Positions 1-64,000 of a DNA stretch of 64,000 nt are shown here, one piece after another. The notes beneath the pieces were generated by a model, which saw nothing but the letters and a program-made list of their open reading frames with translations, was not told where the DNA came from and searched no databases. How positions within the stretch are numbered: position 1 is the stretch's first letter; every line of letters starts with the position of its first letter. Position numbers and translations under genes: made by a program. The DNA comes from Tubulanus polymorphus (Eukaryota; Nemertea; Palaeonemertea; Tubulaniformes; Tubulanidae): contig NC_134026.1 in assembly GCF_964204645.1 (NCBI RefSeq), forward strand, positions 23,268,650 through 23,332,649. Reading direction: 5' to 3'.

Positions 1-397
1 ACAATAATAAAGTCATTAAGTCACATATAGAAATGTAATCACATACGTAATTATAAAGTTATTTTTCTATTTACTACAGTTGTTACATGTGTATGAACTC
101 ATGTAACATGTTTCATAACTGATGTAGTAATGAGATAGTTTGTTGTTATTAAACAACAACCTGCGAAGCATGTACGTTTCTACAGACAATTCACCTGCAA
201 CGGTGAACGAAGTTGTGAATAATTATTTTTCACGCATGCTTAACGTAAACACATTATTTCATATCATATCATATCATGTTGCAGAAGGTATAGATACGTA
301 AATATAATAGTGCTAATTAAGAGATAGCAATCCGTAAAGCAGACTAGACACTGGTATTTGCTGTTTATTTTTGTGAAAGCGATCTCGCCGTACTTAC

Positions 398-12061
<11,664 letters not shown>

Positions 12062-15000
12062 CTAGTTCACTTAACCTATCGTCTATTTTTTTATAAACGT
12101 GTCATCTGCCATGGTGGTAAACGCGCTTCGTCTATCCGCTGATTCTTTAAAGCAGCGTCTTCATCTTTTTCAATATGACTTCTACAAGAAAGAACGTCAG
12201 CGTGTGTAGATATGACTAATGAGAAGAGATCTAAAGATCCACGGCGAAGTTGAGAACAGGCATTACGTACAAGCATGGACTATAAAACGAACAATTCATA
12301 TCATATATACACTAATAAATATTTACAATAACATATATATGCCTGTAGTAAATAAGCATCAGCATCAGCATCCCAAGCAGTTAACACGATTATTCTATTT
12401 CATAATGAATGAAGTTTAATGCAAGTCCTATCAGAATGAACACACGAAGATACCTTTTCATACTAAAGCCTGTTATTCAGCGAGAAGAAAATATTCAAAA
12501 CCAGTTGCATTTTGTATCTTTAAAACATTTTGAGCTTGCAGTGGGACCTATTCAATATCTACCAGTCAAAGTGGCGCGGAAAGGTGGCATTTAGAAGTAA
12601 TGTTTTCCAACAGGGTATACATTTCAAGAAAATCAGATAATGAAAAAGTTCTCCACCAAATACACCTTAATGCACATACAATAGAAAGATATAAGATAGG
12701 AGGATAACTGAGGTTTCAGGGACTTTTAATGAAATGCATGTCTATGCAGTGAACTCACATCCAGCTAAAGTATATCCCAATGAAACACCTAGGTTGCTGA
12801 CCAGAGGTCAGAATTTCTTCACCTGACTGGATAATGGTAAGATTAAGTACACTGATGAGAATGTTGAAACATGTTAGCACAAGAACCTAAGTATAATATA
12901 AGTAGAATAGTCAATCTTAGCCACCTTATCCACTTGTCAGTACCACCGACTACAATTCCTTGGACCTCTGCTTTTCATTAATTGATTGCCAATCTAGATA
13001 AGTCAAATTCTTCGGTTTGAACTTTAGCTTCAGATTAGAATAATTATGGCTACTACCCAACACGCTTATGACAGAAAGCGCCAACGAACGTTCAGCCAAA
13101 AGTCACTGAAGTCAAAGATAACATTCAGAGCATAAAGACGCTGATAAATCATAAAAACAAAATGTTTAAGAATGTTTAGTCTCCGATGATATCATGAGCA
13201 ATAATGAGTATCGTGAGACAGGTTGTCGCGAGGAAGGTCGGACTGAAGAGTATAACGCACAACGCGAGCTGGTTTCAGATTAATAAATAGGAAACCAGAT
13301 GTTTAGTGGAACATTTTGGGATGTGATTGATTAAAATCCTCTAAAAATATCACGGCTCAATTCATATATTGGATGATTTAATGTTTCTCATTGCAGAATG
13401 AACAGAACATAAATAACCGATGTATTGCCGATCCTCATTAGTTCTTATCTGATCCAGAAGTAAAACTAATTTATCCACACTGAATCAGCTCTCAAAGTCA
13501 TTGATAAGTCGCTTGAGTGTATTTAACACGGCATTGGGCGGTGGCAGAATTATTTACAAATTCATCAGTCAAAATTCCTTATTTTGTCATAACCAGAGTA
13601 TATGAAACAATTAGCTTATTTTAGAAGGAGAAAATGATTATCAATTGAGAAATGTTTAAAATTATCTTGACATGACTATTCATATAACTTCCCTTTGAGC
13701 TAGTGCCGCACACCAGCCATAACAGACATTATATTTATCACAAAAATTCAATGAAATTCCCATATACCTTGAAGCACCTCACATCAATGATAAAAACTTG
13801 ATAAGAATATACGTAGGTTCATGAATCTGATTTGAAGAAAAAAGATCATTATCAGACTATGATAGCTATGATCACTAAAATTCGATTCTTGAATTCAGAG
13901 GAATGACCGACAAAACGAATCAGTGACAAATGAGGTGAAAAATTCTCAAGATAGTCCAAAAATGAATAAAATATTATCTTATCCGTATAAATTAATCTGT
14001 GAATACCGCATACGTTTCCATGTAAAACTAAATACAATCAACTATATCATAATTATAACGTAGAAATCAAACAAAAGGTGCAAAAAATACTACTCACATT
14101 GAAAATCATATCCAAATGCAGTATTATAGAATGAATTTCACATTAAACTGACAAGCGCCAACTATTTCAGTGTCTGTAGATCGAAGCATTTTAATTCCAA
14201 CTGCAAGACTGTCATGCAACGTACGGTGTATTGATCAACTAGCGTAATACAGCTACAGCTGCTTCAGTAAGCAAGTCAGACTCAAGTTCTCCTCACTTGC
14301 GATGTACACTCTGTTTCCAATTCAAATCTCTAAGACCAACACCCATTTACCTTTTTTTTCTTTCAAAATCACAATATCAACAGAAAAAGAAAACCTGATG
14401 ACGATGAATGTGCAAAAATTACATTCGTCTATCGGTATGAAATATATACGTACGAAATACATTTGCTTCCAACTCTATGCACGATTTTTTCAATACAATA
14501 TTTTTCGTAATTAAGTACACAAGTACCGGTAGCGCACCAAAGAAATACTGTGTATAAATCTTAATTCTTTCCAACCATTTCCAAAGACATCTGCTCATTA
14601 CGTTCAACCGATTTAAACCATCGTTTAATCCCAAAATTCAAGGTGCTGACTTTAAGAAACAACAACATATTTTTCGGGTAAAATAACTAAACTAAATAAA
14701 CTAACTTACCATTAATTTCATGAGTGAAAACTCTACTAAAAGTTACCCAAAGTCAGTTTGCCTAGCAGATTGGCTTTATTAAAGTATACGATAGCAAATA
14801 TCTGCTCTCAAGTTGAATATGATACATTAGCTGGCATTTAGAATTCATGAATGTTCGCGCAGATAAACGCTTTTCAGAACCAACCAACTGTACTTCATCT
14901 ACACATTTCATACATACGAGATATTATTTCTACTTACACAACACGGGCGCATGTGGCATACCAGAAAATGTGTTCACTAGCTCAGAAAAAAAATTTCCAC

Positions 15001-15952
15001 ACTCGAGGAGAAGCTTCCTACGGCAATAAGCAGTAGATATTGTTCATGGAGTATAGTTAGTTTTAATTGATTACAGGAGACACCATGAGTAATTTATGCA
15101 GTCGCTAGTAATGATGTTTTTCTTTCGAACAGAAGAGGACTCCAAGCATTTAGATTTTGATTGGTTTTAAGAAGCTTAAACTTAAGAAATTCGGGGCCTA
15201 ATTTTTCTAAGCTTTGCTGCAATTTCGATGTTCACAAACACAATGATTTTTTAGATCTTCTAGAATTGGTAAAACAGCTTATTGTCACAACAATTTTGTT
15301 ATTTTTTCAGTTGTTCAATCATAATTTTGATCATTCTTCAGAAAATATTCAGTCTGGGATATTTGAGGATGGGAATTTTAAGGGACCTCGAGGTGTCCCG
15401 GACCCCCATGGACACCCCTGGATCCGCCACTGCCGGCTTTGACGTCGACGACATGTTCTGTTGTTTACATGTACAGAGCCCGGTGTCATGAATAGGTTTA
15501 AGCTTGAAACGGTTAAGTTTTAATTGTTGTCCTCAATGAGATTTGTCAAGTTGCCAAGTTGCCAATTTGAGTTTAACTTCTTCGTGATACTGGATAAGCA
15601 TAGTTAGCTTGGCAGTGGGGCGGTTAGTTACGTTTCACCCGTAATCACGAATAAAAAATCCACTACTGAAATATAGATTACTAATCATAACTCAAATACT
15701 AACATGAAAATGATTCTTACCGATTTCTAAAAGTTCTCAAATGAAGAATTCGCGATCATTCAATTCCTTCTTTACTCCCTATTTGCGATAGAAAATTCAT
15801 CAGTCAAAACGCAAATTTTGACGTTCAAGAATCGCGGTTTGACAATTTACGACGATAGCGCCATCCGTCGGTAAAAGTGTTTATTGAAACTGCAATTTCG
15901 TTTAAAAAATCGATTCTGATCTCAGCGGCGCTGGTGATTTGTAGTTCCTTGG
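12062..15952. other. Gene-poor stretch upstream of the phosphatase exons
   Basis: AT-rich sequence with only short open frames and no domain recognised on either strand. It may be intron of the phosphatase gene leading to ectodomain exons that I could not identify, or its promoter region. The only clear motif is a transposon-like end at 15417-15432. Confidence 0.5.
15417..15432. mobile_element. Possible DNA-transposon terminus
   Basis: The 16-mer CCTGGATCCGCCACTG closes a G/C-rich tail (from about 15362, AAGGGACCTCGAGG and GTCCCGGACC). Its reverse complement, CAGTGGCGGATCCAGG, is a familiar type of cut-and-paste transposon end in invertebrate genomes. No partner end was seen nearby, so this is a fragment at best. 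Confidence 0.4.
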
Positions 15953-17209
15953 CTAAATTGTGGCCTGGTATTGATATTCTTCCCGGGGTCGATATCTGAC
16001 GATTGTATTCCCAGTCCTTGGTGCTCTATTGAATGGTCTCCGGCTACACGGTCTACAAAACTGATGAACCGGGGGTCTGTTGTTGTCGCCACGATAATTT
16101 CTCAATCCAGGTTTTTGTAAAAATAAGCTACCGGTACGTTGGGGATTGTGTCTTTTAGAGTTATATCGATCATAGAGCTGTACTGATGAAGTGTTCCATT
16201 GGTTAACGGTAGTTTGTATAGTTGATGGTGGTCGTTGTTCCAATTCGATTATAACAGCTGGTTCATCGGCAACCTGGGGAGCTTCTCTCCATTTTCTCCT
16301 CTCGGCTCTTCCATTTTTCGTCGCGGTATGATCAATACAAGGAATGCTATAGTTTGAATGTTGCTGGAATCTAGCGAGGTCCCTATTTACACATCTAATA
16401 CCGGACTTCACCTCTCGAATCCGCAGAAATAACTGATGCGTTAAAGACTTACTTTCAATTTCGAATTGTCGGCTGTGATAAGCATTTAATACTTTGGCTC
16501 TTTTCAGTGCCCTTGAATCGTCCATTTCCGTTCCTAATCTGAACTTGATATGAAGTTTAATTCATTCCGATTTCATGTTGTTTCAATGTTTCCATCGTGT
16601 TGGCTTGGATATATGAATTTTTCATTATATAAGGCTGTGGCAAACTTGTTCTGACAACATTATTACGCCGAAATGAATTAAGCCAAAAAGCGTCAAACTG
16701 TTTTACGTCAACAATCGTGAAAATACATCGTGAGAAATCACCCGCATTAGGATTACTGTGATGGATAACGATTGATAAATGTAAAAAGTTAAATCAAATT
16801 AAATCGGACTATGATTGTCTCACGTCATGGTTGTTCTGTTGTTGTAGCGGACAATTCGGAACAAGGCCTGTTGGGTATCGTTGTGACTGCAATTTTCCGA
16901 TAACGACACTTCACGAACGAGTCGAGGTGTCGGTGGTGGATTAAAAGCCGTCGGAACTTCATTCAGATGATGTATAAGTTCTGTAGGATAATGATTTTGC
17001 CAGATTTTGTTTCTTTGTTTTGAAACAATATTGCTGTTCGAAAGGCTTGACTCCTTGCAAAACAAGGAAAACAAGCAAAATCCTTGCAAAACAAGCAAAA
17101 TCTGTTCTCTAAGATCTTTATCATTTACCTTCGTTTAAATTTTTCTCTTGGAAGGTGTTGAAAATCTGTAGAAATCCTACGTGGGACTATATTAGACTTT
17201 GACCTGATA
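15953..17209 (-). CDS. Unrecognised basic protein, at least three exons (5' end unresolved)
   Basis: I do not recognise the family. Three minus-strand pieces join in phase. An exon at about 17129-17209 ends KFKR before GTAAAT. An exon at about 16812-17058 contains PTAFNPPPTPRLVREVSLSE and ends TTMT at a GTGAGA donor. A last exon at 15953-16551 follows a TTCAG acceptor and reads TLGTEMDDSRALKRAK onward for about 200 residues to a stop. The last exon has a helical, charged stretch (HSRQFEIESKSLTHQLFLRI) and then an Arg/Asn/Pro-rich, low-complexity C-terminus with several aromatic residues. There is no signal peptide or membrane segment in these pieces. The acceptor of the middle exon (GAGTCAAG before CCTTTCG) was picked because it keeps the frame; others are possible. 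It lies head-to-head with the CXXC gene, so a shared promoter near 17.4-18.0 kb is plausible. Confidence 0.5.
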
Positions 17210-17429
17210 CAAAAATAAAATCTACCCAGCCTCGTCATGGAAAAATAACCCTCGTAACAATTTTTGTATCGACTTTTTGAAAAAAAAGAAAAAAGAATTA
17301 AATAAAAAATTCTCTTGGCCTCGTGCGTGATGCGATGAGAAACTTTTATTTCGGCTTTATCTGATTCATGAACTGAATCACCTAGACCTAATGAGAAGGT
17401 CAGAGAGAAGAAGAGACATAGATTCATCC

Positions 17430-18024
17430 GAATGAATTATTTATTCAAATTGTCTATGGTATATTATAGGTCATTTATTCATTTTTGTAAATAGATATGT
17501 AAAGCCTTACTAATTTCTATGCAATGAACGTCATCTGGCCCTTTTGGGCGATAGCGCCCTTTTTAGATAAAGAAAGATATTTTTTGAGATTCATTTTGTT
17601 GGCTGCCTAATTATTTCAATACATCAAGATTTTGGATAGTCACGATTTTAGCTCGTTAAACTGGTTTGGGTTTGGGAAAAGCAGAAACACAATATACTAT
17701 CTATCTGCTCTTAATTGTTGTACTGTTTGATTCTTATATCAAACGTGCAGTTTCTGCAAATCACACTGTCACAATTCAAGCATCGCTCTTTTGTGTCGAA
17801 AACGTCGCGGTGATAAAAAAAATAGATGCGCGAACACCGCGTAGGCCCTAGTGTACAGTGTAGATTACAGCATGCACGTTTCGGCCACCGTAAAACTTCG
17901 TCGCCTGAGTGTATATGTGTTGTTCTTGTGTTCTTTGTGCAGCGTGACGCGCCGCTAAAAGTGAACTGATTCTCTTCTCAAATTCTCCCATTCTGAGGGT
18001 CGTCCAGCTAAACAAAACATACAG
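17430..18024 (+). promoter_or_regulatory. Likely divergent promoter region and 5' non-coding exon of the CXXC gene
   Basis: The stretch 17860-18000 is richer in CpG than its surroundings, and a good donor (ACATACAG then GTAATT) ends at 18024. The next exon of the plus-strand CXXC gene begins at 19663, so 18024 probably closes its first, untranslated exon. The unrecognised gene reads away on the minus strand. The transcription start is inferred, not seen. Confidence 0.4.
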
Positions 18025-19662
18025 GTAATTTATTCACAAACTATAGCATGTGTTCGTAATATTTATTCTCTTCCGAATATCGTGTAAATGAGTCGTATCA
18101 ATGATAGAAATTTGTCGGAAATTGAGACGACCATGGTGGATCTTCGTGATGAAAAATCGCCATCTTTCCTCTATTCATGAAAATTCACCTACACAAATAC
18201 GAAATGGCGACACTCCTAATCCAATGTTTGGCATATTTTTGTGAATTGTCATGCCATTATAATTATATATTTATTCAATCAGTTTGTAGGCTTATTATAC
18301 ATTAGGCATAGTAATCGTAGGCCTACGTATTAGGCTTTAGGCTTACTACTACTTTCTTGAAAAAATGATTCAAAAAAAATCTACTAAAGAAGAACATTGA
18401 AAAAGAATATTAGACATTATTCCAGTATTTTTTTCAAAATAGATAAATTGTTTGATACAGTAGACCTGCCTGGTACAGATCAGATCTGATGAAATCATTC
18501 CAGTTTTTAACAAAAGGCTCAAAAAATTGATAGGCCTAGGCTACTTTTTTTTTCTCCGCAGCAGTCAGTCAGAAAAATCCAGGCACATGCTTGGGAGGGG
18601 GGAAGTTTGGGGGTATCGAACAAACCCCCCTTAAATTTTTGAAAAGGCAGTACGAATAAAATTTGGGCTAAGATAAGAAATTTGGACGCAATTTTCACGT
18701 TTATTTGGAAAATGAAAGTGAATTCTCAATTAATTTATTCAGGTGCTCAGATATTTTTTTTGGCCTCTGGCTGAATGTGACGTTTAAGTTTAAGTTTAAG
18801 ATTGAAAATAATGTATCTAAGATTTTCAATAGGAAAGTGCCCCTTTTGGGGGAAAAGTGCACTTTTCTTTATATGATACTGCCTCTCAGAAAAAACTGGC
18901 CTGAAATCATGCTGAAAATTTCTAAAGATAAAATCCTGGCGGTCAGGTCCCTTCATTAATCAGGTTTAATAGAATCCAGCCTGCCAGGTGTAAATAAATT
19001 TTAATTTGAGCCCATATTTATAATTTATTGTACATATATTGGGAGGAAATTCAACAGAGCGCCAGGCGCACTTAAACCAGTCCAATGAATCCAAGGTTAA
19101 GAATAGCGACAGGTGAAGGATCAAGGCCGTTGATGTTTACATCTATTGAATTAAACATGTTGCTTGTGAAATCAAGTCCATAAGAAATCAAAATTGGTGT
19201 AGCCTATTGGTTTTCCGTTACGTATTTCATTTTAGAAAAAAACTTTGGTTTTCCATGCCTATAATTACAAACTTAGTTCTCACGCTTAGGACAACAGAAG
19301 GAGATAAGCCAATTTATTTAAAGAATATTTCATAAATTTATTTTTTTTAATGAAGAATAAAATCCTGCTGGCCTGGTCCAGAATTTTCTCAAATCTGTTC
19401 TTTTTTTCTGTAAAAAAGAATACCTGCCTGCCTGTCCGGTCACTTCGGTGGGTAGAGAATGGGAGAACAAGGTAGCCTATCATTTTTTAAAGCATCACAT
19501 TTTTATTTTTTGAAGCCCATGATTAAACGTAGAAGATAAAAGTCTGGATTAAACTACATGTGTATCTATATTACATTCAGGTTCTACTGTATCATGTACT
19601 AATAATACATGAACTTGTAATGAAAGTTACAGCAAGTAGACTAATATTTTATGTTTGTGTAG

Positions 19663-22600
19663 GATAAAATAAGGGATGACCCGTGTGCGGCGCGGTCGCT
19701 GTGGAAAATGTGAGGGCTGCATCAAAGAAGACTGCGGAAATTGTCATACTTGTAAAGACATGCCAAAATTTGGAGGCAAAGGGAAAATGAAGCAGGCGTG
19801 CAAGCAAAGGATTTGTATAGTAAGTACCGGTAACTTGACTTACTTCGTGTAGTAAAGGTTGATTTAATAATTTAATCAGAAGGTATTCTTACAATTTATG
19901 TTGTATTTTCAGGCCCCTATAGAGGTCACAGACTCACCATCTGAGAAGGATTACGTACCATCTTCTCACCCAGTGGGAGATACTCCATCAGCTGATGAGA
20001 AATCCACAAGCCCTTCCTCTACGCCAACATCTCCGGCAAAATCCCTCGGTTCTCCAACCCCAGAAAAACGTAAAAGTTTATCATCGAGCAAATTAGAAGA
20101 CATTGTTAGACTGATTAAAATGCAAGCCCACAAAGCGAAAGAGACATTGCAAAATTTTGCTCCTGCTTCAACTAGCCCAGTAAAAGATGTGAAAACTTCC
20201 GAAATTTCTGAAGGGGAAGATAAGGTGGATGGTATTGATCATGACCAAAAATTTAGTAATGATGAAAGTTTAGTAGCTCAGGAGGCTGAGACTAATGTTT
20301 TACATAAAGTCCCACCACTGAGAATGATTTTGAAAGACCGACTGACTAGATCTGATCGTGCATCATCTGAACCTCCTCAGCAAACAGATCCGGTCGAATC
20401 TACTGAAAAATCAACTGTCAGACCACGACATTCATCATTGGATTCTCACTGGAAGGAAGTGGCTAATGATGGTAGTGTATTAAATGACAACGAAGACCTT
20501 TTATCTATGACAAAAAGGCGAATAGGTCGATCTAAAAAACAACGCAAAGCGCGTAGACCTAGCAGAGTGTTGGTGAAAAAAGAAGACCTTTCAGAATCTG
20601 ACAAAGTTACGGAAAATTTTGATAATGATGATAATCCTCTGACAGGTGATACAAATTTTGAATTTGATAATTCAGCTGAGAGTGTAGAGATACTAAATAA
20701 TGCTGAACTTAAGCCGAAGCAAAGAAAAAGGAGACGTCCTAGCCGCTCTAGTGTAGATCAAAATTCACCTATAGAAAATCTGGCTAAATCTGAAAGAATT
20801 CGACAACGAACAATTTCATGTGCATCTTCTGAGTTGAGTGTTGAATCAAATGAAAAAAGTATCAATGAAGGATCGGACGTATCGATCAAAAAGCCAAAGA
20901 AGAGTGGTAGAACTCCGAAGAATTCAATGAAATCATTAAGCGATATAGAAGGCATTACTCAGCATCCAAAACAAGTTGATGAATCTATCATAGCTTCTAA
21001 GAAGCGTGGAAGACCAAAAAAGAAAAATTTAGACGGCATTTCAACTGAGAACGAAGATCATTGCGATGTACCATTCAATAATAATAATGTTATTTCTGGA
21101 GCAGTAGAGGAAAACAAGACTTTGAATGAGCCTATAAAGTTAAAAAGGAAAAGAAAACCAAATTTAAACATCGATGAAATATTGGCAGGTTTGGATGAAT
21201 CTGATGAAACAACCACTGGTAAAAAGAGGAAGATCGATACTAGTCATTATGTTGACACGATCACTGAAATACCAGCTATGGAGAAAGGATTAGTTGATGA
21301 AAAATGTAGGGCAGCCTCTCCCAGTGTAGCAATTATGTCTGATACTAAGTGTGACATTACAGAAAATGTGAAAACACGGCATCGAAAACGCAAGTCAATA
21401 AATAATACCTCGCACATCGTTCATTCGGTTTATGCTGAAGTGCACGCTGATCAATACAGAAACGAAGAAAATGACAGCCAAGATCAAATTGACGAAGACA
21501 TTATGAAGACAGATTTACATGACAATATTAGTAGCCCGAAGAAAAGAGGACGACGAAAGAAAAAACAGAAGTTTTTCGATGATGAACAAAATACTGGCAA
21601 ATCTTCAAAAACTACATCTCCAGAAGTATCAGATAAAGAAAATAAAGATGATAATTCAAGTGATATTGTAAAATCCGATGAAATAAGTAATGCCACTTCT
21701 GCAACCATTGATGAACTTCAAGATGAAGTTATCACACGTAAACGAGGTCGGCCAAGGAAAAAGTTGCCTGTAAGTTTGGGCAAGAAATTTACTGAAAAGT
21801 ATGCCATGGTTCAGGAGAATCTATTGAACAATGAAGAAACCATTGAAACTAATGGTGAAGCCAGTACACAAACGCCCGAAAATAATGTTCAGAAACCCAC
21901 CGATGCAGTGACCATTGAGCAAAATTTACCAGCAAATAGTGCGACTTCCATGGAGCTAAACAATCTAACATCAGGAAAAGTAATTAGGCGGAAGAGGAAG
22001 AAAAAGTTTCGATTTTTCATTCGTAAGGGTCATATTAAGAAAGATTTATTGACTAATCCTAAAGATGAGGTGGCTAAATTTGCTGAATCTGATCCTGAAA
22101 TTAAAATTCGAAGGAAACAGTCGGATAAATCTACAAAGAAACCTGATTTGACGAAGTTGAAGGCGAAACCATTGAAAATTGGAATCAAATATGAAGATGA
22201 AGTCGATTTTGAAGCTTCAGAAAAAACAGTAAACGTAGTAGCCAGTACAAGCAAAACTGTACCCGCTGCAATTGGTGCTCAGAAACACGCAGCTCTTATC
22301 ATTGGCCCAGTCACTAGAAGAAAATCTAAAGACTCGGATTCAGTGACATCTGATGCCTCAGTTAGAACAGCCAATTCCTCATCAAGTCAAAGGAGTTGTA
22401 AAAGGCTTACTGATAATGTTGTCATTTCTTCAAAAGATAAATCAAAGGTCACGAAAAATGCAATGAAATCGGATAAACAAACGATGTTCCGACGTATGAT
22501 GAAACGCAAAAATCATCATTTGAAATCGCTATCAACTATAAGTAAAGCAAAAGTGAAAAAGATGCGTGCTACAACTACTCAACAAGAAGCTGTGTTGAAG

Positions 22601-23549
22601 AAGAAGGTTTATGCGAAAGGAAAGGCAACAAAAACTGTGTCACCAATATCTAGCAGAAAAACCCGAGGTCGTCCACGAAAATCTTCTGAAAATGAACCAA
22701 CATCCGTCGAAGCTACTAGTACTACTAGTTCAGCACTAACCACTCCTGTTGTAGGATATGAAGTAAGTGTTTTCCTGGTTTTTAACATCTATGCAAGCTG
22801 CATCCCATGAATGAATATTTCAATTATTCTTATTGTTTCAGAACACGTTCGATGAACCAACTTCGACGATGGATCTCAGCCCGCAGATAATTGTGCACCA
22901 TTTGACTCTCGGTGAGGTCCAGTGGGTAAAAGATATCCATTACTATGACACTTGTCGGCGGTGTATGGATGTTAAACTCGAGAATAACAAATGTCCGGAT
23001 TGTAATGCTGAATATCGCAAATCGTGCGTTCTAAAATCTGTGCGGGCTTTACTAGGAATCCGGTGCATCGAAAACGGTCATGAATCGTGGCAGGAATTCA
23101 TGTTCTACACGAGCCATCTACGCCATTTGCTGCGCGATCGTAATGTCGATATGTTTAATATAAACTCACTGAAGGCAGTATTACTCGATGATTCGGATCC
23201 GTTAATTTTCCATTTCTCGGCTACCGACGGTATAATAAATATCCTCGATCTGAATCACGTCAATTCGTTTAGTGGCTCGTCATCGGGATATTCAGAATCT
23301 CCTGCATTAGCAACATCGTCGTCGTCGTCTTTATCCGCGGAGGATTCTACGGCTCTAGTGCCAGCCGTGTCGGCTCCAAGTTTAACTTCTTTACCATCGA
23401 TTGCTTTGCCTCCTAGCGTTTCGACGAGTAACTTTCCGGAACTCGCTGATCAAGTACAAAACATCATGCACAATATAAGCGGTTATCGAATAATTCAATA
23501 TCAAAGTGCCGCTGCTACACAGGTGTTCGGACATCATTCAGCGTATTAG
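19663..23549 (+). CDS. CXXC zinc-finger protein with AT-hooks and C-terminal zinc-ribbon/OB-like module
   Basis: Predicted nuclear chromatin protein of 1233 residues from three coding exons: ATG 19676-19819, 19913-22762 and 22842-23549, all phase 0. Residues 9-47 form a CXXC finger, the domain that binds unmethylated CpG: Cys 9, 12, 15, 20, 23, 26, 42 and 47, with the KFGG motif. It is most like the DNMT1-type finger, but no methyltransferase follows. The large middle exon is Lys/Ser/Glu-rich and disordered, with RGRP AT-hook cores ([26 protein letters not shown]) and a related KKRGRRKKK. The last exon holds CxxC-x9-CxxC (Cys 1036, 1039, 1049, 1052) preceded by HYYDT and followed by a hydrophobic segment ([12 protein letters not shown]). 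The spacing recalls the C-terminal zinc-ribbon OB fold of RPA1; that comparison is inference. A Ser-rich tail closes the protein. I know no named orthologue with this domain order. Confidence 0.85.
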
Positions 23550-23768
23550 TACCATTATATGCAATACTATCTATTTAACATTGCACAAATGGCCCATAAG
23601 CTTAATAGATTATTTTCTACTGATGAAATATCTTGTATAGATCTTCTAATTATCATACTGATTAAGATTAATATTTGTGTATCTTGTAAACTGAAAAATA
23701 TTTTGCGTACCTAGCATACAATCCATGAGCCTGAGTTTTTGCCACCAGTGCAATGTTGATTTTCCATC

Positions 23769-23774
23769 AATAAA
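23769..23774 (+). other. Polyadenylation signal AATAAA (proximal)
   Basis: Canonical hexamer 220 bp after the CXXC gene stop codon. Confidence 0.5.
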
Positions 23775-24433
23775 TCCCTTTGTAAATATATGATCAGCTA
23801 ACCAGTGTTTGTGTAATAGTTAGCTTATGTATTTGAACATGTACTTACTGTAGATTTAACTGTTAGCTTTTTGTGATAAACTACGCATGATTCTTCTTTG
23901 TTGTCTTCCACATGTTATTAATTGTCGAATTGTTAACCCGAAAAATTGAATCAAAAAGTAAATTGTTAGTCTCCTGCATTTTGATTGAATTCAAAGCACC
24001 TCGTCCTGATTTTCATACGTCACTGGTAGTAGTAATTGCTCATCACTTTGTTAATGATAATTTGTATCTAATGCAAGTTTTATCACCTCACTGAATTTTC
24101 ACTTATTGAATTGCTTGACCTTTTTTTTTCAAAATATGTGTTCGACCGATTAACTAGTAATGCTCAGTTAAAAATGTTAGCGATTTCTCATAATTAATTA
24201 TATATGTACCTATCATAGCATTAGATGTTGTATTATCATATTGCAGCCCTTTCTCATTCCTGTCTTCCGCTGTTACATTTGAGTTGAAGAACTCCCTTCT
24301 TTAAAAGTTCAAAATCTCCATTTGATTTCTCACATAATGTTTTGATGCCTGTGATACTAAAAATGGAATATTACGAATTAGCCTAAAAGCACATTAAAAG
24401 TGTAATTGTCAAAATGAAATACTATTTAGATAT

Positions 24434-24612
24434 AGTGGAACCTCATTACAATGACCTCTGAGATAGCTATTTATCGGTTATTACTTAAAACCTAGAATTT
24501 CACCCCAAATAGGACAATTTGAATAATCTCATACTGAACTATATATATAATGAACTATCTGTAATAAAAGATTTTCTGGTCCCCTGAAATTCGTTGTTAC
24601 AAGGTTCCACTG
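24434..24612. mobile_element. pogo/Tigger-like MITE
   Basis: About 180 bp flanked by TA dinucleotides. The left end reads AGTGGAACCTCATTACAATG and the right end reads CGTTGTTACAAGGTTCCACT, imperfect inverted repeats of each other with the CAGTGGAACCT core and an internal GGTCCCCTGAAATTC. Such ends are typical of pogo-group (Tc1/mariner superfamily) non-autonomous elements. There is no coding capacity. Confidence 0.75.
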
Positions 24613-26042
24613 TATTTTCATTCTGAAAAGGGGCATTGTCAATAGTAAGTAAATGTATATTGAACTGAATGATGATGTATGTATTGTAGTATTGTATATT
24701 TTCATTGATAGTTTTATGTTAGAACTATTTTACCAATTAACCAATCATTTTAATCGTTAAAAGAATACCGGTACATGTTTTGAGGCTAAGGCATTCCTAA
24801 CATGTGGAATTGTTTTATTCTTTTAACCATCCACTAGTTGTACAATGTTCATCGTTGGTTTTAGTGCATGCCTTTTTATGAGAATTTACACAAATTTTGA
24901 TACAATTAGGAAAAAAACACGAATGATGTACGTAGTAATGTGAATGGAATTTGACTACTTCCCGTTTTAAAGCAGTCATTATAAGCGTTATCGAAATTTC
25001 TGGGGGTAAATGATGTAAGATATAAGATTTTAGTGCACTCAGTCGACTGACCTATTTAACGCAATTTAATGGCACCACGTTGATTTTCTTTTTCATTTTG
25101 TACGCATGTATTTTGTTATTTGATGATCACCAACATTCCATTCAATGTTAAATTATATGAAAATATTTTGATCCTTAACGCTTGTACGAGGATATTTGCG
25201 TCCCAGCATTCTTCCTTCAACGCCTTACTCACTCGATTCGGGAGTGAAATAATTCTACAACGCATTAGGGTAAAAGCAAGGTTCGTAATCAACTGAGGAT
25301 TTCATTTGAGGGATTAGATTATCAACTTGATTATTGATTATCACCGAGTGTAATCTATTGAAGTACCGGTACACCTCGTTGATCGCGTCGAAGAATCTGG
25401 CGCATTAGGGCTCATTCCATGTAGAAAAACATAACATAGTTATTGTGCCAAAATGTTTCCGAATCGAAGCTGATTAATCAGTTTTTTTTTTTGGTTTATC
25501 TTCCGTATTGTTTTGCCGTGTATTGACCTCCGAACGAAAGATCGTAACTTCGGGAATCAAACTCGTCTTACTGTTTAAAAATACTGTCTTGCTGATATTT
25601 TATTGAATCTAAATAACTTGCACAATATCCATAGTTTTATTAACTTAAAAAAAAGAATAGTTGATGCTGTATTTATACATAAGAAATAAACTGCTTTTCA
25701 AGCTGTAGTACGTTAATTCCTTGATCGAGAATAACATAATTTAGTATGTATTGAGTATTTACGAGAATGCCTTCATTTTTCTATGTATCGCTGTGAATTG
25801 TTAGACCAGTGATAAGTGAGGTCGTACCTTGAGCATTCATGTGAAAAATGTCTAATTTCCATTTTGCATATGCTTACGTGCGGAGTGTATTTACCCCGTT
25901 TGCATTTTGTCTCGACCTAGTCTGTTGATTTTTAGACGATACACGAATTATTCCTAAATTATTGTAACGATTCGTGCGCAGACACCTCGTGATCGAGTTG
26001 TTAGTATACATAAATATATTTTCATAGGGAGCAGCTTCCCCA

Positions 26043-26048
26043 AATAAA
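26043..26048 (+). other. Polyadenylation signal AATAAA (distal)
   Basis: Hexamer in CAAATAAAGG. It could end a long form of the CXXC transcript and lies 200 bp from the convergent 3' end of the channel-like gene. Confidence 0.4.
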
Positions 26049-26259
26049 GGCATTTATTTACAGTGAATTCATACATTGTTATTTGTTTCTTGGCTTTATT
26101 TTAAAATTGGAGATGGAGATGTCGAGGATCAGGTTGGAATTGGTTTTTACATAATTTTGATTGTCTATACACTGCAAACCCGAGGAAGTTGGACCGAATT
26201 CTGGTTCTATGTGAGGTCAAGTCTGGACTAGGCTCTCCGTCTCCCGCTGATCATCATCA

Positions 26260-29200
26260 TTACACAATGCCCTGGTGTGGATTCGGACCTACTCGATTGG
26301 ATGATCCGGAATGTTTTTCACCGTTGCCGTTAACTCTCTCTTTGGATCTTCTGCCGCGTGCGAACATAGCTGTCATGCTATCCAAACTTTGTTTTTGTTT
26401 CTGAAAGTAAATTCTTAAGTATTAGATATAGTGTGGCTCGTATATGTGTGTAGCTGATCATAAGAATTTCTTTCAATACTCGACAATCGATTAAGTCAAT
26501 TTAGATACATTACCATATATTCATCGTCTTTTCGGTTCATTTCTTTAGTTCGTCGATAATGCTACAAATAGTTGACAATTATGGCCTGAGAAGATCTGCC
26601 CGATTACTACCGATCGAAACAATGAACCTTGATTAAAAATATCCTTACCACTGTAGCCATGAATACAATGAGTACAGCTTGTACGAAGAAATGTATTGCT
26701 CCGAGGACGTACAAACAATACAAATCAATTCGAATCATTAGATCTGGGTTGTACTTAAAAACTGCCATGGTTGCCATTTGTATAGCTTGGGCTGCTAGTA
26801 ACGTTATCGATATCAATATGTAAATGTCCTGAAACAGCCAACAAAAATACCCAGTAAAAACTGTTTTCGTACGTACAGTCTTCGTTGTGGGTCTGATCAT
26901 CTTATCTGCAAATGCAATCGCAACAAAAACAAACGAGAAGATGAAGGATGAATCCAGAACAATTAATAAAAGGCCAACATGATATACAAAAAAAGAAACC
27001 ATTTGCAAACTGGGTACGACGAGATTCCGGATTATAGCACCACAATGTGCATAAGACCTGTGATCTACGTATTAGAATTGAAATCAAACAACAGTTAAGT
27101 CTCAGTAACAACTAAATCGCTCGTTGGTATTTGCTGGGGGATTCGCTGTAATTCGTAAATTCATAGACTGTAGAAATTATGAACGCGTTCATACTTACCA
27201 AATACGTCAGGTAAGATATTGGCGGTAAGCTTTGTTTTATAGTTGATTTGAAAGCGACACACGTCAGCAATAAGGTGAACGTTATGACCAAGCGTGCTTT
27301 GAAGTTTAAGGGCACTTCGCTATAAGCTGTAAACTTCAATGTAGTAACTATAAACTGAAAAATATAAGATACGTACTATTTCTGTTGTACGGAACTTTAT
27401 TTCTAGAGGACTTTGTATTTTGGCGCCAGAGGTCTTCATCGAAAATGTTGAAAAAGTGCTAACTACACGCGCAATATACTAATGTCACTGAAATCGAATT
27501 GATATGCTTAACAAAATTGTAATGAGGCCTACCATTATGAAAATTATGTTCCATACGTAATAACCAGGGTTCCGTTTGACTGAACATGTAAAATCTATGC
27601 ACGATTTCAGGATTTCCTTTCTGTCGGTTTGTTCTTCTCTTCGTATTCTGTTTGACGTCTCGACGTGTTGATAAAGCGTCCATTCGTCTTGGTCCAGACA
27701 CGAGTGAATGTCAACGGTTGACATTTCACAACGATCAGGTATCAATTCGACTTCCTCCACCGGCCGTTGACTGCTTACTTGTACTGTTAATTCCTAAAAT
27801 GAAAGGGGCTCCAAAATAGAATTTTGCAGGTCTATATCTTCCATCCATATATGATTAATGAAATGATACTACAACATTGCTCATTTTTCACGAAGTAATT
27901 ATCAAAGTAGTTAGAAAGAAAAAAAAATTTTAAGTACAAAGACTGTCGATTTTTTGGGGGTTAGTTTGTAGATTATACCTGCACATCAAATGGAAAATCT
28001 TCTAACTCCAGTGTTTCAGTAAATACTCCTTTGATGTTTTGATGCATCGTGATGACTGGATGCCGATAACCTGGTTGATGGTTACTCACTGAATATGTAG
28101 TGGAAATCTTCAGTCCATCATCCGTGCAGTTCAGGATTGCTATTTCGGGGCGCCATAGTTTCTCAAAATTGACCGTCGATAATTCCTGAAATGGATTTTG
28201 TCGGTCGTTTTAGATCTATAGCTGCTTCACTTATGAACAACACAACGGAGAACGTGGATTGAGAAGCTGAAAACTAGGATAAAATTGATAACCTTATCTG
28301 TCATGTTGGCTAAATGTGGTTCCGGCCATTTTGTTTGAACGAATATTTCAGCTTTGTACAATTGTTTCACCGTATCGACGTCTATTATCTTCTTGTATCC
28401 AACTCGCACTTCGACTGAAACCTTTAGAGAAATGTATCTCAAAGTTACATTCTTAAATTGTAATACCTAGATAAGCATCAATTAACGCGTACATTTTATA
28501 TCTGCACTTTTTCGCTCAGGGATAACATAGGATGATTGAAAGTCACGGTCCTTTTCGCCGAGGCGTTATATAAACAATCACATTATCAACCCGAAAACCT
28601 AAGGTCACTCGACTTCATTCTCTACGCAGTGTATGCACATTGAGTATAGCCGTTGTTAAGTGGCGTCTACGAGAAACGAGAAACATGGCAGGGAAACAAC
28701 GTTTCCGACATCAAACATGTTTGATTCCGTGTTTCCGTGTTTCCATGTCTCCCTGTGTCGTGTGCATTGGGCTTTAGCCATAACCAAAACCTTTTATAAA
28801 CGCAAAAAACAATATGATATAATTATGTGGATACAACCAATAATTGTAAAACATTGTTTTTACAAAATGAGAAAATTTCCATCGTGTTATCGACGAGTCA
28901 AGCAGTTCTTCTCATGGAAAATACATTGTATAAACCTCTTAGATGAACATTTTGATTTTTACATTTTACTTTGAAATGTGGTAATATTGTTGATATAAGT
29001 ACAATGATCAATTGTACTAAATATCACGTTTCCTTTTCATTGGAAACCGTTACTTAATGTTTTGTATGTGTCATATGTCTGAAACAGATGGTTGCGAGCT
29101 TTATGATTAGTATAGTTTAAAATGCATTGTGAATAATAATGTAGGACTACGTATATCACAGACCTATTTCTATATGAATATTACGGCTATAATTCTCCAT

Positions 29201-29497
29201 CCAAATCCCATTATTTGCACTCACCTTTTCGGATCTGCGTGGTTCTTGTTCCAGGTCTTTTACATCGTCGCTAAATACTTTCTGGGAGCTATCGCCTCTT
29301 AGAACTTGAGTATTTTCTTTCACCGCATTTGTCAAATCGATCAACAATCTAGAAATTTCGTCTTCGTCGATCCTTTTTCGCCGCCCGCTTTTTCGTCGAC
29401 CGTCGGTGTCGTGCGGAGATTGTGGGCCGTTATTTCTAGATCGCACCCGTTCATCAGTGGCCATTAGGGGACTGTCTTCAATCAATGGTAACGACAT
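26260..29497 (-). CDS. Cys-loop receptor (pLGIC) homologue lacking the Cys-loop cysteines
   Basis: Predicted pentameric ligand-gated channel-like membrane protein of about 525 residues in nine coding exons: 29225-29497, 28293-28421, 27979-28185, 27533-27793, 27199-27354, 26877-27057, 26649-26828, 26514-26561 and 26260-26400. The start MSLPLIEDSP is the first ATG. The first 90 residues are hydrophilic and charged, with no signal peptide. Ligand-domain landmarks are LYKAEIFVQTKW, FEKLWRPEI and FPFDVQ. The Cys-x13-Cys bracketing FPFD is absent (Glu and Leu stand there). RNPGYYVWNIIFIM begins M1 and KQSLPPISYLTYL ends M2; further hydrophobic segments and a final cytoplasmic HYRRTKEMNRKDDEYM tail follow. 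The junction between 27199-27354 and 26877-27057 is off by one nucleotide under consensus splice sites. That may be an unseen micro-exon, an assembly error or a real frameshift. Confidence 0.8.
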
Positions 29498-31163
29498 TTC
29501 GAACTCAAGAAAGGTCCTTGGGTCTCTAGAATAATACTGAATCCAATACCCTTTACTTCTTACGTCTATGCAAAATGTTCGATGTCTTTTAACCCAAATA
29601 ATCTGTTCTCAATAATTTATGTACATGTACATATTATAGACGAAATCAACAAAGTTTTGTCACGTCTCTTTGTTTGAAAATCGGTAATATCATTGTCAGC
29701 TCTTATGACACATTAACTTTCGATTTAATTTGCGGCATCTGCTTACGTTCGCTAATCCTTTTTCATACGGTGTCCCATCAAAACGATCTTCGATTTTCTA
29801 ATAGTGTTGTCGTGTTAATAACCGCTCGTATGGCGAAGTGCGACATACAGCACGGGTGACCATGACGCCAATGATCAGGTCAGAAGGCTAAATAGAACTG
29901 TATATGCAAACCGACAACAGTACTAAATCCGTCACTGTGTCTTAAAGACCGGTTCCATTCAAAATGTTTGTTCATTAAATTTTTCTTCTAGTGTATAGTG
30001 AACAATCGCATTAGTACAAGCTTTTCTCAAAACACGAACCTTTCTTAATCCTTGTACAACACGATACTTGTTTCAGTTGCTGATTAGAATAGCAAATCCG
30101 TTTAGCGAAGTTGCTAATTTATGAGCCAATAACCGGTAAATGAAATGGAGGTCCATGGTGCTAGTTGGAATAATCGCTGAAAAGGAAACTTCGATATTTT
30201 AGCTGCATTTAAATAGCTCGCCAACATAGAAAGCAATAATATGAAATGATGTAGTCCGGGACGAATTACACAATATCACCGACATAAACACGCCATGCAT
30301 AACTAATATGACAATCTGCAACCTCTGCCGAGAGAACAATAAATTCATGAACTCCCCATGTACGGCAATAGGGTAATAGCTACAATAAAATTCTCGCCAC
30401 TTGTGCTGCAAATAAAATGACGGGATCGTTTAGAGTTATTGAAAATGTTTTGTTTGTTCTGTTATACGCGTTTGAAGCGCCGGCTGCTGGATCTATAGAC
30501 GCGGCAGGTCGATCGGTTCTTCCATCGGTGTTCCACAGCCACATGGGGATACGTATGTCAGGTTTTTTCCAAATGAAACGAGTTATTTTTTAGTTCTACG
30601 ACTTCATTATTTATCATTTTAAGATATTGCAGTGAGAAGCTATGCGAAAAAATATAACTTTGATTGGAAATTGTGTTTAGTACGACATTCGAAAACGTTA
30701 GTTGATTTAGTTCTTTTATTTGACTGTATGTTTGAACGAATGCGATGAGGCAAAACTAAAAGATAAGGGTAAAGGATAGTACCGGATCCATAGACATGGA
30801 AATCTGAAGTCTCGGCTTCTGAAAGTGAAAGATTACATAATGGAAAATTCTAATTGGAAATTTGAAAAAAATATGTAGTTGACCTAGTGCACGTTCTATC
30901 GACCTGTTCTCTTTTATGTGCCATCAAAACAATTCTTTGTATTTCATTTCCATATTATGTGATTTTCAATATATATATCTACATATGTCTACCTATCAAT
31001 GGACGATTCGGGTGGGGCGAATTATTTCGGTCTATATAGTATTAGCCTACATATTACACTTGGCGAGTTCAACATAAATCAAACATCTTCACGTCGATTT
31101 CGCGCAGTAAAACACACTTCATATCTACGGATATCAATCCAAATCGAATAGCAATATTCTACG
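29498..31163. other. Intergenic stretch between divergent genes
   Basis: Lies between the 5' ends of the channel-like gene (minus) and the SLC22-like transporter (plus), so it holds both promoters. Apart from one short secretory-looking frame at 30417-30593 I see no gene or repeat. Confidence 0.5.
30417..30593 (+). CDS. Possible small secreted peptide ORF (58 aa)
   Basis: An ATG opens 58 residues with a hydrophobic N-terminal stretch (VLFVLLYAFEAPAAG) that looks like a signal peptide with a small-residue cleavage region, then SIDAAGRSVLPSVF. A GTATGT donor inside the frame at about 30552 would allow it to be a first exon instead. No homologue is recognised and no downstream exon was found. 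This is a weak call based only on composition. Confidence 0.2.
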   Translation: MTGSFRVIENVLFVLLYAFEAPAAGSIDAAGRSVLPSVFHSHMGIRMSGFFQMKRVIF

Positions 31164-34100
31164 ATGGATCTCGAAGAACGTCTCATAGAATTGGGAAACC
31201 GGGGTCGGTATCAAATTGTTAGTTTTATTTTGTATGGATTCAATTATATGACGGTCGTCTTTCAGCATCTTGGAATGGTCATGTACGCTAGGGATGTTGA
31301 ATACAGATGCAACGTAAGTATCAAAGAAGGCTAACTTAATTTCTTACTTAGTAACTTACTTACTTACTTACTTATTTACTTAGTCACTTACTTAACTTAC
31401 TTAGTTACTTAATTATTCTGTTTCTTACCATTCTTTTCTTCCGTTGAAAAAATATTATTGTGTTAGGGAATAATCATCTAACCTTAAATCCAATGTCAAT
31501 GAATATTTCTTATAAACCATTATTCAATTGTTAAATGTACATTATTATTCTATCGATATTATAACTTATTATGTACTATTACAGTTGCCAACGGGTGCAG
31601 ATCCAAACATTTCGGTGCCTGTAATTGAACGTGGGGGCAAACTAATTGAAAGTCATTGTACGATAAATAACTATGCTGTAACACCAAATGGACAAATGAT
31701 AATGAATGCTACTTCAAAGTGTGATTTGTTAGGGTGGAATTTCCCTGGCATCCGCCACATGGAAACCATGGCAAATACGGTAAGTATACGTACAGTACTG
31801 CAAGTGTAGTTCAAAAAAGAGTACATGTTTGATTAAATCATAAAGAATATTCTAATGTCTTTTTTAAGTCACAGGAAATATACATTTTTTCTGTTATATT
31901 TGCAGTGGTTATTGGTCTGTGACAAAGCTTACCTTAACTCGTTGATGATATCCGTTTATTTCCTGTGTGCAGCAATAGGTGGTGTTGTATTTGGTCATTT
32001 AGCCGATCGGTGGGGGCGAAAGCCATTAATTTTTATCCCTGCCATACTTCAAGCTCTGTTTGCTGTGGGGGTTTATTTTTCGACGGATTTCACCTCGGTT
32101 GCCGTTTGGAAAGGACTCCAAGGGTTCTTCGAACAGGTACCAAAATGCACAATTGTATGCAAATCCTTATGCGTTTTGAATTGTTAATAAGTGTGAAATC
32201 CATTTTACGTAATATACGTGACACACTTTGTACGTATTCATTTTTTATGAGTGAAATGTTAAATTCAGGGAATTCTCGTCACGAATTGGGTGATTTGCGT
32301 GGAATTGTTTGGTCAACGAATACGACCGATCGCCGGTATAACTGTATACGGTGTTTTCTGGGTGCTTGGTTATTTGTGGATGTTGCTTATGTATATGTTA
32401 GTCGTTGATTGGAAGTTGGTTCATCTGATTCTCTCAATTCCCGCTGTGACGATAGTTGTCTATATCTGGTAAGATTTGGGACCAAATATGAAAAAATAGA
32501 ACAAATACTGGAACGTTATTCGGGTTATTGTCATAGGAACACGAGTAATCAATCAGTATTTTGATAGGATAATGAAATTGATAATGTTGAAATTTCAAAA
32601 GAAATTCTATCGTCTCATCAATTCTCAAATAGGATTATATCCAATATCACGAGAAGTTCTAAACGCTGTTTCTATCTGTGATCTGATTTCTTAGGTGGCT
32701 AGGCGAGTCTCCTCTTTGGCTTCTACACAAGGGTAACCTCGACGCTTGTCGCAACTTGATACGTCGAGCCGCTCGAACAAACAAAAATCACGTTCTGTCA
32801 AAGCATCTTGACCCGAAGCACTGTCCGCTTCCCTCGAAAAAACCGGATATCAGCCCTGAATCGGGATGCTGTTCGATTCCTATTGCCACAAACAAGCATT
32901 TGAGAAACAATATGCTAGCGATGTTTCTAATAACGTATGTCCAAATGACGACAACTATGAATTCATCATTAATCATCGATGTAATTTCCTCTGACACATC
33001 AACTCTCGTACATTAACGTTTTAGATTTTGTGTCTGGTGGGTCTACTACGATCTGGCGATCTATCCACAAGCCTGGACAAACCATGTGATTATTGACCGA
33101 ATAATCAATATAGCTCCTACTGAGATTCCAATTTCTATCGTTCTTCCGATTATTCTCTTCAAAAGGACAACGTGAGTAACGATATCACGAGTTTGAACAT
33201 GAACCAAACAGATCTCAATTTCCTAAATGATGGATTCGAAAGAAATACTAATCAATATTCTTTATGGTGAACATCATTTTATTGTTTAGTTAGTTGACAA
33301 AATCGCCATGATACACAAGTGAAAATTTAGTGAAATAGTTTTTATCAGCTAATAGCTTTTATTTCGTTTACACAGGATCAGCAGAAAGAATGTTCTTATT
33401 ACTTTTCTACTTTCGATGGCCTTGGTTCTTTCAGTTGCTGCAGCATTGCCTAATAGTTCTTGTAAGAATACTTTCTATGAAGATAATCATGAATACTTTT
33501 TCTTTGTTTATCAATCAAACTACAAATCTATTGATTATTCATTGTTTTACTTGGTACGGTTTAGATCGTCTTAAACGTTTAGTACCGGTACCCGGGAGTA
33601 CTATGTGGTATTCTAATTTTCTAATTTTCAGCACTTGGAGACAGTATATCAAAAGTTCGGATGCCCCTTGTCTTAGTTGGTAAATTTTTCATAAGTGGAT
33701 GTATGGCATTGTGTTTCCTTTTTGCTGTTGAACTTTCCCCAACATCGGGCAGGTACGAACCATACTGTCGTTAACAGTTTCAAAAATATAGTTTTTTGAT
33801 TCGTAAGTGATTACTATAAGTTATGATTATAGACATTTTCACATGTTAGTAAATATAAAGTGAATTTTCTTTCTAGGGCAACGTTTATGGGGCGGTGTTT
33901 ATTGTGTGGTGCACTCGCTGTTGCCATCTGTGTCCAGATTCAGCGTATTCTGTCGGTAAGTAGGCCTACGTACTTCGATGAGCAACAATCATTTTTTTTT
34001 CAATTCAATTCACAAATGAAAGATTTTCTTATATAAATAATTTTTCCGTTTATAGAATTTATTTGAACGTTTATCACGAAAACATATAAATTTCAGGCGT

Positions 34101-35605
34101 CACTTTATCCAAGATCCAGTTATGTTGTGGATGTTGCTTTAGGAATTGTCGCGACATGGGCAGCCTTTATTCTTCCGAACTATACGGCGTTGGATCCAAT
34201 GCCAGAAACTGCCGTTGAAGCTAACCACGTCGGCCGAAGAAAATGGGTAATCCATGAAAAAGTGATTTGCACGAAATCACATGAAAGCATAGTTATGGGA
34301 TCCGATATACAATTATATCCAATTGGGATGGCGACCGGGTCACTTGGTCTACGATCAACTGGAGAGGAACAAACACGGGTAATATGGGTCGAAACATGTC
34401 AAACTGAAGAAGAGCTGCCTGGAAGTCCAGAAGAACCGATAGATAACAGTCAAACTGAAGAAGAACTGATAGAGGAAAATTCAGAAAAACCCAAAGAAGA
34501 ATGTCAAACCGAAGAAGAGCCAGCGAAAGAAAAATCAAAAGGACCGATAGAAGAGAGTCAAACTGAGCAGAAATCAGCAGAACCTATAGAAGAAAGTAGA
34601 ACGGAAGAACAACCAACAGAAGAAATTATACAAGAACCTAAAGAAGAAAGTCAATCTGAAAAAGAACAAACAGAAGAAATAATGGAAGAACCGCAAGAAG
34701 AAAGTCCAACTAAAGAAGGACCAACAGAAGAAATAACAGAAGAACCGCAAGAAGAAAATCAAACTGAAGAAGAACCAATAGAAGAAATAATAGAAGAACC
34801 TAAAGAAGAAAGTCAAACTGAAGAAGAATCAACAGAAGAAATGATAGAAGAACCGCAAGAAGAAAGTCAAACTGAAGAAGAACCAATAGAAGAAATAATA
34901 GAAGAACCGCAAGTAAAAAGTCAAACTGAAGAAGAATCAACAGAAGAAATAATAGAAGAACCGCAAGAAGAAAGTCAAACTGAAGAAGGACCAACAGAAG
35001 AAATAATAGAAGAACCGCAAGTAAAAAGTCAAACTGAAGAAGAATCAACAGAAGAAATAATAGAAGAACCGCAAGAAGAAAGTCAAACTGAAAAAGAACC
35101 AACAGAGGATATAATAGAAGAACCTAAAGAAGAAAGCCAAACTGAAGAAGAACCAATAGAAAAAATAATAGAAGAACCGAAAGAAGAAATTGAAACTTGG
35201 GAAAAACCAGAAGAGTGTAAAGAAGAAAGTCAAACTGAAGAAGCGCCAGTGGAAGAAAAGTCAGAAGAACCTAAAAGTCAAGTTGAGAAAGAATTAACTG
35301 GACAAGAATCACATGAACAGATAGAGGAAATTCAAACAGAAGAAGGGTCACCGGTAGATGAAACTACAATAGTTCACGATACTGATACTTTGACCAGTGC
35401 GGCGGCGTGGCCATTGATGAATGCCCCGATTGAGAAAGAGTTAACAGAAACACAAAGTTTACATATGAACATATTTGATGACGAATATGAAGACGGGGAT
35501 GAAGAAATACTCGAACCTACCGATGAAATGTTTATATCACGAGGTGGAGTTACGTGTACAACTTCCGTTGCAGATTTCAGTATGCAATCAGAAATGGAGG
35601 ACTGA
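31164..35605 (+). CDS. SLC22-like MFS transporter with long Glu-rich repeat tail
   Basis: Organic ion transporter-like membrane protein of 985 residues in ten exons: 31164-31313, 31585-31779, 31906-32136, 32269-32468, 32695-32934, 33025-33171, 33376-33461, 33632-33752, 33877-33955 and 34097-35605. All junctions are in phase. Twelve membrane helices are visible. After helix 1 comes a long extracellular loop with Cys and N-glycosylation sites, then WLLVCDKAYL and the MFS signature GHLADRWGRKP, all characteristic of SLC22. WWLGESPLWLL follows helix 6, and FAVELSPTSGRA sits around helices 10-11. Residues 513-985 form a cytoplasmic tail rich in Glu, Thr, Ser and Gln. About 18 imperfect copies of an 18-residue unit (SQTEEEPTEEIIEEPQEE type) occupy most of it. 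SLC22 proteins are usually about 550 residues, so the tail is exceptional. The substrate cannot be told. Confidence 0.9.
31344..31412. repeat. (TTAC)n tetranucleotide repeat
   Basis: Imperfect TTAC/TTAG/TTAAC repeat in the first intron of the SLC22-like gene. Confidence 0.85.
34390..35360 (+). repeat. Coding minisatellite, 54-bp unit (18 aa)
   Basis: Imperfect tandem units of about 54 bp with the core AGTCAAACTGAAGAAGAA inside the last exon of the transporter gene. The middle units (about 34750-35160) are the most alike. Two 36-residue doublets, in which the EEPQVKSQTEEEST phrase recurs, suggest a recent expansion by unequal exchange. The frame is kept throughout, so the repeat is under coding constraint. 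Confidence 0.9.
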
Positions 35606-35777
35606 TATGGGAGAAAATCTAATTCAAGAAAGCTTAATCATAATGCTTCATCATTATATTATCTAACGTGTATGATGAGATGAACAGCGTGAAACCTGGA
35701 CGGTACTTGTAAATGGAGGCGTGCATTACAGTTTACGTTTGACAACATTGTATTTTAACGCCTTGTCGATTGAAACT

Positions 35778-35783
35778 AATAAA
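35778..35783 (+). other. Polyadenylation signal AATAAA
   Basis: Hexamer 173 bp after the transporter stop codon, in ACTAATAAAGAC. Confidence 0.6.
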
Positions 35784-35987
35784 GACACATTTTTAATTAC
35801 AATTATTATTCAATTTAATGTCGCTTACGTGATACATGACAAGAGGCCACCAATCATCCGCACTTTATCAAGGAACCAAATAGTTTGGTAAATAGTTTGG
35901 TACTTTTGATGCTTTCAAATGACGTTGAAGACGTAAATCGGCGGAGCTTGGTCATCAATAAGAAACAAAGGGAGCGATTCGTACTAA

Positions 35988-36166
35988 CGGAACCTCGTTA
36001 CAGCGAACTTCACCGGGACCAGAAAATATGTTCGTTATAACCAATAGTTTGTTATATCCAAAATAAAACTCATCAAATCAAATGTTCTTATTCGGACGAA
36101 ATTCGATATTTGTTATATCCGATGGATCGTAATATCTGAGTTTGTTATAACAAGGTCCCATTGTAG
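35988..36166. mobile_element. pogo/Tigger-like MITE
   Basis: About 180 bp. The left end is GGAACCTCGTTACAGCGAAC followed by CACCGGGACC; the right end is GTTTGTTATAACAAGGTCCC followed by ATTGTA. The middle is full of TTGTTATATCC-type runs. Ends and length match the element at 24434-24612 in kind but not closely in sequence. Non-coding. Confidence 0.7.
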
Positions 36167-36929
36167 AATTCGGTGCTATGTGCACTGAGTCTCGAGTTGG
36201 TATTCCAACTGCGGTACCGGGTACCTTCTATGAATCGAAGAATAGTTATTGTCATTTTACCTCTCCCGTCCTCCTATCACCATTTAAGAACGTACGATTT
36301 TCAAAGTAAAATATTTGTTCTTTCGAGTAAGTACGGCGCGACGAGTACCGGGTACAATAAAAGTTTTTTCTCCAATTCAATTATTAGCAAAACATTTTAT
36401 TGAGGGAAATAGAATAATAAAAGAAACAACTGGTACAAAAATCTTAGAGAATCAACGCCGTGATTTTAAGCTTGTTCTATTTTCATCGAATTTGAGCATG
36501 GTTCTGTCGAGTTAGCCGCGCTGGTTATAGACTGGTTGTCGGTCCTCGGTCCACTATATCCGTTAAGTTGGTCAGGGAACCGTATGGTGCTGCCACCTAC
36601 AAAGTGCCATCTTATGACGTATGCGGAAGTAAACTTGAGAAAAATAAAAATTTTTTACTTTTCAAAAGTGTTATATTATTGAAACCCGGTGGAAAGGATA
36701 GTACTATGAAAAGGCGTTTCATCTGTTGTTTTTTCTTGTTATGAATAAGGTAGGCCTATGAAGAAATCGTTAAAATATGTCTATTTACCGTCGTCGGTGG
36801 CCTATTTTGCCGCTTTTTTGGGTGACGACAGCATTCGGAGCTACTGCCTGCAGTTTAGTTTAGGTGTCCCTAATGGTTATGTACCTTACCTTGCCGTAAC
36901 ACTATTCTTTAATAACACTAGCGCCACCC

Positions 36930-37360
36930 AGTGGATAGGTGACCCAAACTGCAGTTAGACCATTACTATATATATAGTGTTAACTAAAGTAACAATAAAA
37001 TCATTAGGCCTATTGGGTTTAGGGTTTCAATAGGGTTAGTGTCGAGAGGGTCCAGAGGGTTCCGTTTAACCGCTAGGGATAGGATTAGGGTAAGGTGAGG
37101 TACTATAGATAGTTAAAACATTCGGGTGGCTTTCAGCGAGCTCGGTGGTCTAGTGGTATGACGCTGCGCTAGTAATTTACTAGCCTGGGTTCAAGTCTCG
37201 CTCTATCTGCTATATTTTCTCTAACTCTGTTCTCCACTCTTTCCTTGAATTTTCGAAGTCGCGCACCTCTGTGCGCATGCGCGGCGTAAATCAGCCAATC
37301 AGCGACGATGTACGGTAAAATAGCGGAAATAAATACTCGGCCGTATACGGTAAAATATCC
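36930..37360. mobile_element. Repeat element with tRNA-like core, copy 1 (degenerate)
   Basis: Shares three blocks with the element at 58934-59345. The first is an upstream G-rich segment from about 36992 (ACAATAAAATCATTA, then GGGTTTAGGGTTT, GAGGGTCC). The second is a tRNA-like segment. The third is a right end with two GGTAAAATA/GGTAAAATATCC arms at about 37313-37353. The left end is poorly preserved (AGTGGATA at about 36930). It has no protein-coding capacity. Confidence 0.6.
37138..37208 (+). repeat. tRNA-like segment (not a functional tRNA gene)
   Basis: Contains an A-box match (TGGTCTAGTGG) and a B-box match (GGTTCAAGTC) at tRNA spacing, with a D-arm (GTC/GAC) and an anticodon-like stem (GCTAG/CTAGC). 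Position 33 is not T, the acceptor arms do not pair and the T stem is weak. It is best read as a tRNA-derived core of a SINE-like or composite repeat. Confidence 0.6.
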
Positions 37361-38008
37361 ACTGCCTTCCATCGCAGCAAGCTCAGCAGTCAGCATACGA
37401 GCATGCTCAGTATGAATTAACTGGTTGCCAGGTTGGTAACGTGGTAACGTTGTATGCACATTCTTGATTCAATTTGAGATGGCACTGCTACTGGTTAGGG
37501 CCACAACATGTACGATGATGTTAAGAAGTAGACTTACCATGTCCATGATGACATGCCTGTCGAGGCATCTAAACCACCACCAAAACGATGCTGGCCCCAG
37601 AACTTCCTTAAAACAATAATGCCCCTCATGTCGTCAGAATAACTTCCAAGAATATTGAGTTAGCGAATCGCTCAATTTCAACCCCACTATCAGTAAATTG
37701 ATGATGATATCCTTGCTTGGCTAGTCTAGTATAGTATCTAGCCGGACGTTGTTCCCAAAAAAAATGCATATACATTGTTAGGAGAACCTGTTCGTCATCT
37801 GGTATTCAGGCTAAATCTTTGGCGAGGTCAGTCAATTTGCATATGAAATTCTAAATTTCGTCCTACTCACCAGTCCAAGCAACTACAACTTTACCGACCA
37901 AGCAATTTCTAAAATTAGATACCGGCTACAAGAAAATAAGAATTGATGACAGCGTTGATTGACTATAGCAGCTCTAATTGATTTTTTGCAGGATCGTCCT
38001 AATTGAAA

Positions 38009-39502
38009 ATGGCTCGAAATCAAGTGAATAACAACAGTGGAGCAAAGTATCATAGACTTACGAAGACATCTGATGGAGAAGGATATGTCGATTTGCAGGT
38101 ATAAATATGTCAACGGCTATTTTCTTTGACATAAAGCGAAAAATTGAAATGATTTCTCATCATGAAAAATTCAGCTTCCAAATTCTTGTTGTGGTTTAAA
38201 AGATTTATGACATACTCGATGAGGTAATCTTCGTTTGAATTGCATATCAAGTACAGTTAATGTACTCTTTGACATAACAAGTGTCTGTGGCATCCATTGA
38301 TAATTTTCGTTCATTCGAAAACCCTTTGAAAGTGGACAAATGCTGCTGACTGATTGTTTGGATTCATTATTACTCCGATACATGCTGAGGAATATGGGCT
38401 TACAGCCACCATTTAGTGGCTATGACCTGGAAAATTGGTGATGACAGCAGTGGACACCTTGCAGCTGACACCATACCCATCGTCCACTGTTCATTAGAGT
38501 TCAAATTTGCTAAATGCTATAAGGAGCTTACTTTGTGGTGAAAAATGATTAGATACTCTCGGAATATACAATTTGTGCTCGAGCTTATGAGCTACTAGTC
38601 TGGATTTATCTGTCTCTGGCATGCGCTATACATAAATCTGATAGAATTTCTAATCAAATGAAGGCTTGTTTTACTGACACATGTCTGGATTTCTTACATA
38701 TACAATTCAGTGTATGCTCAGTGTACAGCTGCTCGAGTTTCACAAAATGTTTTATAAGTGATTTCTTTGACTGTACGTTTCAAACTTAAGAAATACTGAA
38801 GAATGTCGGTAAAAAGTAAAAATCTATCATTGACGGAATCTTTGATAGCTAAAGATGTTGATAATCCGTTTGTTGAAAACGATCCACCTCAAACTGAGTC
38901 ATTGCTGAAACCTTTAATGGTATGTGCATGTCAGCAATCTATAAAGTGAAGAGAAATCTATCAGAAGTTGACACAGATAATTACTAAATTTGTACATTAG
39001 GTCTCAGGATGAATACCAGTGTGAAATATTGAATTGTCAATTGTAACTTATTCAACTCTTTTAGTCACTGGTTGGTCTTTTTCTAATTTCAGTTGGTGGC
39101 TTTTCTGCCAAAATTCTTGAAATACTAAATATAGAAATGTTTTTGTTTCCTTAGTGGAAGAAACCTCCATCTAAAATTCCATACAAAGCAATTTTGCTCG
39201 CAACTGCGCTGTTTGTGGCTGGATCATTACTCATCATAATTGGTGCCCTCCTTTTAGCTGGTTACATTGATGCAAAGGTGAGTTACTGAACAATTGTACA
39301 GGTATCTGAATATTTTGGCTGAAATGATGATTAGCTAATGACGATCTATTTCTTATGCTTGCAGTATGCTGATCGCACGTGGCCTGTTCTGATTCTTGGA
39401 GCATTGATGTTTATACCAGGAGCCTATCATGTGCGTATCGCGTACTATGCTTACAAAGGATATGCTGGATATTCATTCGACGACATTCCTGAATATGATT
39501 GA
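38009..39502 (+). CDS. TMEM230: Transmembrane protein 230, two alternative first coding exons
   Basis: Small two-helix membrane protein of the secretory and endosomal system; the vertebrate protein is linked to synaptic vesicle and Golgi trafficking. The common exons are 39155-39277 (helix 1, [15 protein letters not shown] and [11 protein letters not shown]) and 39365-39502 (helix 2, [20 protein letters not shown], and C-terminus [11 protein letters not shown]), both hallmarks of the family. First exon A (38009-38098) encodes 30 residues ending GEGYVDLQ, matching the vertebrate N-terminus and giving 116 residues. First exon B (38803-38919) encodes a different 39-residue N-terminus with an NPF motif and gives 125 residues. 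Both are phase 0 with their own ATG and good donors (GTATAA, GTATGT). A non-coding exon may precede A (acceptor TTTTTTGCAG at 37991). Confidence 0.93.
38803..38919 (+). CDS. TMEM230: Alternative first coding exon B of TMEM230
   Basis: Opens with ATG, encodes 39 residues including [18 protein letters not shown] and TESLLKPLM, and ends at a GTATGT donor in the phase needed to join the WKKPPSK exon. It cannot be spliced after exon A as an internal exon unless an acceptor upstream is used. It therefore implies a second promoter within the first intron or an alternative transcript. Confidence 0.65.
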
Positions 39503-39756
39503 CAATTTTGCTTCTGTAAGATGGACTAAATAAAAAACATTCCTCTAGCATCAATTTGTCAAGAGGGCATAGTTGAAGCTGCAAAAGTTCTACATTTTAT
39601 GGTGGAGGATCAAGAGTTTATGGAGAACTGAACTAGTAATCGTAATTAGTCTCTTTTGAGATATAATGCCATTTTACTGCCATCCCCATCCGATCCAAAT
39701 AAGTGTATATTCTCATCGTCAAAACCATCTCTGTACATAGCATCTCATCATTACTG

Positions 39757-39762
39757 AATAAA
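39757..39762 (+). other. Polyadenylation signal AATAAA
   Basis: Hexamer 255 bp after the TMEM230 stop codon. The CFAP206 stop on the other strand is only about 210 bp further on, so the two genes converge tail to tail. Confidence 0.55.
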
Positions 39763-39970
39763 TCATCTACTTAAATTATTGTTTCAATTCTATGCTTTAT
39801 GTTGTTGCTTTTCATTCTAAAGGTTTAAAATGGATAGCAGCCTTTCCGTCAACAGTGATTTAAAAATAAGTCTGTTGTATGATGATTAATGATTTAATAA
39901 AATACTCTTCATAGTTAACACATCATTAGAATAATCTTAATTTTCAATACATCTCTATCTAATAGCTAGC

Positions 39971-42900
39971 TTATGTTTGATCGACGTCGATGGTAAGATC
40001 TACTTTTGTCATCTCTGTCGGTTTACTAAGACCACCTCCACGTAGTCCTGCCAAGAAAACTTGTGGTTTCGGTACATTAGTATAGTTGTCTTGTTTGGTC
40101 TGTGAGTATTGGTCCCTGAAACAAGACAAAAACATTCATGATTAAAACCTGTATGATGAATACTTGGCACAATGTACATATTTATGATTAATGTACTTAC
40201 TTTGGTAAATAGACTTGCGTTACATTGTCTCTTCTCAGATTGCTCAAATTTGTTTGAGTTGAATGAGTGATTTTTGTTCGTAGATTTGCCTAGAATTGAG
40301 AAGAGACACATAAACAGTAGTGAATTCATATGTATTTTCCTCAGTTCATTTCAAAATTAGAAGATATTCTACGTACCAGTTTGATTGCCTTCCTACGTAG
40401 CTCCCATTCGTTCCATTCATAAGACTTAACGATGTTTGATTCGAGAATGTGAGTATCGGTCTGTGTCCCGCTGTCACATTTTGTGACCGGTTTCTCTATC
40501 ATTTTACCACCACTTTCCTTGCCCTAAAAACCATCAAATAGTTGACTTTAAAAGAAAATCGATGTGAACAAATAACTAAACTAGGGTCACTTGATTGAGA
40601 TTACGTACCTGTGAATAAGGTGTAATTGTAGCAAACTGAGTATGAAGCTCTAATAGCTGGATGAGTTCAGGGCTTCGTTTTGCAGCATCTGCTACAGCCT
40701 GTATGTAACTGCAAACGATTCAATAGATTATCAGTAAATAACACAGAAAGTTCCACGGCTAGTTTGTACATGAGTTCTACTTACAAATCAGGGTTCGACG
40801 CAAATTCAACGGCAGCTTTTCTTGATGAGAAAGAAAAATAATTATCACGATAACGTAAAACACCGATCTGAGGATTAGCAGGTACTAGTAGACGATCCGA
40901 TGTAACCAGTATCCAGCCACAGTAACCCTACACATTAGAATGCGAAAATATGTAATGTAATATGTAATGTAGGGAAGCATATTAATCCAAATATACAATC
41001 AGTGCAGTTTTTACCTACCTTGTAGCTTAAAGGTAGCCTATTGAAGTTCTTGGTTGTTTCTGGGAAAAGCCATTCCTGCTTTTTGAATTCATCAGGATTA
41101 ATACATTCTTCGGGTATGCTAGTCTGAAAATAAAGGGCAGCTTTTATCAGTTCTGTAGCTTCATTTCATACTTAGGTCACGATGTTATAATGAATATGCC
41201 TTACCTCTTGAATCCTCTCTTCATCTGTTTTGATTACGACATCAGACAGGAATGGAGCCAAGAATTCATCACTAAACAATTCTCTTTGACCCTGTGGAAA
41301 TAAATGACTTTGTCTGTGTTGTACCAACTGTGAAAAATGCACAACTCTTATTGGTCAATTGATCACTTACACGAGTAAATGGTTCTAAACTGGCAAGAAT
41401 ATTGCTGAGTACACTTAATAATACCATCTCATCTTGGAATCCACACCACAGCTGGGATAAGTTTATAAACTGGGGCTAAAATATCAGAAATTTACATTAT
41501 ATAATGGCACAATTTTACAGCTAATGTCATGGAAACATCAAATAATTTTCAGTGCTTACATAAACCTGTGCTGTAGGAACAGCAGTCTTGGACTGGACTG
41601 TATTTTGAAGTTGTTCCATACGAGCTGCTAGCTGTTGCTCAAGCAGTTCGACCTGTTGAGCGCAGGCAATAATATCATTCTGAAATGAGACATTTCCAGC
41701 AATGAAGCAAAAATAAAAGAATCAATTTCATAACTAAAGAAATACATTGAGTTTACTTACTAGTATAACTCGTAGATAAGCTTCATGTTGTCTACTGTTG
41801 ATTAAAGCCTCTTTCAACAGTCCGTCAGAAGGTCCTGACTGTTTTGAATCCTGTTCACGCATCTTTTCCAGTAGTGCCGTGTAGCGATCAGATACTCTCA
41901 AAGACTGCTGAATTTCTGCATCAACATTCTGTGTAGTAGCAGGAACTGCTTCATTCAGGATTGCCGGCACTGGAATCAAACATTATATTTTTCTTCATAA
42001 ATTTAGTCATGCTAAGAAATTTGGGGCATTGACCACCATATATAAAGTTCAAATATTTAAAAGAATGCAAGGAAAGTTCATCTGTGTTTGATCATTAAGT
42101 TCTGACGTTATTGAAAGAACTATAATACTAATGATACTTACAATCATCTATACCTTCACCTCCTTTGCCACACTCCTTGTTGAACAAGCGAATACCAGTG
42201 ACAATCTGCGTAAGTTCCTGTAATTGACGTTCCTTATCACGTTTGGTAAGTGACATGAATGTTCCAAGTTCCGTTTGTGGGAATACACTTTGAAGAGCAG
42301 CTGAGATGGAAAATCAAGGCTTCAAAATTAAAATTTCAAGAACCATAACATAACGAATGTAAAAAACGAAGACTTTGTTATATTTACCAGTAGCTTCTCT
42401 GACAACTGCTATATCTGTAGGACTTCCTAATCCAGACCTTAACAACACCGCGGAAACAATCTTCCTGTAGAGGCTTTCTAATTCTTCCCTTGTTCTCGCT
42501 CGACTGTCTGTTATTTCTCTGATTACAGGCTGAAGTCTTGATTCTAATACGCGTCGATGTTCCTCGAGGAAATCAGATCTTGTTGTGTAGTTCATGTCGA
42601 AGTACACCTGCATTTTGATTGTATCTAAAGCCGGTGAACGAGTGTCCATTAGACGGTCCACACACAGCTGAAAAATAGATCCAATAGTTACTTCCAGTTA
42701 GTTACCTACAAGACCAGACAAGGGATAGGAGTAGACAATTCATTTTCTACCTTAATCAATTTCTGGACATCATCTTTAGTGAGAGTCCGGTCAACGTTAA
42801 ATTCATTCACTGGATCTAATACAACAGCTTTTACCTAAAAAAAGCACATAGTTTAATGTATCGAAGTAATTCGAAGAAAATTGATACTAGTGAACTACTC

Positions 42901-43024
42901 GTCTCAGTATACATACCATAAATGCAACAAGGGTTTCAGAAACTGCTTGTCCTTTACTGGCACATTCTTGAGCAATTTCTCTAATTATATTTTTAATGAC
43001 ACTTTCCGCCTGAGCCCGTGACAT
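39971..43024 (-). CDS. CFAP206: Cilia- and flagella-associated protein 206
   Basis: Axonemal protein of motile cilia and sperm flagella; in ciliates it is required to dock radial spoke RS2. Fourteen coding exons: 42917-43024, 42751-42834, 42388-42667, 42142-42300, 41761-41969, 41560-41679, 41371-41475, 41205-41291, 41019-41123, 40785-40927, 40609-40708, 40377-40523, 40201-40289 and 39971-40115. All phases agree and give 626 residues, against about 620 in vertebrates. Family landmarks in order: QAESVIKNIIREIAQECA, MQVYFDMNYT, LESLYRKI, LLRSGLGSPTDI, GKGGEGIDDLPAIL, EWLFPETTKNF, GYCGWILVTSDRLLVP, SYEWNEWELRRKAIKLANLR and FLAGLRGGG. The start MSRAQAESV aligns with the family start. It converges with TMEM230 and is in tandem with RRP5 upstream. 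No frameshift or loss was seen. Confidence 0.97.
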
Positions 43025-43647
43025 CTTGAAATATGTCAAATGACAGCAAAATACACTCTGACTGTTGGATCAGGACTTGACAGAGTATAACTATGAAATA
43101 AAAGTAAGAAAAGGAAATTGAACACTCTAATCACTTAGCAGGCAATATGATTTTAGGGCCTGGCTGGTAGGGGGGGGGGGTTAAGTAGACCCTCTTCTCT
43201 TGCTCTACGAAAAAGACTTCTGGATGAAGTTGGTATTGACAGTAACTTAAGTAAGATAAAAATCAACTATCTACAGATTAAAAGAATTTAACACGATGAT
43301 CTCTAGGGTGAGATCGAAACGTCATGTCTTCTATATACTTTAGATTGAATAAATAAATTCTTGTTTTTAAATTCTTTTCTGTAGATAGTGGGTTTTTATC
43401 TTTTATATCCGTTCACCACGTTTGTGTGTGGTTATCGTTCTATTATTATGGTATTGACAGATGTGATGATTTGGTGATTTTCTAGGCCTATCAATATCTC
43501 TGAAGTTAGGGCCTATCAATTACTTTGATTATTACATATTCACCTTTTACAAAAACGGATGCTTTAAGCGCTTTTCAATGTGCAGATGCAACTTCATGAA
43601 ATTGTTTACATTCAAGTCATGGAAACCAAACCCGGAAGTAAATCTAA

Positions 43648-43768
43648 ACCGTCAAGTGCTGCCCCTATATATATATCGTTGACTCGCACACCGCAGTATG
43701 AATATTGCTACAAGAGTTAGTTCATTTGTTTACCGCTAATGATATGTATAGGGGCAGCACTTGACGGT
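43648..43768. repeat. Perfect 22-bp inverted repeat, 77-bp spacer
   Basis: The arms 43648-43669 (ACCGTCAAGTGCTGCCCCTA, then TA) and 43747-43768 are exact reverse complements. The 121-bp unit looks like a small MITE or fold-back element. It lies about 620 bp upstream of the CFAP206 start codon. Confidence 0.75.
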
Positions 43769-43974
43769 CGAGATGAATTGAGATTCTCATATTTCAATAT
43801 CACCACTATACTTAACAGAAGAAATAGAGGTTTTTCTCATATTTTCACCCGTAAACCGCACGGGAAGATTTCGCTTGCCAGGGTTTGTTGTTATCAACCA
43901 CTACATTGAGCTGGAATCTTGTTTTAAAGGAACCACAAAAAGAAACCACCATATTCGTCAATATCAATTGAGCT

Positions 43975-43980
43975 TTTATT
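43975..43980 (-). other. Polyadenylation signal AATAAA (minus strand)
   Basis: Hexamer about 330 bp beyond the RRP5 stop codon. Confidence 0.45.
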
Positions 43981-44307
43981 TACAATTCTTGACAGTCATC
44001 AGGCATTTAACTATTTAGTCATATAAGCTTTAACATCAACTTACTGAATCGGGCACAATGGAGCAAATAAGAAATAAGCCATTTTCCAGATGGCAAAATG
44101 ATTCATCCTCAATGGTAGGAATTCCCAAAAGGTAAAGTATTTTTCTGGGACAGACAGTTTTTTAAGCTCTGATGTGCGTTCATAGACTGGCCCAACTGTT
44201 CGCATTTTGATGACTAGATATAATGTACACTAAAAAATCATTTGACTTTGATATACATGTGGTTATCAACATTAATGGGACTGAATATAAATTGAATATC
44301 AACATTG

Positions 44308-47300
44308 TCAAGTCATTAAAACTGAAGCTGCCTTATTCTCAACATAGTCCATCGCTTTTTGCTTCACCAAATTCAGACTGTCCTCATCACCATATTTCTT
44401 TTCAAACTCCATGTATTTTTTGAAGAAAAATTTCATCTTGAAGGCGGAAAAGCCAAGATTTATCACTCTTTCGAATAGGGCTCTGGAAATAAGGACGGAA
44501 TCGCAAACATATTACTACATACTAAATAAAATCTATTCTGTCACAATGTTAACTAACTTTAGGTTTAGTTCCTTACCGAACTGGTTTCATATCTCCTTGC
44601 AAAATTAACATGTCTATGTACACGGACCATAAATCTGTTCGTTTGGGGTAGTTACTGACAATATTCTCAAACATGGTGATGCCTCTTTCTGGTTCTCCGT
44701 GCTTGAATTCAAGTTTGGCGAAGTTGGATATAATCTCAACATCTAAAATACAAAATTGACAACTGTTATCTATTTACCAAGGAATCTGCTGAAAAATACT
44801 GATGTAAAAATCCCTCAAACTTACGATCTCTTTTCTCCAGACATTTCAGAGCTCTTTGCAATAACTTTCTTGCGGAATCAAATCGTTGCTGTTTGTAGTA
44901 AAATAAACCAAAGTTCACCCAAACTTTCTTCTGAGAACTGAACCGTTTCAACATTTTGTTGTACAGCAATTCAGCAGCCTGAATTAACGAGAGTGAATGA
45001 TGAATAACCGGTTCATCTCGTCAAACAATAACGCACTATTTTCATTAGAAATCAAATCATTTTCACTTTACCTCGTGTTTCTCTGAACTGATATAAATTC
45101 CAATCAATTGTTGGAAGACTTCGAAGGGCTCATTATGTTGTACAGCTCTATCAAATACAGCTTTCAAGTCTTCCTCGGAGCCATAAGTGCTTTCAACATT
45201 CATCATAGCACCCCATACATTCAATTTCTCTTGCTCTTCCCTAAAATGATTCAAATACCAATATAGTAACAGCAGTGAACCAGCACTGAATGGCGGAAAT
45301 TAAAGGAAACATATATCATTAATCAACAATGAAGTTTTAATCATCGCGATTCACTCTACAACTGTGGTTCTATAAATCATTTGACGACTCACTACTGAGA
45401 GTCTCGTAACATTAATTGGTCACACCAAAACTAGACTAGTCTAAATGAATTTTTGGCCATACACATATGACTCAATTTTAACATTTGAACATACCTGAAT
45501 GAGATGGTTTTTAGAGCACGTTCTGCCACGGCGCGTGCTTTATCGATTTCGGCTGTCTCCAAATGGAAAGCCATATATCTGATCCACACAATTGAGCTGT
45601 TTGGAGATTGGAGCACAAGTCGATCATAGTCGGCTGCTGTTTCTAGTATATTCTGACCTTTAAGTGCCAACTTCTCATTCTAAAATACAGTGAATACATC
45701 AGCAATAAATGAATTACCCAGTATACATCAATAGATCCTATCACATACTTCAGGTTAACATTACATTTTCCAGTTTAAACTCAGAATTGAACAAGGCTCT
45801 ACTGTACACACCTCAAAAATCTTTTTTTCTTCTTCAGCCTTTTCTTTTGCCTTTTCTTTCTTAGTTTTCTTTTGAATGGGCTGAAAATGTGAATTCAAGG
45901 CTTTACAAAAATCTTCAAAAAATTATACGCATCTATCAACGGAACATCCCATACCTGCACTATTTCCTCTTCATCGGATTCGCTCTCAGAGTCCTCCGAT
46001 TCATCATTTTTCTTAGTAGCGATCAGTGCCGGTGGTTTGTACAAATTATCCCAAGAAAAATCTGTTGAAAGTGTTAATCTTAACGGGCCTTTTTTATTGT
46101 GTTGTTCATTAATATCCTCTACACCACTGTCTTCATCCTCATTGACGGATAGCAATCTCTCTCTTTGCTTCTTAGGTTTTTCAGAATTATAATCTGTCTC
46201 GCTACATTGAGATATAGTACGTTTTCTTTTCCTAGATTCTTGTCTATCAGATGGTTCACATACTTCTACTTTCACACCTGTGTCTTCTTCTAACATTGAT
46301 ATCTGAATGCTCTTATCGCTTTTGTGTAAACTAAATTTTTGTACGAATGAAAAAAACATGATTGTACAATACATATTTTATCAAATGAAATCTGTTCTAA
46401 AATGTACAAAATGACTGGAAGTGTACCTGAGGGTTTTGACAGCAACACGGGCACCAAACGGTAAATCTTTACCAACGTTGCACATTTTCTCAAAGTTAAC
46501 CTGACCAAGTTGATTTTTCGATAACCTAAAAAGGTGCGTATTAGAGTTCATAAATTGAAAGATTTATTTTGCTTTTTATGAAGTGATAAACGCAATATAT
46601 TTTGTCTATGATAAGAAGTAGGGATACATACCACACTGATTTCCCATTAGGAGTTGATGCATTAATGTAGGCATCAAGTACATCCCCAACTTTGAAGTCA
46701 TTAAAGCATTTCTCATCCAGATTTTGGTGAAAAGTGGAGTTAATCCTAAAGGGATGACAAAACTTAATCAATTATCTTGTCATTGATTTAATTCTTTGAT
46801 CCTAGATTTCAGTAAAATGTTGATATGAACTTACTTTTCTTGTAGAAGTGACACTATCCATATTTTCTCTTTATCTTGGCCGAAAATAAAGCATTGAGTT
46901 AAATTCTTTTGTTTCAATCTTTTTTGACACCTTACACCACCAACTTCATCAATACTTGCAAAACCAATCATACCATTAGCCAGCAATACCGATGCACCTT
47001 TACTCGTAACTTCTGTCACTTGACAGTGAGTAACTGAGCAAGGAAGGATATCAATGCGACCTGGATAGGAGAGTTATTTAAGTGATCAACTGGTCGAAAC
47101 ATACTCATACCCAAATTCTATCACAATTAATATTGCATACCAATCATGGATAATTCTAGATGATTCGCACTTATAGTTCTAACCACGGTCGCTTTACAAA
47201 TCGTACCAATGTGAAAACTTTTTTTGGGCTGTTGCAATACCTGTAAAGAAATTCAACTTTCCAATTTGAGGAACTAGCACAAATAAAGAATATTTGAATT

Positions 47301-50300
47301 GACAATTATAGATTGAAACATTGATCTTTTAGATCAATTACAGTATTCGATCTTACCTTTAAGTCTGTTGATTGGTTGAGAAGGAATATTTTTCCAGACA
47401 CTTGTGGTGTTACTCTAACATCCATCACTTTGCCATTCTACAATAGAAGGATTCATGAGAATAATTCAATCCTAACTGTAACCTGCAAGTCTCAACATAG
47501 GTAGGTATACATTACCTCAGTAACAAAGACTTGAACTTCATCGCCTGCTTTAAACATGCCTCCAGGAGACTGTTCATAGGCAGCTAATAAACTTTTCTTT
47601 GTAATTTCCCCAGATAGTTTACTGTAAAAAATATGTAAGATTTAGTAGTAGATTATGCACAATTTGTTTTATTGAATTGTATAGCAAACTGACCTTGGCC
47701 TCAGACTACAGTCAACCATGGAAACAGATACCCCGGGATGAGTTATTGCTAACCTCCTGTAATAAGATATTAACAATGATGAAGTCCTAAATGTTTTTGA
47801 GAGATTGCAGACAACAAACACTTTAACAGAACGAAGCACTTACACTTGCGTTTGTACACATCGGAAACCAATGACAACTATTTCTATCTCTCTACCGACT
47901 GAATATTTCTTGAATGGTTTTGTTCCCTGAAATGAATTTTCACTGGAACATAAATCCTGATTACCGGTTTCAAATAGAATATATCATTTGGAACCAGCAC
48001 ACAAAACAACATACCCGTTGAGGGTTGTCATAAACCTCTGTAGCATACACTCTCCCAGGAACATCACCGATCTTTATGTTCATTTGATATGGCAGAATCT
48101 TAGTTATTCTAAATATCGATACAATACCCAGGGTTATATAAACCGTTTACAACAAATTTCTCAAAATTCCATATCTATGACTAGTTTTACTTACTTGGCT
48201 TTGTGGTGAGAGCCAATTTTTAGATCATGAGAATGATTTTCAGTCAACGGTGCATCAACTGAATAAGCGGCCAATTTCTCATAGTGTTGTATGCCAGCAA
48301 TAATTTCATCCTCAACACTGTGAAAGATTTCATTATTAAAAGGTAAATCAAATCGTGAGATATTAACACATTAAATGATACATTATGGTTTAGTCAAAGC
48401 TTTTTCACCTTTTTATCACAACTTTGTTTACTTGACCGATCTGGAATGATTTCTCTTCAAGGAGATCATTCATATGCTGCAAAGAAAAAAAAACTTCCAG
48501 TAACGGGTACATAATAATCTGTATTTAAATTAGCCTTGCAAAGGTATCTGTAACTTACTCTTTTTCCCGGGATGTAGACAAGTCTACCAACAGCATGGCC
48601 TTTCAACAACACAAGTGCAAAATCTTGCTTTATCAACTGCACTTCTGAGCTCAAAACTTGTCCTACAATGACTTTGTTGGCTTTGTTTTCTACCCGATTC
48701 TGTATACAATTCACAAGCTTCGGATCGAGAGATATTTCTAAACATTTCGATGAGAAATCGATAAACAAAACAACTGCATCCATTGTGTTGCCGACCTCAC
48801 AATCCACTCCTAACCAAACAAAGAGATTTGAGTATTATGCTCTGTATTCTTACATGGGTAACAAATTCTAAGTTAAATCAACTAACCTATCATGTGCTCA
48901 TAAATGCAAATAGCTCCAATGTTTGATTCCACTTTGCATACAGTACCAGAGACAGTTTTCTTTACAATCTTTGCTTTTACAATCTGACCAACCTGATACT
49001 TGCAGATTGATAATTTTTCCGCTGAAATAGAAGATAGCACAATCAAAACAAACAGAAAATCAATATAACAGTTTATAAGTAATCATATATCATACATAAT
49101 TCGTTTAATTATTTTTCCACAGGATTCTGCATGCATAAAAATATACCTCTAGCGAATTCAATATATTGACGTTTTTCTATCAGATAATTTCTTAACAGTT
49201 CAACAGCTATATTTGGGTCCTGGTGGAAACAATGAGACATTTTTAAGCTCAATATGCAACGTTTCTTCTCTGCATCAACCTCCATCACCTTCACAGCGAC
49301 TGATTTGCCTTCTGTAAGTAACGGTTTAAAGACCTGATCCTGGCCCCTTACATCACTAATAAACTGCAAAACAGGACAATTTTACGAACTATAGATGACT
49401 TTATCAGTCAAAAATTCCAACAGCTGTATTTCATTTAACATGGAAACAAACCTTATTAGGCACCAATCCATAATATCCACTATTGAGTTTAATGAAGCAG
49501 CCTATATCACTAGATTGTTGTACAATTCCTGGCAATATTTGTCCAACCTAAATACATGTAAAAAGATCTTCGTATAACAATTAATTCTAGAAACTACATA
49601 CCGGAATATAAACCTTAAGGCTTCAGGGACCTATTTCATACCTTGATTCGATCGAATGACTTTGGTAACACGCCATCCTTCGCTGCTTGAATCATTGATT
49701 TTTTAGTTGTGAGAATCTAGTAAAAATATGTTAAGGCGAACAATGCATGCTTTGGAATTAGATGAACAATTCCAGCACTGTTATATATGTATGAAAAGGA
49801 TACCAGATCACTGCTCTTCTGCGTATAACAAACTGCATCATCAATAACATCACCAGGTTTGTACATTGTGAAGAGTAAATCAGAAGTTGCTGCAGAATCA
49901 GTGAGATACGATTTTGGAATCTTCGCTAGAATTCCGCATGGCTTATGGAGTTTCACAATAAGACCATCATCGGTTTTTTTGATAACAGCACATTTCACTA
50001 TAGTCGTTATACACGCTTGAAACTTATCACTGATGCAAGAATCCTGAAATGGCAGTCATCATGATTTATTACTGAATCACACATTAGCTGTGTGTTCTAT
50101 TTCAAAATAACGAAGATTTACTTACTTCTGGCTTCGCTGAAGGCTTATTACTTTCTAACTGGGACACAATGATTTCATCTTCAGCACAACTACATAAGAA
50201 AGAAATGAATTAAATACACGCATTTTTCATTTTTCCATCAGATCGATGTAGGATAAAGTTTAGGCAAACAGACTGAAATGCAATGTTTCACATACCTATG

Positions 50301-53300
50301 CACTTTGACATCTAAGAACTTTCCATGGTCAAATGATAATCCACCATCCAAATCATTCATGTGCTAGAAAATATACATACCCATAAACAGAAACAAATGA
50401 CCAGCATCAACCAGAAATTTAGATAGAAAGGGCATCTCAATGATATATGTAAGAAAATCTATCAGTGTTTGACTTACCTGCTTAACAGGAAGGTAGGCAA
50501 TTATGCTTGCATCATTCACGTTTAATGACACAATGCAATATTCACTCTTGACAAGAAGCACTTCTGCCTTCAATGACTTCATATTCTATAATGATTATCT
50601 TAAAATAATAAGAAATCCATCAAAATGGCAATACACTGGGATATGATATTTGTTAGGGTACCTTCAGTGCCTTAATGCTTGTTTTCCATTTCTTGACTGA
50701 TTTCACCAGTTCAGGACAGAGAGAAACTTCTACTAGATGTGACTGAATATCAATGTCAAGCACAACTGCATCCACCTCTGATCCTTCTTCAAATTCTGTC
50801 CCTGGAAAGAAGATTAAAGAATCAAAGGCTTCAATTTATATACCTCAATAATGGAATTTTACCTTTACATTATTAAATGCACACATACCTTTTGAGTACT
50901 TGGTGGAACTAGTTCCAGTTATAACTGAATTTATGAGGCATTTTATTTTTTCACCATCAATACTATGTACTGCAGCTTTAACAATAGAGCCAGGTTTCAA
51001 TTTGCTGAACTTTGTTTTTCCTAGAGAGAAGAAAATCTTTATCAATGCAAAGCAATCAAGCATATTCCTATCATTTGCAAAGGTTTGTCAAAGATAAACT
51101 TTTCAGTTACCTTTGAAGACCGATTTTAATATGAGCTTTCGTTCTGCTAGGCAGTTTTCTAACATTTCAACTGCATCTAGTTCATTCTTCTCTTTGTCAT
51201 AGCAGTCGCTCATTTTCAGACTAAACCGAACTCTCCCAGACACCTCATCGAGTTCAATGATCTTTGGTTTTACCGACTGACAGAAACGATACACTTTCAT
51301 TGGATTGGCACAGTAATTGTCACATACATCCTGTTAAGACAGAGTTTCAAAACACTACATTTCAATTACCATTTCACCAGTTATGCAAACAATTACGTAG
51401 GTTTTACTTACTTTTGAAAGAACAAGTCCATGCAAATCATTTGGTAATGAAACAAACACACCATACGATTCACTTTTATGAATGATTCCAGAATAACAGG
51501 AACCCTCCTGTGTAAAGCAAAAAGCAAAACAGTTAATAGTGGAATATCGTAAATCATCATAAAAGCTAAATTAACCAAACACTCTGCATATGAATAACCA
51601 TCTCATAAAACTCAAATGGTCCTCTAAGGATTTTCAAATCCAGCAATAAACACAAATCTTTAAATCACTATTACCTGTAAATCTTCAAATTTTTCAGGAA
51701 TCAGGTTCTTCTCCTTGGCTTGAATCAGAGACTTCTTCAATGTCAGTGTCTTAAACAGTGTTAAAGTCAGTAAACACTGGCTGCACGTATTTGTCTATGT
51801 TTTCTGATCTCTACGATTGCTAAGGTTTTTTCTAACATAAAAGGATACAATAATATTGTGCTTATTCCAACACATAGCACCTTTGATCACATCTCCAAGC
51901 TGGTACATATTCAAAAGAGGGCGACAATTCTCCAGAGAATCGGATAAATGATGTTTTGGAATTATCGCTGGCAATCCACTTGAAATCAATCTCACACGAA
52001 GTCCTTTATCTGATTTTGTAACAATTTTACAATCGTCCAAAGAGTTCATCTCTAACATTTCTAAGGCATTATGTTCCTTTTCAGAAAACGCTGCTATATC
52101 GGCTGCCTTCAGCTTCAATCATAGATAGAAATATCAATGCATGCATGCATCACCTTTCATGATTTGCGCCTAGTTAAAAAACAGAGTAATGCTCACCCTG
52201 AATGATAATGTCACTCTTTCTTCAGGTTCTACATCAAGAACCTTACACTTTACAACTTGTCCACTATGAAATACCTGAGTTGCATCAACAAGTCCAACAG
52301 TATTCATCTCTCTTTTCAGAACAATACCCTGAAATGATACCGGCATTGAGATTCAGTGACTAGTGTACCAACAAGCCAGATACAGTTGTAACTAACACCT
52401 ATTTACCTTCATATGGTTATAAAATCCGACAAGAACATAATTCTGGAAAGGCTTCAAAATATAACCAAGCACAATATTCCCGGGCTTGAAATCATTAATC
52501 TCTTTAACAATAGGTATCTCAGATGTTACCAGCGACTTCTTGTTTGTAAGAATAGCTTTATGACCTTCAATCTTCAAGATCTAAAAAGGACAGAAATCTA
52601 ATCACTTATCTTAGAAAGACTGGGATCATTTGAAATTACTACATAAAATGCGTGTACTGATATTGGTCTTACCCGACAGGTGAGTTTTTCACCTTCAGTG
52701 AAGAATTTCTCCGGATGCTGTATGGTGGCATCTGAATAGTGCATCGGAAAGATCAATCCACTCAACCAATCTGACAGCTTTACCACCAAACGTTTAGGTT
52801 CTAGCTTTTTAATCGTGACCTAAAATAACCATATTTCACATTGAAATGAGGGGGGCTAGTTTCACATTTTATGTTACCCGCAAGTATTTATTGTCAGTTA
52901 GTTTAAAACAAAATAACTCAAACCTCAACAATGTCCCCAATATTGATATCAGCAAGACTCATATATTTCATTTCAATCACATTCCTTAAAGTAAAAGAAT
53001 TAGAAAATAATTTCAATAATAGTTTTATAGTCAAGATGGAGTATATAGTCTGGATCTTCAAACAAGTTAGTTTATTAGCTACTCACTTTTTCATGCTAAG
53101 CCTGGCTTGGTTATCGATGAAATCGAAATCAATAACACGGCATCTGGAATTAGAAATGGTTTAAAATACCAAATAGCCATATTTATGAAGAATTATGTAA
53201 ATTATGTAACAAAATAGATTTAGAAATAGACAGCCATATCCTTACTTCACTTTTTGATTGATATGAAAATCATTGAGTGGTTGTGAGTCTTCATTCACAG

Positions 53301-56300
53301 TTTCATCGCTTATCTCACGAACCTGATAATTTCAGATAAACAAACCCAAAAAAAGCGATCAATTAGTTGGTGAGATATTTAATTGGATTATGAATGGATT
53401 AGATCTAGGTAAACCCATATAGATATTCAAGACAAGGGCAGTAGATTTGAATTTGGTAAGTGAACTACATGTATATTGATCAGAATTATAAATTTGTCAC
53501 AGTATTGAGTATTGACTGGGTTGGATAACATGTGACAGATGTATAGGGATTGATGTATGACACATATGGGTTGCATGTGGGACATGCACTGGTGACTACA
53601 ACTATAGATGAGTCCAAAACAGTGTAAACTCATCACAAATGGGTCCAGATTTTCGTATTTTAACTAAATATACCAACAATTGTGCAATGAGAAATGTAAA
53701 ACACAATTATTCTGTATTTACATTCTAAAAAGTCTGACTACATCATTTCGATGACACCTATATCGACACCTTCATAATGGACTATTCCAGATGTTCAAAT
53801 GATTTTTCTATAGTACTGTAGTACAATCAAACAAACACATGTTGCTCGAGCTCAGGGAATAACGGCATATTCTATACATATAGGCATCTCGACATACATT
53901 TCGCAATAAGTGGCACCAAATAACTTTCGACTACAATAAGAATATGTAAAATTGAGGAGAACTCATAAAGCTCGGCGTATTTGAAATTTTGTAAGATGAT
54001 GGCTAATAAATATCCCGACTACACAAAACCATGGAGACATTCAGATATATCTTTTCACGTCGAAGGAAAGATCGTACACGCGAATAAGACGATATTGTCG
54101 ATGTGGTCGCCGGTATTTGAAGCGATGTTCACGAACGATTTCAAAGAGAAACACGCATCTGAGATTAAACTACCAGGAAAGGATTACAATGATATACTGG
54201 AACTATTGCGAGTCATACACCCACCAAACAAGAAAATTGATGGTAAAATCAAATTTTTTTTTCATTACATATGTTCTTGTACAGTACTTGCTAGTTGAAA
54301 AATCCCTAAAATAAAGAGTTATGTATGAAATCATCTAAATGCAATAAATATGCAGCTAAAACCAAAAATAATTGAATGTTTTATCTAAGCAGGAGATATG
54401 CAGAAATAACATAATATTGAAATCATGCATGCGCTTCTTGAGCTGGCAGCTGCAAATTTAGATGCATTAACCATGTTAGTCATCACTATTGAACTTATTG
54501 GTACAATGAAATTATGCTTTAACTGAAGAGATTTATTGATAATGATGATGGATTGATTTTTCTGTTCATAAGCCCACCCGCTATAACAGATGTTCCGTAT
54601 TATTGCCTACATGTACATGGAAACCATTTCGGTTTCACATCTCAAGACATTTTAGCTGGCAGAGCATAATCACCAAAAACAATAATGAACCAGTATTCTG
54701 TTTCAACAGTCACCACAAACAGTCAACAGTAAAATATTTAATGACAACAGATGTTTGGGTAGCTTTCAATAAATTGATGTGTTATTAGTGAACCATATTG
54801 TTGACTCAGCTGAGCCAGCAGGAAAATGTAGATTACTAACACACGTTGAATATTTGTTATCGAGCCTGAGATGACAATAATTACGTTCGCCTTCATATTG
54901 AAGACCCATAAACATAACAGTTTAAGGTTAATATTTGACAACGCGTTGTCAATTTTTCCATTTGCAAAGTTGTGAAAAAACTACAAAAACTTCAACTCAG
55001 ATATGGACACCAATGTAATGGCGAACACTAATTCACATTCTAAATCAATAACGTTATCATATGAATTGTATTTTGTGGCTACTATTATGCACATGTGAGT
55101 AAAACACAGCTGCTAATATCAAACGCTTTTTTTCAGATATCTTATATCATTTTTGAAATTAGTGAAGTAACATTCTTATTTAGCTGATTTTATGTACAGT
55201 TTATGATACATATACTTTTAGATTGAGATATGTATATTTTCAGGGAATTCTGTCTATAAGTTACTACCACTGGCGAGGGAATACCAGATGTTTGTTTTAA
55301 CGGAAAACTGTGAAGAATATTTACTAACGCTGCCACCTAGCATGGAGCACTTGATCATAGCTGAGGAATACAACCTGCCAAAACTACTAGATAAATGTAT
55401 CAGTTTTGCATCGAATGTCAAACTGTGTGACCTAGAATCACGAACAGAATTCAAACAACTCGAACAAACGACGATGATCGAGTTGCTTCGACGTAAAATA
55501 CAAACTCTTGAAACGAAACAAAAGGCACTGAAAACTATCCATGAAATCGTCAGTGGCGACCGTCCTCACTGGAGATATGACTGCCTCGATGAGAGTCGCG
55601 GTGCACACAAACAACGCTCAGATATCTCGTGCGATGCCTGTTCATATTGGATGTGCGATGAAGTCCGAAAGAAATGTCGACAAATAATGGAGAATCTAAA
55701 CTAATCATTTATAGAAATTACTTAATCATTTTTAGTATTTACATTATTTATTTATGGAGTTTCAAACTATTTTCATTTATGCGGTGTATAATCAATAGGA
55801 AACTGGCATCTCACCAGATAGCCCGATAAAAAGTCATACTATATCAAAATAACTTCCACACACAAAAATATTTGTGGTTTGTCCAAATAGCTAAGGTAAG
55901 AAACCCTTTATATATAGGATTGTAACAAACGAGTAGTACAAACTAAGAACTTGATGTAACGACGACCCACTACAGTTGTAGCATAAATTTTAGTTAACCT
56001 TATTGATATTTATCATTGATTTATTCATAATACATGGAATGGTTTTGGGTTGAAGATATAGTTTATTTGTCAAAATTTTATTCAATAAAGCTTTAAAAAA
56101 CAAACACTTCCAAGTTTTCGCAAACAAATACCAGCATTAAGCAGGACGATTTATTACTTACAGGGACAAATCCTTGGACATCTTTGCTTAGTTTTACGAG
56201 TAGTCCTTGCTTTTTTATCTTGCCGCATACTTTCACACTGTTGAAGATCTTTCCTCGAGGATAATCTAAATGCGTATCAGACGTTTGTGGATTTGAACCA

Positions 56301-58869
56301 ATCAGATGAGGAAGCGTTGTCAAAACGACAGACTTTCTTGAAGGATGAACATACAGCACGCATGCAGTCACCTAATGTAATAGATGGATGGCATATGTCA
56401 GTACATTTTGGGAAAAGAAAAAAGATTTTAGGAAGAAATCCAAAAACGTATCTAAAAAAGAAATCATTACCTTTTGGTTTTTTTCATAGGATGAAACTTC
56501 TGATGCAAGATGTATCTGATGAATACTACATTTAAGCATATCTGAATATTTCACACTTATTCCATTTTCAGCAACCTGTACATATGATAGAAAAGCCAAA
56601 TAATTTAGGACCCTCCAATGAAGATATAACCAAGAAGCGCTATAAACTAAACATGGACATCAAGTCCTTAAGGAACTTACTTATCTTTATTTGTCCCATG
56701 ACAAGTGAAAAATATTTTGATTAGGGGCCCAGGGAAACCATACCCACTTGTTGAAATGCTTGATATTCTGATATTCTAATATTCAAAGACCTTGGGCTCA
56801 GTTCTATACAATGGTATCATCTTTAACCCACTGGTTAATTCAACTGAAAATGAATTGAGTTAGCCCCAGGTTTAAGTTAATACCAGTCAATGAAACTGGG
56901 CCCTGGTGAACAAAATTATTTAAATGAATGACCTTGAACGAACTACATTCATACATTGGTGTTCATACGACGACCAGCTTGTGTCATATCAACCAATTTT
57001 CCTTATGATGATGGGCCCTAGATTTCCCTTTAAAATGAAGATTTCAAAGAAGCGTAAAAAGTACAGATTTTGGTGAAAAACAATGACCATCAGTCAGCCA
57101 TCTTGAATCTGATTGGGCCAGTTTTTGGGCTGTAGATATTTCTAGGGTAGATACATCCACTCGCCAAAATAACTGGATTCTGTCAATGAAATGAGGATGA
57201 AAAGTGAATGTAATAACCTACTGGAACTCACAGGCGGATTAAAAATAGGATACATTTCTATCATCCATTCATGTTAGTAATACATACCGACTGGACAGTT
57301 GTTTGCAAAATCATTCCAGGCAATAAACTTGAGAACGGAATGGAAGTTGGTGTTCTAGCAGCTTCAACAACTTTAGGATCGACAACGACCTGAGTTACAC
57401 GTAATCGACCATCTTGTCTGTTCAGATCATCTTTGACCAGGCAGTTCAGGTATTCTCCAATAACCAAACCTTTTTCTGTACAATAATAAAACTTATTTAC
57501 AAAAAGCCGAGACAAATCTAGCACAAAATTAACCCATCCGAAGGGACCTACGATTTTTTTTGTTTTTAACATATTTCTCTGCAGCGTTTGTAGTTACAAA
57601 TGCCTGAATGCCCTTAATGCCAAGATCTACTATGTATCCATGATCCTCGATGCTCGATACAAAGCCACCGATTACCTGAAACAAAAAATTATTTTTTCAG
57701 GAGAAAATTTCATAAAACTGAAAACGAACTTGATTTCAGTCACTGTCATCCAAACGCATGAATAATGTGCCCCAGTGGCCCGAAAAAATGGCTAGGGCTG
57801 ACATCATAACCATGAAAATGAATTGTACCAAGATTATGCAACTGGAGTTAAGTTTTCAAACTCAATTATTACGAGGTAGGTTTTAGCTCCCAAAATGATG
57901 CAAAATTGTGTTAACAGTAACAAGCAACTAACCAAGAGAGCTAGTGACAAAATGGACTCTTAAACGAGTCACTGATAAATATTTGCTTTACCATTCCTTT
58001 CATTAGATCCGCAGCCGCTATCTGGTGGTTGACCTCTTTTGGATTCAGAGTAAGCTCAAACCATCGTTTGTTCTTCTTTTCTGTAATATCTTTAACCTTA
58101 CATCTCACAACTGTGCCTATTTCAAATAAATCTTGTAAACCACACACGTCCTAGGAAAAAGAATACAATAACATTGAGTTGGTTCAGAATTGATTTGTCG
58201 TCCAAAACATGTTCTACTGGGTTAGAGAACCAGTCTCGTTTTAGTAAGGAATAACATTTCAAAAACCATTTTGGCTACAATCTTAGGCCAATTCAATGAG
58301 TTTGTCTTTACACTAGGCCCAACTGTACGAAAATCAGATGCTATCTGTATAGTTCTCACCTGTTTGTCGGAATCATTTTGTGTCAATGACTGAAGGTTTT
58401 CCGTATACACATCACAAATATCAGTAATAGCAACACATCCGGTAACATTGTTAGATAAGCTCACGATCAGCTTCAAATCCTGGACGTCTTTCACCCGACC
58501 CAACAGTAACATATTCTGAGTGACAGCTGGTGAAACGAGCCGTTCTATAACTACGTGTTTGAACTCATCTTGTTCGTCATCTTGTTCTTCTAGTTTCGCC
58601 TTTTTACTTTTCTTGTCGTCTCTTTTGTTCAATTTTCTTTTCTTCGCAACTTTTTTATCAGATTCCTAAAATTAATTAATAAACTCTATTTCACATTGTT
58701 ATCAAGTTGAAGGAGGCTAGTATAGATTTATTTGATTAAAACTTACAGAAGTTTGATGAGCTTTGAATAAATCAGGTATATGCTTTTTTGTCGAAACTGT
58801 TGCATTCTCTTTTTCTCTTTTCAAAGATTTCTTCCCACCTCTTGGGAAATCTTCGATTATCTTAGACAT
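44308..58869 (-). CDS. PDCD11: RRP5/PDCD11 ribosome biogenesis protein, with duplicated S1 block
   Basis: Nucleolar pre-rRNA processing factor of the small-subunit processome, needed for cleavages that release 18S rRNA and for large-subunit ITS1 processing. Forty-six coding exons from ATG 58869 to stop 44308, all in phase, give 2164 residues; the human protein has about 1870. After a basic N-terminus ([16 protein letters not shown]) come many S1 RNA-binding repeats with linkers such as [13 protein letters not shown] and FSLKMSDC. An acidic/basic linker follows (46330-45955, [27 protein letters not shown]). Then comes a C-terminal HAT/TPR superhelix ([62 protein letters not shown]). First exons: 58747-58869, 58360-58665, 57992-58150, 57552-57675. 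Last: 44825-44978, 44577-44742, 44308-44482. The exons at 50126-52112 and 48409-50043 are paralogous blocks, which explains the extra length. A BTB gene sits in the intron 53323-56161. Confidence 0.96.
48409..50043 (-). repeat. RRP5 duplicated exon block, copy B
   Basis: Coding exons of 240, 75, 96, 217, 135, 251 and 68 nt. The 251-nt exon corresponds to the 140+108 nt pair of copy A, so one intron differs. Marker phrases: [65 protein letters not shown] and HMNDL. Confidence 0.88.
50126..52112 (-). repeat. RRP5 duplicated exon block, copy A
   Basis: Coding exons of 264, 75, 96, 220, 132, 140, 108, 68 and 64 nt. Marker phrases: [65 protein letters not shown] and HMNDL. Each has a counterpart at the same place in copy B. 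Confidence 0.88.
53996..55704 (+). CDS. BTB/POZ domain protein nested in an RRP5 intron
   Basis: Two-exon gene (53996-54242 and 55244-55704, phase 1 junction, GGTAAAAT donor and TTTTCAG acceptor), 235 residues. Residues 18-120 form a BTB/POZ fold: [31 protein letters not shown] and [18 protein letters not shown], then [23 protein letters not shown] domains dimerise and often serve as Cul3 substrate adaptors. After it come a short helical region with coiled-coil character ([18 protein letters not shown]) and a Cys-rich C-terminus ([25 protein letters not shown]) that may bind metal; the last point is inference. No Kelch or MATH domain is present. An earlier TTG codon is in frame, but ATG-ATG at 53996 is the natural start. 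The gene lies wholly in the 2.8-kb RRP5 intron on the opposite strand. Confidence 0.88.
56084..56089 (+). other. Polyadenylation signal AATAAA for the BTB gene
   Basis: Hexamer 380 bp after the BTB stop codon, only 73 bp short of the next RRP5 exon (56162-56371) on the other strand. The transcripts therefore nearly touch or overlap. Confidence 0.55.
56794..56903. mobile_element. Fold-back MITE-like element in an RRP5 intron
   Basis: About 110 bp. The left half (GGGCTCAGTTCTATACAATG, then GTATCATCTTTAACCCACTGG) is an imperfect reverse complement of the right half (CCAGGTTTAAGTTAATACC, then AGTCAATGAAACTGGGCCC). The whole unit can form one hairpin. Non-coding. Confidence 0.65.
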
Positions 58870-58933
58870 CTCTTATCGTAAAGAAAATCATATATATTTA
58901 TACCAATGTACCGGATGTGGTTTGTGAAAGAAA

Positions 58934-59345
58934 GTGGATATTTTGCCAATATGGCATAATTTCAGTTAACGCTATTTTGCCAATAGCTATATACAATAAG
59001 ATATACCGGTACTAATAAAATATTACAATAAAATCATTATATTGGGTTTAGGGTTGGTTTCGATAGGGTTAGGGTGTAGAAGGTCCAAAGGGTTAGGTTT
59101 AGGATTAGAGTGAGATTTAGGGTCCGTTTTTACCCCTAGGGATAGGGTTGTGAGGCTATATCTAGTGAAAACTTAGAGGTGGTAAGCAGTGAGCTCAGTG
59201 TTCTAGTGGAAAGACGTTAGGCTAGCAATCTGCTGGTCCGGGTTCGAATCCCGCTCTATCCTCCTATAACTCTCGTCTCTCATCAGAACGCACCGTTGGC
59301 AAAATAGCGTTAACAGGAATAATACTGCATTGGCAAAATATCACC
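58934..59345. mobile_element. Inverted-repeat element with tRNA-like core, copy 2
   Basis: About 410 bp bounded by imperfect 48-bp terminal inverted repeats. The left (58937-58984) contains ATTTTGCCAATATGGCATAA and GTTAACGCTATTTTGCCAAT; the right (59295-59342) contains TTGGCAAAATAGCGTTAACA and GCATTGGCAAAATATC. Between them lie a G-rich segment with TAGGGTTAGGG-type phrases and a tRNA-like segment. Its left end is 65 bp upstream of the RRP5 start codon. Confidence 0.75.
59191..59265 (+). repeat. tRNA-like segment in copy 2 (not a functional tRNA gene)
   Basis: Clear B box (GGTTCGAATCC) with a strong T stem and an A-box-like TGTTCTAGTGG. The acceptor ends do not pair and the base before the anticodon is A. 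It has the same order and position in the element as the segment at 37138-37208. Confidence 0.65.
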
Positions 59346-60478
59346 TGCCATTGTGAAAATATCTGATCGTAACTAAACCAGACGGTCACCGACAAACAAT
59401 AGTGTAAAAATTATCAACTAAACTTAACTGAACCAAGTTTAGCACAGAGCAGTTAATCATGCAATACGCCACTGCAGCGAATGTTTTTGACGGATATGAT
59501 GGATGATGATTGGTGCGAATAATAGCGTCAACTAAATTTTCGGTAAATAGTATGACCAACTAACAACAGTCAACCAGAGCAAAAACTATCCTCTAATTTT
59601 CCCCATTCGAAAATTATATGCCTTTGAGAAATGAATTATCTAAATCATGTATATGTCAGCGCGTTACCTTGTTTTACGGAAGGGTTACTGCAAATATAAA
59701 CAGATTACCGACAGCATAAAAACACGTGCGTATTCGGCATTTAGGACAGTATAGTGCTGCCACCTTCGTTCGAAGACATTCGATTGCTAGCGAGTGAGTG
59801 AGCAGAGTAAGCAGGGTTCGAACCCAGTTTGGATGATTGTTAATTGATTCCATGGTAACGTTTAAAGATGGCGACCTCCTTGTAACTTTTGTTGGCCCTA
59901 ACTTAAAAATTCCAACACATGACGACCAATTTCCATCGTTGAACTTACCGATCAATATTCTAAACGAACCCAAATCATTGAAAGGTAGCTGTTGTTCTTT
60001 TAAAAAACCTGCAATTGAATTGAAGTTAACATAGGCCTAGACCAACAAGCTGAAAGCTGAATTAAATTGAATTGTAAATAAATTTTATTAATTGTTGGTT
60101 TGGTATTGGATGTTTTTCTTCATCCGCTCTTTTAAATTAAGACTTTTGAATTTAGTCTTTTTAGTTTGATATCTGTTTGTAGGGCCTAAGTATTTTGCTT
60201 TCCATGAAATAGAATTGAACTTGAAACTTGACACTTTTCCCGCTGCTGGCTGGCCTTTTTTATGTGTGTCCTGATGACTGGCTGACCAGCTGTCCTCTGC
60301 GGGAGACAGACCGGCTGGTAGGATAAATATTGATTCAGTTGTGGGGGTAGTTGAGGCAATGACTGCTCCAAGGGTTAGGCATACAAATTTTATGTAGTAA
60401 CGCATAGGCCTGTATGACCTACTAACTTCCAGACTGGGTAAAATTAGGACTCAATCCCTTTCTTTCAGAGTTCTCAAC
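59346..60478. other. Intergenic region upstream of ENO4
   Basis: Separates the divergent RRP5 and ENO4 start codons and probably holds the ENO4 promoter. An acceptor-like TTTCTTTCAG at 60459-60468 just before the ENO4 ATG suggests an untranslated upstream exon. No gene or further repeat was recognised. Confidence 0.5.
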
Positions 60479-63400
60479 ATGGATTCATTGAGAAAGATAC
60501 AAGATCCGAAAGAGCTTTTCATTCTGAAACAGAAAGCAGCAAAATATTACCAAGAAAATGCTGTACCATCAAAAATGGAAGAGATCCTAAATACCATGTT
60601 TTTTGATGACCCAGATGATGTGTTTGGCCATTTGGTAGGTGATGAATCTAATAAGCGTAGCTGGTGAATATAGTCAAACAAAGCTGACTAATAGGGCTTA
60701 TATTTATTCTATCTATTTTCAGACTAATTATTTTGAGAAATTTGCTAAGCCAGCTGTGATATCAAAAATCAGGGCAAGAGAAGTATTTGATAGTAGAGGA
60801 CAACCAGCTATAGAAACAGACTTATTTTGTACAATAAAGAATAATGAAAAGGTACACACAGGGATTTGCATGTATAGACTACCGGGTAGGCCTGAAGATT
60901 GACTGATATTTGTAATTAAGTAAAATATTTATTGCAGTTAGTCAACCGGAATATTGTTGGAAATGAATGCTATTTGATGGATAATGTCCCTGCAACTGAG
61001 AAAGATTCGGATGATTCAGCAAGATATTCATCCATCGTGGCTGCTTTGCAACTTTTGATGGGAGATGTTCAAGACAAAGTGAAAGGCTTAAGTCCACTTA
61101 ATCAAGATGAAATAGATGGAATTGCTTTGTAAGAAATACTTGATTAGATCTTGTTGTGAATAATAATTTGTATTTCTTTTTGATTTTGAAACTTTCCCAA
61201 TTCTAGGAATGTAATAGAAGAATTACGTATAAAGGACCAAGAGGAGAAAGCAGCAGAGAATGCTGAGGTAGCACAAGAAAGTCAGTCAGCAGTACCACCA
61301 GCTGCATCTCCAAGTGCTGGCAAAAAATCAGCTAAGTATGTGTTATTTTACGTCCATTGACAAGGATAGCTTTTCTTCTTATTTCTAATTCCTTTCAATA
61401 GGATAAAGCAGCATTTTGTCCTCTTTATTTGTAATGTTATAGGGTCCAAAAGAGGTGAGAATTTAAATGTTACAGCATATTTGTTTACAACGCATGTGCA
61501 TTTTAGTATCAAGGTTTGGGATTTACTAAGGATATGGTACCTATATTACACTTAAGTTATTTTTACATAGCTATGAAAATAACACATAGATAATCTACTA
61601 TTACATAAAAACTAAATGGCTCGTAATATGTGCATAATTTAATCGTAACCATTATTCCATTGCAGATATGAAATTCTAAATTGTTCATAGACGTTCATGG
61701 TTCAGGCAGATGTAAGGTATATTATCGTACATTGCTCTGATTTTCTTATGATGTTTTTTTAGGGGAAAGAAAGGTCCTCCAGTTGTGATAATCCCTGATG
61801 AGCCAAGAGAAAAGTTGTTTCCCGGATGTACTGCGGTGTGCGCCATTTCTCAGGCGGTTTGCAATGCTGCTGCCATTGTCAGTGATATTCCACTTTACCA
61901 GCACATATATAACCTCAAGTTCAAAGAAACGGTTAGCATTATTTTACATGGCAGGTACAATGTATACTCCCTAGTGTCTAATTTGGACCTTTTTCATTAT
62001 CATTCTTTTATTTGTAGCTAGCTGAATCAATAAAGCTCCCTTTACCAATGGTGACAATCATGCAAAGTGGTAAGGCTGCACCGGGCAAACAGAACTGTGT
62101 GAAAGAGTTTATGGTTATACCCAAACCAGATATGCCAGTTAAAGAGGTAATGTTTGAAAATTTTCAATCCTTTTAAACAGATTCCGTGGTATACTTGAAT
62201 CATGTCAATGTCTTTGTATTTCAGAGTATCAAAAATATATCAAATATCTATCAAACAGTTCTGAAAACTTTATATACGAAACTGGGGGTAAGTTTCACAG
62301 CTGAAAATCTTGCACTAAAGTCTTGCAAAGTGACTAATACATTCTCAGAAAATAGTTTGGCAAAATCCATACATGTGTGTAAATGCACTGCGCAAGCCCC
62401 AAACCATAATTGTACAATCTACTTATATCCTGATTTTTTGATAAAAGCATGAAAACAGTGGCTATAGAAAACAACATCAAACCATAATTTCACAGGTGAA
62501 CATTGTTGTATGTGTATAGGTGTCTGATGGTGACTTGCACGTTCTTTAAACTGTATCATGATTTTATACTTTCCATCTGCTTTCCATATTTTGTATGAAT
62601 TATGCTTTGTGTGTATTATGGTTTGTCATCAAGCCAAGGCTTGTTTACCTTGATGCTGTGTTTTTGACAAGCCGTATGTACGTACTCATACATGTTGATA
62701 CCATTAACTGCCACTCACATTTTTGTGTCTTTTTTGCATTTTAGGTCACCATAAAGAATGTTTCAGAATCAGGGGCTATTTGTCCACAGTTCGACCGACC
62801 AGAACAAGGTCTAGATGCAATACAGGAAGCTATCACCACTCTTGGTTTCACCCCAGGTGAAGACTTTCACATTGCAATCAATGCGGCAGGACACGAAATG
62901 TTTGATAGTGTAAGTACCAGTATTCTAATACATAAGAAGTAATAATTCTGTAAATCAATATACATTGCAATAAGGGTTTTAATCAGATTTTTTATAATCT
63001 ACTGCAGGAAAAGGGCAAATATGAAGTGGTGACTGGTATGCAAAAATTACCGGATGATATGCCCGACTTCTGGGCAGAATTACTGGGTCGGTATCAATCA
63101 ATTATAGCATTGATAGATCCTATTAGAAAGGAGGTAAGTAACAGACATTTTTAACCAGTTCATGCACACTTTGGTTTGACCCTCCGGTATGTTGTATATT
63201 TGAAATTTACTTTATTCCAGGATAAGGTGCAATGGATGGCAATTTGTGAGAGATTGTCTGAGCGCTGTTACATCATCAGTGATAACAAATGTCCTCGACC
63301 CGGATTATTGAAGGATAATGAACCTGTTGATGATTTCAAAACGAGCGCAGTTGTCATGAAAATGGAACAAATAACCTCTGTGTCTGATATCATCAATGCA

Positions 63401-63927
63401 TCAAAAACAATGGAATGTAAGTAATTCTTACAGCTTTCAGTTCACTTACGTCCATAAATTTAAACGTTTTCGAATTTTCATAATTGAAGGACTACTTAAT
63501 TTTTTCAGTTGCTTTCTCTTCTTGTATTTAAATGATTTAGTTTATTTCAGATAAAGAAAATCAGGTGATCATTTCCAGTAGTGTAGGGGATTCCAGTGAT
63601 TCATTCATTACAGATTTAGTAAGTTCTTGTAAAATCAATTGATATTCCTCATTTACATTGAATACTTTCAATGATAATATATGAACTCCTTTGACGTTTC
63701 AGGCAGTTGGCATACAAAGTAGATTTCTGAAAACTGGATCACCGTGTCGTGGAGAGCGCGTTGCCAAGTTGAATCGTTTACTACAAATTGGAGAACAATT
63801 AGAGGAACAAAACAAATTAGTGAAATGGGATGAGCACATTTTCCCAAAACTATCTCTTCCTCCTCCTCCAGAGACTCCCGAAGGTGAAGCAGATGCGAAC
63901 GCTGAACAAGATGCCAAGAAAAAATAG
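60479..63927 (+). CDS. ENO4: Enolase 4-like protein
   Basis: Divergent enolase family member. The mammalian ENO4 is sperm-specific and needed for flagellar structure and motility. Twelve coding exons: 60479-60634, 60723-60851, 60938-61128, 61207-61335, 61763-61931, 62018-62146, 62225-62287, 62745-62909, 63008-63133, 63221-63416, 63551-63618 and 63703-63927. They total 581 residues, all in phase. The first exon (about 52 residues, QDPKELFILKQKAAKYYQEN) is an ENO4-type N-terminal extension. Enolase landmarks: REVFDSRGQPAIETDL, KEFMVIPKP, AVVMKMEQITSVSDI (Lys of the active site kept), FLKTGSPCRGER (second Lys kept). The usual SGAS loop is absent, replaced by a linker with a charged low-complexity insert (EEKAAENAEVAQES). 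Two Mg2+ ligand positions differ: AINAAGHEMF for the Asp site and ALIDP where IEDP is usual. The C-terminus is acidic and then basic. Confidence 0.93.
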
Positions 63928-64000
63928 CTCATCTTTGGTGATTTAAAGAACTTTCTGTTTTTTTCATCAAAGTTTGATGTATGTGATGTCAGTGATGCGT

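Follow-up and report, generated by a model that had tools for sequence, protein, structure and literature searches.

An RRP5-like gene of Tubulanus polymorphus with a probable in-frame tandem duplication of a four-domain S1 block

RRP5 proteins have a role in pre-rRNA cleavage at A0-A3. RRP5 ties the assembly path of the 40S subunit to that of the 60S subunit, and yeast cannot live without it (PMC6168700). An RRP5/PDCD11-like gene on contig NC_134026.1 of the nemertean Tubulanus polymorphus contains two adjacent runs of similar exons, which raises the question of whether a block of its S1 domains was duplicated in tandem within the gene, as an initial annotation had proposed, and what the extra block would do. 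The window analyzed here is a 64,000-nucleotide stretch of this contig, and all positions refer to it (Table 1).

Table 1 Features of the RRP5-like gene discussed in the text, with positions in the window.
Feature	Position	Strand	Description
RRP5/PDCD11-like gene	44308..58869	minus	Gene model; 46 coding exons, 2164 aa
Block A	50126..52112	minus	Exons 14-22, residues 622-1010, S1-type domains A1-A4
Block B	48195..50043	minus	Exons 23-30, residues 1011-1412, S1-type domains B1-B4 and linker to next S1 domain
Intron 14	51750..51848	minus	Predicted U12-type: GTATCCTTTT; ACTTTAAC near 3' end
Intron 23	49717..49803	minus	Block B paralogue of intron 14, predicted U12-type: GTATCCTTTT; GCCTTAAC near 3' end
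Intron 19	50586..50661	minus	Block A only; exons 19 and 20 correspond to the single exon 28; low donor score
Exon 22	50126..50189	minus	Shorter counterpart of exon 30; ends in phase 0 (exon 30, phase 2)

Re-derivation of the gene model gave the same product length as the initial annotation, and all 45 introns have GT-AG termini. The best PDB matches of the predicted protein are Rrp5 of Chaetomium and yeast. Three RRP5-specific Pfam families score above their cut-offs within residues 1-1010 (S1_RRP5, 133.6 bits; OB_RRP5_4th, 52.4 bits; OB_RRP5, 37.2 bits), HAT/TPR families are matched at the C-terminus, and residues 1835-2156 align with the C-terminal domain of yeast Rrp5 at 262.6 bits. On either side of the block the domain order is collinear with known RRP5, as aligned with the fungal proteins and with a human RRP5 sequence. 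Among IMG/VR contigs searched for RRP5 relatives with the C-terminal domain, four stretches fit a pattern and none was confirmed.

The two blocks occupy exactly the interval, 48195..52112, first given for the duplication, and every exon size pair proposed between them holds on re-derivation from the sequence (exons 14-22: 264, 75, 96, 220, 132, 140, 108, 68, and 64; exons 23-30: 240, 75, 96, 217, 135, 251, 68, and 123). The description as an eight-exon block fits B, while A has nine exons; the one-intron difference between the copies (140+108 in A, 251 in B) stands. Each block is free of in-frame stops, compared with 35-38 in the other frames. The S1 profile matches both blocks above its curated cut-off of 22 (A, 49.4 bits; B, 44.7 bits), and the OB_RRP5 profile, with a cut-off of 27, scores 32.3 in block A and falls below it in block B at 18.7. 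The first domain of block B is the sole domain of that block to lack a Pfam match. A structural model of exon 23 alone, without the last strand, has a pLDDT of 70, strands at residues 15-24, 27-32, 39-43, and 66-71, and a helix at 51-60; its best PDB matches are S1 chains and also non-S1 chains, none of them at E <= 0.001.

At the protein level, A and B align with 123 of 356 columns identical (35%; E 3e-54), and their Smith-Waterman score is 444, whereas 500 shuffles averaged 42.4 and never exceeded 71. In a matrix of domain pairs, with the borders of the S1-type domains placed by eye, the domains pair one-to-one in the same order in both copies, as the motif order had suggested: z is 26.5, 16.4, 14.9, and 16.8 for A1-B1, A2-B2, A3-B3, and A4-B4, and at most 3.7 for the other 12 pairs formed between A and B. 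The claimed agreement in phase extends to position, since all seven block B introns match a block A intron in phase within one alignment column, six of them in the identical column; the best of 100,000 random intron placements reached four of seven even with a tolerance of three columns. Collinear domains, intron places, and phases together support a tandem internal duplication. From the phases, exon 22 is the probable duplication junction: a join from the middle of an exon-30-like exon into the intron preceding the block would have given exon 22 its new donor, in phase 0.

The first introns of both blocks are the only U12-type-looking ones among the 45, judged by an intron 5' end of the form RTATCCTTT and, close to the 3' end, a branch site resembling TCCTTAAC (consensus: PMC2846911). 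Both match TATCCTT at 7/7 positions of the 5' site; the branch-site match is 6/8 at 12 nt from the end in intron 14 and 7/8 at 15 nt in intron 23, and the prediction rests on the 5' site because branch-site matches of 6/8 occur in other introns as well. Each copy thus appears to keep a minor-class first intron, the remaining introns carrying ordinary signals.

Could resemblance of this kind have arisen otherwise? General similarity among S1 repeats, or a duplication in the assembly, is barely credible as its source. Other RRP5 repeats are also alike (A2-D4, z 12.7; A2-D6, z 10.5), but all four paired domains match in order at z 15-27 and the introns agree in place and phase throughout; mere S1 likeness was rejected on domain order and intron places, and an assembly copy is excluded by the 35% identity. 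The blocks might also be alternative exon sets, one or the other entering each mature mRNA to give the usual one-block protein. The reading frame would be kept on leaving out block A (exon 13 joined to 23) or most of block B (exon 21 joined to 30 or 31), but eight to ten exons would have to be skipped together, and the splice sites of both blocks, which score above decoys, do not differ as sets from those of the rest of the gene (low-scoring sites are donors 14, 19, and 23 and acceptor 14, of which donors 14 and 23 belong to the U12-type introns). Shared phase at equivalent places follows from the duplication itself rather than from such exon sets, which we consider very unlikely.

Alternatively, a two-block RRP5 may have been ancestral to animals or bilaterians, with one block lost in the vertebrate line and both kept here. 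The large divergence of A and B would suit such a history, and on a two-domain alignment the AU test does not reject trees that place A or B beside the human block (p 0.10 and 0.086 for the other two topologies). Nevertheless, in a block tree of five sequences, one of them a human sequence confirmed over 102 residues outside the block, A and B are sisters with bootstraps of 92 (two domains) and 98 (full block). For the full block the other topologies are just rejected by the AU test (0.048 and 0.048) and are not rejected by the KH and SH tests (0.06). Among 355 columns compared, 66 are common to A and B only, against 30 to A and human only and 48 to B and human only. We regard ancestral possession of two blocks as quite unlikely. 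The sister grouping implies that the duplication probably happened after this lineage and the vertebrates had separated, yet it is probably old, in keeping with the strong divergence emphasized at the outset; gene conversion could have made the copies look too young. We therefore favor, with a probability of about 0.83, a tandem duplication inside the gene in an ancestor, both copies being kept in frame. The ancestor would have copied, within RRP5, the segment for four S1-type (OB-fold) domains, those that follow the sixth domain and precede the last four, and the retained copies would be exons 14-22 and exons 23-30.

The human RRP5 sequence, the only animal RRP5 compared with this gene, is identical to 1wi5, which lies outside the block, at 102/102 aligned residues. 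It aligns as a pre-block region, one block, and a post-block region with continuous flanks (residues 1-334 before the block, 754-1122 after), and a single human segment gives the best alignment for both copies (31% identity to B, 25-26% to A), bearing out on this sequence the proposal that the human protein has one such segment. Human RRP5/PDCD11 is 1871 residues long, so that the excess here is about 290 residues, short of the one block (389 residues) that had been proposed. Outside the block the domain order is the same, and the same count gives about 14 S1-type domains in the human protein and about 18 here; with a four-domain block duplicated, the predicted protein has four more, and the product probably comprises about 18 S1-type domains and a C-terminal HAT/TPR domain.

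In yeast (5wlc_NJ) and Chaetomium (6rxy_Cz) Rrp5, the pre-block, first two block, post-block, and HAT/TPR domains align, so that the fungal proteins match only the first half of the block. In these proteins 17 and 31 residues, respectively, separate the second block domain from the post-block one (a yeast profile match extending 872 to 910 was counted as linker and post-block domain), too few to accommodate block domains 3 and 4 or an additional block. S1 number varies among other eukaryotic S1 proteins too: PMC11641769 gives 1 to 14 for Rrp5 in its text and tabulates a maximum of 15, in 2 of 3263 sequences, and the 18 here exceeds these figures, although the counts are not strictly comparable because ours was made by eye and includes degenerate domains. 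Bacterial ribosomal protein S1 likewise carries tandem S1 repeats of varying number, one to six by lineage (PMC6566611). That is, however, a different protein, with single-domain repeats rather than a multi-domain exon block.

The RNA-contact residues of the PNPase S1 domain are F, F, H, D, and R. At these positions A2 has Y, F, L, D, and R, and B2 has I, F, P, D, and I; none of the remaining six retains more than one of the five. Measured against these residues, neither block contains a classical RNA-binding S1 domain. Such sparse matching is general in the protein, since none of the ten domains outside the blocks has more than two of the five. The enlarged rRNA-binding surface suggested in the initial annotation is not borne out, as few of the classical contact residues are present in either block; an extended arm for docking is equally likely. 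The extra block would most likely act as such an arm, for protein docking or for spacing, with RNA contact mainly confined to each block's second domain. By alignment, it would lengthen the part that serves A3 cleavage and 60S assembly in yeast, and would lie at or adjoining the Rok1-contacting S1 domain. That domain is named the sixth in yeast, and construct names could mean the seventh (PMC4900678). Counting back from yeast S1 10-12 at residue 1083, the sixth and seventh correspond to block domains 1 and 2; alternative counts place the sixth immediately before the block.

A single in-frame step that doubled four S1-type domains out of about 14 would be a natural experiment, and a lineage with the doubled block can tell which S1 domains matter and whether for RNA or protein binding. 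A broader scenario, which we rate as rather unlikely, is that a whole animal clade has an RRP5 of about 18 S1 domains in which the second block is a separate docking arm and block A evolves faster. If so, the arm could provide an additional contact point, to ITS1 or the Rok1/DDX52 helicase for instance, and block A would have accelerated once freed from its old role. The paired introns also bear on the open question of what makes several U12 introns gather within single genes; PMC7367187 lists several proposed explanations, and the word duplication is absent from its main text. If the prediction is right, RRP5 would depend twice on the minor spliceosome through a duplicated U12-type intron, a clear case of several U12 introns gained through internal duplication.

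Mitochondrial COX1, looked for as a guide to the animal's affinity, gave no match. As a separate observation, a let-7 gene, which suggests a bilaterian, was found; it reads as a let-7 hairpin and scores 51.1 bits, just below the Rfam cut-off of 53.5.

The RRP5 gene was rebuilt from the raw sequence, and the protein it is predicted to encode has Chaetomium and yeast Rrp5 as its top PDB matches. Pfam places S1_RRP5, OB_RRP5_4th and OB_RRP5 within residues 1-1010, with HAT/TPR families at the C-terminus, and the gene model has GT-AG boundaries at all 45 introns. Both the protein length in the initial annotation and its list of exon sizes for two adjacent exon runs, here called blocks A and B and containing four S1-type domains each (A1-A4 and B1-B4), are reproduced by this model.

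Features of the RRP5 locus, in window positions
Feature	Position	Strand	Description
RRP5 gene	58869 to 44308	minus	rebuilt from raw sequence; 46 coding exons; 2164 residues
RRP5 intron 7	56161..53323	minus	2839 nt; longest intron of the gene
Block A	52112..50126	minus	exons 14-22, residues 622-1010
Intron 14 (block A)	51750-51848	minus	U12-type signals
Block B	50043..48195	minus	exons 23-30, residues 1011-1412
Intron 23 (block B)	49717-49803	minus	U12-type signals
BTB/POZ-domain gene	53969-54298 + 55222-55704	plus	inside RRP5 intron 7, antisense to RRP5
Enolase-like gene	about 60400-63930	plus	upstream of RRP5, opposite direction

The two exon runs had been proposed to be copies of each other, and sequence identity, domain order and intron positions all bear this out. 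By BLASTP, the proteins of blocks A and B share the same residue in 123 of the 356 columns aligned (35%; E 3e-54). Their Smith-Waterman score is 444, whereas 500 shuffles gave scores that averaged 42.4 (sd 6.6) and never exceeded 71. When every pair of the 18 S1-type domains in RRP5, with borders set by eye, was compared, the collinear pairs A1-B1, A2-B2, A3-B3 and A4-B4 gave z-scores of 26.5, 16.4, 14.9 and 16.8, and the 12 out-of-order A-B pairs gave at most 3.7. The number of S1 domains might instead have grown independently, without duplication of a block, but such growth does not predict the in-order pairing, which block duplication does. Beyond the four pairs, the block domains resemble domains outside the blocks in A2-D4 (z 12.7), A2-D6 (10.5) and A3-D3 (7.8), which is ordinary S1 likeness.

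Each of the seven introns internal to block B has a block A counterpart of equal phase no more than one alignment column away, and for six of them the column is the same; among 100,000 random intron placements, with the tolerance widened to 3 columns, the best reached 4/7. As initially annotated, one intron differs between the copies, exons 19 and 20 of block A corresponding to the single exon 28 of block B. Because exon 22 corresponds to the first part of exon 30 only, and ends in phase 0 vs phase 2 for exon 30, its end may mark the join made by the duplication, at which a new donor arose. The block anatomy and the duplication are sound. Across the assembly (267.8 Mb), a 137-residue block B query matched at four places, each of them within RRP5 (three in block B, one in block A), among the best candidates, which are the only ones this search scores and so no proof of a single copy.

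Both blocks are predicted from the gene model to lie within one mRNA. No in-frame stop occurs in the 389 codons of block A or the 401 of block B, with 35-38 in each of the other frames. As sets, the donors and acceptors of both blocks score above decoy GT/AG sites (p 2e-5 to 1.1e-4), with no difference from other RRP5 sites (p 0.13 to 0.45). Donors 14 (-0.6), 19 (0.9) and 23 (1.4) score low against a mean of 6.8 for the gene's other donors, although the matrix is unsuited to donors 14 and 23, which are of U12 type; acceptor 14 scores 0.2 against a mean of 8.9 for the gene's other acceptors. Both donor 19 and acceptor 14 are plainly weak sites. One-block proteins would arise by joining exon 13 to 23, 21 to 30 or 21 to 31, all of which preserve the frame.

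For comparison we used a working human RRP5 sequence, which we take to be correct; a 105-residue piece of it, outside the block, agreed with PDB 1wi5 at every one of the 102 positions aligned. Blocks A and B align to overlapping positions of this working sequence (346-684 and 358-707), and the regions before A and after B align to 1-334 and 754-1122. Human RRP5 would therefore have one block between continuous flanks, as had been stated, in contrast to the two of T. polymorphus. In phmmer alignments, the query jumps from 800 to 1398 while the Chaetomium Rrp5 chain advances only from 882 to 913, and from 814 to 1400 while the yeast Rrp5 chain advances from 872 to 889; these short chain gaps leave no room for block domains 3 and 4, nor for a second block. 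In the available part of PMC11641769, Rrp5 is given 1 to 14 S1 domains in the text and at most 15 in a table (2/3263 sequences), a count not strictly comparable with our 18 by eye. Yeast Rrp5 is described with 12 in PMC6168700 and PMC3991325, a figure that probably omits one degenerate domain counted here by alignment. No report of an RRP5/PDCD11 block duplication or U12 intron was recognised in the literature covered, most subscription papers being outside its scope; the duplication may tentatively be regarded as not previously reported.

The duplication is old, as had been suggested, since A and B are 36% identical, a level similar to that between the flanks and the working human RRP5 sequence (34% and 28%). 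A tree of five sequences placed A and B as sisters, with bootstrap values of 92 (two shared domains) and 98 (full block). For the full block, the AU test narrowly rejected the two alternative topologies (0.048, 0.048), with KH and SH at 0.06; for two domains, the alternatives were not rejected (0.10, 0.086). Judged from these sequences, the duplication probably occurred later than the split from vertebrates. Block A has changed faster than block B: among 355 columns, the residue of the working human sequence is shared with B only in 48 and with A only in 30 (chi-square 4.15).

Introns 14 and 23, the first of each block, both start with GTATCCTTTT. Near the 3' end, intron 14 carries ACTTTAAC, 12 bases away, and intron 23 carries GCCTTAAC, 15 bases away. 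Both match TATCCTT at 7/7 positions, and no other of the 45 introns exceeds 5/7; the branch site matches at 6/8 and 7/8, respectively, and 6/8 is also reached by some other introns. Since these signals fit the U12 consensus (RTATCCTTT and UCCUUAACU in PMC2846911), one minor-class intron appears to have been retained as a copy in each block. The two introns agree in all of their first ten bases, although protein identity between the blocks is only 35%. PMC7367187 reports that in each of 21 genomes tested U12 introns tend to occur together in the same genes, and lists proposed explanations; internal duplication, as in RRP5, is one simple route to such clustering.

According to PMC3991325 and PMC6168700, S1 1-9 make up the N-terminal part of yeast Rrp5, which acts in A3 cleavage and binds ITS1 on the 3' side of A3; A0-A2 are the task of the C-terminal part. 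PMC4900678 states that Rok1 binding is helped by a central S1 domain, named the sixth, and that the fifth contributes to 40S binding. The duplicated block aligns to the central part of yeast Rrp5, with the exact yeast numbering of its first domains uncertain. As a yardstick we used five residues that we take to be the RNA contacts of the S1 domain in PNPase: three of the five, plus Y for F, are present in A2, two in B2, and at most one in the other six block domains. Because no more than 2/5 are present in any of the ten RRP5 domains that lie outside the blocks, their absence is general in RRP5 and not particular to the blocks; the comparison neither strongly supports nor strongly excludes RNA binding. 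The extra block would most likely act as a longer docking or spacing arm with limited RNA contact. Exon 23, modelled by itself from a two-sequence alignment (pLDDT 70), showed the strand-strand-strand-helix-strand order of the OB fold; S1 chains were among its best PDB matches, none of which reached E 0.001.

Of the other genes at the locus, the BTB/POZ-domain gene matches Pfam BTB with 56.6 bits in its first piece and BTB and BACK under the cut-off in its second, and Enolase_N is matched by two exons of the enolase-like gene, both under the Pfam cut-off. The assembly also contains a let-7 microRNA gene at C6:8194369-8194445, which points to a bilaterian animal; its score of 51.1 bits falls slightly short of Rfam's cut-off, 53.5.
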